Assembly: GCA_017302015.1 (NCBI GenBank)
Contig: JAFLEE010000038.1
Span: 1 to 45,141 of the forward strand
DNA length: 45,141 nucleotides
Source of the DNA: Spirochaetota bacterium
GTDB lineage: Bacteria; Spirochaetota; UBA12135; COTS27; JAFLEE01
Direction of reading: 5' to 3'
Each line of letters starts with the position of its first letter. The stretch's first letter is position 1. The notes under the pieces were generated by a model. That model worked only from the letters and a program-made list of their open reading frames with translations. It had not been told where the DNA came from and searched no databases. Both the position numbers and the translations under genes were made by a program. This document shows, one piece after another, positions 1 to 45,141 of the stretch.

Positions 1-72
1 GCCCGCTCCACGGAATCCCGGCCCGCCGCCCGCTTCGGCGGGCGCCCCGTGCGCGGCCGCGCGCCGACCGCC

Positions 73-101
73 TTGCGGATCCCCCCGAATCGGTTTATCA
101 T
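73..101 (+). promoter_or_regulatory. Candidate sigma70-type promoter of the STAS gene
   Basis: TTGCGG (73-78) and TATCAT (96-101) are separated by exactly 17 bases and lie 26 bases before the STAS start codon. The -10 box matches consensus at five of six positions, the -35 box only in its TTG half. The match is weak enough to be chance. Confidence 0.35.
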
Positions 102-127
102 GGGCCCGAGCCCCGCGAGCCGCTAGC

Positions 128-442
128 ATGGCCATCCCGATCCACGACCTCAGTACTCCGGACCTCATCCGCATCCGCATCGAGGCCCCCGAGCTCCGCG
201 AAGCCCTCACCCTCGAGGTGAAGGAACGCGTCAAGGCGCTCCTCGATGAGGAGCCCCGCGAGATCCGCTTCGACCTCTCCGCCGTGCAGTCCATCGAGAG
301 CCTCGCCATCGGCATGCTGCTCTATTTCGAGCACATCCAAAAGCGCGCGGGCCTCGGGATGCGCATCGAAGCCGCGAGCCCGGCCCTCACCGCGATGCTG
401 GGGAAGCTGGCCCTGGGCCACCTGATCGTCCCCGGCGCCTAG
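128..442 (+). CDS. STAS-domain (anti-anti-sigma-like) protein
   Basis: A 104-residue protein with the size and pattern of a stand-alone STAS domain. The segment IRFDLSAVQSIES followed by LAIGMLLYF fits the beta3-loop-helix of SpoIIAA-type proteins, in which the serine after Asp in the D-S-[ST]-G loop is phosphorylated by a partner kinase. Here that Asp is Glu and the following serine is kept, so phosphorylation is possible but unproven. Such proteins bind anti-sigma kinases or act in phosphorelays in the cytoplasm. No kinase or phosphatase partner is visible nearby, and the left neighbourhood is cut by the window edge. There is no strong Shine-Dalgarno sequence; the ATG is the first in frame. 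Confidence 0.72.
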   Translation: MAIPIHDLSTPDLIRIRIEAPELREALTLEVKERVKALLDEEPREIRFDLSAVQSIESLAIGMLLYFEHIQKRAGLGMRIEAASPALTAMLGKLALGHLIVPGA

Positions 443-455
443 GGCCGCGCGCCCG

Positions 456-1379
456 TCAGCCGCCGGTCTTCCTCACGATCTCCTCGCTCGCTTCCCAAAG
501 CCGCTTCGCCAACGCCGCGTCGTCGCCCAGGTCGCTATTCGTCGACGGGTTATTGTCGGCGAGGTAGCGTCCCGCGAAATGGGGCGCCTCGGGATGGACG
601 GCCGCGAACACCTCGGTCGACGCGCCCTGGGGGATCGTCTTGAGGAAGACCGGCCCCACCAGGCCGAAGAGCAGGTTCGCCGCCGGGTTCATGTTCCGAC
701 CCAGATTCGTCGCGATGACGCCCGGGTGCACGGCGTAGGCCGTCTTGGACGAGCCCGCGAATCGGCGGTTTAATTCCTTGGCGAACAGCAGATTGGCCAA
801 TTTGGACTGCCCGTAATGCTTCCAGGCGCCATAGCCGCGCTCGCCCGAGAGATTGCCGAACTCGATGCCCGTTTTCGGCGCCATGCGGTGGGCGGAACTG
901 CTCATGACCACCACCCGGCCCTTCTCGGTCAGCAGGCCCAGGAGGCCGTGGATGAGGGCGAAATGGCCGATATGGTTGGTGAAGAATTGAAGTTCGTAGC
1001 CGTGGGCCTGTTTGAGTTTCGGCAGGGCCATGATGCCCGCGTTGGCCATGATGGCGTCGAGGGGAACTTTCAGGGCCTTCACCGCGGCGACGGCGCTGCG
1101 CACCCCCTGGGGGTCGGAGAGTTCGCAGGCGATGGGAATCGCCAGATTCCCGGCCGAGCGGCATGCCTCGGCCGCCTTCTCGAGGGTGCGGGCGAGGCCG
1201 ATGACCCTCGCCCCCCGCGAGGTCAGCACCCGCAGGGCTTCGCGGCCCAAGCCGGAATTGCAACCGGTAAGCAGGATGGTCTTGCCGGTGAGATCGAGCC
1301 CCTTCGTGACGGACTCGGCGGTGTCGGCGCCGGAGAAGCCGGTGGGGCCTTTCTTGGAAAGCAGCGTGAAGATGGACAT
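456..1379 (-). CDS. SDR-family oxidoreductase (retinol dehydrogenase/WWOX-like)
   Basis: A 307-residue short-chain dehydrogenase with a complete set of classical motifs: the NAD(P) glycine motif TGCNSGLG (38-45), NAG (113-115), the catalytic serine in SSSAH (160-164) and the catalytic Y189-x3-K193. The extra N-terminal 30 residues and the pattern around NHIGHFALIHGLL resemble the retinol dehydrogenase/WW-domain oxidoreductase-like group, which act on varied alcohols or ketones; the substrate cannot be read from sequence. It is probably cytoplasmic and NADP-dependent (inference). It reads away from the palindromic element pair at 1455-1615, so any promoter lies in that interval. Confidence 0.88.
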   Translation of the reverse strand: MSIFTLLSKKGPTGFSGADTAESVTKGLDLTGKTILLTGCNSGLGREALRVLTSRGARVIGLARTLEKAAEACRSAGNLAIPIACELSDPQGVRSAVAAVKALKVPLDAIMANAGIMALPKLKQAHGYELQFFTNHIGHFALIHGLLGLLTEKGRVVVMSSSAHRMAPKTGIEFGNLSGERGYGAWKHYGQSKLANLLFAKELNRRFAGSSKTAYAVHPGVIATNLGRNMNPAANLLFGLVGPVFLKTIPQGASTEVFAAVHPEAPHFAGRYLADNNPSTNSDLGDDAALAKRLWEASEEIVRKTGG

Positions 1380-1454
1380 TCAGGTACCTCGTTGTTTTTG
1401 GGGATGGGGAGGAAGGTAACCGGAAAGTGGGGGGGAGGAAACCCCATCCCCCGG

Positions 1455-1489
1455 CCCCTTCCCCTTGGCCGAAAGCCAAGGGGAAGGGG
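1455..1489. repeat. Palindromic element, copy 1 (REP-like hairpin)
   Basis: Perfect 15-bp inverted repeat: left arm CCCCTTCCCCTTGGC (1455-1469), 5-base loop CGAAA, right arm 1475-1489. It lies between the SDR start and the DMT gene end. A near-identical element in opposite orientation lies 94 bases further right. Neither arm is followed by a U-tract, so a repetitive extragenic palindrome fits better than a terminator. Confidence 0.75.
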
Positions 1490-1579
1490 AGAAGAATGAA
1501 AGAAAGGAAAGAATTAGGAAGTGCGGAATGCAGGTGAAGATGTAGAGGCAGAGGTGGAAACATATTTTTGCCAAAATTC

Positions 1580-2542
1580 TTACCCCTCCCTTTGGCTTTC
1601 GGCCAAGGGGAGGGGTGCCGAGTCCCCGAGGCGGGGAGGGGTCTTCCCCGCCAAGAACACCCCCGCCATGACCGTGGCCGCCCCGAGCCATTGGACGGGG
1701 TGGAGGCGTTCTCCCAAGAGGGCCACGCTCAGGCCCACCGCGAGGATCGGCCCGACCATGCCGAGCACGGAGGTCCGGGCCGAGCCGATGCGGGCGATGG
1801 CGGCCGAGAGGGCGTAGAGCGGGATGACCGTGCTCACGAACCCGAGGAGGAGGCCGTAACCCAAAACCGCGCCGGGGAGCGTCGCGAGGAGCTTCGGCGA
1901 ATGGCCCGCGGAAAAATGGGCGAGCACCATCCCCCCGGAAACCAGCATCACCGATTCGGAGAACCGCATGGAGCCCAGCCGCGCGATCACCGGCGGGCTC
2001 AGCACCAGGTAGCACGCGTAGGAGAGGGTGCTCCCGGCCACGAGGAGCACGCCCTGGAGCATCCCGAACTGGAGCACCGAGTCATGGGCGAGGACGAGGA
2101 AGATCCCCCCGTAGCACACCGGGAGCGCGAACCAAACGGTGGCCGGCTGTCGCTGGCGCTTCCAGACCACGGTGAGGATCACGGTGAAGGTCGGATACAG
2201 GAGGAGGATGAGCCGCTCGAGACTCGCCGGTAGTACGAGGAGCCCGCGGAAATCGAGCCAACTCGAGAGATAATATCCGAGGAAGCCGAGCAGGAGGACG
2301 TGGAGGCGGTCCTTCCCCGCCATGGGCGCGGCGGGCCCCGCCCCGCGCAGGCGGCGCGCGGCGATGACGAGGGCGAAGATCGCCATGGCGAAGAGCATGC
2401 GCAGGGCGAGGAGCGTCTCCGCATCGACCCCGTAGCGGTAGGCGAACTTGATGAAGAGGCCCTTGGTGGCGAAGCCGAAGGCCGCGAGGATGGCGAGCAG
2501 GACGCCGAAGGGATAGGACGGGCCGGTGCGGGACGGCGGCAT
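1580..2542 (-). CDS. DMT-superfamily (EamA) permease
   Basis: About 320 residues with roughly ten hydrophobic segments in two homologous halves, typical of EamA-family drug/metabolite transporters. The first half begins GVLLAILAAFGFATKGLFIKFA; the second ends with the conserved sequence LGERLHPVQWLGAATVMAGVFL. It is an inner-membrane exporter or importer of small metabolites; substrate unknown. The start at 2542 (MPPSRTG) is chosen because AAGGAG lies 7 bases upstream; an in-frame ATG 72 bases further up has no such site. The last ~12 residues are encoded by a palindromic element, so the original C-terminus may have been replaced. Confidence 0.88.
   Translation of the reverse strand: MPPSRTGPSYPFGVLLAILAAFGFATKGLFIKFAYRYGVDAETLLALRMLFAMAIFALVIAARRLRGAGPAAPMAGKDRLHVLLLGFLGYYLSSWLDFRGLLVLPASLERLILLLYPTFTVILTVVWKRQRQPATVWFALPVCYGGIFLVLAHDSVLQFGMLQGVLLVAGSTLSYACYLVLSPPVIARLGSMRFSESVMLVSGGMVLAHFSAGHSPKLLATLPGAVLGYGLLLGFVSTVIPLYALSAAIARIGSARTSVLGMVGPILAVGLSVALLGERLHPVQWLGAATVMAGVFLAGKTPPRLGDSAPLPLAESQREG
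1583..1615. repeat. Palindromic element, copy 2 (REP-like hairpin), forming the DMT 3' end
   Basis: Inverted repeat with 14-base arms (1583-1596 and 1602-1615) and one wobble-type mismatch, loop TTTCG. It carries the same core as copy 1 (TTGGC, loop, GCCAA, G-runs) but reads in the opposite sense, so the two copies form an inverted pair. It overlaps the last codons of the DMT transporter gene, encoding its C-terminal tail PLPLAESQREG. Confidence 0.72.
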
Positions 2543-2911
2543 GGAGAGCTCCTTCCATGGGGCGGGGCGCGCCGTCATGGGCGGAGCCGACGAGACTCCG
2601 CGGGTGGCGCCCAAGGAGTATTGAAAAGGTCAGGGGACGTTCAAACCCGTGGGAACCACGGGTGTTTTGGGGAACAGACTACCGTGGCAGATGGAGGCGT
2701 CGCCACAGAATCGGCGACGGCGAAAGTTTCAGGTGCGGGAGCCACGACATCTGCTATGATCGGATGGAAAAGAATGAGCTGTCAAGAATGCGCAAAACGG
2801 ATACGGGAAGCCAGGCGGAAAGCCCCCAGCCCTTTCGGACGGCCAATTGCCGCCTCCTGCGGCGCCGTCCGGTTTGATGTCATCCCGACATCCTGGTAAA
2901 CCGAACCCCCT
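2543..2911. other. Intergenic stretch with two hairpins, no gene seen
   Basis: This 369-base gap holds a perfect 8-bp hairpin ACCCGTGG/CCACGGGT with 3-base loop (2645-2663) and a compound hairpin at 2836-2871 (CGGACGGC...GCCGTCCG enclosing GCCGC/GCGGC). The second lies 40 bases past the sulfatase stop and may end its transcript, though no U-run follows on that strand. A 106-codon open frame across the gap has arginine-rich, low-complexity composition and is rejected as coding. Confidence 0.45.
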
Positions 2912-4354
2912 TTATTCGAGGAGCCCTTCCGCCTTCAGGTCTTCCAACCCCGTGAACGTGCCGGTCTTGAGGTTCTCGCCGTAATAGCGGTAGCGCTCGA
3001 AATCGCCGCCGCCGCTTAAGCGCGGGTCGTTCTGCTCGGCGAGGATGGCCGTCAGACGCTCGCGGAGTTGGGAGAGGATTTTTCCGTAGTTCGGATCCGC
3101 GGCCAGGTTGCGGAGGTTGGCGTACCCGTCTTTCACGGCGTAGAGTTCCTCCCCGGGGCGCTTGCCGAAGGCGAGCTCGAAGAGCGGCTTCACGGAAGCG
3201 TCATCCCGGTGGCGCACCAGGTAATGCTTGGTGGGGGAGGCGTCGATATCCCCCCAGGCCGGCGGGTCGCCCGCGGGCCAGCGCTCGGCCTCGAAATTGC
3301 GGATGTAGACGAAATCGTCGGTGCGCAGGCAGCGCATCGGGTAGCCGAGGTTCTCGGCCCGGCAGAAGGCGTGGCGTTCGCGCCCGGTGACGACATGGTC
3401 GCGCAATGGGTCGACGCGGCCCGATCCCGGGCCGACGAGGATGGGCAGCAAGCTGCGCCCCGTCAGGCCCGAGGGAACCAGGCCGGCCGCCTCCAGGAAG
3501 GTGGGGGCGAGATCGATGAAGCTCACGTGGTCGGTGAGCACGCGCCCCCCGGGGACCCGGGCGCCCCACCGCAGGGCCAGCGGCACATGCATGCCGAGCT
3601 CGTAGAGGTTCGCCTTGGCGCGGGGGAACGGGAAGCCGTTGTCGGCGGTCACGACGACGAGGGTGTTCTCGAGTTCGCCGATCGCCTCGAGATGGGCGAG
3701 CATGCGCCCCAGATGGGCGTCGAACCATTCGATCTCAAGGGCATAATCGAGGAGGTCGCTGCGGACCTCCTCGCAGTCGGGGAGGAAGGGCGGGACCTCC
3801 ACCGACGCCAGCGATTTTCCCGCCCGGAGGCCCGAGCCCTTCTCGTAGGCGCGGTGGGGTTCTTTCGCCCCGTACCAGAAGCAGAACGGGGCCCCCGCGG
3901 GGCGATCGGCGAGAAAATCCTGGAAATTCGCGGTGTAATCGTTCTTGCTCATCTTCGCGCTCGGCGGCGCGTTCGTTCGGCGGTTATACGCGGGCCCCGC
4001 GGGGTTGCGGGTCCGCCCGCTGTCTTCGATGCTGCCGGGCCCCCACCCCTTATAGGTATGGCCGATATGGTAGCCCGCGGCCTCCAGGAGGTCGGGATAC
4101 GCGGCGAACTTCGAAGGCAGCGTTCCCCAAAGGTTCACCCCCTCGTTAAGTTGCCACGGGTTGCGACCCGTCAGCAGCGCCGCCCGGGACGGGGCGCAGG
4201 AGGGCGACGGGCAGAAGGCGTTCTGGAAGAGGACCCCCTCCCGGGCGACCCGATCGAAGGCGGGCGTCTTGACGAAACGGCAGCCGTAGGCGCCCGTATG
4301 CGGCCAGGATTGGTCGTCGGCGATGGCGAGGAGGAGATTGGGGCGTTTTTCCAA
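2912..4354 (-). CDS. Type I (S1-family) sulfatase, Cys-type
   Basis: A 480-residue formylglycine-dependent sulfatase that hydrolyses sulfate esters or sulfamates on glycans. Visible motifs: the metal-binding pair D13-D14 in IADDQ; the activation signature C53-A-P-S-R57, in which Cys is converted to formylglycine; K164-E-P-H167; and the metal ligands D238-N239 in TADNG. Spacing in the middle region loosely recalls heparan N-sulfatase-like members, which is inference. No signal peptide is seen, so it appears cytoplasmic, unlike many glycan sulfatases; it might act on imported oligosaccharides. The start is TTG at 4352-4354, preceded by a full AAGGAGG at 5 bases. No sulfatase-maturating enzyme is in the window. 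Confidence 0.93.
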   Translation of the reverse strand: MEKRPNLLLAIADDQSWPHTGAYGCRFVKTPAFDRVAREGVLFQNAFCPSPSCAPSRAALLTGRNPWQLNEGVNLWGTLPSKFAAYPDLLEAAGYHIGHTYKGWGPGSIEDSGRTRNPAGPAYNRRTNAPPSAKMSKNDYTANFQDFLADRPAGAPFCFWYGAKEPHRAYEKGSGLRAGKSLASVEVPPFLPDCEEVRSDLLDYALEIEWFDAHLGRMLAHLEAIGELENTLVVVTADNGFPFPRAKANLYELGMHVPLALRWGARVPGGRVLTDHVSFIDLAPTFLEAAGLVPSGLTGRSLLPILVGPGSGRVDPLRDHVVTGRERHAFCRAENLGYPMRCLRTDDFVYIRNFEAERWPAGDPPAWGDIDASPTKHYLVRHRDDASVKPLFELAFGKRPGEELYAVKDGYANLRNLAADPNYGKILSQLRERLTAILAEQNDPRLSGGGDFERYRYYGENLKTGTFTGLEDLKAEGLLE

Positions 4355-4472
4355 GGGGGCCTCCTTCCGAAGGGGTCGTCGTTTCTTTCACGTTGGGGTG
4401 TTCCGGAGATTTTCTCATGGGCGGAAATCATCGCGGACCGCCGTTTCGGTGGAAGTCGACGCCCTGGGACCG

Positions 4473-6566
4473 TTACCGAGCCTCGAACCAGCAGAGGCCT
4501 TCCATTTGAGATCCCCCATCGAGCGAAGCGAAGATCTCGAGTTTGCCCTTTTCCGGGACGATTTCGAGGGTGAAGAGGCCGTCCGCCTCCTCCAGGAGCG
4601 GTCGGCGGTCCGCGCCCATTCGCGCCAGCGCCCGATCCGCTCCCGGAATGCGCACCTTGAACACCTGGCTCTTCCCCGCCTCGAGATCGCCGCGGCGCGG
4701 CTCGATCACCTTGGCTCCGCATCGTTGATAGGCGGGCCACGTGCCGGGGTAGCGCCCGAGCGCCTTCTCGGCCTTGGACTCCACCTCAAATTGCACCAGA
4801 CCGGCAAGCGTGCCTTCCGCGTCGCGCGGGCCCCTCCCGTAAACCGTCAGGGTAAAAGTCCCCGCCTGGGGAGGCGCGACGGCGATCCGCCAACCCGCAG
4901 ATTTTTTCCCGGGCTCGCGCTCCACCCACACCGTCCGCGGCGCTTGGGGAGCCGCTCCTTCGAGTCCCGCGCTGATCAGGACGCCATCGGGAGCGGTTAA
5001 CGTCAGGGTCGCTTCACCCTCGATCCGCCACAAGCGCCCCGCCTGGCTTAAACTCTCCCGACGCAGGCCAAGCCGCTCGAAGGCCGGGTAGAAAGTCGCC
5101 GGCAGCCGAGCCTTGGCGTCCTGGATGCCCGCGCCTTCCGTGGCTTGGACCCACCATTGACACGCGAATTGGTAGGACGCGGTCTCGGGGGCGCCGGCGT
5201 CTTTCGCGTAGAGGTTCAATTGGTAGGACCCCGGGGCGGGAAGGACTGCCCGAAGGTCATAGACCGTCGCCGCGGCCGCGGCTTTCCGCTTGGGGGCCTG
5301 TCGGGCGTTTTCATTGGTGGGACGGCCGATCTGGGCGAGGTTGGAAAGGGGCGCGGATCCTCCCGCAGGGTAAAGGAAGGCGGACAGAGCGAGGTTGGAG
5401 CTCGTGACCACCCGAAGACTCGCCTCGGAGGGCACGATCAAGCCCGCGTTGGTGTGGGAGAATGCCGCCCAGAGGAACCCCCCGCGCGCGAAACGCCGGT
5501 CCGGTTCAAGGGGCATTCGCACCTTGGCTTCGGCCAGGGAAATGCCTCTCTTCGCCTCCAAGGACCAGGAGAGGATCCCGCGATAGGCGACCTCCACGGG
5601 AGAAGAGGAACGGTCGGAGGATACCGCGACGACCGGCGGCGCCTCAGAAAAGAGCTGGAAATGATAGCGCCCCGGCCCGGGGAGATAGCAGCCAGCCGCA
5701 TGATTGCTGCCCTGGGAGCGTACCCAGCACCGATTCGATACCGGCACCCCGTCCTTAAAGAGCGAGGCGGAGAGCGAGCGCTCTCCCCGCCCGGTGAAGG
5801 CGACTTGGAACGCCTCGTCGACGGGCACCCGGGCGCGGCTTTCGCTCAGGGATCCGATGGCGAACCCCGATTCGAAGAAATGCGACAAAGGGAGCACCCT
5901 GGAGGCGAAGCGTTCGCGGTCCTGGGGCGGATCGACGAATTGCCACTTCGCGTCTTCTGGAAAATGGCTGAGGCCCAGTTGGGCCGGGGGCGTGCAGAAA
6001 TAATAGGGGTTGAAGCGGGCGGCGAAACGGTTGCTTTGCGTGGATCCCGCGCCCCAGGTGCAGTCCACCAATTGCCAGGCCCCGTCGATGCGAACCGCAT
6101 TCCACGCGTGGAGGCCATCGGGGTTGAATGGCTGGTTCGTCGAGTCGGTGCGCGCCCAACCGCGGATCGTTTCGACCGTCAACCCCATGCGACGGCAGAG
6201 ATCCAGATAAAGTGCGGCGTAGCCGCCGCAGACTTGCCGCCGCCGGGCGAAGGCGTTGCTGGCCGTCTGGTCATGGTAGTCCTTATTCTTGGTCCGGAGC
6301 GTCTCGACATCGTAGGCGATATGGGCGGTCACCCAGCGGAAAGCCGCGCGCGCCTTCTCCCGCTCCCCCCGGGATCCTTGGTTCAGTGCGGCCGCGAGGG
6401 CCGGGATCGTCAAGGCGCCTTGATCCGGTATGGAGAGCGCCCAGGCATCGATGCGCCCGTCATCCAAGGGAACCGCTTTCGCCCCCTTAACCGTTTTCAC
6501 CCCCGCTGCCGCGCTGACGGCCAGGAGGATCGGAAACAATAGGCGCATCATCGTTCGTGGCTTCAT
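4473..6566 (-). CDS. Secreted transglutaminase-like (kyphoscoliosis-peptidase type) protein
   Basis: A 697-residue exported protein. A short signal peptide (residues 1-22, MMRLLFPILLAVSAAAG) is followed by a transglutaminase/protease-like core with an apparently complete triad: C113 in QVCGGYAALY, H153 in GLHAWNAV and D168 in LVDCTWGAG. The HAWN...DxTWG pattern matches the KY/CYK3-type branch. The remaining ~500 residues look like repeated beta-rich domains resembling the KY-associated Ig-like units (VAYRGILSWSLEAKRGI-type segments). Whether it cross-links, cleaves or is a non-catalytic binding protein is unknown. It sits 118 bases upstream of the sulfatase on the same strand. The first ATG is preceded by a weak GAGAGG. 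Confidence 0.82.
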   Translation of the reverse strand: MKPRTMMRLLFPILLAVSAAAGVKTVKGAKAVPLDDGRIDAWALSIPDQGALTIPALAAALNQGSRGEREKARAAFRWVTAHIAYDVETLRTKNKDYHDQTASNAFARRRQVCGGYAALYLDLCRRMGLTVETIRGWARTDSTNQPFNPDGLHAWNAVRIDGAWQLVDCTWGAGSTQSNRFAARFNPYYFCTPPAQLGLSHFPEDAKWQFVDPPQDRERFASRVLPLSHFFESGFAIGSLSESRARVPVDEAFQVAFTGRGERSLSASLFKDGVPVSNRCWVRSQGSNHAAGCYLPGPGRYHFQLFSEAPPVVAVSSDRSSSPVEVAYRGILSWSLEAKRGISLAEAKVRMPLEPDRRFARGGFLWAAFSHTNAGLIVPSEASLRVVTSSNLALSAFLYPAGGSAPLSNLAQIGRPTNENARQAPKRKAAAAATVYDLRAVLPAPGSYQLNLYAKDAGAPETASYQFACQWWVQATEGAGIQDAKARLPATFYPAFERLGLRRESLSQAGRLWRIEGEATLTLTAPDGVLISAGLEGAAPQAPRTVWVEREPGKKSAGWRIAVAPPQAGTFTLTVYGRGPRDAEGTLAGLVQFEVESKAEKALGRYPGTWPAYQRCGAKVIEPRRGDLEAGKSQVFKVRIPGADRALARMGADRRPLLEEADGLFTLEIVPEKGKLEIFASLDGGSQMEGLCWFEAR

Positions 6567-6717
6567 GGGACCTCTCGTGGGAATTCACCGCCCGCCCATT
6601 ATGCCTTCTGAGGCGCCGTGACCGAAACGACCGCCTTTCAAGCGGAAGCCTCCCTCCAAGGACCCCCGGGGAAATGGAGTGGGCGTCCCGGGCCGATCCA
6701 ACCCCACGGGGCGCCGC

Positions 6718-7359
6718 TTAGTTCCGCCCCCCCGTGAGCGCGTCCTTCACCCGATGGAACGGGCAAAGCCGCTTCATCTCCCCCACCGCCTCGAGGTCGC
6801 CCGGGCGGCCCCGCTGCGTGAGCCCCTCCGCGGTGCGCGTCCAATCGGCCTCGTTCTTGTTCTGGCCGAACTTGAACTTGGCGCTCAAGGTCTCGGTGCG
6901 CAGGCGCACCACGCTCGTGCCGTTGACGTTGCGCAGGTAATCCGCGTCGGCCAAGTCGAACGGCGCATAGCCCCCCTCCGGCTGGAGTTTCTTCATGAAC
7001 GCCTCGAGCACCCGGACCTTTCCCGGTCCGTCGACCACCGCCTCCAGGACGCCCGTGACGATGACCGATTTGAAGAAGGCCGTGGCCGGACAGGCGAGTT
7101 TGGGGTCGGTGAGGGTGGAGGGGACGAGGGTCGTCTCCTCGGCCACCGCGAAACTGGCCCGGGGATCGGCCGCGAGGTCCTTCATTTTGGCGCCGATGCG
7201 GCTGCCGTGGAAATGGATGTGCCCCTCGAACCACACGAAATTGATGGGCGTGAGGCCCGGCGCCGGTTCCCGGTGGGTGGCGAGGAAGCCGAAACTCGCC
7301 GCGGCGAGGAAGGCATCGATGATGGCGCCGTCTTTTTCCTCGAACTCGGACCGTCGCAT
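6718..7359 (-). CDS. Pyridoxamine 5'-phosphate oxidase-fold flavin-binding protein (Nim-like)
   Basis: About 213 residues with the split-barrel FMN-binding fold: FGFLATHREPAPGLTPINFVWFEGHIHFHGSRIGAK is the typical beta-strand pattern with a cofactor-facing histidine. Members include nitroimidazole-reductase-like and heme-utilisation proteins; true PdxH catalysis cannot be assumed. The start at 7359 (MRRSEFEE) has AAGGAG upstream. It is divergently transcribed from a MocR/PdxR-type regulator, a common arrangement for vitamin B6-linked regulons, so it is probably a target of that regulator (inference). Confidence 0.82.
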   Translation of the reverse strand: MRRSEFEEKDGAIIDAFLAAASFGFLATHREPAPGLTPINFVWFEGHIHFHGSRIGAKMKDLAADPRASFAVAEETTLVPSTLTDPKLACPATAFFKSVIVTGVLEAVVDGPGKVRVLEAFMKKLQPEGGYAPFDLADADYLRNVNGTSVVRLRTETLSAKFKFGQNKNEADWTRTAEGLTQRGRPGDLEAVGEMKRLCPFHRVKDALTGGRN

Positions 7360-7480
7360 GGGGAACTCCTTCGGGAACGTTTCGTCGATTGGAGAACGGG
7401 GCGCTTCCCGACGGCGCCCGGGTGACGTAGGTTCGCATGGGAGTGGTCCTTGCAAAAGATCCTCTTTATGGTATTTTTAT

Positions 7481-7491
7481 TGGTCCACTTT
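7481..7491 (-). promoter_or_regulatory. Candidate PdxR/MocR operator AAAGTGGACCA
   Basis: On the minus strand this reads AAAGTGGACCA, resembling AAAGTGG-type boxes I recall for actinobacterial PdxR. It overlaps the proposed TTG start of the MocR gene and lies downstream of a possible TTGCAA (7450-7455)/TATTTT (7472-7477) promoter. A partial second half (TGGTATTTTTA) lies 12 bases upstream in direct orientation. This would suit autoregulation; no binding data are available. Confidence 0.35.
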
Positions 7492-8968
7492 GAACCCTCC
7501 CGACCGGATTTCCGCCTCTTCCCTGGCCCTGGGCCGCCCACTCCGCGACCATCCCAAGAAGTACCTCGCGCTCTTCCACGCCCTCCGCGATCTGATCCGC
7601 GGCGGAGCGCTCCCGTTCGCGACGCCCCTGCCCTCTTCCCGCTCCTTGGCGAAATGGCACGGCCTCTCCCGGGGCACAGTGAACCGCGCCTATGAAATGC
7701 TCGCCAGCGACGGCGATGTGTCGGCCCGGAGAGGCAGCGCCACCCGGGTCTCTTGGCGGGCCCCCACCGCGCCGGGGCCGAGGGCCAGCGCGCCCATCAC
7801 CTTCTCCCATTGGGCGCGGCGCCTTCCCAGCGGGCCCCTCGTCCCGCCCGCCTCCTGGGAATCCCCTTTCCAGCCCGGCCACCTCGACCCCGGGCTCTTT
7901 CCGCGGTCCGAGTGGCGGTATTGGCTTCGCCGGGCGGTGCGCGACGCGAACCCGAGCCGCTGGGCGCCGATCCTCGGCGTGCCGGAACTCCGGGAAGCCA
8001 TCGCCGGTGATTTGGGCCGGAGGCGGGGCTTGCGCGTCGACGCGGAACAGGTGGCCATCGTCCACGGCTCCCTCCAAGCCATCGCGCTCCTGTGCCAACT
8101 CCTCCTCGATCCCGGCGGCGAGGCCGTCATGGAAAACCCGGGCTATGCCGGCATCCAGCGGGCGATCCGCTTAAGCGGGGGCCGCGTGCGCTACGCGGGC
8201 CTCGATGCGAAGGGCGTGTTGCCCGGGCCCTGGTCGGCGCGCCTCGCCTTCCTTACCCCCGCGCGGCAATTCCCCACCGGCGTGGTGACCACGACCGAGC
8301 GACGCCATCAGATCCTCGCCTGGGCCGCCCGGCGCGGCGCCCTCCTGGTCGAGGACGATTATGACGCCGAATTCCGCCGTGCGGGCGTGCCGCTGGAGCC
8401 CCTCCATATCCTCGCGCCCGAGCGCGTGGTGCACCTTGGCAGCTTCTCGCGCACCCTGTCGCCTTTCCTGCGCCTCGGCTACGCCGTGCTCCCCCAAGCA
8501 CTCGTGGAGCCGTTCCGCCGGGCGCGGGAGGCCTTCGAACAGCAAAGCGCGACTTGGATCGAGCAGACCGCCCTCGCCGGCTTCATCCGCAGCGGGGCCT
8601 ACGCGCGCCACCTTCGCCGCGCGAACCGGGCCTACGCCCTCCGCCACGCCGCCATGGCGGAGGGGCTCGCCCGCCACCTGTCGGGTGTCTTCCTTCCTTG
8701 GCCCTCCGACACCGGCCTCCATACCTACGCCGAATACACCCGAGGCGCCCCCGGCTTCCAACGCCTCCTCGATGGGTGCGCCCGACGGGGCATCCACCTC
8801 GCCGACGCCCGCCGTTTTCATTTCAAGGACCCCGTTCCGTCCGCGATCTTTTCCTTCGCCCAGCTCCCCCCGCAGCGCATCCTCTCCCTGCTGGAGGAGA
8901 TCGGCCGCGTCCACCGCGCGCCAAAGGGCCGGGGAATGGCAAAATACCGCCTCGAAGGATCCCCTTGA
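7490..8968 (+). CDS. MocR/PdxR-type GntR-aminotransferase regulator lacking the PLP lysine
   Basis: About 492 residues: an N-terminal GntR winged helix (ALRDLIRGGALPFATPLPSSRSLA...LSRGTVNRAYEML) joined to a fold-type I aminotransferase domain. PLP-site features are present (ENPGYAG, FPTGVV, LVEDDYDAEFR), but the Schiff-base lysine of the family motif G-[ST]-F-S-K-T-L is arginine: GSFSRTLSP, codon CGC at 8449-8451. Covalent PLP binding should therefore be lost; the domain may sense another ligand or bind PLP weakly. MocR proteins usually control B6 or GABA genes. Start: TTG at 7490 is the only usable start near the domain edge; no clear Shine-Dalgarno, possibly a nearly leaderless mRNA. Divergent from the flavoprotein gene and overlapping the EVE gene. 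Confidence 0.88.
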   Translation: MNPPDRISASSLALGRPLRDHPKKYLALFHALRDLIRGGALPFATPLPSSRSLAKWHGLSRGTVNRAYEMLASDGDVSARRGSATRVSWRAPTAPGPRASAPITFSHWARRLPSGPLVPPASWESPFQPGHLDPGLFPRSEWRYWLRRAVRDANPSRWAPILGVPELREAIAGDLGRRRGLRVDAEQVAIVHGSLQAIALLCQLLLDPGGEAVMENPGYAGIQRAIRLSGGRVRYAGLDAKGVLPGPWSARLAFLTPARQFPTGVVTTTERRHQILAWAARRGALLVEDDYDAEFRRAGVPLEPLHILAPERVVHLGSFSRTLSPFLRLGYAVLPQALVEPFRRAREAFEQQSATWIEQTALAGFIRSGAYARHLRRANRAYALRHAAMAEGLARHLSGVFLPWPSDTGLHTYAEYTRGAPGFQRLLDGCARRGIHLADARRFHFKDPVPSAIFSFAQLPPQRILSLLEEIGRVHRAPKGRGMAKYRLEGSP

Positions 8969-9435
8969 ATTATTGGCTGATGAAAACCGAACCCGACGTC
9001 TTCTCCATCGACGACCTCGAGGCGAGGGGCCGGGAACCCTGGAGCGGCGTGCGCAATTACCAGGCGCGCAATTTCATGCGCGACGCCATGGCCGAGGGCG
9101 ATGGCGTGCTGCTCTACCATTCTAATTGCCCCGAACCCGGCGTGGCGGGCCTGGCCCGCGTCGCGGGGAAGGCCTACCCCGATCCCACCCAATTCGACCC
9201 GAAAAACGAGTATTTCGACCCGAAGAGCCCCCGGGAGAATCCCCGGTGGGTCCTGGTGGATGTCGCCTTCGAGAAGCGTTTCGCCGCCGTCCTCCCCCTG
9301 TCCTGGATGAAGGGCCGACCCGAATTGGCCCACCTCGCCTGTCTCCAGCGCGGCAATCGCCTCTCCATCACCCCCGTCGACCCGACCTCCTGGTCTTTCC
9401 TCCTCGCTGAAGCCCGTCGAATCGAACGCCGATAA
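8965..9435 (+). CDS. EVE-domain (PUA-like) protein
   Basis: A 156-residue protein matching the stand-alone EVE domain from end to end: NYWLMKTEPDVFSIDDL at the N-terminus, WSGVRNYQARNFMRDAM, and YHSNCPEPGVAGLARV. EVE domains share the PUA/YTH fold and bind modified bases in nucleic acids; the cellular target of these small housekeeping-like members is unclear. The start is TTG at 8965, supported by GAAGGA 7 bases upstream and by family-typical N-terminus MNYWLMK. It overlaps the MocR stop codon by four bases (TTGA), implying translational coupling. Confidence 0.93.
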   Translation: MNYWLMKTEPDVFSIDDLEARGREPWSGVRNYQARNFMRDAMAEGDGVLLYHSNCPEPGVAGLARVAGKAYPDPTQFDPKNEYFDPKSPRENPRWVLVDVAFEKRFAAVLPLSWMKGRPELAHLACLQRGNRLSITPVDPTSWSFLLAEARRIERR

Positions 9436-9457
9436 AAATCAACACGAGAGAGCCCCT

Positions 9458-9955
9458 ATGGAAGCCAATCTCCCCCTGCGCGAACGCCGCCTCGACCTCG
9501 TCCTCGCCCTCGTCTTCATGTGGTTCACGATCTCGTCGGGCATCGCCGACGCGGTGAGCACCCTCGGCGTGGCGATGGCCCCCGACTCCCCCAATCTCCT
9601 CGCGCGGATGAACTGGTGGTACGCCCACGATTGCGACCCCCTCTTCATGAATCCGCCCTTCTGGATGCGCATCTGCACCGGCCTCTCCGCCTTCGTCTAC
9701 GGGCCCTTCTACGTGTTGCTCGCCTGGGCGCTTCTAAAAGGGAAGAATTGGATCCAATTGCCGGCGGTGATCTACGCCACGATGATCTCGGTCATCACCG
9801 GCATCATCATCTTCGGAGTCGAGTTCTTTGGGGAGCCGGCCTTCCGCACCCCGAACCCGCTGAAATTCCTCTCCTTCAACCTGCCCTACGTGCTCATCCC
9901 CCTGCTGCTGCTGGCGCGCATGCGCAAGCCCATGCCGTTCACCCGGCGTTTTTGA
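9458..9955 (+). CDS. EXPERA-domain (TMEM97/EBP-like) membrane protein
   Basis: A 165-residue four-helix membrane protein. The pattern is that of EXPERA domains: RRLDLVLALVFMWFTISSGIAD, then DPLFMNPPFWMRICTGLSAFVYGPF, then a helix with VIYATMISVITGIIIFGVEFFGE, and a last helix ending NLPYVLIPLLLLARM. In eukaryotes this fold covers sterol isomerase EBP and the sigma-2 receptor TMEM97; bacterial members have no known role. The acidic residues in CDPLF and VEFFGE occupy positions equivalent to conserved acids of the family. It follows the EVE gene by 22 bases and may be co-transcribed. Fold assignment is from memory of the pattern. Confidence 0.7.
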   Translation: MEANLPLRERRLDLVLALVFMWFTISSGIADAVSTLGVAMAPDSPNLLARMNWWYAHDCDPLFMNPPFWMRICTGLSAFVYGPFYVLLAWALLKGKNWIQLPAVIYATMISVITGIIIFGVEFFGEPAFRTPNPLKFLSFNLPYVLIPLLLLARMRKPMPFTRRF

Positions 9956-10052
9956 GGCCGCGCGCGGGGCGCCTACGCTTCTGACGCCGCGCGACGGGGC
10001 CCCGGCGCGGGTCGCCCCAGCGACCATGACATAATTTCCATCAGCGCGCCCC

Positions 10053-11207
10053 ATGGCCAAGAAAAAGTATCCCGAGGTCTACCGGCTCCTGAAGGAGCAG
10101 ATCCAGGCGGGCCGCTTCGCCGCCGCGGGGCGCCTTCCCGGCGAGACGGCGCTCCTGGCCGAATGCGGCGTCTCCAAGGTCACCCTGCGCAAGGCCATCT
10201 GCGACCTCGAGCGCGAAGGCCTGGTGCACGCCATCCCCGGGCTCGGCACCCTCCTCGGGCGCCGCTCGAAGGCTTCCCGCCCCGCCCCCTCCGCGCACCG
10301 GCGCATCGGCGCGCTCTTCCCGCCCGCGCCCAGCGCCTTCGCGCTCCAGATCCTGGGCTCGGTGAAGGAGTTCTGCGACCTCTTCGACCTCGAACTCCTG
10401 ACCGAAGCGACCGCGCCCAAGGTGGAAACCGATCCCGGCCGGGTGGCGGCCCTGTGCGAGAAGGGCCTCGACGGCCTCCTCGTCTTCTACCGTGAAGGCT
10501 TCGACGGCGCGTTCATGGACGCCGTGGGCGCCACCCGCAAGCCCTGCGTGCTCGTGGATAATTTCCCGCCGGCCCCCGCCCTCGACGCCGTGATGAGCGA
10601 CAACCATGCCGCCGGCCGCGAACTCGCCCGCTATTTCCTCAAACTGGGCCATCGGCGTTTCTTCTACCTCAACGATACCGACGCCCACCTGCTCTCCACC
10701 CGGGAGCGCCTAGAGGGCTTCCGCTGGGAATTGGGCGCCGCGGGCGGAACGTCCCTGGCGGTGCGCACCATCGACCGCTCCCGCCAGGCCTCCGGGCCGT
10801 CGCCGGGGGCCCGGTCGTTCGACCCCGAACTCACCGACGCCCTCCACCATCCCACCCTCCTCACCATGGAGTACGTGCGCACGGAATGGAAGAAGGCCCC
10901 CGCCCGGCAGCGCCCCACGGCTTTCATCGGCCAGAACGAAGAGGCGATCCTCGCCATCCTCCACGCCCTGCGGCGCACGGGCCTGGCCATCCCCGCCCAG
11001 GTTTCGGTCGGGGGCATCGATCAGCTTTCCCACCCGATCCCCGGGCTCCAACCGACCCACCTCGAGCAGGACGGCCGCGCCCTAGGCCGCCACGCCTGCG
11101 AACGCCTCGTGCTGCGCATGCGCCAAGCCGATGCGCCGATCTCGCGGCTCCTCGTGCCCATGCGACTGGTGCTCGGCGATACGGACCGGGCGATCCCGGC
11201 CCCCTGA
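10053..11207 (+). CDS. GntR-LacI chimeric transcriptional regulator (AraR-like architecture)
   Basis: 384 residues: an N-terminal GntR winged helix (residues ~5-70, with LPGETALLAECGVSKVTLRKAICDLEREGLVHAIPGLGT) linked to a LacI/PBP1-type sugar-binding domain (from IGALFPPAPSAFALQIL to the C-terminus, including DNHAAGRELARYFLKLGHRR, TAFIGQNEEAILAILHALRRTG and SVGGIDQ). The layout is that of AraR, a repressor released by a sugar. Its likely targets are nearby glycan genes; it converges on the LamG gene, whose promoter carries an ATATACATGTATAT palindrome of the kind such proteins bind (inference). CATAAT at 10029-10034 may be its -10 box. Confidence 0.92.
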   Translation: MAKKKYPEVYRLLKEQIQAGRFAAAGRLPGETALLAECGVSKVTLRKAICDLEREGLVHAIPGLGTLLGRRSKASRPAPSAHRRIGALFPPAPSAFALQILGSVKEFCDLFDLELLTEATAPKVETDPGRVAALCEKGLDGLLVFYREGFDGAFMDAVGATRKPCVLVDNFPPAPALDAVMSDNHAAGRELARYFLKLGHRRFFYLNDTDAHLLSTRERLEGFRWELGAAGGTSLAVRTIDRSRQASGPSPGARSFDPELTDALHHPTLLTMEYVRTEWKKAPARQRPTAFIGQNEEAILAILHALRRTGLAIPAQVSVGGIDQLSHPIPGLQPTHLEQDGRALGRHACERLVLRMRQADAPISRLLVPMRLVLGDTDRAIPAP

Positions 11208-12857
11208 TCACTCCGCGAGCATCAGGAGTTGGCGGCGCGCCACCGCGCGGTTCTCGTCGGCCCCCGCCGCGCGGAAGCGCGATTCGACCACCCAAACGCC
11301 CGCGCCGAGGCGGTCGCGCACCCCCGCCAAGGGGATCTCGAGATCCACCTTCTCGCCGCTGGTGAAGCCATCGAAGAACGGGACCCGGGCCCCGCCCGAG
11401 AGGCGCACCGCCGTGACCGTGAGGCGCGACGACCCCGGGCCGGGAGCCGCCAATTGGAGTTTCAGGCTTCCCGTGCGCCCCAAGACCACCGCGGCGGCGT
11501 TCGTCGCCAAGAACTCATTGGTCGCGATGGCCGCGGCGGCGGGGGCCCCCATCGTCCATACAATGAGGGTATCGGCGCCCGGCATGGGGAAATTGGAGAC
11601 CACTGCAGGCAAACCCGAGGCCAGGGGGGAGAAATTGGTCAGCCCGATCAGCCGGCCCACCTGGAGATTGGCGAAGACTGCCTCCCCGTTGACATCGTTG
11701 GTGCGAAGTCCGTCATAGGCCGCGCCCGGCCCAAAGATGCGCCCGCCCCAGACCGGCGCGCCCGAAGCGCTCAGGGTGCGCACGGTGAGGCTCGAGAAGG
11801 TGGTCACCGTGAACGACACGGGGGCGCTGGCGAAGCCCTGGCCGTTACTATTGGAGACCAGGAGCACCGCCGTGTAATCGCCCAGGGCGAGGGTCGGAGA
11901 TGCCCACCACGAGGTGGCGCTGTCGAAGCTGAGGGCCGCATTGGTCGCCTCGATGAGGGAGGCGTTGGTCACGTAGAGGCGCGCATAGGCGAGACCGGGG
12001 CTGCATGTCCCCCGGAGAATCACTCCGGGAATGATCGCCTGCTGGTTGGTGAGGTTGGTGAAGGAGACGCTCGGCGCGGCCAGGGCCCCGACATCCAGGG
12101 CGGAGAGGGGCCGGGTATAGACGCGGAACTCGTCGAGGGCCCCGGTGTAGCCGTACTGCCCGCCGGCGATCCACCCCAGGGAGAAGCTCGTGCCGAAATT
12201 GAAGCAGGACTCCGTCACGGCGATGGCGCGCTGGCCGGAGAGGGTGCCGTTGAGGTAGAAGAAGGCTGTTCGGTTCGAGAAGACGACCGCCGCATGGTAC
12301 CAAAGGCCGTTGCGAACGTTCGTGGCGAGGGTGATGTTGGAGTTCTGGCCATTCGCGACCCGATAACTGTAATTGAGCGAAATGTTGCCGGCGTTGCTAT
12401 TGAGCGCCAGGCCGGCGTGGCTGCCGACGCGGCCCCAGAGGTAGCTCTCGCTGGTGCGGGCGGGCCAATCGGAGGTCTTGAACCAGCACGCCACCGTCCA
12501 ATTGCTGTTCTCCTCGTTGGACCGCATGACCCCGTAATCGAACGTCGCCGAAACGTAGGGGCGCAACGCGTTGGAGGTGAAGTAGAGCGCGCTCCCCGTG
12601 ACGCCGTTGGTCCATAGGGGCGTATTCACCAGCGTGCCCGATACCCCGCTCCCGGCGGAATCGGCGAGAGTCACGCCGCTTCCCTCGTTCATCTTCCACC
12701 AGATCACCGCGCCGGTGCTGGTGTCTTGGGCGAAAAGGCCCGCCCCCGAAAGAAAGAGGAAGACGAGCATCGAAGCCAACGGGGAACGACGGCATTCCAT
12801 CGCTCTGGCCTTCCGGGGTTTCACGCCGACGCTTTCTGTACGAGTCCGGTCATCCAT
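11208..12857 (-). CDS. Secreted LamG/concanavalin-A-like domain protein
   Basis: About 549 residues. An N-terminal signal segment (MLVFLFLSGAGLFAQ) precedes a LamG-like jelly roll (roughly residues 50-260: WTVACWFKTSD, GLWYHAAVVFSNRTAFFYLNGTLSG, YTGALDEFRVYTRPLSALDV), then one Ig-like and further beta-rich domains rich in Asn/Thr/Ser. LamG domains bind carbohydrates or surface ligands; no catalytic motif is seen. Start 12857 has GGGAG at 7 bases; an ATG at 12800 directly before the signal peptide is an alternative. Its stop codon shares the palindrome TGATCA with the stop of the convergent regulator gene. Confidence 0.82.
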   Translation of the reverse strand: MDDRTRTESVGVKPRKARAMECRRSPLASMLVFLFLSGAGLFAQDTSTGAVIWWKMNEGSGVTLADSAGSGVSGTLVNTPLWTNGVTGSALYFTSNALRPYVSATFDYGVMRSNEENSNWTVACWFKTSDWPARTSESYLWGRVGSHAGLALNSNAGNISLNYSYRVANGQNSNITLATNVRNGLWYHAAVVFSNRTAFFYLNGTLSGQRAIAVTESCFNFGTSFSLGWIAGGQYGYTGALDEFRVYTRPLSALDVGALAAPSVSFTNLTNQQAIIPGVILRGTCSPGLAYARLYVTNASLIEATNAALSFDSATSWWASPTLALGDYTAVLLVSNSNGQGFASAPVSFTVTTFSSLTVRTLSASGAPVWGGRIFGPGAAYDGLRTNDVNGEAVFANLQVGRLIGLTNFSPLASGLPAVVSNFPMPGADTLIVWTMGAPAAAAIATNEFLATNAAAVVLGRTGSLKLQLAAPGPGSSRLTVTAVRLSGGARVPFFDGFTSGEKVDLEIPLAGVRDRLGAGVWVVESRFRAAGADENRAVARRQLLMLAE

Positions 12858-12924
12858 GGAGCGCTCCCGAGGAAGGAATCCCCGGAACTGGACGCATGAC
12901 AGTTCCTTGAGGAATCCCACATAC

Positions 12925-12956
12925 ATATACATGTATATTTCCTTATATGCATGTAT
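12925..12956. promoter_or_regulatory. Palindromic operator(s) just downstream of the LamG promoter
   Basis: ATATACATGTATAT (12925-12938) is a perfect 14-bp palindrome, and an imperfect partner ATATGCATGTAT (12945-12956) lies with its centre about 18 bases away. Both fall in the first ~30 transcribed bases, a repressor position. The T-A-C-A/T-G-T-A arms resemble AraR-type operators, and an AraR-like gene ends at 11207. Confidence 0.5.
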
Positions 12957-12958
12957 CT

Positions 12959-12987
12959 ATTATCAATGCACCCCGGGCATTTGTCAA
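12959..12987 (-). promoter_or_regulatory. Strong sigma70-type promoter of the LamG gene
   Basis: On the minus strand TTGACA (12982-12987) and GATAAT (12959-12964) are 17 bases apart, eleven of twelve consensus positions. Transcription would start near 12952, giving a leader of about 95 bases with GGGAG before the start at 12857. Confidence 0.75.
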
Positions 12988-13243
12988 TAAAAAAATACCT
13001 TTCGAAGACCCTGTGTCCTATCCCCAACGGCGGGAATCACCAGGCAAAAACCGCTTTCATCGGATGGCATCCGCGTCGCTTCGCGTTTTCATCTTGCGAA
13101 TCCGGCTCATTTCACGCTTTATGGAATGAAGTCACGTAGGCTCCTCGGGGACCGAGGCCCTAGAAAGACATGGAAAATGCCCCGGTTCTCAGTCAGAGCG
13201 GAAAGGAAGAAAATGGGAGCTCCCGGACCCCCGGGGGTTTCCC

Positions 13244-15280
13244 CTATTTCTTGCGCAGCGTCAGGACCACCACGCTCTTCGGGGGCATGAGATAGGAAGC
13301 CAGACCTTCTCCCGGGAGAGTGCGCTCGGTGACGAAGGCGTTGGTGATGAACTCGGTATTATGGGAGCGGAGCGAGGGGGCGGTGAGGACGGCCTCATGC
13401 ACCAGCGCATACCGGCCTCGGAAGCTGAAATCGATGGCCCGGGGGGCCGCGGGTTCACGGTTGACGAGGAGGAGCTGCATCCCCCCCGGGGTCGACATGG
13501 CGGTGGCGGCGAAACGCGTCTTTTCCCCGTCGGTCGCCTCGGGGATCTTATCGCCGCTGACCGCCGTGGCGAGGACCTGCTCCCCCATCCCCCGCCCCAG
13601 CAGCTTGAAGAGGTCGGCGAACACCGTGGGGTAGCGGACCTTCGTCTCCTTGCCGACGTCGATGAGGCCCCACAGGCCGCCGCCATGGGTGAACCCGTGG
13701 AAGGTGGCGGCCTCGATCTCGGGGCGCGCGAGGAGGCGGGAGAGGAAATGGGTGACCGACAGGGCGGCCGAGAGCGTGAGCACTTCGTACCAGGTGTCCC
13801 GTTTGGCGATATCCTTCGGCCAGGTGGCGTGCTCCGAGATGAAAACTTTGATGCGGTCGCTCCCGGTGACCGATCGGATATCGTCGCGGATCGTATCGAG
13901 GTAGCCCTCGATCATCGAGATGGGCAGGCCGCTATAGTAGGGATGGAAGGACAGGTAATCGATGGAATCCCCGAGCTCCCGCAGGATCGTCCGATGCCAA
14001 TCGCGCCAGTCCTCCTTGAAGCGCTGCTCGTAGGCCCAGGGGGCGGTGGCCGCGTGCAGCGCGATCTTCGCCCCCGGATCGACGCTGCGGATGGCGCGCA
14101 GATGGCGACGGCTGCGCTCGATGTAATCCCCCACGGCCATGCGCTTGGGGGGATTGGCCCAGTCGACCTCGTTGCCCATCTCGTAGATCGCCACCGCGAC
14201 CGGCTTCACCACGCCGCCTTCGATGCGAAACCGCGCCCAGTTCGTGGCCCCCCGGGGCTTCGCGCCGTCGCCGGTGAGGAACTCGACGAGGTCGGCGCTA
14301 TCCTCGGGCGCGTCGGATTTCACGTGGATATTCCAGGTGAAGCGCGCGCTCGGATCGACGCGCAGGCAGAACGCCAGGGCCTCCACCGGCCCGTAGGCCT
14401 TCTTCGCCGGCGCCTCCCATTCGTTCATCTTCACCGCCTCCCGGGATTCGAAGGGGCCGAGGCATTGCTTCCACCGGGTGGCGGGGTAATAGCCGAAGGC
14501 TTGGATGCGGTTGAGCGGCATGGGGATGCCCCGGCACCGGTCGACCACCGAATCGTCGATGCGGTTGTCCTTGAAGAGCACCGCGTTATCGGAGGGCCCA
14601 TCGTGGTTGTACCCGAAGAGGAGCGGGCTCACCGCGCGCACGATGCGCGATTCGTCCACCGCGACCCGGGCGGCGAGGCGGTTCGTCTCGCGTGTCTCCG
14701 ATTCCCGGGGGACGAGGATGCCGTCGTACTCGGCCCCGGCGCCGATGCGCTTCTCCTCGAGGCTCGCCGCGGCGGCGCGGCGTTCCAGCGCCAAGCCGCC
14801 CACCGAGAGGGTCTTCCCCTCGTTCTCGGCCACGCCGACGCAGAGGAGGAGCCGGGCCGTGCCGTCTTCCGCGAGGGTGAAGTCCACCGTGAGTTTCTTC
14901 TCGTTTCCGTCCAGGGTCACCCAGCGGTCTGAGCGCGGAAGATCGGCGCCCGCGGCCCCGCCGGCGCGCATGCCGAGGAAGAGCCGGGTCCCCGCATCGC
15001 CGCGCAGCAGGCAGCTGGCCCGGTAGACGCCCTTCTGCAGGGAGAGCGGCTTGGATTTGAGGCTGGCTTCGTTGAACGCAGCCGGGGTGCGCTTCAAGCG
15101 CATTGAGATCCCGCCGCCTTCGGCCTTCCCCAGCTCGAGGAGCCACGCGCCTTCCACGTCCCAACCCGACGGGTTTCCGCGGCCGTCCCATTCAGAGGCG
15201 CCGGCGATGAGATTCTCCGCGGCCGGGAGCGGCAGGGCCATGAGCGCGGGGAGGGCGTAGCGGCGGATGGAGCGGAGCAT
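13244..15280 (-). CDS. Secreted GH51-like alpha-L-arabinofuranosidase
   Basis: 678 residues. A short signal peptide (1-21) is followed by a beta-rich carbohydrate-binding-like region (~25-170) and a clan GH-A TIM barrel (~205-560) with a C-terminal beta-sandwich. The acid/base is E371 in YEMGNEVDW and the nucleophile probably E483 in FISEHATWP; both lie at the expected spacing. SARFTWNIHVKSDAPEDSADLVEFLTG resembles the GH51 alanine/aspartate-rich segment before the acid/base. The reaction would be retaining release of arabinofuranose from arabinan or arabinoxylan, outside the cytoplasmic membrane; exact substrate is inference. AGAGG precedes the ATG. An AraC gene lies directly upstream on the same strand. 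Confidence 0.8.
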   Translation of the reverse strand: MLRSIRRYALPALMALPLPAAENLIAGASEWDGRGNPSGWDVEGAWLLELGKAEGGGISMRLKRTPAAFNEASLKSKPLSLQKGVYRASCLLRGDAGTRLFLGMRAGGAAGADLPRSDRWVTLDGNEKKLTVDFTLAEDGTARLLLCVGVAENEGKTLSVGGLALERRAAAASLEEKRIGAGAEYDGILVPRESETRETNRLAARVAVDESRIVRAVSPLLFGYNHDGPSDNAVLFKDNRIDDSVVDRCRGIPMPLNRIQAFGYYPATRWKQCLGPFESREAVKMNEWEAPAKKAYGPVEALAFCLRVDPSARFTWNIHVKSDAPEDSADLVEFLTGDGAKPRGATNWARFRIEGGVVKPVAVAIYEMGNEVDWANPPKRMAVGDYIERSRRHLRAIRSVDPGAKIALHAATAPWAYEQRFKEDWRDWHRTILRELGDSIDYLSFHPYYSGLPISMIEGYLDTIRDDIRSVTGSDRIKVFISEHATWPKDIAKRDTWYEVLTLSAALSVTHFLSRLLARPEIEAATFHGFTHGGGLWGLIDVGKETKVRYPTVFADLFKLLGRGMGEQVLATAVSGDKIPEATDGEKTRFAATAMSTPGGMQLLLVNREPAAPRAIDFSFRGRYALVHEAVLTAPSLRSHNTEFITNAFVTERTLPGEGLASYLMPPKSVVVLTLRKK

Positions 15281-15371
15281 GGGAACCTCTGGTGGTTTCC
15301 CTCTATCTTACTCGATGGCGCGGGGGGGGTGGGGAATCCCCAGCCGTGAAAAAGGGATCCTGAAACGGGGA

Positions 15372-16184
15372 TCAGCGGGCCCGGCGGAGCCCCCCGGGGC
15401 TCACCCCCAGAACCTGCTTGAAGAGCCGGCTGAAGGAACGAACGCTATGGTAGCCGAAGCGCTCGGCGACTCGTCCCACGCCCTCCCCGCCCAAGGCGAG
15501 TTCCCGGGCGATGGCCTTCATGCGTTCCTCGAGGAGGGTGCGGCGCGCGCTTTTTCCGTAGGTGCTCGTGAAGAGCCGGGAGCAATAATCCGGCGACAGG
15601 GATAGTCGCGCCGCGATCTGGGCCACGGTCAGGCGCTCGTGGATGCGCTGCGCGATGAGGTCGGCGATGGCCATCTGCTGACCCTCGGTGAACGCCGCCT
15701 TGGGACGCCGGTGGATCCACCGCTCCATGGAAGCCAAGATGAGGAGGAGCCACGCCTTCAGGCGCCTGCGGCTCTCCCCATCCACCTTGCCCCAAGGCTC
15801 CCGGGCCGCCATGGCTAGGAGCGCGAAGGCTTCACCCCCATAGCCGAACCAGGCATGGGGCATTTCAAGGATGACCGGGCGACCGCGTTTTTCCAGGGTG
15901 AAATCCAGGGCGCTCACCCGGGTTCCCTTCAGCAGGCGGATCTCGACGGGGTAGCCGGCGGAGACCCAGATGAATCCCCCCGGGACGACTCGGCAACGGC
16001 GATTCTGGGCGAACGCTTCCACGCACCCGGCGTGCACCGCGAATAGCCGATGGTGCGCCGTCGGCGCCTGGCGGGAAACGGAGCCCTCGCCGACGGCGTA
16101 ATAACCGTTGGCCCCGGGAACCGGCCGCGCCACGATGAGGTTGGCATCCAGGCCCGCGGCGATTTGCTTGAGGTTCGGGGGCAT
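15372..16184 (-). CDS. AraC-family transcriptional regulator
   Basis: 270 residues with an N-terminal cupin-like ligand domain (~1-150) and a C-terminal double helix-turn-helix (~170-270): LTVAQIAARLSLSPDYCSRLFTSTYGKSARRTLLEERM and VGRVAERFGYHSVRSFSRLFKQVLGVSPGGLRR, the canonical AraC signature. Such regulators activate sugar-use genes when bound to a sugar. It sits 91 bases upstream of the GH51-like gene on the same strand and probably controls it or the GH2 gene. Its ATG has no Shine-Dalgarno and lies only 8 bases after an extended -10 box, so the mRNA may be leaderless. Confidence 0.92.
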   Translation of the reverse strand: MPPNLKQIAAGLDANLIVARPVPGANGYYAVGEGSVSRQAPTAHHRLFAVHAGCVEAFAQNRRCRVVPGGFIWVSAGYPVEIRLLKGTRVSALDFTLEKRGRPVILEMPHAWFGYGGEAFALLAMAAREPWGKVDGESRRRLKAWLLLILASMERWIHRRPKAAFTEGQQMAIADLIAQRIHERLTVAQIAARLSLSPDYCSRLFTSTYGKSARRTLLEERMKAIARELALGGEGVGRVAERFGYHSVRSFSRLFKQVLGVSPGGLRRAR

Positions 16185-16192
16185 GCGGGAGG

Positions 16193-16201
16193 ATTATAGC
16201 A
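16193..16201 (-). promoter_or_regulatory. Extended -10 promoter of the AraC gene
   Basis: On the minus strand TGCTATAAT gives a perfect -10 (16193-16198) with the TGn extension. No recognisable -35 is present; instead a hairpin-forming inverted repeat (16219-16239) covers that region. The start codon at 16182-16184 is so close that transcription would begin at or within a few bases of it. Confidence 0.6.
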
Positions 16202-16218
16202 GCAGGGATCGGGGCGAA

Positions 16219-16239
16219 GCGACCGCCTCGAGCGGTCGC
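16219..16239. repeat. Inverted repeat upstream of the AraC promoter
   Basis: Perfect 8-bp arms GCGACCGC (16219-16226) and GCGGTCGC (16232-16239) with 5-base loop, flanked by GGGG and CCC. It covers the -35 region of the AraC gene, so it could be an operator or the end of the epimerase transcript; no U-run is present. Confidence 0.45.
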
Positions 16240-16352
16240 CCCAACCCGTCGGCGGCGCCGTCCCCGCGCCGCAGCCGATGATCCCGGCGCGGAGCGGGCT
16301 TGGCATAGGGGTACCTCCGTCGAAGGGCCGTCGCAAACTCAAACGCGGACGA

Positions 16353-17351
16353 TCACAACGCTCCGGGAAAGGCCCGGGCGTAGCGTTCGAGGATGCGGTC
16401 GAGAATGAGATTGTTCGGTTCGTGGATGCGCCGCCGGGCGGGATCGGCCTCGAACCAGGCCACCGTGCGCCGGATGCCCTCGGCGAAGGGGATCGAGGCC
16501 TTGAAACCCGGGACGAGGGCCTTGATCTTGCGGTTGTCGAAGATCGCGCTCCACCCCTTGTCGCCCAGGATGCCGGCGGCGGCCCCCGCATCCACCTCCC
16601 GGATGAGGTCGGTGGGGACGTGCACGAGTTTCGCCTCCACCCCGGCCGCGGCGCCGACGGCGCGGTAGATCTGGTCCCAGGTGAGGCATTCGTCGGAGGT
16701 GATGTGGTAGGCTTCCCCCACCGCCTCGCCGCGGCCGAGGAGGCCGACGAAGCCGAGGGCGAAATCTTCGGCGTGGGTGATCGTCCACAGCGAGGTGCCG
16801 TCGCCGTGCACCACCACCTTGCGCCCCGCCTTCATGCGCTCGACGATCGTGTAGTCCGCCCAGCCGCCCAGGGCCACCGGGATGACCCGCTCGTAGGTCA
16901 AGGACGGCCGAACGATGGTGACGGGGAAGCCCCGCTCCCGGTGGGCGCGCCGGGCGGCCTCTTCGCAGGCGATCTTATTGCGGGAATACTCCCAGTACGG
17001 GTTCTCCAGGGGCGTCTCTTCGGTGATGAAGGGCGTGCGCGGCGGCTTCTGGTAGCAGGAGGCGGAACTGATGAAGACGTATTGCCGGGTGCGGCCGAGG
17101 AAGAGTTCCACATCTCGCTCTACCGCGTCGGGCCCGTAGGCGATCCAATCGACGACCGCGTCCCATTCATGGCCGGCGAGGGCCGCGGCCGTCGCGACCG
17201 GGTCGTGGATATCGGCCGACAGGCTCTTCACGCCCGGCATCGGGGCTTGGGTTCCCCGGTTCAGGTGGTAGAGGTCGATCCCCCGTTCCACCGCGAGGCG
17301 GCTACTGGCGCCGCTGATATTTCCGGTGCCGCCGATGAACAGCACTTTCAT
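16353..17351 (-). CDS. NAD-dependent epimerase/dehydratase (extended SDR)
   Basis: 332 residues. The Rossmann glycine motif GGTGNISG lies at 7-14, and the catalytic Y122-x3-K126 in EYSRNK follows SSASCY (95-100), the expected extended-SDR order. The C-terminal part (HVPTDLIREVDAG..., RKIKALVPGF) resembles nucleotide-sugar epimerases and the CSP41-like group. It probably acts on a sugar or nucleotide sugar in the cytoplasm; exact reaction unknown. The start at 17351 is set by AAGGAG 7 bases upstream and by the Rossmann fold beginning immediately (MKVLFIGG). It follows the GH2 gene on the same strand by about 150 bases and may share its regulation. Confidence 0.87.
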   Translation of the reverse strand: MKVLFIGGTGNISGASSRLAVERGIDLYHLNRGTQAPMPGVKSLSADIHDPVATAAALAGHEWDAVVDWIAYGPDAVERDVELFLGRTRQYVFISSASCYQKPPRTPFITEETPLENPYWEYSRNKIACEEAARRAHRERGFPVTIVRPSLTYERVIPVALGGWADYTIVERMKAGRKVVVHGDGTSLWTITHAEDFALGFVGLLGRGEAVGEAYHITSDECLTWDQIYRAVGAAAGVEAKLVHVPTDLIREVDAGAAAGILGDKGWSAIFDNRKIKALVPGFKASIPFAEGIRRTVAWFEADPARRRIHEPNNLILDRILERYARAFPGAL

Positions 17352-17504
17352 GCCTGGCTCCTTCGGGGCCCGTCTGGCCGCAGGCCGAATCGGTCGCGGA
17401 CGGCGGGGGTCTCCCGGAGGTCGAACTCGTTCGACGCGCGCCCAATGTACTTCCAATCACCGGAATGCACAAGGCGCCGGGCGCCCGTCGAGGCCCCCGC
17501 TGCG

Positions 17505-20500
17505 CTACCAGCGGTAATAGCGGTACGGGTCATCCCCCAGGGGGAAATCGTCGCGCCAATCGGGGTAGTACATCCCCGCCGCCGGGGGGGTCAGCGGCTC
17601 CTTCGGGGTGAGCGAGAGTTGCTCGGGGGTGCCCACCATCCCTCCGCCGCCGAAATGGTCGAAGACCCTCACGGCGATGACGTGGCGCCCCGCGGTGGCC
17701 AAGCGCGCGGGCACCGTGTAGCGCCGCGGGGCCGACCAGAAATTCTTCACGTTGATGTCGGTGGACCCCACGGCCTCGCCGTCGAAATAGGCCGTATCGA
17801 AATCGTCCACGGGCCCCAGGGAGACCACGAGGTCGCGGCCCGCCCAGTGGGGGGGGATCTCGAGGGTTTTGCGGAAGACCGCTTCGCCGTCGGCGTTGAC
17901 CCACAGGCCGCCGTAATTCTCCCATTCCTTGGAGACCGGCACGTCTTGCATGCCCCGTTCGTCGGCGTCCTTCGCCACGAGTTCCTTCGCCCGATCCCCG
18001 ATGCCGGGATCCTTGGGCTTCTGATCATTGGCCCCCGCCGGATCCAGGCGGTGGGTGAGTTCGGCCTTCCAGGTGCCGGCGAGGGAGACGCGCTCCGCCG
18101 GGGCGATGGGCTTCACTAGGCGATCGTCGCCCTCGCAGGCGGCGCCCAGGTTCGCGGCGATCTGGGTGAGCGCGCGCGTCCAGCGCCAACGGGTGTAGCG
18201 GTGGTAACTCACGCGATCGGCTTCGAGGGCAGCGGCGTCGAGTTGGAAAAAAACCGCGACGCCCGGCCCCTTGCGCAGCTCCGCCAGGAGCCCGTCGGCC
18301 CCGATGGCGTCGGCGCCGGAGGCCACCGTCCAGGCCTCTCCGTCGACACGGCGCCGGAGTTCGCCCGGGAGGATCCCCCGGCACGCGGCCCAAGCGGGCA
18401 CCTGGAGGGAGCCCCCGTGCCGCTCGATCTTCTTAAGCCGCACGCCGAGGGGAGCCGACTCCCCGCGGCGGGGAAGGAAGACGAGTTTTCCTCCCTTCTT
18501 CAGGAAGGCTTCGAGGGCCGCGTCGCCCGGGGCGGCGTCGGCGCCGATGAAGGCGAGGCCGCGCTCGGGAAGGGTCGAAGCAACGGTGAACTTGATGCCG
18601 GAGGCGGCGAGGAGGGAGGCCCCGGCGTCGCCCCCAAGATAGGCGACCGTGCCGCGCTCTTCGGCCTTCGCCGATCCCGCATGGGCCAGGATGGCGCGTG
18701 CGAGGCGTTCGGCGGCGGGGTCGGCGGCGGCGTGGTCCTCGAGGTCGAGGGTGCACACGATGAGGTTCCCCATCCCCAAGGCGAGCTCGGCCAGCGGCGT
18801 GTAGGCGCTGTCAAACTCGCAGGCGAGGATCGGGCGCCAACCCGAACGGTGGGGCACTTCGATGGCCGCGCTGCTGACCGCATGCCGCGCGCCCCAGCGC
18901 CAGCCGTGGTCGGGGGTCCGGTTCGGGGTGGATTCGGAGAGGGCGGTATCGGTCGCGGGCACTAGGCGGCTCGTGCCCGCCCAATCCCGCAGCGCCTCCG
19001 CATCGAGGCCGCTGAGAGCCGGATGGCCGGGGATGGCGGGGAACGCGCGGCGCGTGAGTTGCCAACTGACGCGCAGGCCGAGCCTTTGGCGCATCCAGTC
19101 GGGATCCTGGGCCATGAGGAGCACGCGGGCCCCCGAACGCAGGGCCTTCTCCACCGAGGCCGGGTCGGCCTTTCCCTTGGCGAAGGCGTTGCGGCCGATG
19201 ACGAGGAGCCGCGAGGTGTCTTTGCCGTCCCAGGCCTGGGTCGACACGCCGAGATATTTCAGGAGCGCCCCCGTTTCCCCCTGGGGATCGAGGAGCGCGA
19301 TCGGTGGGAGGACTTGGGGGACGGCGGCGAACGCGTGGAACGGGAAGAGATCTACGTGCTTCGCCTCGCCGAGGCTGCATTCCATGCGCACGAGGCCGGC
19401 GACACGGTCAGAGGCAAGGACGGCGGGAATCGCGAAGGCCACGGGGAGGAATTTCGTCTGGGCGGGAGGGAGTTCCCCCTCCACATTGCCCGAGGCGATC
19501 ACGGCGCCCCCGAGTTCGACCTTCCACGAGGCGCGGTATCGTTTCGCGCTTCGGCTATCGTTGATGAGGGCGAGCTGCTTCGCCACCCGTTCACCGGCCC
19601 GGTAATGGTGGGTCTTATCGGTGAAGTCCGGGGCCCCGGTGATCCAGGCGAGGGTCTCCTGGCTATTGGAGACGATGGCCCAACCCGCGGAGGTCAGCGG
19701 CATGCCTTCGGGCCTGAAATACCGGGCGAGGCCGAGGGTCGTCTCGGGACGGTAATAGCCGCGGCTGCCCGGCGCGAAGGCGGGCAGGGGCACGGTCTTG
19801 GGTTGGAAGGGCTTCATGTCGGGGCCGCCGCCGGCTTCCCGAAGCCAGCCGTGGCCGTTGCCCCAGGGGAGGATGCCGCCCGTCACGCCCCAGGTGCGCC
19901 AGGCGCGGAAGGTGTTCACGTTGAAGAGGGTCTCCAGGCGGTTGAACCCCTCGTGGATGCGTTGCATCTCCATGGGATGCCAGGTCTTCCAGAGGAACTC
20001 CTTCACATAGGTCGAGGCGATGAGGTCGCGGTAGGCCGGGTTCTCCCCGCGGTAGGCTTCGGCCCCCTGGTAGATGGCGCAGAACTCGGAATAAAGCGGT
20101 TCGCTCGTGTTCGCCTGGGCATAGCCGCGTCGCCCGCGGTGGAAGGTGGTGTAGAGGGGCGTGCCGAACTCCACCATGAGCACGGGCATATCGCCCGTGG
20201 CCGCCCACCGCGAGGGCCACTCTTCGCGCTCCTGGAGGGGGATGAGGCAGAGGTAATTATTGGCCGTGTAGATATCGCCCACCGGTCCCCCGGCGTGCAT
20301 GAAGACGGGCCGCGTCGGGTCGACCCTGCGGATCATGGCCGCGGCATCTTCGCCGTAGGCGGCGCTCCGTTTCCAGTTCGGCTCACCGAGGGACCCCGCC
20401 GCCTTGTTGCCGATGGCCTCGGGGTTCTGGTCTTGCCCGTGCCCGAAGCGGTTGGCGCCGGTCACCCAGCAGATGATCGAGGGGTGGTTGGCGAGGCGGC

Positions 20501-22313
20501 GGAGTTGGGGCGCCATGTTCGAGGCCCAGCTCTCCTTCACCCCGCTCTTCGCCCACTCGGAGACGAATTGCCCCTGGGAGAGCGCGGGGGTGATGAGGAG
20601 CATGCCGAGGCGATCGGCCTCCTGGCACCAGAGTTCGTCCCACTCCATCGCCCCCCGTTCGTTGCGGTCCCACGGCCACATCTCGTAGGTATTGAAGCCG
20701 GCCCAGCGCAGGCCCTCCAGGGCCGAGACGATGAGGTCGCGGGTGCCTGCGATGCCGCTCTCCTGGTGCACCGGCGCCGGCCGGAGGCGTATCTCCTTCT
20801 CGTTGAGCAGGAAGCGTTTGCCGTCGACGCGGAACTCGCGGAAGCCGAAGCGTTCGACGCGCGTATCCTCGAGGCCGGCGCCCTTGGCGGAGAACTCGAG
20901 GGTGTAGAGGGCGGGGTGGTCGATGTCCCAGAGATCGGGATCGGCCCAGCCCCAGGTCGCCGCCACGGAGTCGGCCTCCGCGGCCACCCTCACGTTGGTG
21001 GAGAAGCGCTTGGCCTCCGCGCCCTTCCCGTCGCGCACCACGGCGGTCAGGAGCACGGTCCCCCGGGAGACGCCTTCGAGCCCCGCCTCCACCGAAAACT
21101 TCTTCTCGCGCACCGAGGTGCGCACCACGAGGCCCGTCATCACCGCGCCTTCGGGTCGGCTGGTGAGGAGCACGTCGCCGATGATCCCGCGGGTGCTGAG
21201 GACGGCCTTCTCTTTGAGGATCTGCCCTTCGCCCATCCCCATGAAGCGCACCACCTCCGCCGCGTCGGAGGAGGCCACCACCCGAACGGCGAGGGCGTGC
21301 TTGCGGCCGGGGGTCACCAGGGCCGTGAGATCGACCTCGCCGCCGGGCCAGGAGACCCGGCCCGCTTCCTTGCCGTCGAGGTGCACCACCGCGTCCGTGG
21401 AGACGCGACGGAGGTCGAGGAGGATCTTGCGCCCCTTCCACGCCGCGGGCACCTGGATCTCGCGGGTGTACCATGCGGCGGGGGAATCATAATGGAAGCC
21501 TTCCCACGCCGGGCCGCTGCCCGCGGTCAAACCGGGCATGGGGCTCCCGCGCCAGTTCCCCGGCACGCGCATCCAGCCGCGGCCGCTTGAAAGAGGGGCG
21601 GCGAACGCGGGCCCCTTCGCCGGCTGGAATTGCCAAAGCCCGTTGAGGCAGACCACCGAACGGCGGGGCCCCTGCTCTTCCACGGGCTCCCGCCCCCAGG
21701 TGAGGGATTGCCCCGGGGGCAATTCGGCGTCGATGCCTTCGCCGCGGCGGGCGAGGAGTTCCACGCGCAGATCGTCTAAGCACCACTCCGCCACGGTGGC
21801 GAAGATCGCCGGGGAGATGCGCACCGACACCGCCCCCGTGGGCAGCGCGACGGTCTGGCTGGCTTCGACCCAACCCGAGTTGGGCTGGGTCCAGTTCCCG
21901 GCGACCATGTGGGTGACTTTTTTATCGGCCCCGTAGAAGGTGAGCGCGATGCGGGCGTCGTTCCAACTCTCCTTCCCCAGGGAAACGCCCTTCACCCGTA
22001 CCCGGTAGCGGAATCGCAGCACGCCCCAGGTCGGATCGAGGAGGAGCGTCTGGGTGGCGCTCGCATTGCCCGCCGCGCTCGTGCGTAATTGGAGGACTTT
22101 CGAGCCGCCCTCGGAGACGACAGAGACCAAGGCGCTATCTGAGACGCTCCAACCCACCGGAGCCCCGGCGCCGTCCACCGCCTCAAAATTGCCGTTGGTG
22201 ATGGGGATGTTCTCGGCCGCCATGGCGGTTCCCCATAGAGCGCTGGCGATCAGCAACCGCGAAGCGAAATGCCGAAGAACTTCGGCGCACGGGCGCGGAC
22301 TTGGGAACTTCAT
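17505..22313 (-). CDS. Giant secreted GH2-type glycoside hydrolase-like protein with altered acid/base
   Basis: About 1602 residues. Signal peptide (~1-33), an N-terminal CBM-like beta-sandwich (ENIPITNGNFEAVDG...), a GH2 sugar-binding domain (~220-350: LNGLWQFQPAKG, WYTREIQVP), an Ig-like domain, and a GH2 TIM barrel (~510-800). The nucleophile is likely E715 in MVEFGTPL. The acid/base position after HPSIICW reads VTGAN instead of the usual GNE, leaving N621. A Rossmann-like region resembling glutamine-amidotransferase domains (~930-1290) and a second galactose-binding-like domain at the C-terminus follow. It is much longer than typical GH2 enzymes. AGGAG precedes the start at 22313. Function may be altered hydrolysis or binding. 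Confidence 0.82.
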   Translation of the reverse strand: MKFPSPRPCAEVLRHFASRLLIASALWGTAMAAENIPITNGNFEAVDGAGAPVGWSVSDSALVSVVSEGGSKVLQLRTSAAGNASATQTLLLDPTWGVLRFRYRVRVKGVSLGKESWNDARIALTFYGADKKVTHMVAGNWTQPNSGWVEASQTVALPTGAVSVRISPAIFATVAEWCLDDLRVELLARRGEGIDAELPPGQSLTWGREPVEEQGPRRSVVCLNGLWQFQPAKGPAFAAPLSSGRGWMRVPGNWRGSPMPGLTAGSGPAWEGFHYDSPAAWYTREIQVPAAWKGRKILLDLRRVSTDAVVHLDGKEAGRVSWPGGEVDLTALVTPGRKHALAVRVVASSDAAEVVRFMGMGEGQILKEKAVLSTRGIIGDVLLTSRPEGAVMTGLVVRTSVREKKFSVEAGLEGVSRGTVLLTAVVRDGKGAEAKRFSTNVRVAAEADSVAATWGWADPDLWDIDHPALYTLEFSAKGAGLEDTRVERFGFREFRVDGKRFLLNEKEIRLRPAPVHQESGIAGTRDLIVSALEGLRWAGFNTYEMWPWDRNERGAMEWDELWCQEADRLGMLLITPALSQGQFVSEWAKSGVKESWASNMAPQLRRLANHPSIICWVTGANRFGHGQDQNPEAIGNKAAGSLGEPNWKRSAAYGEDAAAMIRRVDPTRPVFMHAGGPVGDIYTANNYLCLIPLQEREEWPSRWAATGDMPVLMVEFGTPLYTTFHRGRRGYAQANTSEPLYSEFCAIYQGAEAYRGENPAYRDLIASTYVKEFLWKTWHPMEMQRIHEGFNRLETLFNVNTFRAWRTWGVTGGILPWGNGHGWLREAGGGPDMKPFQPKTVPLPAFAPGSRGYYRPETTLGLARYFRPEGMPLTSAGWAIVSNSQETLAWITGAPDFTDKTHHYRAGERVAKQLALINDSRSAKRYRASWKVELGGAVIASGNVEGELPPAQTKFLPVAFAIPAVLASDRVAGLVRMECSLGEAKHVDLFPFHAFAAVPQVLPPIALLDPQGETGALLKYLGVSTQAWDGKDTSRLLVIGRNAFAKGKADPASVEKALRSGARVLLMAQDPDWMRQRLGLRVSWQLTRRAFPAIPGHPALSGLDAEALRDWAGTSRLVPATDTALSESTPNRTPDHGWRWGARHAVSSAAIEVPHRSGWRPILACEFDSAYTPLAELALGMGNLIVCTLDLEDHAAADPAAERLARAILAHAGSAKAEERGTVAYLGGDAGASLLAASGIKFTVASTLPERGLAFIGADAAPGDAALEAFLKKGGKLVFLPRRGESAPLGVRLKKIERHGGSLQVPAWAACRGILPGELRRRVDGEAWTVASGADAIGADGLLAELRKGPGVAVFFQLDAAALEADRVSYHRYTRWRWTRALTQIAANLGAACEGDDRLVKPIAPAERVSLAGTWKAELTHRLDPAGANDQKPKDPGIGDRAKELVAKDADERGMQDVPVSKEWENYGGLWVNADGEAVFRKTLEIPPHWAGRDLVVSLGPVDDFDTAYFDGEAVGSTDINVKNFWSAPRRYTVPARLATAGRHVIAVRVFDHFGGGGMVGTPEQLSLTPKEPLTPPAAGMYYPDWRDDFPLGDDPYRYYRW

Positions 22314-22342
22314 TGGGAGACTCCTGCGAGACGCAAAATTAG

Positions 22343-22356
22343 TTGCACCGGTGCAA
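22343..22356. promoter_or_regulatory. LacI-type palindromic operator of the GH2 gene
   Basis: TTGCACCGGTGCAA is a perfect 14-bp palindrome with the CG centre common in LacI-family operators. It begins at the predicted transcription start, where a bound repressor would block RNA polymerase. No other copy was noticed in the window; the cognate regulator may lie elsewhere or be the GntR-LacI protein at 10053-11207. Confidence 0.72.
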
Positions 22357-22362
22357 TATAGG

Positions 22363-22391
22363 ATTATAGGGGACCGGCCGCCCGATGTCAA
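22363..22391 (-). promoter_or_regulatory. Consensus sigma70 promoter of the GH2 gene
   Basis: On the minus strand TTGACA (22386-22391) and TATAAT (22363-22368) are both perfect and exactly 17 bases apart. Transcription should begin near 22356, giving a ~43-base leader that includes AGGAG. Such a strong promoter implies that control is by repression. Confidence 0.85.
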
Positions 22392-22431
22392 TCCGGAATC
22401 AGGCGGGTAACCAACGACTGCGGTGCTCCAA

Positions 22432-23292
22432 TCAAAAATCCGCGAGTCGACCGAAATGAGATTTCGCCATCCCCTCGTAACCGTGCTCCGCGGAGCCCCG
22501 AAGGCCGTGCTGGACGGCCGCCCAGGTGCCCTCGAAGAGGTGGACGATGAATTGGTAGCGGGCCAGGCGCTCTTCGACCCACCGGGGATCGCGGCCGCAA
22601 GCCCGCATGAAATCTGCGCGCAGCCCTTCGGGATACTCGGCTGAGATCAAGAGGGTATTGAGGTCGTGGAGCCCGTTGCCGACGCCGGAAAACTCCCAAT
22701 CCACCGCCCACAGCCGCTTGCCATCGTCGAGGAAATTATTGGACCAGAGGTCGTGGTGGTTAAGCGATGCTTCCCCATCCCCCGTTTCTTCGAAGATCCG
22801 GCGGGCCGTCTCCAAATGCCGCCCCAATTCCGCGGGCATGGGGATTCCCCGCGCGGCCGCATACTCGGCCATCCGGTGGATCCGCGCCAGGATCGAGCCG
22901 CCGGCGGCGAAGGGCACCCCATGCAGGGCGCGCAGGAACTCGCCGAGCCTTTGGGCGTTCCCGGGTCGGGCGAAATCTTCCCTCGTCCAGTGCCGTCCCT
23001 GGATAAAACGGCAAACGAAATGGCCCCCGGGCTCGGCCAACACCAGGGGCGGGGCGACCTGGCGCTGCGCCGCGGCTTCCATCGCCGCGCGTTCCTCTTC
23101 GCGACGCACGCCGAAAGAATCCCCGTGCTCCGAGGCGACGCGGAGGAAATAATCGTCCTCGCCGCGCTGGAGGCGGAAGACGTGGTTATTGAGGCTGATC
23201 ACCCCCGACAGGGGCCGCAGATCGTCGGCGGTGATCCCGGCGCATCGGGGGAGTTTTCGGGCGAGATCCAGGGCGGTTTGGAGGGGATCCAT
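22432..23292 (-). CDS. Choline/aminoglycoside-kinase-like phosphotransferase
   Basis: About 286 residues with the protein-kinase-like fold of the APH/choline kinase group. NHHDLWSNNFL carries the HxDxxxxN catalytic loop, and WAVDWEFSG supplies the Mg-binding Asp. FLRVASEHGDSFGVRREEERAAM fits the N-lobe. It is closest in feel to choline/ethanolamine or thiamine kinases (ATP-dependent phosphorylation of a small alcohol); substrate not assignable. The start at 23292 (MDPLQTAL) is preferred over an upstream ATG because the fold begins there; no good Shine-Dalgarno is seen. It is divergent from the symporter genes. Confidence 0.82.
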   Translation of the reverse strand: MDPLQTALDLARKLPRCAGITADDLRPLSGVISLNNHVFRLQRGEDDYFLRVASEHGDSFGVRREEERAAMEAAAQRQVAPPLVLAEPGGHFVCRFIQGRHWTREDFARPGNAQRLGEFLRALHGVPFAAGGSILARIHRMAEYAAARGIPMPAELGRHLETARRIFEETGDGEASLNHHDLWSNNFLDDGKRLWAVDWEFSGVGNGLHDLNTLLISAEYPEGLRADFMRACGRDPRWVEERLARYQFIVHLFEGTWAAVQHGLRGSAEHGYEGMAKSHFGRLADF

Positions 23293-23347
23293 TTGGGCCA
23301 AGCAAAGGGAGCATACAACGATCCTGTGCGGCAATCCAAGGTCGATC

Positions 23348-23366
23348 CCGGAAGCTGCTATTCCGG
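23348..23366. repeat. Small inverted repeat between divergent kinase and symporter genes
   Basis: CCGGAA (23348-23353) and TTCCGG (23361-23366) flank a 7-base loop in the 141-base divergent promoter region. It could be an operator or leader hairpin; it is short enough to be chance. Confidence 0.3.
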
Positions 23367-23433
23367 CCAAACGGGATAGAAAAGGTCTTTAATGCAACAA
23401 TGGGCCGCTAAAAAGCCACCCGAGGAGCCCATC

Positions 23434-23676
23434 ATGCCCATAGGCGCGACCCCCGCTACCAAGCCGGTGACCATCAAACAGAAGGCCATCCTGAACTTCG
23501 GCCTGTTTTTCCTCTTCCTTTTCTTCTATCTAGGTGCGGCCTTGCTGCAGACCCCGGCCCTCAAGCACATCGCCGGCCTGACGACCCTGGGGATGCCCTT
23601 CGGCCTGCTCATGTCGCTCCTCATCTTCCCCGTTTCCTGGATCATCATCATCATCTGGTTCCTCAAGGCCAAGTGA
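23434..23676 (+). CDS. DUF485-type small membrane subunit of the symporter
   Basis: About 80 residues with two transmembrane helices (LNFGLFFLFLFFYLGAAL and PFGLLMSLLIFPVSWIIIIIWFL). Small proteins of this kind (DUF485/YjcH or DUF4212) are encoded directly before ActP-type solute:sodium symporters and are thought to be accessory subunits. It lies 7 bases before the symporter gene, so the two are surely co-expressed. The start at 23434 is chosen for GAGGAG 7 bases upstream; an upstream ATG at 23392 lacks one. Confidence 0.8.
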   Translation: MPIGATPATKPVTIKQKAILNFGLFFLFLFFYLGAALLQTPALKHIAGLTTLGMPFGLLMSLLIFPVSWIIIIIWFLKAK

Positions 23677-23683
23677 GACACCC

Positions 23684-25366
23684 ATGACAAACGCAAGCGC
23701 CCTCCCCATCGCCGCCGCGGCGGCCGCCTCCTCCACCCAACTCAACACGGCCATCGTGGTGGGCTTCATCCTCTTCTTCGTGGTGGCCAGCATCGTGATC
23801 ACCTGGTGGACAAGCCGGTCCTCCAAATCCGCCAGCGATTTCTACGTCGCCGGCAAGGGGGTGCCGTGGATCCAGGTCGGCATCGCCATGGTCGGCAGCT
23901 ACCTCTCCGCCGCGAGTTTCCTCGGATGCGCCGGCGATATCGGCGTCTTCGGCATCGACTCCATTTGGCTCTCCATCGGGTTCTTCGGCGGCTATATGGC
24001 CGTGCTGCTGCTCATCGCCGGCCCGCTGCGAAACGTCGGCAGCTACACCGTCGCCGGGGCGCTCCACGCCCGCTTCCCCGATAACCGCATCAAACTCGCC
24101 GTCATGGCCTGCACGGTGGTCATCTCCACCTTCTACCTGGTGCCCCAGATGCTCGGGGCCGGCCTGCTCTTCGAGATGCTCCTCGGATGGAATTTCGTCT
24201 GGGTCACGATCATCCTCGGCGTGCTCATGAGCATCTACATCATCTTCGGGGGCATGAAGGCCACCCTCTACAACCAGGTCATCCAGGCGCTCTTCCTGTG
24301 GGTGGCCATGGTGGTGCTCGTCGTGATCGCCTATTTCACCGTGGGCCACGGGTCCTTCGCCGGGATTCTCGCCACGGCCCAGCAGACCGTTCCCCCGCTG
24401 CTCGCGGCCAAGAACCCGGCGGTGGTCGACGCCATCAAGGGCCTGCCCGCCGACGCCGCCATCGCCACCGCCCGCCAGATCATGCCCGCCGCCGAGAGCG
24501 TCATGAGCATCGGGGTCAAAACGAACAGCACCCTCGCCATGATCAGCACGGTCATCGCGCTGGTCTTCGGCACCGCCGGCCTCCCCCACATCCTCATCAT
24601 GTTCTTCACGGTCCCCAGCGCCCGTGCCGCGAAGAAGAGCGTGACCTTGTGCATCGCCGCGCTCGGGATCTTCTACCTTTGCGCCATCATCCTCGGCTTC
24701 CTGCTCTACCCGGCCATCTACCCCAAACTCGTCTCGTGGATCGCCCAAGGGGCCACCGGGGTCGGCCTCGCCAAGAATATGGCCGTCCTCGAGATCAGCC
24801 AGATGGTGGGCGGCCCCTGGCTCATGGCCATCGGGGCGGCCGGCGCCGTGGCCGCTGTCCTTTCCACCTCGGCGGGACTCATGATCACCGTGGCCTCCTC
24901 CATCAGCCACGACCTCTATAAGGTCTACATCAACCCCAAGGCCAGCGAGAAGCAGGAATTAAACATCGCGAAAGTCACCACGCTCCTCATGTCGGCCATC
25001 GCCGTCATCCTCGCGCTCGCCCTGAAAAAAGAGAATATCGCCTGGCTCGTCATGCTCGCCTTCAGCATCGCCGCCAGCGCCATCTTCCCCGCCATGCTGG
25101 CCACCCTGTGGTGGAAGCGCACCACCCGCCAGGGCGTCATCGCCAGCATCCTCACCGGCCTGGTCGTTTCGGTGCTCTTCATCATCATGCTGCTCACCGG
25201 CGTGAAGAACGATCCGCTCTTCGGGCTGCCCACGGCCGGCGGGCCGGGCGTCTTCGGGGTGACGGCCTCCTTCCTGGTGCTCCTGCTCACGAGCCTCGCC
25301 ACGAAGGACACGGGGAAGGACGCAGCGGGCTTCCTGGCCACGGCCCACAAGCCGGACGTGGACTGA
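23684..25366 (+). CDS. ActP-like solute:sodium (acetate-type) symporter
   Basis: A 560-residue SSS-family transporter with about 13 membrane helices. Family hallmarks are plain: SASDFYVAGKGVPWIQVGIAMVGSYLSAASFLG, NVGSYTVAGALHARF, and GTAGLPHILIMFFTVPSARAAKKSV, the last closely matching ActP. It would take up acetate or another small monocarboxylate with Na+ across the inner membrane. Partner genes: the DUF485 protein just upstream and, converging 31 bases downstream, the PHP-Cache-PAS-nucleotidyltransferase fusion. DUF294 nucleotidyltransferases commonly neighbour this transporter type, so it is probably regulated by that protein (inference). Confidence 0.92.
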   Translation: MTNASALPIAAAAAASSTQLNTAIVVGFILFFVVASIVITWWTSRSSKSASDFYVAGKGVPWIQVGIAMVGSYLSAASFLGCAGDIGVFGIDSIWLSIGFFGGYMAVLLLIAGPLRNVGSYTVAGALHARFPDNRIKLAVMACTVVISTFYLVPQMLGAGLLFEMLLGWNFVWVTIILGVLMSIYIIFGGMKATLYNQVIQALFLWVAMVVLVVIAYFTVGHGSFAGILATAQQTVPPLLAAKNPAVVDAIKGLPADAAIATARQIMPAAESVMSIGVKTNSTLAMISTVIALVFGTAGLPHILIMFFTVPSARAAKKSVTLCIAALGIFYLCAIILGFLLYPAIYPKLVSWIAQGATGVGLAKNMAVLEISQMVGGPWLMAIGAAGAVAAVLSTSAGLMITVASSISHDLYKVYINPKASEKQELNIAKVTTLLMSAIAVILALALKKENIAWLVMLAFSIAASAIFPAMLATLWWKRTTRQGVIASILTGLVVSVLFIIMLLTGVKNDPLFGLPTAGGPGVFGVTASFLVLLLTSLATKDTGKDAAGFLATAHKPDVD

Positions 25367-25397
25367 GGAAGGCCGCGGCGATCTCCTCGGGCGCCCC

Positions 25398-28300
25398 TCA
25401 CGCCCCCAGGAAATCCCGGGCGAGGCGTCGCTGCAGCCCTTCGATGGCCGAGAACGCGTGCTCGAGGAGGATGGCGTCTTCCGTTGACCCCACGGGCGCC
25501 GGGGGGGCGCCCCCATCGACCTCGCGCGCGCCCTCGAAACATTGGCTTTCCAACCTGAGGCGCGTCAGCGTCTCCCAGGCCTGCTTCATTTCGGCGTGCT
25601 CGGAGGCGGCGAAGCGACCGCCATTCTCGAGGCCCCGCAACCGATCCAAGGTATGCCTCTCGTCGATCCCCTCGCGGAGGGCGTAGAGGCGCACACCGTG
25701 GATCAGGGGCATGAGGCAGCGTTTGTAGTCGAGGCTCTCCGATTCGTCGCCCAGACGCTTCCCGAAAAGACGCACCGGGGCCTTCCATCCCAGGCCATTC
25801 TGGGCGAAACGCGGGTAAAACGCCGGAGTGGCCGATAGGCGCTCGTGGACGAAGGCCTGCAGCGCTCCCCCCAGGGCCGGATCGCCGAATGCGGTGCGGA
25901 AATCGAAGAAGAGGGCCGACTCCATGAGGTCTTTCGGCTGGCTTCGGGCGATCCAGGACGCCGCCGTCTCTTTCCACTCGCCCAGCGCCCGGCACCAGGG
26001 CGCGTGCATGGCATTGGTCGCGCCCTGGCACAGGGTGAGACCGCCCCGCGCCAAGCCATCGCAGACGAAGGCGGCGAGACGGAGGAAATACGGCCTCGCA
26101 TCGGGGGCGCCCGGCGGCAAGTCCGCGTAGATCAAGGCGTTATCCTGGTCCGCGGAGGGGGTCTGCTCCTTGCGGCCATGGCTTCCCAAGGCCAGGAAGG
26201 CGAACGGCGCAGGGGATGGGCCCATGGTGCGCGCCGCGAGGGCGAGCAGGCGCTCGACGGCGGCGTCGCTGGCGATGGCCATGAGATCGGAGACGGCGCC
26301 CAAGGGGAGATCCCTTTCCGCGGACCGTCGGGCCATGCTCCGGGCGTGGTGCAGGCCCCGGGAAACTTCGCCGGGATCTTCCGCTTCGAGAAGGAGCTCG
26401 CGAATTTGTATCGCCCCTTGGCGGAGGCGCCGGGCCATGGCCTCGTCCTCCGCCTGGATCTCGTGGAGGGTGCCGTCCACCCATTCCCCTTCCCCCGTCT
26501 TCTGGCCGAGGCGGGCGTGGAGGCGGAGGATCCGGGGGGGAGCATCCGAGCGGCGGGCCGTCAGGCGTTCTTCGGCCCAGCCCAGGCGGGTCAAATGGGA
26601 GTGGAAAGCCCTATAGGCCGAATCCGTATGGAATAAATCGGCCAAAGAAGCCGCAGCATCCGGCCGCCCCCCGTGCTCCATGAACCTGCTGGCCGCGAGG
26701 TTCTGCGCCACCAGGAGGCCCGGCGCGGCCAAACGGGCGCGGTAGAGGCCGAGCGGCGCTTCGTCGGCCATGCGGGCCAAACGCGCCAAGCGCTCCTCCT
26801 CTTCGACGCCGCCGCGGCCGCTGGAGAGGAGGCGCACGAGCACCACGAAACCGAGGTTCTCCCCGGGTCCCATGCGGCTGAACCCCAGCGCGCACAGCAC
26901 GGGCGGACCCCGCCGCGGCGCCAGGAGGGCCTCGCACCCCCGCGGGGCTTCCTCGCCCCGTTCCAGGGCCTCCAACGCCGCATGGGCCTCGCGGTTCACC
27001 GCCCGTTCGGGAAGGAGATCGCGGAAATGGATGAGGGGCAACTCGCTCGCCCGGTAGCCGAGCCAATCGAGGAGCGTGGGGTTGGCGTATTGGCAGCGCC
27101 CCGACCGCACATGCAGCGTGCCCTCCCGAGCGGCCTCCACCAGGGCGCGGAAACGCTCGTGGGATTCGCGCAGGCGTTCTTCGGCCCGCGACCGCTCGCG
27201 CTCCAAGCGGAAGCTCTGCCATAGAAGCCAGGCGAGGAAGCTCCCGACGAGGAGGGCGATGGCGAGGCTGAGGGCCAACAGGCCGCGTTCCAGGCGCGCG
27301 AGCTCCTCGCGCACGTCGTCGGTGTACATCCCGGTGCCGAGGATCCACCCCCAGGGCTCGAACCCGAGTACGTAGGACTCTTTCGCGGCGATGCGGCGCG
27401 GGTCGTCCTTCCACTGCCACACATAGCGGGCGTACCCCTCGCCCCGCTCGCGCACCAGATCCGCGAAGGCCACGAAGATGCGGTGGCCGCGCGCGTCTCG
27501 GAACTCGGAGAGGTCCCGACCATCCAGGTCGGGCCGCCACGGGTGCATGACCATGCGCGCCCGGAGGTCCTGGATCCAGAAATAATCCTTCCCTTCGCGG
27601 CCATAGCGCAGGGCCGCGATGCGCGCCTTGGCCTGTTCGCGGGCCTCGCGGGGGCCGAGGCGGCCTTCGCGCACCTCCCGCTCGCGGTCCTCGGCGATGC
27701 TGCGCGCCGAGCGCGTCAACTCGCGGATGAGTTCGCGCTTGCGCTCCAGGAGGATGTCCTCGAAGGCGGGCAGGAGCACCGCGAAGAGCCCCGCGGCGAA
27801 GAGGCCCAGGGCCAGGAGGGAAGGCAGCACGAATCGCAGGCCGAACCGCGTCCGGCGCGACCGGGGGGGCGCGACCGCCGCGGGCGCCGCCAACGTCGTA
27901 CGGTCCGGCGGAGGGGAGGCGAAGCAGCAACCCCGGATGAACTCCAGCCAACGCGGGTGGGGGATCTCGACCCCGGGTTCGACCGACTCCCCGCCATGCC
28001 AATCGGTGCCCCCGCTCATGAGGAGCCCGTGGGATTCGGCGAGGCGCCGCAGCATCTCGATCGCCTGGGGAGGATAGGGGCCGTAGAAAACCTCCAGGCC
28101 GTCCAACCCGAGACCCTTCAGGTCGCGGCACCATTCGTGGAGCGCGCTCTCTTCCTTCCCGAGCGCCAGGGGATGGGCGAGGAAGGCCTTCCCGCCCGCA
28201 TCATGGACGAGTCGGATCGCGCGGGCCGCGGCGAGGCCGCCGCCGAGGCCGCCGCCTTCCCACTCGGCGTACCGGGCGCCCTGCTGGGCGGATTTTTGGA

Positions 28301-28625
28301 GGGTGCCGCTCGCGGATCGACGCGTCTGGCGATGGGCGGCGAGCGCCCCGGCGAGGGCTTCATCCAGGGGGTTGAAGCCGTAACCGAGGAGGTGCACCTC
28401 GCGCCCCCCGTGGGAGGCGCTGATTTCCACCCCGGCGATGAAGCCGACCCCGTGGCGTTCCAGGCATTTTTGGAAGGCGGGAAGGCCTTCGATCTGGTCA
28501 TGGTCGGTGAGCGAGGCCGCGCCCGCGCCGGCGGCGATGACCCGTTCCGCCAACGCTTCGGGCGAGAGGGAACCGTCGCTCAAGTCGGAGTGGCAATGGA
28601 GTTCCACCCGGGTCGCGGGGTTCAT
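25398..28625 (-). CDS. PHP phosphoesterase-Cache sensor-PAS-DUF294 nucleotidyltransferase fusion
   Basis: 1075 residues, apparently a complete multidomain membrane signalling protein. (1) PHP domain ~5-240 with metal ligands H10, H12, D17, H42, E67, H78, H151, D208 and H210. (2) TM helix ~263-286. (3) Extracytoplasmic single-Cache domain ~300-437 (KDYFWIQDLRARMVMHPW, GFEPWGWILGTGMY). (4) TM helix ~448-470. (5) PAS ~486-600 and a second PAS-like stretch ~614-725. (6) GlnD-like DUF294 nucleotidyltransferase ~745-900 with GSHGRKEQTPSADQDNALIY (814-833). (7) DUF294 C-terminal helical domain ~905-1060. Cache binds small ligands such as carboxylates, so it may sense the symporter substrate and transfer or cleave nucleotides inside the cell. 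The PHP fusion is unfamiliar to me. Confidence 0.85.
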   Translation of the reverse strand: MNPATRVELHCHSDLSDGSLSPEALAERVIAAGAGAASLTDHDQIEGLPAFQKCLERHGVGFIAGVEISASHGGREVHLLGYGFNPLDEALAGALAAHRQTRRSASGTLQKSAQQGARYAEWEGGGLGGGLAAARAIRLVHDAGGKAFLAHPLALGKEESALHEWCRDLKGLGLDGLEVFYGPYPPQAIEMLRRLAESHGLLMSGGTDWHGGESVEPGVEIPHPRWLEFIRGCCFASPPPDRTTLAAPAAVAPPRSRRTRFGLRFVLPSLLALGLFAAGLFAVLLPAFEDILLERKRELIRELTRSARSIAEDREREVREGRLGPREAREQAKARIAALRYGREGKDYFWIQDLRARMVMHPWRPDLDGRDLSEFRDARGHRIFVAFADLVRERGEGYARYVWQWKDDPRRIAAKESYVLGFEPWGWILGTGMYTDDVREELARLERGLLALSLAIALLVGSFLAWLLWQSFRLERERSRAEERLRESHERFRALVEAAREGTLHVRSGRCQYANPTLLDWLGYRASELPLIHFRDLLPERAVNREAHAALEALERGEEAPRGCEALLAPRRGPPVLCALGFSRMGPGENLGFVVLVRLLSSGRGGVEEEERLARLARMADEAPLGLYRARLAAPGLLVAQNLAASRFMEHGGRPDAAASLADLFHTDSAYRAFHSHLTRLGWAEERLTARRSDAPPRILRLHARLGQKTGEGEWVDGTLHEIQAEDEAMARRLRQGAIQIRELLLEAEDPGEVSRGLHHARSMARRSAERDLPLGAVSDLMAIASDAAVERLLALAARTMGPSPAPFAFLALGSHGRKEQTPSADQDNALIYADLPPGAPDARPYFLRLAAFVCDGLARGGLTLCQGATNAMHAPWCRALGEWKETAASWIARSQPKDLMESALFFDFRTAFGDPALGGALQAFVHERLSATPAFYPRFAQNGLGWKAPVRLFGKRLGDESESLDYKRCLMPLIHGVRLYALREGIDERHTLDRLRGLENGGRFAASEHAEMKQAWETLTRLRLESQCFEGAREVDGGAPPAPVGSTEDAILLEHAFSAIEGLQRRLARDFLGA

Positions 28626-28697
28626 GCCGTCCCCGTCCCGGGCTTCGACCGGCGCCGCGCCGTGTGGCCCGCGATGCGTCCGGGCACGGAGCGGATC

Positions 28698-29984
28698 CTA
28701 GTGATGGAGGAGGCGGTATTGGAGGACATAGGCCCCCGCGCCGGCGAAATAGCCCAGGAGGGCCAAGAGCGACACGCGCTTCACGTACCAGAAGAAATGG
28801 ATCTTCTCGAGACCCATGGCGGCCACGCCCGCGGCCGACCCGATGACGAGGATGGAACCGCCGGTGCCCGCGCAATAGGCGAGGAACTCCCAGATGAAGT
28901 GGTCCGCCGGATAGGTGGACAGGGGATACATGCCCATGCTCGCCGCCACCAGGGGGATATTGTCGACCACGGCCGAAACGAGGCCGATGACCAGGACGAT
29001 GAGCGTCTGGTTGCCGATGGCGTTGTCCAGCCAGCGCGCCATGGCGGGGAGCTGCCCCGTGGCCGAGAGGGTGGCCACGGCGAGGAGGATGCCGATGAAG
29101 AAGGTGACGGAAGACATGTCGATGCGCCGCAGGGCCCGGCCGAGGGTCAGGTGGGCCTTGTCGTCTTCGTGCTTGTGCCGGTGCATGAGCTCGCTCGCCA
29201 ACCACAGGATGCCGAGGGCCAGGAGGATCCCGAGCCAGGGCGGCAAGTGGGTGACGGTCTTGAAGACGGGGACGAAGACGAGCGACCCGATGCCCAGGAA
29301 GAAGATGAACTTCTTCTCGAAGGGAGACGTCATGGGCCCCTTCGCCCCCTTCTCGGGCGCGGGGGGCACCACCTTGCCCTTCAGGAAAAAGGACGTCGCC
29401 AGGAGCGGAATCGCGAGGCTGACGAGCGAGGGGACGAGGAGCGATTTCATGATGGAGAGCGTGGTGATTTGCCCCCCGATCCACAGCATGGTGGTGGTCA
29501 CGTCTCCGATGGGCGACCAGGCCCCGCCCGCGTTGGCGGCGATCACGATGATGCCGGCGAAGAACAGGCGGTCTTCGTGGTTCTTCAGGAGTTTGCGCAC
29601 CAGGGCGATCATGACGATGGTCGTGGTGAGGTTGTCGAGCACCGCACTGAGCAGGAAGGTGACGACCCCGATGACCCAGAGCAACGACCGCAGGCGCTTG
29701 GCCTTGATGCGCCGGGTGATGACCTCGAAGCCGCCGTGGGCGTCGATGACCTCCACGATGGTCATCGCGCCGATGAGGAAGAAGATGATGGCGGCGGTCT
29801 CCTGGAGTTTTTCCCCCAGGAGTTCCCCGACCCCGTGGGGGCCCGGGGGCGGGGCGAAGGAGAAGAGAGTCCACATGAGGCCGGCGGCGATGAGCGCGGT
29901 GGCCGATTTATTGATCTTGAGGGGGTGCTCGAGGGCGATGGCCGCGTAGGCGAGGAGGAAGGTGGCGGCGATGAGGATCAGCAT
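28698..29984 (-). CDS. NhaD-type Na+/H+ antiporter
   Basis: A 428-residue ion-transporter-superfamily protein with about 12 helices. VLDNLTTTIVMIALVRKLL and NAGGAWSPIGDVTTTMLWIGGQ are characteristic NhaD motifs, as are VVDNIPLVAASMGMY and GTGGSILVIGSAAGVAAMG. It would expel Na+ in exchange for H+ at the inner membrane. It is encoded 72 bases upstream of the fusion gene on the same strand and close to the sodium symporter, so sodium cycling may link the three (inference). GGAG lies 9 bases before the ATG. Confidence 0.93.
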   Translation of the reverse strand: MLILIAATFLLAYAAIALEHPLKINKSATALIAAGLMWTLFSFAPPPGPHGVGELLGEKLQETAAIIFFLIGAMTIVEVIDAHGGFEVITRRIKAKRLRSLLWVIGVVTFLLSAVLDNLTTTIVMIALVRKLLKNHEDRLFFAGIIVIAANAGGAWSPIGDVTTTMLWIGGQITTLSIMKSLLVPSLVSLAIPLLATSFFLKGKVVPPAPEKGAKGPMTSPFEKKFIFFLGIGSLVFVPVFKTVTHLPPWLGILLALGILWLASELMHRHKHEDDKAHLTLGRALRRIDMSSVTFFIGILLAVATLSATGQLPAMARWLDNAIGNQTLIVLVIGLVSAVVDNIPLVAASMGMYPLSTYPADHFIWEFLAYCAGTGGSILVIGSAAGVAAMGLEKIHFFWYVKRVSLLALLGYFAGAGAYVLQYRLLHH

Positions 29985-30076
29985 GCGGTCGCTCCGCGGG
30001 GTGGGGATGATTTCGCGCGCCCTAGGTTACCCGTTACGGGGAAAAAGATCAACCGAAGCCGTTCCCCAGCCTGTGC

Positions 30077-31417
30077 ATGCGAAAATTCTCCATGAAACCG
30101 ATTCTCGCCTCGAAACTCGCCGCCCGGGCCCTGCCTTGCCTCCTCGCCTTCCTCGGCGCCCAATCGGTGCAATTCGCCACCGACCATACCAACGCCCTCT
30201 ACCGCTGCGGCGAGACGGCCCGCTTCACCCTGCGCGTGGTCGATTCCAACAAGGCGCCCCTCGCTTCCGGCCAACTCGCCGTGCGCCTGGACAATTTCGG
30301 ACCCCGCATCGTCACCAACGCGGTCTTCGACCTCGCCGCCGGGAACCCGGTGGAGATCTCGGGGACCCTGGCCGAGCCCGGCTTCCTCAAATGCACCGCC
30401 ACGATCAAACTCGAGAAGACCGTGCGGGCCGTGCACGGCGTGGGCTACGAGCCCCAGCGCATCCGGGCGGGCTCGCCCCGCCCCGCCGACTTCGACGCCT
30501 TCTGGGACGCGGCCGTGGCGAAACTCGACGCGACCGTGCCCGCGGACGCCCGCCTCGAGCGCCTCGACGCCAAGAGCGACGCGAACCGGGACTGCTTCCG
30601 CGTCAGTTACGCCACCGCCGGCGGCCTGCGCGTCTGGGGCTTCCTCGCCATCCCCCGCCGGGGCGCCGGCCCCTTCCCGGTGGAAGTCAACGTCCCCGGG
30701 GCGGGACCCGGCGTCGTGGGGCCCAATACGGGCCTCGCCGACCGGGGGATCATCGCCCTCACCATGAACGTGCACCCCTTCGAACCCGCCCCCGACGCCG
30801 CCGCCCAGAAGAAACTCTACGACGAGCAGGATGCCGCGGTGAAGGCCCGCTACGGCGCCCAACGCTATTGCCACGCCGGGGCCACGAACCGCGAAACCTA
30901 TTTCTATTACCCCATCATCCTCGGCATCAACCGGGCGGTGAACCAGCTCGCCGAGCGCCCCGAGGTCGACAAGGCCCGCTTCACCTACGGCGGCACGAGC
31001 CAGGGCGGCGGCTTCGGCCTCATCCTCTGCGGCCTCAACAAGCGCTTCACCAAGGGCTCCATCCACGTCCCGGCCATCACCGACCTCCTGGGCTTCCGAG
31101 CCGGCCGCGATTCGGGCTGGCCGAAGCTCCTCGAGAGCCTGCCGGCCGGCGACAAGGAGGCGGCTGAGCGCGTCGCCCCCTATTTCGATGGCGCCCATTT
31201 CGCCGCGCGCATCCACTGCCCCGTGCGCTTCTCGGTGGGGTTCATCGACGAGACCTGCTCGCCCGCCGCGGTCTACGCCGGCTATAACGCCCTCGCCGCC
31301 GCCGACAAGGCCATCCTCCACGGCATCGGCATGCCGCATTCGGTGTTCCCCCTATTCTACGAACTCCACGACAACCAATGGCTGCGGGGGTTCCCGCCGC
31401 CGGCGCCCAAGCCCTGA
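30077..31417 (+). CDS. Secreted CE7 (AXE1) acetyl esterase
   Basis: 446 residues. A signal-peptide-like N-terminus (LPCLLAFLGAQS) and a beta-rich domain (~35-120) precede an AXE1 alpha/beta-hydrolase. The triad is visible: S308 in GTSQGGG, D391 in GFIDETC and H421 in GMPHSV, with the typical RPADFDAFWDAAVAKL entry segment. CE7 enzymes remove acetyl groups from xylan, acetylated oligosaccharides or cephalosporin C; the exported form suggests polysaccharide deacetylation. The released acetate could be taken up by the ActP-like symporter encoded ~5 kb away (inference). Start at 30077 or 30092; neither has a clear Shine-Dalgarno. Divergent from the antiporter gene. Confidence 0.88.
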   Translation: MRKFSMKPILASKLAARALPCLLAFLGAQSVQFATDHTNALYRCGETARFTLRVVDSNKAPLASGQLAVRLDNFGPRIVTNAVFDLAAGNPVEISGTLAEPGFLKCTATIKLEKTVRAVHGVGYEPQRIRAGSPRPADFDAFWDAAVAKLDATVPADARLERLDAKSDANRDCFRVSYATAGGLRVWGFLAIPRRGAGPFPVEVNVPGAGPGVVGPNTGLADRGIIALTMNVHPFEPAPDAAAQKKLYDEQDAAVKARYGAQRYCHAGATNRETYFYYPIILGINRAVNQLAERPEVDKARFTYGGTSQGGGFGLILCGLNKRFTKGSIHVPAITDLLGFRAGRDSGWPKLLESLPAGDKEAAERVAPYFDGAHFAARIHCPVRFSVGFIDETCSPAAVYAGYNALAAADKAILHGIGMPHSVFPLFYELHDNQWLRGFPPPAPKP

Positions 31418-31438
31418 GTTTCGGCGCGCCCGGGCGCC

Positions 31439-31467
31439 TTGACAGGGGCCCCCTCTGCGGTTACCAT
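31439..31467 (+). promoter_or_regulatory. Sigma70-type promoter of the glpD-like gene
   Basis: TTGACA (31439-31444) and TACCAT (31462-31467) are 17 bases apart; the -35 is perfect, the -10 matches four of six. Predicted initiation falls within the repeat operator that follows, about 17 bases before the start codon. Confidence 0.65.
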
Positions 31468-31489
31468 TAGGTAAACATTGAGGTAAACA
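31461..31489 (+). promoter_or_regulatory. Direct- and inverted-repeat operator overlapping the glpD-like promoter
   Basis: AGGTAAACA occurs twice 12 bases apart (31469-31477, 31481-31489), and TTACC (31461-31465) forms an inverted repeat with GGTAA (31470-31474) across ATTA. The array covers the -10 box and the Shine-Dalgarno (GAGGT), a repressor-like layout. The binding protein is unknown. Confidence 0.6.
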
Positions 31490-31490
31490 C

Positions 31491-33128
31491 ATGGATCAGC
31501 CGCAAAACGCCCCCGGCGGCCTCCCCGACCGCGCCGCCGCCCTCTCGAGCCTCGATTCCCGGGTCTGGGATCTCGTGGTCGTCGGCGGGGGCATCGTCGG
31601 CGCGGGGATCGCCCACGAGGCCGCCCGCTGCGGCCTCGCCACGCTCCTCCTGGAGCGCCGCGATTTCGCCTCGGGCACCTCTTCGCGCTCGTCCAAGCTG
31701 GTGCACGGGGGCATCCGCTACCTCGCCCAATTCCATTTCCCCCTGGTCTTCGAGGCGCTGCGCGAGCGCAATCTCCTCATTAAAGACGCCCCGGTCTCCG
31801 CCCAGCGCTTCCTCTTCCCGGGCTATCGCGGCGAGAAGCCGCCCGCGTGGCTATTGGAAGTCGGCATGTGCCTCTACGATCTCCTTTCCTGGCGCGGCTC
31901 CCCCGGGCACCACCGCTACCGGGGCGCGAAGGCCACCTCGCGGACCCTGCCGTCCCTGCGCCCCGAGGGCCTCGTGGGCTCTTCGGAGTACTTCGACGCC
32001 CGCACCGACGATAGCCGCCTGGTGATCGAGGAGCTGCGGGCCGCCGCGGCCGCGGGCGCCACGGTCATCAATTACGCCGAGGCCGTGGGCCTGGAGCGCC
32101 GCGGGGCCGAGGTGGAGGCCGTGGAGGCCCGGGACATCCTCACGGGAAAGGACATCCGCGTGCGTTGCCGCGCCGTGGCGGGGGCCGTCGGCCCCTGGCT
32201 CGAGCCGCTCCTGCGCCTGGCGGGGCGCCCCGAGGAGCGCGTGCTGCGCACCACCAAGGGCGCCCACCTCTTCGTGCGCGCCCGCGCCGAGGATCCCGAC
32301 CGCGCCGTCGTGCTCAACGACACGAAATCGGGGCGCATCCTCTTTTTCGTCCCCTGGAAGCCCGGGGTGCAATTGGTGGGCACCACCGACACCGACTACC
32401 GCGGCGACTTCGACCGGGTGCACGCCGACCGGGCCGACATCGACTATATCCGTACGAACCACGCCCGCGCTTTCCGCGCGCCGCTACGGACCGACGAGAT
32501 CCTGGGGACCCAGGCGGGCCTGCGGCCGCTGCTCTTCGCCTCGGGCCATGACGCCCGTACCACCTCCCGCGAACATCGCCTGCTCATCCCGGGCGATGGC
32601 AATCTCGTGGCCATCGGCGGGGGCAAACTCACGACCTACCGGCCCATGGCGCGCCAAGTGGTGGCGGCGGCCCGTAATATCCTCGCCTCTCGGGGCGCGC
32701 CGCAACCGGCCGCTCTCCGGCCCCGGCGCCCCCTCGTCACTCGCCCGCCCCTTCCCGCTTCCTGCCCCCTCCCGAAGGAAGCGATAACGTTCTGCCTCGG
32801 GCATTTCGGCTATAGCGACGCGGTGATCCGCCTGGCCGAACGGGCCGCCCGGGAGCCCGAATGGGCGCGCCCCCTCGCCGGGGACCGGCGCCTGCCCCGC
32901 GCCCTCGTCGCCGAGGCGGTGCGCGATGAAATGGCCGTGCGCGTCGGCGATGTGATGTACCGGCGAACGCGCCTGGCCCTGACCGAACCCGACGGCGCCC
33001 TGGAGGTGGCCCGGGCCGTGGCCGAGGAGATGGGGTCGCTCCTGGGCTGGGACGATCACAAGCGCGAAGCCGAGTTCGCCCGCTACGCCGTGGAAGCGGA
33101 AGCCGACCACGCGGCGCTGCGCTCTTGA
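31491..33128 (+). CDS. glpD: FAD-dependent glycerol-3-phosphate dehydrogenase
   Basis: A 545-residue GlpA/GlpD-family flavoenzyme. It starts with a dinucleotide-binding fold LVVVGGGIVGAGIAHEAARCGL and the family signature SGTSSRSSKLVHGGIRYL. LVGTTDTDYRGDF, GLRPLLF and GGGKLTTYRPMARQVV are typical of aerobic-type G3P dehydrogenases, and a C-terminal helical DAO_C domain completes the length. It oxidises sn-glycerol-3-phosphate to dihydroxyacetone phosphate at the membrane, passing electrons to quinone. No glpK, glpF or glpB/C neighbour is present, so it appears as a single-gene unit with its own regulated promoter. Confidence 0.92.
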   Translation: MDQPQNAPGGLPDRAAALSSLDSRVWDLVVVGGGIVGAGIAHEAARCGLATLLLERRDFASGTSSRSSKLVHGGIRYLAQFHFPLVFEALRERNLLIKDAPVSAQRFLFPGYRGEKPPAWLLEVGMCLYDLLSWRGSPGHHRYRGAKATSRTLPSLRPEGLVGSSEYFDARTDDSRLVIEELRAAAAAGATVINYAEAVGLERRGAEVEAVEARDILTGKDIRVRCRAVAGAVGPWLEPLLRLAGRPEERVLRTTKGAHLFVRARAEDPDRAVVLNDTKSGRILFFVPWKPGVQLVGTTDTDYRGDFDRVHADRADIDYIRTNHARAFRAPLRTDEILGTQAGLRPLLFASGHDARTTSREHRLLIPGDGNLVAIGGGKLTTYRPMARQVVAAARNILASRGAPQPAALRPRRPLVTRPPLPASCPLPKEAITFCLGHFGYSDAVIRLAERAAREPEWARPLAGDRRLPRALVAEAVRDEMAVRVGDVMYRRTRLALTEPDGALEVARAVAEEMGSLLGWDDHKREAEFARYAVEAEADHAALRS

Positions 33129-33200
33129 CGAAGGGCTGTCACGCCTGCACCGGGCATCCCCACCCATCATCTCTTCCGCGCCCGCTCGGATCGCATCGAT

Positions 33201-33255
33201 AAAAAAAAGCCCGTGTCTTGGCTCCCCTTCGGGAACCAAGACACGGGCCGCTTTT
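33201..33255. terminator. Bidirectional intrinsic terminator
   Basis: A perfect 13-bp stem GCCCGTGTCTTGG (33209-33221)/CCAAGACACGGGC (33236-33248) lies between convergent genes. On the minus strand it is followed by eight U, on the plus strand by CGCUUUU. It should end both the bactofilin-operon and the glpD-like transcripts. Confidence 0.92.
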
Positions 33256-33281
33256 GCGTCGTGCGCCGGTGCGGCGGAGAA

Positions 33282-34523
33282 CTAGCCCCTTCGAGCCGCG
33301 GCGAAGAACTCTTTGACGAGGAAGAGCAGGGCGCCCGCCCCGAAGAGCACGGCGGCGAACTTCACGATGAACGAGAGGATCGAGAAGAGCGGCCCGCCGA
33401 CGTGGTACCCGGCGAGCAGGCCGAGGAGATAGACCGCCGCATTGAACAGCAGGAGGCCCAGGCCGAAGCGGTTTAACGCGCTCGGATTCTTTCGGAAGGC
33501 CAGGTTCCCCAGCCAGAGGCCCACGGGCACGGTGGAGAGGATGTAGAGCGCCAGGTACGCCGCGCCCGCGATGGAACCGAAGAGCATGCCCAGGCCGGGG
33601 GACAGGATGAGGTACATCGCCAGGAGCACGATGAAGAAGACCAGGGACGGCACGGTGGAGAGCGCCGCCAGCAGGCCGTAGAGCACCGCGCTCCAGGGCT
33701 TCTGCGCGGAGAACTCGCCGAGTTTCATAAAGAGCGCGGGGAACCAACGGTGGAGCGCCAAGCCCAGGAGGAACAGGGCGATCGTCGTGAACAGGAAACT
33801 CACGAAGCCCCACACGCGCCGACGGTTCTCCTTCGACAGCCACCGGGCCGGGGCCTCCCCGGTCTTGATCCACTCGAACGCGGCGACCTTCGCGCCCGGC
33901 TGGAGTTCCGCGGAGGAGCCCTGGTAGATCAATTTGCCGTGGAGGACGGCGCCCGGGGCGACGATGAGCGCGTCCTTGAGTTCCCAATCCTCCCGGTCCT
34001 TCTTGTCGATGTCGATGACGTTGACGAGGACATCCCCGAAGAACTCCCCCTTCAAGACGATCTTCTCCGCGAAGACCCGGGTCTTGCCCCGGACCTGGCC
34101 GTCGAGGACCACCGTCTTCCCGCAGGCGACGAGGCTCCCCGCCACGCTTGACTCGCGGGAGAACGAGACGTCCAATCCCGCGACCATCGCGTTGCGCCCG
34201 ATCTTGCCCGAGAGCGCGATCGTCTTCCCCGCGGCCCGCACATCGCCGCCGATGGCGCCCGTGAGGCCCAGGTCTTGCCCCGCGCCGATGAGGTCGCCCC
34301 CGATGCTCCCCCCGCAGACGGCGCTCTCGGCCCAGAGGAAGAGGTCTCCCTCGATGGCGCCGTCGTGCCGGAAGGTGGTCACGCCGATATACTGGTCGCC
34401 GGCACGGACTTCGCCCGGCTTCACCCATTCGGGAACCCCGGTCGCCGCGGAGGCGGCCCCGAGGACCAGGCAGCCGCCGAGGGTGGCGGCGCGCAGAAGC
34501 CGATGTAATGGATGCATTTTCAT
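33282..34523 (-). CDS. Bactofilin-like polymer-forming protein with C-terminal membrane domain
   Basis: 413 residues. A signal peptide (~1-27, ending AASA) precedes a right-handed beta-helix-like region (~35-205) of repeated short hydrophobic/glycine turns (GAIEGDLFLWAESAVCGGSIGGDLIGAG...), as in bactofilins (polymer-forming cytoskeletal proteins). After ~residue 235 come about six transmembrane helices. Classical bactofilins are cytoplasmic and lack these; this exported/membrane version probably assembles at the cell surface side of the membrane. It is the last gene of an operon after an ECF sigma and its anti-sigma factor, 34 bases downstream, so it is likely part of, or controlled by, that envelope response. 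GGAG precedes the ATG. Confidence 0.75.
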   Translation of the reverse strand: MKMHPLHRLLRAATLGGCLVLGAASAATGVPEWVKPGEVRAGDQYIGVTTFRHDGAIEGDLFLWAESAVCGGSIGGDLIGAGQDLGLTGAIGGDVRAAGKTIALSGKIGRNAMVAGLDVSFSRESSVAGSLVACGKTVVLDGQVRGKTRVFAEKIVLKGEFFGDVLVNVIDIDKKDREDWELKDALIVAPGAVLHGKLIYQGSSAELQPGAKVAAFEWIKTGEAPARWLSKENRRRVWGFVSFLFTTIALFLLGLALHRWFPALFMKLGEFSAQKPWSAVLYGLLAALSTVPSLVFFIVLLAMYLILSPGLGMLFGSIAGAAYLALYILSTVPVGLWLGNLAFRKNPSALNRFGLGLLLFNAAVYLLGLLAGYHVGGPLFSILSFIVKFAAVLFGAGALLFLVKEFFAAARRG

Positions 34524-34557
34524 GGTGTTTTCTCCACTGGATTCTTTTCGGACGGTT

Positions 34558-35106
34558 TTAATGGTCGGCGTATTTCAGTTCGGGAGCGCGAAGGCGCCGC
34601 AGCCCCAGGAGGAGAGCCGCCAGGGCGGTCATCCCGCACGCGGCCGCGGCGGTGTCGGGGATCGAGAGGATGCCCCCCGGAACCAGGCCCGCGAGCAGGT
34701 CATACCCGGCCTGGAGCACCCAAGCATCGCCTAGGAACCCCAGGAGGCCGCGCCAGGCGCTCGCGAGGAGGTCGGGGACGCCGGCGTCCCCGAGGAGCAC
34801 GGCGGCGGCGAGCAGGAGGGCCGTGGCGCCCATGGACACGTAGAGCGCCACGACGGCGGCGCTGGCCGCTTCGCCCCGCGGCCCGGCTTCACGCCGGATT
34901 TTTTCCATCACCCTCTCTTCGAATCCCGCAAGCGGCTCTTCGATGGCCATCGACCCGAGGGACGCCAGGAGCCCCGCCAACTCGCCGTGGAGCGCTCGGC
35001 AGGCCGGGCAGGATGCGAGGTGCGCCTCGAGGGGCCGCCGTAAGGCGTCGGGGAGCTCGTGGTCGAGGGAGCGTTGGATGAGATTTTCGATGGCGTCGCA
35101 ATTCAT
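34558..35106 (-). CDS. Zinc-finger (ZAS) transmembrane anti-sigma factor
   Basis: 182 residues. The N-terminal zf-HC2 domain holds H29-x3-C33-x2-C36 (LEAHLASCPAC), with C3 a possible fourth ligand, the ZAS arrangement that clamps ECF sigma factors. Two or three hydrophobic segments follow (~80-105, ~150-172), so it is a membrane protein. Its ATG overlaps the sigma factor stop (ATGA), implying coupled translation in equal amounts. Release would follow an envelope signal by zinc-site oxidation or regulated proteolysis (family knowledge; not shown here). Confidence 0.9.
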   Translation of the reverse strand: MNCDAIENLIQRSLDHELPDALRRPLEAHLASCPACRALHGELAGLLASLGSMAIEEPLAGFEERVMEKIRREAGPRGEAASAAVVALYVSMGATALLLAAAVLLGDAGVPDLLASAWRGLLGFLGDAWVLQAGYDLLAGLVPGGILSIPDTAAAACGMTALAALLLGLRRLRAPELKYADH

Positions 35107-35657
35107 GTGGGCATCGCCTCCTTCTGGGGGATGAGTTTTTCGCGCAGCATGCGCCGGGCCCGGTAGAGGCGGTTTTTGATGATGCTCTCGGGCTCGTTGA
35201 GGACCTCGATGAGCTCGCGGTAGGAAAGCCCCTGTTGGTGGAAGAGCACCAGGGGCGCCCGGTATTCTTCGGGGAGTTCCTGGACCGCCCGGCGGAGGTC
35301 GTCGAGGTCGCCCGATTCCGCAAGGGCGACGTCGGGGCCGGGCCGAGGATCGCTCACCTGCGCCGCATCCTCCGGTTCCAACGCCACCGGGCGACGCCGG
35401 CGGAAAGAATCGAAGCAGACGTGGGTGGCGATCTTGATGAGCCAGGTGGCGAAGCGGTATTCGCTTCGGTAGGTGCCCAAGGAGCGGTAGACCCGCAAGA
35501 AAACCTCCTGGGAGAGATCGTCGACCTCGCCCGTGTTCCCAGCCATTTGGGTGACCACCCGGAACACCAATTTCTGGTAGCGGGTGATGAGGGCGGCGAA
35601 GGCGTCCTGCCTGCCCGAAAGGCAGCGCTGAATCAGGTCTTGATCGGATATTTCCAA
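35103..35657 (-). CDS. ECF-type sigma factor
   Basis: 184 residues with sigma region 2 (LIQRCLSGRQDAFAALITRYQKLVFRVV, VDDLSQEVFLRVYRSLGTYRSEYRFATWLIKIATHVCFDSFRRRR) and region 4 (LRRAVQELPEEYRAPLVLFHQQGLSYRELIEVLNEPESIIKNRLYRARRMLREKL). It directs RNA polymerase to a small regulon, held by the anti-sigma factor encoded next. Upstream on the minus strand, GGAACT (35716-35721) resembles an ECF -35 element and may reflect autoregulation; no matching -10 is convincing. Confidence 0.93.
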   Translation of the reverse strand: MEISDQDLIQRCLSGRQDAFAALITRYQKLVFRVVTQMAGNTGEVDDLSQEVFLRVYRSLGTYRSEYRFATWLIKIATHVCFDSFRRRRPVALEPEDAAQVSDPRPGPDVALAESGDLDDLRRAVQELPEEYRAPLVLFHQQGLSYRELIEVLNEPESIIKNRLYRARRMLREKLIPQKEAMPT

Positions 35658-35715
35658 GCGTGGGGCCCTATTCGCTGCCGACTGGTTTCACCGCGTCTCT
35701 GCACTTAGATACCGG

Positions 35716-35721
35716 AGTTCC
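35716..35721 (-). promoter_or_regulatory. Possible ECF-type -35 element (GGAACT)
   Basis: Minus-strand GGAACT sits 58 bases before the sigma gene start, inside the inverted repeat CCGGA/TCCGG (35712-35723). Two copies of AAAAAGTC exactly 10 bases apart (35725-35732, 35735-35742) lie next to it. A -10 element at the usual distance is not clear. Confidence 0.3.
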
Positions 35722-35794
35722 GGCAAAAAGTCTGAAAAAGTCACCATTTTCGACCGGGCGCCCGCCGTGAGCCCCCCCCCGGTCCGCAGGTCCG

Positions 35795-36019
35795 TCAAGA
35801 ATGCGTCAGAAATACCCGGAGTTTTTCGAGAATTTCCGCCGGTGCGGCCACCTCCGGACCCTTTTCCATGAACGATTGGATGGTCTGCTCCCTCGCGCTC
35901 TCTGCGAACCGTCCTCCGGGCCCGCCGGGTGTGTTCCACCAAACGATCTTATCGCCTTCGACATTGACGCCACTGCGGCCGTCGCCGTCCTTCCAGGTCC
36001 AACTTTGATGGATCGCCAT
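35795..36019 (-). CDS. Small hypothetical protein (74 residues)
   Basis: I do not recognise this protein. It is soluble-looking, begins MAIHQSWTWKDGDGRSGVNVEGDKIVWWN (a tryptophan-rich beta-hairpin-like start) and ends in an amphipathic helix (APAEILEKLRVFLTHS). It is believable because AGGAG lies 9 bases before the ATG and the composition is protein-like, not the arginine/proline-rich pattern of shadow frames here. It reads toward the sigma operon but is separated by a 137-base gap. Confidence 0.55.
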   Translation of the reverse strand: MAIHQSWTWKDGDGRSGVNVEGDKIVWWNTPGGPGGRFAESAREQTIQSFMEKGPEVAAPAEILEKLRVFLTHS

Positions 36020-36043
36020 GTCGGGGATCTCCTGCGAGAAAAC

Positions 36044-36120
36044 GGGGAGGATACGCCGCGGGCCCCCGATGGGGGAAGCATAACCCGTGCGGGCCGCGGA
36101 TTCAAATTCCGACCTCCCCG
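36044..36120 (+). other. tRNA-like fold lacking D-arm and anticodon arm
   Basis: GGGGAGG (36044-36050) pairs perfectly with CCTCCCC (36113-36119) as a 7-bp acceptor-like stem 77 bases long overall, and CGGA-TTCAAAT-TCCG (36097-36111) forms a T-arm-like hairpin with a canonical-looking 7-base loop. The middle forms other hairpins (CCCCC/GGGGG) and shows no D-arm, no U33 and an A-U instead of the G53-C61 pair. A degenerate tRNA, a structured leader of the 74-residue gene (minus strand), or chance are all possible. Confidence 0.25.
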
Positions 36121-36305
36121 AGGCCGACCCCAGCTCCCCGGGCGATCGAAATCACGTCACGCTCACGTCGGCCCGGGCACGCCCGAACGGGACCCGGGAG
36201 TGAAAAAGAAATCGCCTAAAAACGGAGCATCCCGATTCCCACGTTTCCCGCCCTTACGTCGTAAACTTCTGATAGCACTATAGTTGTATACACGATGGGG
36301 GGCCC

Positions 36306-37358
36306 ATGAGCCAGATCCAAGCGCCGAAGAAACAGGGGGAGACCGCGCTCCTCTTCGAACGCATCCTCCTCGGGTTCGGGGAAGACTATCTTCGGAACCT
36401 CAAGGAGCTCTCCATCCACCCGGAGCACAAAGACAGCGTGGGACGGCTCTTGGCCGAATATCCGGGCCTCTTCGGCGCCCTCGCCAAGGCCAAGACCAAA
36501 TACATCGAAGCCGCGGCGGGAACGGGGCCGATCGACCTGCCCCAGGAACTCTTCGACCGCCTCACCGTCCACCTCGAGGCGGGCAAACGCATCGTCGTCA
36601 AACTCCTGTCGGAAAACCGCTCCATCATCCGGCCCTTCTGGCACGTGCTCAAGGAGAATTGCACCTACATGTCGATGGTCGTGGCGGAGATCCGCCGCAG
36701 CGCCGCGGCGAACGCCCCGGCCGACCTGCCCACCCTCGACGCGGAGCCCGAACCGCCCCCGACGAAAGGCCTCACCTTCCAGGAACTCGTCGCCCAGGAG
36801 GCGGGCGATCCGTGGGACCTGCGCCGCTACGAGAACGACGCCGAGACGATGCGGCGCTTCCTGGCCCGGGAGGCCAAGACCACCAGCAAGGGCCCGGGAA
36901 AGTACCAGCACGTCCTCCAGAAGGGCTATGTGACCCTCGAGGAGTTCCGCGGCGCGGCCCGCTGCTTCGAACTCCTCCTGTCGACGCTGAAGGAATCCCT
37001 CGACAGCGGGCGCCTCGACGCCATGCCCCGCATCCTCCTGGACCAGGGATCGGCGCAGGGGGGGACGAAGGGGGAACGGGTGCTGCTCGGGCCGCTCATC
37101 CAGAATGGAACGGCATTCGTATCGCTCCTTCGCGCGACGCTCCACGATGTACCCTGCCACGACGCCACTGAGGTGTTCTTCACCCCGGGCTGCCAGTACC
37201 TGAAGGAACTCCACCTCGCCCTCGGGCACCTCGTGGCGAAGAACCTCGCCGCCCGCGACCTCTTCTCCGAGGAACTCTCCCAGGCGCGGCGCGAATGCGT
37301 CGACCATCTCAAGCAACTGGGGAAACTTATCTCCCGGGCGGAACTCGAGAAATTGTGA
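36306..37358 (+). CDS. Hypothetical helical protein (350 residues)
   Basis: I do not recognise a family. The protein has no signal peptide or membrane helix and looks almost wholly alpha-helical, in two parts joined by a Pro/Glu-rich linker near residues 135-155 (NAPADLPTLDAEPEPPPTKG). The N-terminal half is FERILLGFGEDYLRNLKELSIHPEHKDSVGRLLAEYPGLF...; the C-terminal half ends HLALGHLVAKNLAARDLFSEELSQARREC. It is probably real: composition is protein-like, the ATG follows GGGGGGCCC closely, and TATAGT/TATACA sequences lie 20-35 bases upstream. It stands alone between the 74-residue gene and the GH4 terminator. Confidence 0.7.
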   Translation: MSQIQAPKKQGETALLFERILLGFGEDYLRNLKELSIHPEHKDSVGRLLAEYPGLFGALAKAKTKYIEAAAGTGPIDLPQELFDRLTVHLEAGKRIVVKLLSENRSIIRPFWHVLKENCTYMSMVVAEIRRSAAANAPADLPTLDAEPEPPPTKGLTFQELVAQEAGDPWDLRRYENDAETMRRFLAREAKTTSKGPGKYQHVLQKGYVTLEEFRGAARCFELLLSTLKESLDSGRLDAMPRILLDQGSAQGGTKGERVLLGPLIQNGTAFVSLLRATLHDVPCHDATEVFFTPGCQYLKELHLALGHLVAKNLAARDLFSEELSQARRECVDHLKQLGKLISRAELEKL

Positions 37359-37458
37359 ACGGGGCCACGGGCCGGGCCCGTTGGCGCTGACACCGGCGCA
37401 CGCGCTTCCTCGCCGGGTTTGATGCCCGGGGATTCGGCCTCGGGGAGACGCTCTACAT

Positions 37459-37500
37459 AAAAAAAGCCCTCCCCCGGCCAGGGCCGAAGGAGGGCGGCTT
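37459..37500. terminator. Intrinsic terminator of the GH4 gene
   Basis: Stem GCCCTCC (37466-37472)/GGAGGGC (37489-37495), with an inner GGCC/GGCC pairing in the loop, is followed on the minus strand by seven U and lies 25 bases past the GH4 stop. On the plus strand GGCUUUCG follows, so it may also stop the 350-residue gene's transcript. Confidence 0.88.
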
Positions 37501-37520
37501 TCGCGCGGCGCGCCGAACGC

Positions 37521-38852
37521 TCAGACGACGAGCGTCTTGAAATGCCCCAGGTACTTCTTGTTGGCCTGGAACATCTCGTTGACCATCTTGCGGGTCTCCT
37601 CCATGCTGCACACGGCGGAGGTGAGGGGATCGAAGAGCACGGCGTGGAAGATCTTGCGGGCGTCGCCCTCGAGGGCGCCCTCCACGGCCAATTCCTCGCA
37701 GCGGGCCGAGATGTTATTGAGGAGCGCGAGTTGGGCCGGCAGGGGGCCGACCTTCACGGCGTCGAGGCCGCGCTGGCTGGCGTAGACGGGCACTTCGACG
37801 CAGCAGCCTTCGGGCAGGTTGTCGATGAGGCCGTTATTGCGCACGTTGCCGTTGAACTCGAAGACCGTGTGGTCGCCGAAGACGGCGTTGAAGATGCTCG
37901 CGGCGTACTCGTGGCCGCGCTTCAGTTCCACGGGCTTCTCGAGTTCCTTCTTGATGAGGTCCTTCCAATCGTGCTGGCGCTTCAGGTAGGCGTCGAGGAT
38001 GAAGGCGTGCTTGCCCGGGTTCCAATTGGTGCCCGTGCTGCAGTACTTCTTGATGAGGTCGGGGCGCTTGCGGAACCAGGCGACGTACTCGCTATTGTGC
38101 CCGCTGGATTCGGTGATGTAATAGTCGAGTTTCAGGAACATCTCGTTGCGCACGTGCTCGGCGTTGTAGATCTCTTTCTTTGTGGTGATGGCCTTGCGGA
38201 TGAGGGGGTAGGCGTCCTTCCCCTTCCACTGGTACTTCAGGTAGTGGGCCTGGTGGTTGATGCCGGCGCACTGGTAGGTGATGTCCTTCATGTCGGCGCC
38301 GATCCATTTGGCCAGCATCTCCGCGGTGCCCTGCACCGAGTGGCAGAGGCCGGTGATGGACATGCCGGGGTGGACGGCCTGCATGCCGCGGCAGAGCATG
38401 GCCATCGGGTTGGTGTAATTGAGCACGATGGCGTCGGGGGCCAGTTTCTCGACGTCCTTCACGATCTCGAGCATGGGGGGCAGGGTGCGCAGGGTGCGGA
38501 AGATGCCCGAGGGGCCGCGGGTGTCGCCCACGTTGATGTCGACCCCGTACTTCTTGGGGATCTCGATGTCGGTGCGGAAGACCTGGGGGCCGCCCTGGAG
38601 GATGGTGATGACGACGCCCTGGGCGCCCTTGATGGCCTGGGCGCGGTTCTTGGTGGCCGTGACCTTGGCGGGATAGCCCCCGGCGTCGATGATGCGCTGC
38701 ACCGCGGTCTTGGTGAAGGCGAGGCGCTGCTCGTCCACGTCCATGAGGGCGATTTCTGCGTCGCGGAAGGCGTCGAAGGTGAGGATATCGCGGACCAGGC
38801 CCCGCGTGAAGCCGAAACTACCGGCGCCGATGAAGGCTATTTTTTTAGCCAT
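37521..38852 (-). CDS. melA: GH4 alpha-galactosidase (MelA-like)
   Basis: 443 residues of the NAD+- and metal-dependent family GH4. The Rossmann start [21 protein letters not shown] binds [11 protein letters not shown] (145-152) holds the substrate-binding N148; C170-H171 (GLCHSVQGT) and H200 ([11 protein letters not shown]) are the Mn2+ ligands. CH and NH spacing and the [10 protein letters not shown] and HSVQGT segments favour alpha-galactosidase over glucosidase members. It hydrolyses alpha-galactosides such as melibiose or raffinose products in the cytoplasm through an oxidation-elimination mechanism. AGGAG precedes the ATG by 8 bases. No transporter gene is adjacent. Confidence 0.92.
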
Positions 38853-38932
38853 GGAAAATCTCCTATCCCGGTCTTAAACGGGATCATGCAATTGGGAATA
38901 CCTGATGATAGGCCATGCCCTGGACCTAAAAC

Positions 38933-38949
38933 ATGTCTGGATGTGACAT
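38933..38949. promoter_or_regulatory. Possible operator of the GH4 gene
   Basis: ATGTC (38933-38937) and GACAT (38945-38949) form an inverted repeat with 7-base spacer about 80 bases upstream of the GH4 start. Short arms make it a weak candidate; a TATCAT-like -10 lies between it and the gene. A separate 6-bp hairpin ATCCCG/CGGGAT sits at the Shine-Dalgarno. Confidence 0.3.
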
Positions 38950-39054
38950 TTCCATATCCAAGGCGAGCGTGCCCCGGGGCCCCCTTGTCGGTGGCCTCGG
39001 TCGAACACCAAGCGATCCCATGGGGCCGCACCGGAAGCTTGCCGACCGCCGCAC

Positions 39055-40233
39055 TTATGGCGCTCTGCGGCGGGAAGCCCGACCGAAGCGCTTCCCGATC
39101 TCATCGAGGGTCCGGCTTAAGCGCTCGTGCTTCTCGGGGCCCTTGCCGGTGGCGTCGAGCAGGTTCATTTGCTCGCCGGCGGAATCGGCGAGTTCATAGA
39201 CGCCGAAGCCGACGAGGCGCACGGGCTTCTCGAAGGCCACCTTATCCAAGAGCGCCAGGGCCGATCGGCGCAAGGTGAAATTATCGCAGGCGGCCGGCGT
39301 GAGGGTCAGGCGGCGGGTGATGGTCTCGAAGCCCTGCCAGCGCACTTTGATCCCCACCACGCGGGCGTACTTTCCGGCTTCGCGGAGTTGGCGGCCCACA
39401 TCCTCGATCAGGAACAAGAGCGTCTCGCGGATCACCCGCGGGTCGCTGACATCCTCCCCGAAGGTCTGCTCCCGCGAGATGCCCTTGGCTTCCACGTGGG
39501 GTTCCACGCGGCGGTCGTCCTCGCCCGCGCAGAGGCGGCGGAAATGCTGCGCCTGGGCCTTCGTCACAAGGGCGAGGAGTTGGGCGTCGGTGGCCTCCTG
39601 GACGGCGCCTATGGTGTGGAGGCCCGCCTTCCTCAGCATGGCCTCCGTGACCTTGCCCACGCCCCAGAGGCGCCCGATGGGAAGCGGAGCGAGGAAGGCC
39701 TTGATCGCCCGCGGCTCCCGGGGTACCAGCGTAACCCCGTCGGGCTTGTTCATATCGCTGGCGATCTTGGCCAGGAATTTATTGGAGGCGATGCCCACGG
39801 AAGCCGTCAGGCCCAATTCCCCATGGATCGCGGCGCGGATGGCCTCGGCGATGGACAGGCCGGTGCCGAAGAGGCCCAGGGATTTCGTCACATCCAGGAA
39901 GGCTTCGTCCAACGATAGCCCTTCGATCTCGGGGGTGTAGCGCTCGAAGATCGCGAAGATCTGGGCGGACACCTCGGCGTAGCGCCCAATATTCGGCGGC
40001 GTGAAGATGGCGTGGGGGCAGCGCTTTCCGGCCTCCCGGGAGGGCATGGCGGAATGGATCCCGAACTTGCGGGCCTCGTAAGAAGCGGCGGAGACGACCC
40101 CGCGCTTATCCGGCGGGGATCCCACCACCACGGGCAAGCCCTTCCACTGCGGGTGGTCGCGCTGCTCCACCGAAGCGAAGAAGGCGTCCATGTCCACATG
40201 GAGGATGGTGGATTCTTTCACGGGATCGGGCAT
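39055..40233 (-). CDS. dinB: DNA polymerase IV
   Basis: A 392-residue Y-family translesion polymerase. Catalytic acids are D14 and D16 in LHVDMDAFFASVEQRD and D109-E110 in SLDEAFLDVT; AASYEARKFGIHSAMPS is the classic fingers motif, and helix-hairpin-helix (LWGVGKVTEAMLRKAGLHTIG) and little-finger regions follow. The C-terminal EQMNLLD fits a sliding-clamp binding motif. It bypasses damaged bases with low fidelity. No LexA box was recognised upstream. The peptidase gene lies 16 bases upstream on the same strand, so the two may be co-transcribed. Confidence 0.95.
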   Translation of the reverse strand: MPDPVKESTILHVDMDAFFASVEQRDHPQWKGLPVVVGSPPDKRGVVSAASYEARKFGIHSAMPSREAGKRCPHAIFTPPNIGRYAEVSAQIFAIFERYTPEIEGLSLDEAFLDVTKSLGLFGTGLSIAEAIRAAIHGELGLTASVGIASNKFLAKIASDMNKPDGVTLVPREPRAIKAFLAPLPIGRLWGVGKVTEAMLRKAGLHTIGAVQEATDAQLLALVTKAQAQHFRRLCAGEDDRRVEPHVEAKGISREQTFGEDVSDPRVIRETLLFLIEDVGRQLREAGKYARVVGIKVRWQGFETITRRLTLTPAACDNFTLRRSALALLDKVAFEKPVRLVGFGVYELADSAGEQMNLLDATGKGPEKHERLSRTLDEIGKRFGRASRRRAP

Positions 40234-40249
40234 GGGGGAACCGTGGACC

Positions 40250-42559
40250 TCAGAGCACGAAGCGCTTGGAGACGAGCGTGACGTCGCTATCTTGGAACGG
40301 GATCCGAGACGCGGGTCGGGGAGGGATCGACACCCCCGCGGGAAACCCGTCGCGCTCGGAGACGGCGTGCAATTGGAGCGGCGCGACTGGTTCGACCACC
40401 AGGTCGAGGGTCATGGCCGTCTCCCCGAAACCCCAGAGATCCATGTGCCAAACCGGGGCCCCGCGCTCCCCGAGGACCATGCGGTATAGTTTCTCGTCGG
40501 CTTCCATTGAGATGCGGATGAGTTCCCGGGGGGATTTTCCGCCCAGGCGTTCGCTCCAAATGCGGGCGCCCCCCGCATCCCAAAGCCGAACGCCCCGGGC
40601 GCCGCGCCCCGGATGGAGGGCGAGGGAGAGGTGTCGCTTCCCCTCGACAATTCTGTCGGAGAGGACCGCGATTTCCGGGGGGGCCAGCGGCGCCGCCGGC
40701 GCCGGTCGCATGAGGGCCGTCCCGCCGCCGCGGTGAAACGGAAGTTCGGCATGCACCGCCTCCGGTCCGAGGGCGCTTCGAACCCAGGCGTCGGGCTTTG
40801 CATCGCGGGTGAAATAAGAGGCCAGGCCCCAACGGCTTTCCAGGCCATAGGCGAGGTGATCCGCCCGGGGGACCGTCGGGCTCAAGCGCGTCCACACCCC
40901 GAGGGCGGCCGAGAGAACGAGGGCGCTGGCGACACCGAAACGCGGCCCGTGCCTTAAAAAAAGAGAGGGAAGGGGAAGCCATAGCGGCGCGAGCAGACTC
41001 AGCACCAGGGCGAGCGCCCCGGCGGCCACCGCGGGAAACCCGACGCCCGTGGCGACGAAAATCGTGTGGAGATCGAGGGTCGCATAGACGAGGGCGAAGA
41101 AGAGCCCGGCAAAAAGGGAGAGCCGGGCGGCCGGCGAAGGGTCGTCCACGGAGAGAAACCAAGGCGCGCCAAAGGCGACGGTGAGAAGCAGGGGCCACTG
41201 CAAAAAGGCGCTCATCGCCGGCGCGAAAGCGGCGCTAAGCATGAGAAGCCCCATCCAGAACCAGGCCGCGCCCAGGGCCGTCGCGCCCGCCCCCCCACGG
41301 GTCTTCATGGCTCGGCCCGCGCCTAATACGATGGCGACGGTGAGAAGCACGAGGCAGAGAGCGAATGGCGCGCCCAGATGGGCGAGCGGAAGGGCCCCGC
41401 AAAGCCTCACCATCAAGGCATGGAGGAGGAAGGCGAAAAGAACAGACGCCAACACGGAGACGAGGGGCAGTAGCAGGCCTGATGCGAGGGCGGAAAGGGT
41501 CCATCGCTTACGCCGCAAACCAACTACGGAAAGAATGATGAGAAGAAGGAGCGTCGCAACGGCCAAACCGCGCGCCGCAGCGAACGGGTAGAGCACGAGA
41601 ACGCGACCGAAGAGGTCGAAATAGACGGCCTCCGTTCCCCCGAGGGCTTTCAGGTCGGCATTTCCGAAATGCCGGGCGAGGGAGAGGGCCATGCGGCCCC
41701 CGTGGGCGAGGGAGGCGACGTCGAGGGCCGAAACTCCGTCGGTGCGGGCGTGGTAATGCTCGATGCCGTCGGCGAAGGCGAACGCGAGCACCGCCATGCC
41801 CGCCTTCTTGAAGACGCTGGCATCCGTATCATTGGGCAGGAACTGGGCCAGACGGGCGATGAAGGACCCCCCGTACGGTCGCGCCGCCGCGGAGGCGAAA
41901 CCCGAAAGGAGCGCAAGACTGGCGGGGGAGGGATCATACATCACCACCGGCCCGCGGCTCCCTCGCGCCTCGAAATTGAGGGCCAGCGCGACGCCCTTCG
42001 CCGCCGGATGCTCCGCCACGAAGGCGTGGGCCCCGAGGAGCCCGAGTTCCTCGCCGTCGCTGAACAGAAAAAGGATATCGTTCGTCGGCCTGGGGAGCGT
42101 GTGAAGGGCCCGGGCCGTCTCCAGGAGCATCGCCACGCCGCTCCCGTCATCGCTCGCCCCGGGGCTTTGGGCGACGCTATCATAATGGGCGACAAGAAGG
42201 AGGCTCCCCTCCCCTTTTCGGGTTCCCGGAAGCTTCGCAACCACATTCGCCACCCGCGCCCCCACCCGCTGCCCCGCAAAGCGCGCTGAGACGAGGGTTT
42301 CCTGGACCTCGGGCTCGTACCCCGCGGTCCGGAGTTCCGAAACCAGCCATTTCCTTGCTTCCGCGTGGGCCGGCGTTCCCAAGGGGCGCGGCTTGCGCGA
42401 GAGTTGGCGGACATCGGCCATGGCGCGATCGCTTTGGAAGGAACTCGCGCCCAAAGCGGGCGCCTCCGAGGGGGCGCGGTGGACGGTGAGCAGGGCGAAC
42501 ACGACGCCCGCGGCGAGGCACGGGAGGGCCACGGCGTAGAAGAGTTTGGGCTTCGACAT
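40250..42559 (-). CDS. M28 metallopeptidase with large C-terminal membrane domain
   Basis: 769 residues. One N-terminal helix (~7-26) anchors an M28 zinc peptidase domain with the full ligand set: H125 (AHYDS), D137 (GASDDGSG), general base E170 and ligand E171 (DGEELGLLGA), E197 (NFEARG) and H270 (EHYHARTD). After ~residue 320 come about eight transmembrane helices and a C-terminal soluble beta-rich domain. The architecture recalls ER aminopeptidase ERMP1/Fxna-like members of M28 and is found scattered in bacteria. It probably cleaves peptides on the outer face of the cytoplasmic membrane. No Shine-Dalgarno is obvious. Confidence 0.9.
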   Translation of the reverse strand: MSKPKLFYAVALPCLAAGVVFALLTVHRAPSEAPALGASSFQSDRAMADVRQLSRKPRPLGTPAHAEARKWLVSELRTAGYEPEVQETLVSARFAGQRVGARVANVVAKLPGTRKGEGSLLLVAHYDSVAQSPGASDDGSGVAMLLETARALHTLPRPTNDILFLFSDGEELGLLGAHAFVAEHPAAKGVALALNFEARGSRGPVVMYDPSPASLALLSGFASAAARPYGGSFIARLAQFLPNDTDASVFKKAGMAVLAFAFADGIEHYHARTDGVSALDVASLAHGGRMALSLARHFGNADLKALGGTEAVYFDLFGRVLVLYPFAAARGLAVATLLLLIILSVVGLRRKRWTLSALASGLLLPLVSVLASVLFAFLLHALMVRLCGALPLAHLGAPFALCLVLLTVAIVLGAGRAMKTRGGAGATALGAAWFWMGLLMLSAAFAPAMSAFLQWPLLLTVAFGAPWFLSVDDPSPAARLSLFAGLFFALVYATLDLHTIFVATGVGFPAVAAGALALVLSLLAPLWLPLPSLFLRHGPRFGVASALVLSAALGVWTRLSPTVPRADHLAYGLESRWGLASYFTRDAKPDAWVRSALGPEAVHAELPFHRGGGTALMRPAPAAPLAPPEIAVLSDRIVEGKRHLSLALHPGRGARGVRLWDAGGARIWSERLGGKSPRELIRISMEADEKLYRMVLGERGAPVWHMDLWGFGETAMTLDLVVEPVAPLQLHAVSERDGFPAGVSIPPRPASRIPFQDSDVTLVSKRFVL

Positions 42560-42886
42560 GGGAAATGGTAACGTGTATGGAGGTCGGGAGGGGGGATCGG
42601 GGAGGCGGTCGAAACCGGTGAGCGCCGGATGGTCGAAGCGTTCGCTCCATTCGATGACGACGCAAGAACCGGCGAATCGGCAGATCCCGCCTGGCTGGCC
42701 GCGAGGCGAAACGGGGATCCCCTTTCATCGAGCCGATCCCTATGTCTACGTAGCCCCCGCGGACCATCCCCTATTTTCCCGGAGCCATCCCTGGAAATTT
42801 CCACGAATGGTGAAACGACCCCTGTTTCAGGTCTTAGACAGGAAAATCCATACTGGAATCGAAGGCTTCCGCGCGCAAGACCTTTC
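42560..42886. other. Intergenic region, no gene seen
   Basis: This 327-base gap between the M28 gene start and the end of the P13-like gene (both minus strand) contains only short arginine/proline-rich open frames and a weak hairpin GAAAC/GTTTC near 42812-42830. Presumably it holds the peptidase promoter, but no good -35/-10 pair was found. Confidence 0.4.
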
Positions 42887-43471
42887 TCAAAACTTGAGTT
42901 GAACTCTCCCCTCGCTCAGCAGCATTTGGGAGAGCGCATCGTTATAACGTTGGGTATAGTAAAGCGGCCGGAGTGCCTGGTAAATCTTGGAAACGCAGTA
43001 CACGAGAATGCCGGAGAGGAGCGTGGCGGTGCCAATGGGCATCATCACTCCAATGCCACGGCCCAGATATCCGTACTCGTAGGAACTTCCGCCCCCTGAT
43101 GTGTAGTCGCGGCCGGTGGCCTGCGCGCCGCTGGAAACCATCAGGATGCCTCCGGTGATCGTGGCGCCCATCGAGAGGAGATCCATCAGGAGGCCCGCCG
43201 CGCCGCCCGTACGATCGCCTTGGACATAGGAACCGATTCCGAGGCCCACCAATTGATTGGCTAGGTACCCGGGTAGGACGTTCTTCTTAAGTTGTTCATA
43301 GAGTGTCGTCCGGTCGACAGGATCGAGCGTGGGGAGGATTTCCCGGAGTTCGGCCGAGTGGTTCGTCTTGGAAAAACCATCCCGCAAGAGTTCATAGGCC
43401 CGACCGTAGCCGGAGCACAGCCCGAGGGTCGGCCAGGCGAGGATCGCGGCGAAGAGGAGAAAGCGACCCAT
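42887..43471 (-). CDS. Exported protein resembling P13-family membrane proteins
   Basis: About 194 residues. A signal peptide (MGRFLLFAAILAWPTLGLCS) precedes NVLPGYLANQLVGLGIGSYVQGDRTGGAAGLLMDLLSMGATITGGIL, which resembles the G-x-GIGS-[FY]-VQGD-x-x-GG motif of spirochaete P13-like outer-membrane proteins as I remember it. A second hydrophobic hairpin follows (GIGVMMPIGTATLLSGILVYCVSKIYQAL). Likely a small envelope membrane protein. An in-frame ATG at 43525 would overlap the upstream gene by 23 bases; 43471 is preferred because the signal peptide starts there, though neither has a Shine-Dalgarno. Confidence 0.6.
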   Translation of the reverse strand: MGRFLLFAAILAWPTLGLCSGYGRAYELLRDGFSKTNHSAELREILPTLDPVDRTTLYEQLKKNVLPGYLANQLVGLGIGSYVQGDRTGGAAGLLMDLLSMGATITGGILMVSSGAQATGRDYTSGGGSSYEYGYLGRGIGVMMPIGTATLLSGILVYCVSKIYQALRPLYYTQRYNDALSQMLLSEGRVQLKF

Positions 43472-43502
43472 GCCGCGATGGCGGACCGGACCGCTCCAAT
43501 GA

Positions 43503-44138
43503 TTAGTCGGGGCGTGCGTTGCCATTCTGATAATAGTACTGGCGAAAGGAGGCGGTCGCGGCGCCATCGCCCGTCTGGGAATCGACCAGGACCCCGTTGA
43601 GGTAAATGGCCGCGGTCACCTTGCCGATATTGGTCTTGACGATGGCCTCGAGGAACAGGTCGGGGAGCCCGTTGGTCGCGGCAAAGTTCAGCGTCCAGGG
43701 GGCCGCTGGGCCGTAGAGTACGTCTAGATTCCCGGCGAGATTGGTCGCGAATCGGATACGGTCGATCGCATCGCTTGCGCTTCCCAGGGAAACTCGGTAA
43801 CTCACATTGAAGAGATCGGCATTGATCGTGAAGGTATCCCTCGGCGCGCCGGGACCCACTTCGAGTTGGATGTATTTCAGGAAGGCCTTCTTGTAGGCGC
43901 CACTGCCGCCGATCTGGACCTCGGGCCCGAAATCGCCGGTGACCTTCTCGAAGAGGAAGACGCGGCTGTCTCTATCTTCGAGGGCGAAACTCTCGGTGGT
44001 GGCATCCCCCGTCTTCTTGAAGGTCAAATGCACGGGTGCGCCGCTTTTGTTCTTGATCTCGATAGAGGCCGTGCGCGTGCAAGCGACGAAACCGGGCAGA
44101 AGCAGCAGGGCAAGGAGCGGGGCTAGGTGGCGGTTCAC
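43503..44138 (-). CDS. Putative lipoprotein
   Basis: About 211 residues. Starting at the GTG at 44136-44138, the N-terminus MNRHLAPLLALLLLPGFVAC is a textbook lipoprotein signal with the modified Cys in FVAC. The rest is beta-rich (ASIEIKNKSGAPVHLTFKKTG) with no family I recognise; KYIQLEVGP and a Tyr/Asn-rich C-terminus are notable. An AAGGAG lies 14 bases before this GTG but 7 bases before an out-of-frame ATG, so the true start is uncertain; upstream in-frame ATGs would add a charged stretch before the signal. Encoded between two other small exported proteins. Confidence 0.6.
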   Translation of the reverse strand: MNRHLAPLLALLLLPGFVACTRTASIEIKNKSGAPVHLTFKKTGDATTESFALEDRDSRVFLFEKVTGDFGPEVQIGGSGAYKKAFLKYIQLEVGPGAPRDTFTINADLFNVSYRVSLGSASDAIDRIRFATNLAGNLDVLYGPAAPWTLNFAATNGLPDLFLEAIVKTNIGKVTAAIYLNGVLVDSQTGDGAATASFRQYYYQNGNARPD

Positions 44139-44236
44139 TGCCCATTGTAACACTCCTTTTCCCAGGAAAGGGAAGATTCTCCGCAATTGAAAAAACCGTT
44201 TCGGGGCCATATGATGAGGCGGCTGCGGTGGATCCG

Positions 44237-44896
44237 TCAAGGGTTGCCGTATTTCTTCACATCCTCCAGTACCCGCAGGGGCTTCGGTGCCGCATGTCCG
44301 TTCGTGCTCGTCGTCTTGGCTCCCGTCGGCTTGCCCTCGTCATCGATCTGCGGGGGCGTTCGCGTGGCGATAAAGTCCCCCGTCCACAAATTTTCGGAAG
44401 TGGTCTTCTCTTTACCAGTGACGGAATCCAGGAAGGTCTCATCCAATCCGATAAAATGGAGGCGGCTTCGGGTTTCGTCGAGATAAAAGCGGTGCGTCGA
44501 CGAATAGGTCTCGCGGGAACCGCCAGTCTGCTCGATATTCAGCACCTTCCGCTTGATGCTCACCACCGGCGTCGCATCCCCGCCCTTGATCCCGAGGCCC
44601 TGGAAATCCGCGAGGAGGCCGCGATTGCGGCCCACCACCCGGTAGGCGCCGGAAGTGCGCAGGGCCACGACGAGGGCCCGGGGGCGATCGCCGGTCGGCG
44701 CCGCGTCGCGCAGGAGCACCAGGACGATATCATTGGTGCCATCGCCGTCGAGATCTCCCTCGACGCTTAATTCCACGCTCCAGCCCTTGGGCACCAGGCC
44801 TTGAGGCGTCGGGGAGAGGAGCGCGGGGAGATCGAAGGGTTTGGAGAAAGCAGGGAGGGCCAGTAAAAATAGGAACGCGAAGCGGGTGGAGCACAT
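44237..44896 (-). CDS. Secreted protein with EF-hand-like/FG-GAP-type repeat
   Basis: 219 residues with a clear signal peptide (MCSTRFAFLFLLALPAFS). The segment VEGDLDGDGTNDIVLVLLR is the D-x-D-x-D calcium-loop pattern of VCBS/FG-GAP repeats, seen once here. A beta-rich remainder with a Thr/Ser-rich tail follows. Probably a periplasmic or outer-membrane-associated protein; function unknown. It is the first of three same-strand exported proteins. Confidence 0.65.
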   Translation of the reverse strand: MCSTRFAFLFLLALPAFSKPFDLPALLSPTPQGLVPKGWSVELSVEGDLDGDGTNDIVLVLLRDAAPTGDRPRALVVALRTSGAYRVVGRNRGLLADFQGLGIKGGDATPVVSIKRKVLNIEQTGGSRETYSSTHRFYLDETRSRLHFIGLDETFLDSVTGKEKTTSENLWTGDFIATRTPPQIDDEGKPTGAKTTSTNGHAAPKPLRVLEDVKKYGNP

Positions 44897-45141
44897 ATAG
44901 ATGTATCCTGGTGTGGGAGATTCTAACTTGCGGATTATGGGAGGCCCTCCGGTTCTTCCGCTTCGCTGGCCTCTGCGAATGAACCGAATTCCACGAGACC
45001 TTGGCGCGGATCGTATCTCGCTCCCGAGAACTCGGCAAGGCGCCGGAGTTAATTTTTTGCCCCCCGCCCATCCAGAAACTTGAATCCCCCCGCCCCGATT
45101 CCCCGCCCTTCGTGGCCCCCCATTCCCATCCTAGAATCCCC
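44897..45141. other. Window end, no gene seen
   Basis: The last 245 bases hold the presumed promoter of the 44237-44896 gene (AGGA 9 bases before its ATG) and otherwise GC-rich sequence with poor coding character. Confidence 0.4.

Follow-up and report, generated by a model that had tools for sequence, protein, structure and literature searches.

A PHP-Cache-PAS-DUF294 protein beside a sodium:solute symporter as a possible carboxylate-gated, GlnD-like enzyme

Background

Both DUF294 proteins and the symporter genes in their vicinity are already known. For those tied to acetate use, a nucleotidylylation has been predicted from the 1990s on (cited in PMC5715377). In Pseudomonas fluorescens, the cNMP-CBS-nucleotidyltransferase Pflu5625 is a member of the CrbS/R acetate regulon, and its deletion had a negligible effect on growth on acetate (PMC5715377). 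The helical DUF294_C domain has been classed with the C-terminal domain of GlnD/GlnE (PMC3710099). A demonstration of activity for any DUF294 protein was not found in the literature examined.

In RNase AM, the ligands of the PHP domain hold three Mn ions, and the enzyme degrades 5'-monophosphate RNA and FAD-capped RNA; PHP enzymes of this type act from the 5' end, and an insertion domain helps to bind the 5'-nucleotide in RNase AM and in CV1693 (PMC9410882). The Cache domain of PscD contacts propionate via Tyr90, Trp92, His103, Phe126, Tyr143, Trp145 and Lys156, and it prefers glycolate and acetate, followed by propionate and pyruvate (PMC5062169).

The protein described here unites domains of all these types on one chain. 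It is encoded in a contig of a Spirochaetota bacterium (JAFLEE010000038.1, assembly GCA_017302015.1), of which the whole analysed stretch of 45,141 nucleotides is called the window.

Chain layout and reading frame

The gene is a single open reading frame that begins with ATG and is not interrupted by a stop, and its product has the domain order PHP - TM - sCache_2 - TM - PAS - PAS-like - DUF294 - DUF294_C (Table 1). An earlier note, made from the letters of the DNA, had read one frame with a PHP hydrolase, two TM helices enclosing a Cache domain, PAS-like domains and a GlnD-like nucleotidyltransferase, and the ORF, Pfam, AlphaFold and Foldseek all bear this reading out.

Table 1. Features of the locus, with window coordinates and the evidence for each.
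Feature	Coordinates	Strand	Evidence and remarks
Small DUF485-like membrane protein, just upstream of symporter	23392..23676	+	Weak Pfam match; relatives beside symporters at related loci
Sodium:solute symporter, ActP/MctC-like, 560 aa	23684..25366	+	Pfam, NCBIfam; convergent with PHP-DUF294 gene, 31 bp gap
PHP-Cache-PAS-PAS-DUF294-DUF294_C protein, 1075 aa	25398..28625	-	ORF, Pfam, AlphaFold (mean pLDDT 85)
PHP metallo-phosphoesterase domain, RNase AM / CV1693 type (predicted), aa 4-235, nine metal ligands	27921..28616	-	Pfam, profiles, phmmer, Foldseek
TM segment 1 (hydrophobic), aa 261-287, inside helix 258-319	27765..27845	-	Sequence, AlphaFold
sCache_2 sensor domain (predicted), aa 294-443, seven PscD carboxylate contacts	27297..27746	-	Pfam, alignment, Foldseek
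TM segment 2 (hydrophobic), aa 446-472, inside helix 435-500	27210..27290	-	Sequence, AlphaFold
PAS domain, aa 490-597	26835..27158	-	Pfam
Second PAS-like domain, aa ~608-722	26460..26804	-	Fold only (AlphaFold model, Foldseek)
DUF294 nucleotidyltransferase (putative), aa 762-897; G814-S815, R818, D826-x-D828; D908 just past domain	25935..26342	-	Pfam, alignment, Foldseek
DUF294_C helical substrate-binding domain, aa 935-1072	25410..25823	-	Pfam

The Pfam E-values are 2.6e-11 for PHP (8-72), 1.1e-30 for sCache_2, 7.8e-6 for PAS, 9.8e-34 for DUF294 and 5.2e-22 for DUF294_C. The second PAS-like domain is visible in the AlphaFold model alone and is thus a prediction of fold. This model was built with 47 sequences, and its pTM of 0.47 means that the mutual placement of the domains is not determined by it. 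HD and ACT domains, which are characteristic of GlnD, gave no Pfam match in the chain, and no RNA-binding domain was found among the Pfam matches along it. The codon-position GC is alike in all domains, with 0.84-0.91 at position 3, so that there is no sign of a junction within the gene. It is the only DUF294 gene of its genome.

The two catalytic heads and the sensor

The nine metal ligands that had been expected of an active PHP hydrolase are all present (H10, H12, D17, H42, E67, H78, H151, D208 and H210). Eight of them match His13, Asp20, His45, Glu72, His83, His198, Asp255 and His257 of RNase AM (PMC9410882), and the ninth, H12, is the second His of the HxH motif. All nine are kept in 60-61 of the 68 aligned rows, which is essentially every row with the domain; relative L115, which has no PHP, was excluded from the PHP profile. 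The N-terminal part alone is matched by the Pfam PHP model in the window protein, and the whole domain aligns with CV1693 (2YB1) and RNase AM (7UG9) by phmmer and family profile, with a Foldseek TM score of 0.83 to 7UG9 (by target length). Both NCBIfam equivalog models stay below their cut-offs (NF041577, 123.9 vs 400 bits; NF047791, 92.8 vs 375 bits). Judged by fold and by its nine ligands, the head appears to be of the RNase AM / CV1693 type and looks active. The insertion domain that helps to bind the 5'-nucleotide is much reduced in the fused family, in which the stretch 84-137 comprises 21-60 residues, and the substrate is therefore probably another than that of RNase AM.

The C-terminal half passes the cut-offs of both Pfam models (PF03445, 116.6 bits against 21; PF10335, 78.7 bits against 22.5). 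It contains the G-S ... D-x-D signature together with a further acidic residue, and the motif GSHGRKEQ...DQDNALIY, already pointed out in the earlier note, corresponds to residues 814-833. The residues G814, S815, R818, D826, Q827, D828 and D908 are kept in 67-68 of 68 rows. The best solved matches in Foldseek are domains of E. coli GlnE (1v4a, 3k7d) and DrrA with Rab8a (6yx5). With its key residues invariant, this head can be regarded as a putative nucleotidyltransferase that looks active.

The Cache domain superimposes with TM scores of 0.91-0.93 on PscD and Adeh_3718, and its best NCBIfam match is MctS. Y348, W350, H361, F384, Y401, W403 and K415 are the equivalents of the seven PscD contacts, and all seven are identical in 68/68 aligned rows. 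As the pocket agrees at every contact residue with that of a structurally solved sensor of acetate and propionate, the domain is predicted to sense C2/C3 carboxylates.

Distribution of the fused family

When one genome per species was scanned, 80 loci came up; most match almost the entire query (residues ~1-1074), and 59 cover it on one frame. In 67 fetched genes from many phyla, PHP lies on the same frame as DUF294, which speaks against an assembly join between PHP and Cache and against homologues always encoding PHP as a separate, unlinked gene. The fusion is present in at least ten phyla, so that the combination, which the earlier note had taken to be unfamiliar, is in fact recurrent. By record title, the phyla include Armatimonadota, Chloroflexota, Lentisphaerota, Verrucomicrobiota, Acidobacteriota, Aminicenantes, Latescibacterota, Spirochaetota, Gemmatimonadota, Myxococcota and others, and since the records are mostly metagenome bins, individual labels may be wrong. 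An extra stretch precedes DUF294 in 57 of 68 aligned rows and is absent from the window protein; in the members scanned it is a CBS pair. On plasmids, tblastn gave no match over 80% of the query, and the matches listed cover the DUF294 half only.

No description of a PHP-Cache-PAS-DUF294 chain, or of alternating phosphodiesterase partners, was found in the open-licence literature, and an earlier notice elsewhere is possible. The same literature yielded nothing on PHP with Cache and nucleotidyltransferase, on the symporter/CBS/exonuclease combination or on DUF4212.

Symporter and other neighbours

That the gene lies beside an ActP symporter holds in part. A sodium:solute symporter (SSF) does adjoin it, and one is found close to the fused gene in 63/80 loci. 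The window symporter is, however, far under the NCBIfam cut-offs for ActP (343 vs 750 bits) and MctC (334 vs 670 bits). In the window, symporter and PHP-DUF294 gene stand tail-to-tail and hence do not share an operon; a common arrangement at related loci has the symporter immediately upstream of the fused gene on the same strand. Two types of symporter occur, one near that of the window, the other, more numerous one (52) having a hydrophilic insert of ~165 residues. For some members from Armatimonadota, the surrounding genes include no symporter. Three annotated plasmids represent the classical setting, two of them with the order DUF4212 - symporter - DUF294 and two with a 3'-5' exonuclease near DUF294.

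NhaD, through which a link to Na+ cycling had been suggested, adjoins only 1/80 relatives and was discarded as a component of the system. A tyrosine in the DUF485 tail was considered as candidate modified residue and likewise rejected, as the few tails compared have no tyrosine in common.

Partner enzymes of PHP-less DUF294 genes

DUF294 genes without PHP were gathered from the phylum of the window and that of relative L066. Among their immediate neighbours (n=117), Pfam matched RNase_T 21 times, SSF 17, acetyl-CoA synthetase 5, Metallophos 3 and SatP 2 times. Neither RNase_T nor Metallophos is among the 25 commonest neighbour families of PHP-bearing genes, for which SSF was counted in 21/82, a number that leaves out many similar symporters. 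In a profile search, a DEDDh 3'-5' exonuclease was found within 4 kb in 0/70 PHP-bearing loci, whereas 38/70 PHP-less genes had one. This contrast gives a Fisher p of 6.5e-15 if ancestry is ignored, and with correction for ancestry it comes down to 1-2 independent pairs on the tree and is not significant.

The PHP-less Cache proteins include five with an overlapping or abutting DEDDh gene and four with an overlapping gene for a calcineurin-like phosphoesterase. In a further one (L174), an AP_endonuc_2 barrel is fused in the N-terminal slot of PHP; the best PDB matches of this Endo IV/isomerase-type barrel are uncharacterised proteins. L175, which comes from the order to which the window belongs, lacks Cache and carries a DEDDh domain on one chain with CBS-DUF294. 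No partner was detected for 27/140 DUF294 genes, 4 of these 27 lying at contig ends. For Myxococcota, the DUF294 tree suggests that an exonuclease replaced PHP, but a longer alignment gives no support (AU p 0.73), and the case was dropped as proof. PHP alternates with other phosphodiesterase-type partners, the exclusivity resting on few independent evolutionary changes.

Proposed mechanism and alternatives

We tentatively favour, in what seems to us a nearly balanced case, the view that the protein is a membrane-bound, carboxylate-gated, GlnD-like bifunctional enzyme whose DUF294 head adds an NMP that the PHP head removes, and that carboxylate uptake is controlled in this way. The extracytoplasmic Cache domain would bind acetate, propionate, glycolate or pyruvate, and TM2, a long helix and the two PAS domains would carry the signal to the two cytoplasmic catalytic heads. 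The DUF294 head would then transfer NMP from NTP onto a target, and the PHP head would hydrolyze the resulting phosphodiester. PHP would thereby stand in place of the HD domain of GlnD, and Cache in place of its ACT domains. The most likely target would be a protein with a role in taking up or assimilating carboxylates; the symporter, the DUF485 protein that partners it and soluble regulators are candidates. We infer that the two heads make and break the same bond, and likewise the nucleotide, the target and the direction of the ligand effect.

Both catalytic sites are invariant, the Cache pocket is that of PscD, the symporter is recurrent and the partners alternate, and it is this combination that speaks for the idea of a writer and an eraser governing carboxylate uptake, as raised in the earlier note, of which the Na+ cycling part has to be given up. 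SSF symporters, acetyl-CoA synthetase and SatP-type acetate transporters also adjoin PHP-less DUF294 genes, and by analogy, the place of the cNMP-CBS-nucleotidyltransferase Pflu5625 in the CrbS/R acetate regulon would fit as well (PMC5715377). Because the three-part design recurs beside acetate-type transporters in many phyla, it probably switches their uptake on or off. Against this stand the partner folds, as RNase AM-type PHP and DEDDh are best known on RNA and nucleotides and not on modified proteins, the few independent partner changes, the partnerless genes, the DUF485 tails without a common tyrosine and the negligible effect of the Pflu5625 mutation.

Extended to the PHP-less genes, this proposal would describe a widespread and so far unrecognised class of switches that nucleotidylylate reversibly under the control of carboxylates. 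A DUF294 writer would be combined with one of several non-homologous erasers (fused PHP, DEDDh, calcineurin-like phosphoesterase or Endo IV/isomerase-type barrel), and in the course of evolution the eraser would change but sensor, writer and transporter would be retained. We consider such a class possible, but doubt it more than we believe it.

The partner folds are known mainly for acting on nucleotides, so a nucleotide messenger has to be considered, although it appears rather unlikely to us. The DUF294 head would make a small nucleotide or oligonucleotide signal that acts on the transporter or on transcription, and the PHP, DEDDh, metallophosphoesterase or Endo IV-like partner would degrade it. 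This would suit the proximity of the PHP head to RNase AM and 3',5'-nucleoside bisphosphate phosphatase, the exonuclease nature of DEDDh proteins, and the cNMP-binding and CBS domains of classical DUF294 proteins, both of which bind nucleotides. However, among solved structures it is protein adenylyltransferases that come closest to the DUF294 head, and no dedicated receptor gene recurs among the neighbours. Modification of a protein would be preferred here, as these nearest structures modify proteins and as the insertion with which RNase AM binds nucleotides is far smaller in this protein.

We think it unlikely that two independent enzymes merely share one sensor, with the PHP head acting on a substrate of its own, such as pAp-like nucleotides, RNA 5' ends or FAD caps, and not reversing the DUF294 reaction. 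The strong match in fold and sequence to RNase AM / CV1693, with a full metal site, and the degradation of 5'-monophosphate and FAD-capped RNA by RNase AM (PMC9410882) speak for it. The reduced insertion argues for a different substrate, though, and a free-standing role does not predict that PHP-less relatives so often have unrelated phosphodiesterase-type partners.

A control of RNA, in which the DUF294 head would extend 3' ends with nucleotides and the exonuclease or PHP partner would trim them, is very improbable: DEDDh enzymes (RNase_T family) do include 3' end trimmers, but no RNA-binding domain was found in the chain by Pfam, and its closest folds are protein modifiers. In addition, RNase AM-type PHP works from the 5' end (PMC9410882). 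A joining of PHP and Cache-DUF294 by chance, misassembly or frameshift can be dismissed in view of the same-frame fusions and the uniform codon statistics, even though the genes of three relatives (L091, L104, L114) are split over two frames.

If the preferred reading of a carboxylate-gated writer and eraser is true, uptake of short carboxylates in bacteria would be under a GlnD-like covalent switch outside nitrogen metabolism. In the fused family, C2/C3 carboxylates are the likely signal and PHP is the likely reversing enzyme, and the transporter context is given, which makes the nucleotidylylation predicted for DUF294 proteins directly testable with one purified protein.

Comparison with known systems

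The window protein resembles GlnD in that one chain combines a Pol-beta-type nucleotidyltransferase head and a helical C-terminal domain, which is related in the two, with a hydrolase head that depends on metal and with domains that sense small molecules. GlnD, however, has HD and ACT, whereas the window protein is membrane-bound and has PHP, an extracytoplasmic Cache and PAS, usually with CBS in the family. By analogy it may work like GlnD, and lacking HD and ACT it is not a member of the GlnD family. GlnE and DrrA are protein adenylyltransferases with the closest solved folds to the C-terminal half, but without Cache or PHP; GlnE undoes its own reaction via a second nucleotidyltransferase domain.

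The cNMP-CBS-DUF294 proteins beside ActP/SSS symporters, such as Pflu5625, have the same DUF294-DUF294_C core and the neighbourhood of symporter and DUF485/DUF4212, yet they are devoid of Cache and PHP and often adjoin a DEDDh 3'-5' exonuclease gene. RNase AM (YciV) and the 3',5'-nucleoside bisphosphate phosphatase CV1693 have the PHP fold and the trinuclear metal site in common with the window protein, but they are enzymes that stand alone, and their nucleotide-binding insertion domain has a much reduced counterpart in the window protein. Of the sCache_2 sensors, finally, PscD and Adeh_3718 have the Cache fold in common with the window protein, PscD has the seven ligand contacts as well, and MctS is the best NCBIfam match. 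They differ in their output, which is chemotaxis or a histidine kinase in these and a nucleotidyltransferase together with PHP in the window protein.

Transporter genes beside the fused genes

Most of the fused PHP-Cache-PAS-DUF294 genes are adjoined by sodium:solute symporter family (SSF) genes whose products carry a hydrophilic insert of about 165 residues; this mid-protein insert is seen in the symporter of locus L043 and in 51 similar ones. The NhaD-type antiporter near the window gene is seen again, among the related loci, only in L095. At L163, two Cache-DUF294 genes, both devoid of PHP, are adjacent to two different SSF symporters with small partners and to a SatP-type transporter gene.

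Variation of the fused architecture

The window genome (G000) encodes a second Cache domain, which lies within a 1404-residue frame and is 40% identical to that of the window protein. In L091, L104 and L114, the PHP and DUF294 parts are found on two overlapping frames, which may reflect a frameshift, an assembly error or a true split.

The PHP position is taken in the L115 and L172 proteins by an N-terminal domain of about 150 residues (EHADRTEKELGIRAEDIHKWIDGFFD...), for which no Pfam match was found. In L174, where a symporter gene is located immediately upstream, it is occupied by a xylose isomerase/Endo IV-type TIM barrel (AP_endonuc_2) that precedes Cache-PAS-CBS-DUF294. L175 comes from a genome that shares its order with the window genome and has a DEDDh exonuclease N-terminally fused to CBS-DUF294.

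Coordinates of features in the window and at related loci
Feature	Position	Strand	Remark
Second Cache domain	G000:C113:34343-34978 (L002)		
SSF symporter with insert	L043:3045-4934	+	
Double Cache-DUF294 locus	L163:602-11237		
Cache-DUF294 protein	L115:4497-7148	+	
Cache-DUF294 protein	L172:4727-7330	+	
NhaD-type antiporter	window 28698-29984	-	score above NhaD_1 cut-off, below TIGR00775 cut-off
AP_endonuc_2 barrel-Cache-PAS-CBS-DUF294 fusion	L174:5938-9291	-	
DEDDh exonuclease-CBS-DUF294 fusion	L175:31-2283	-
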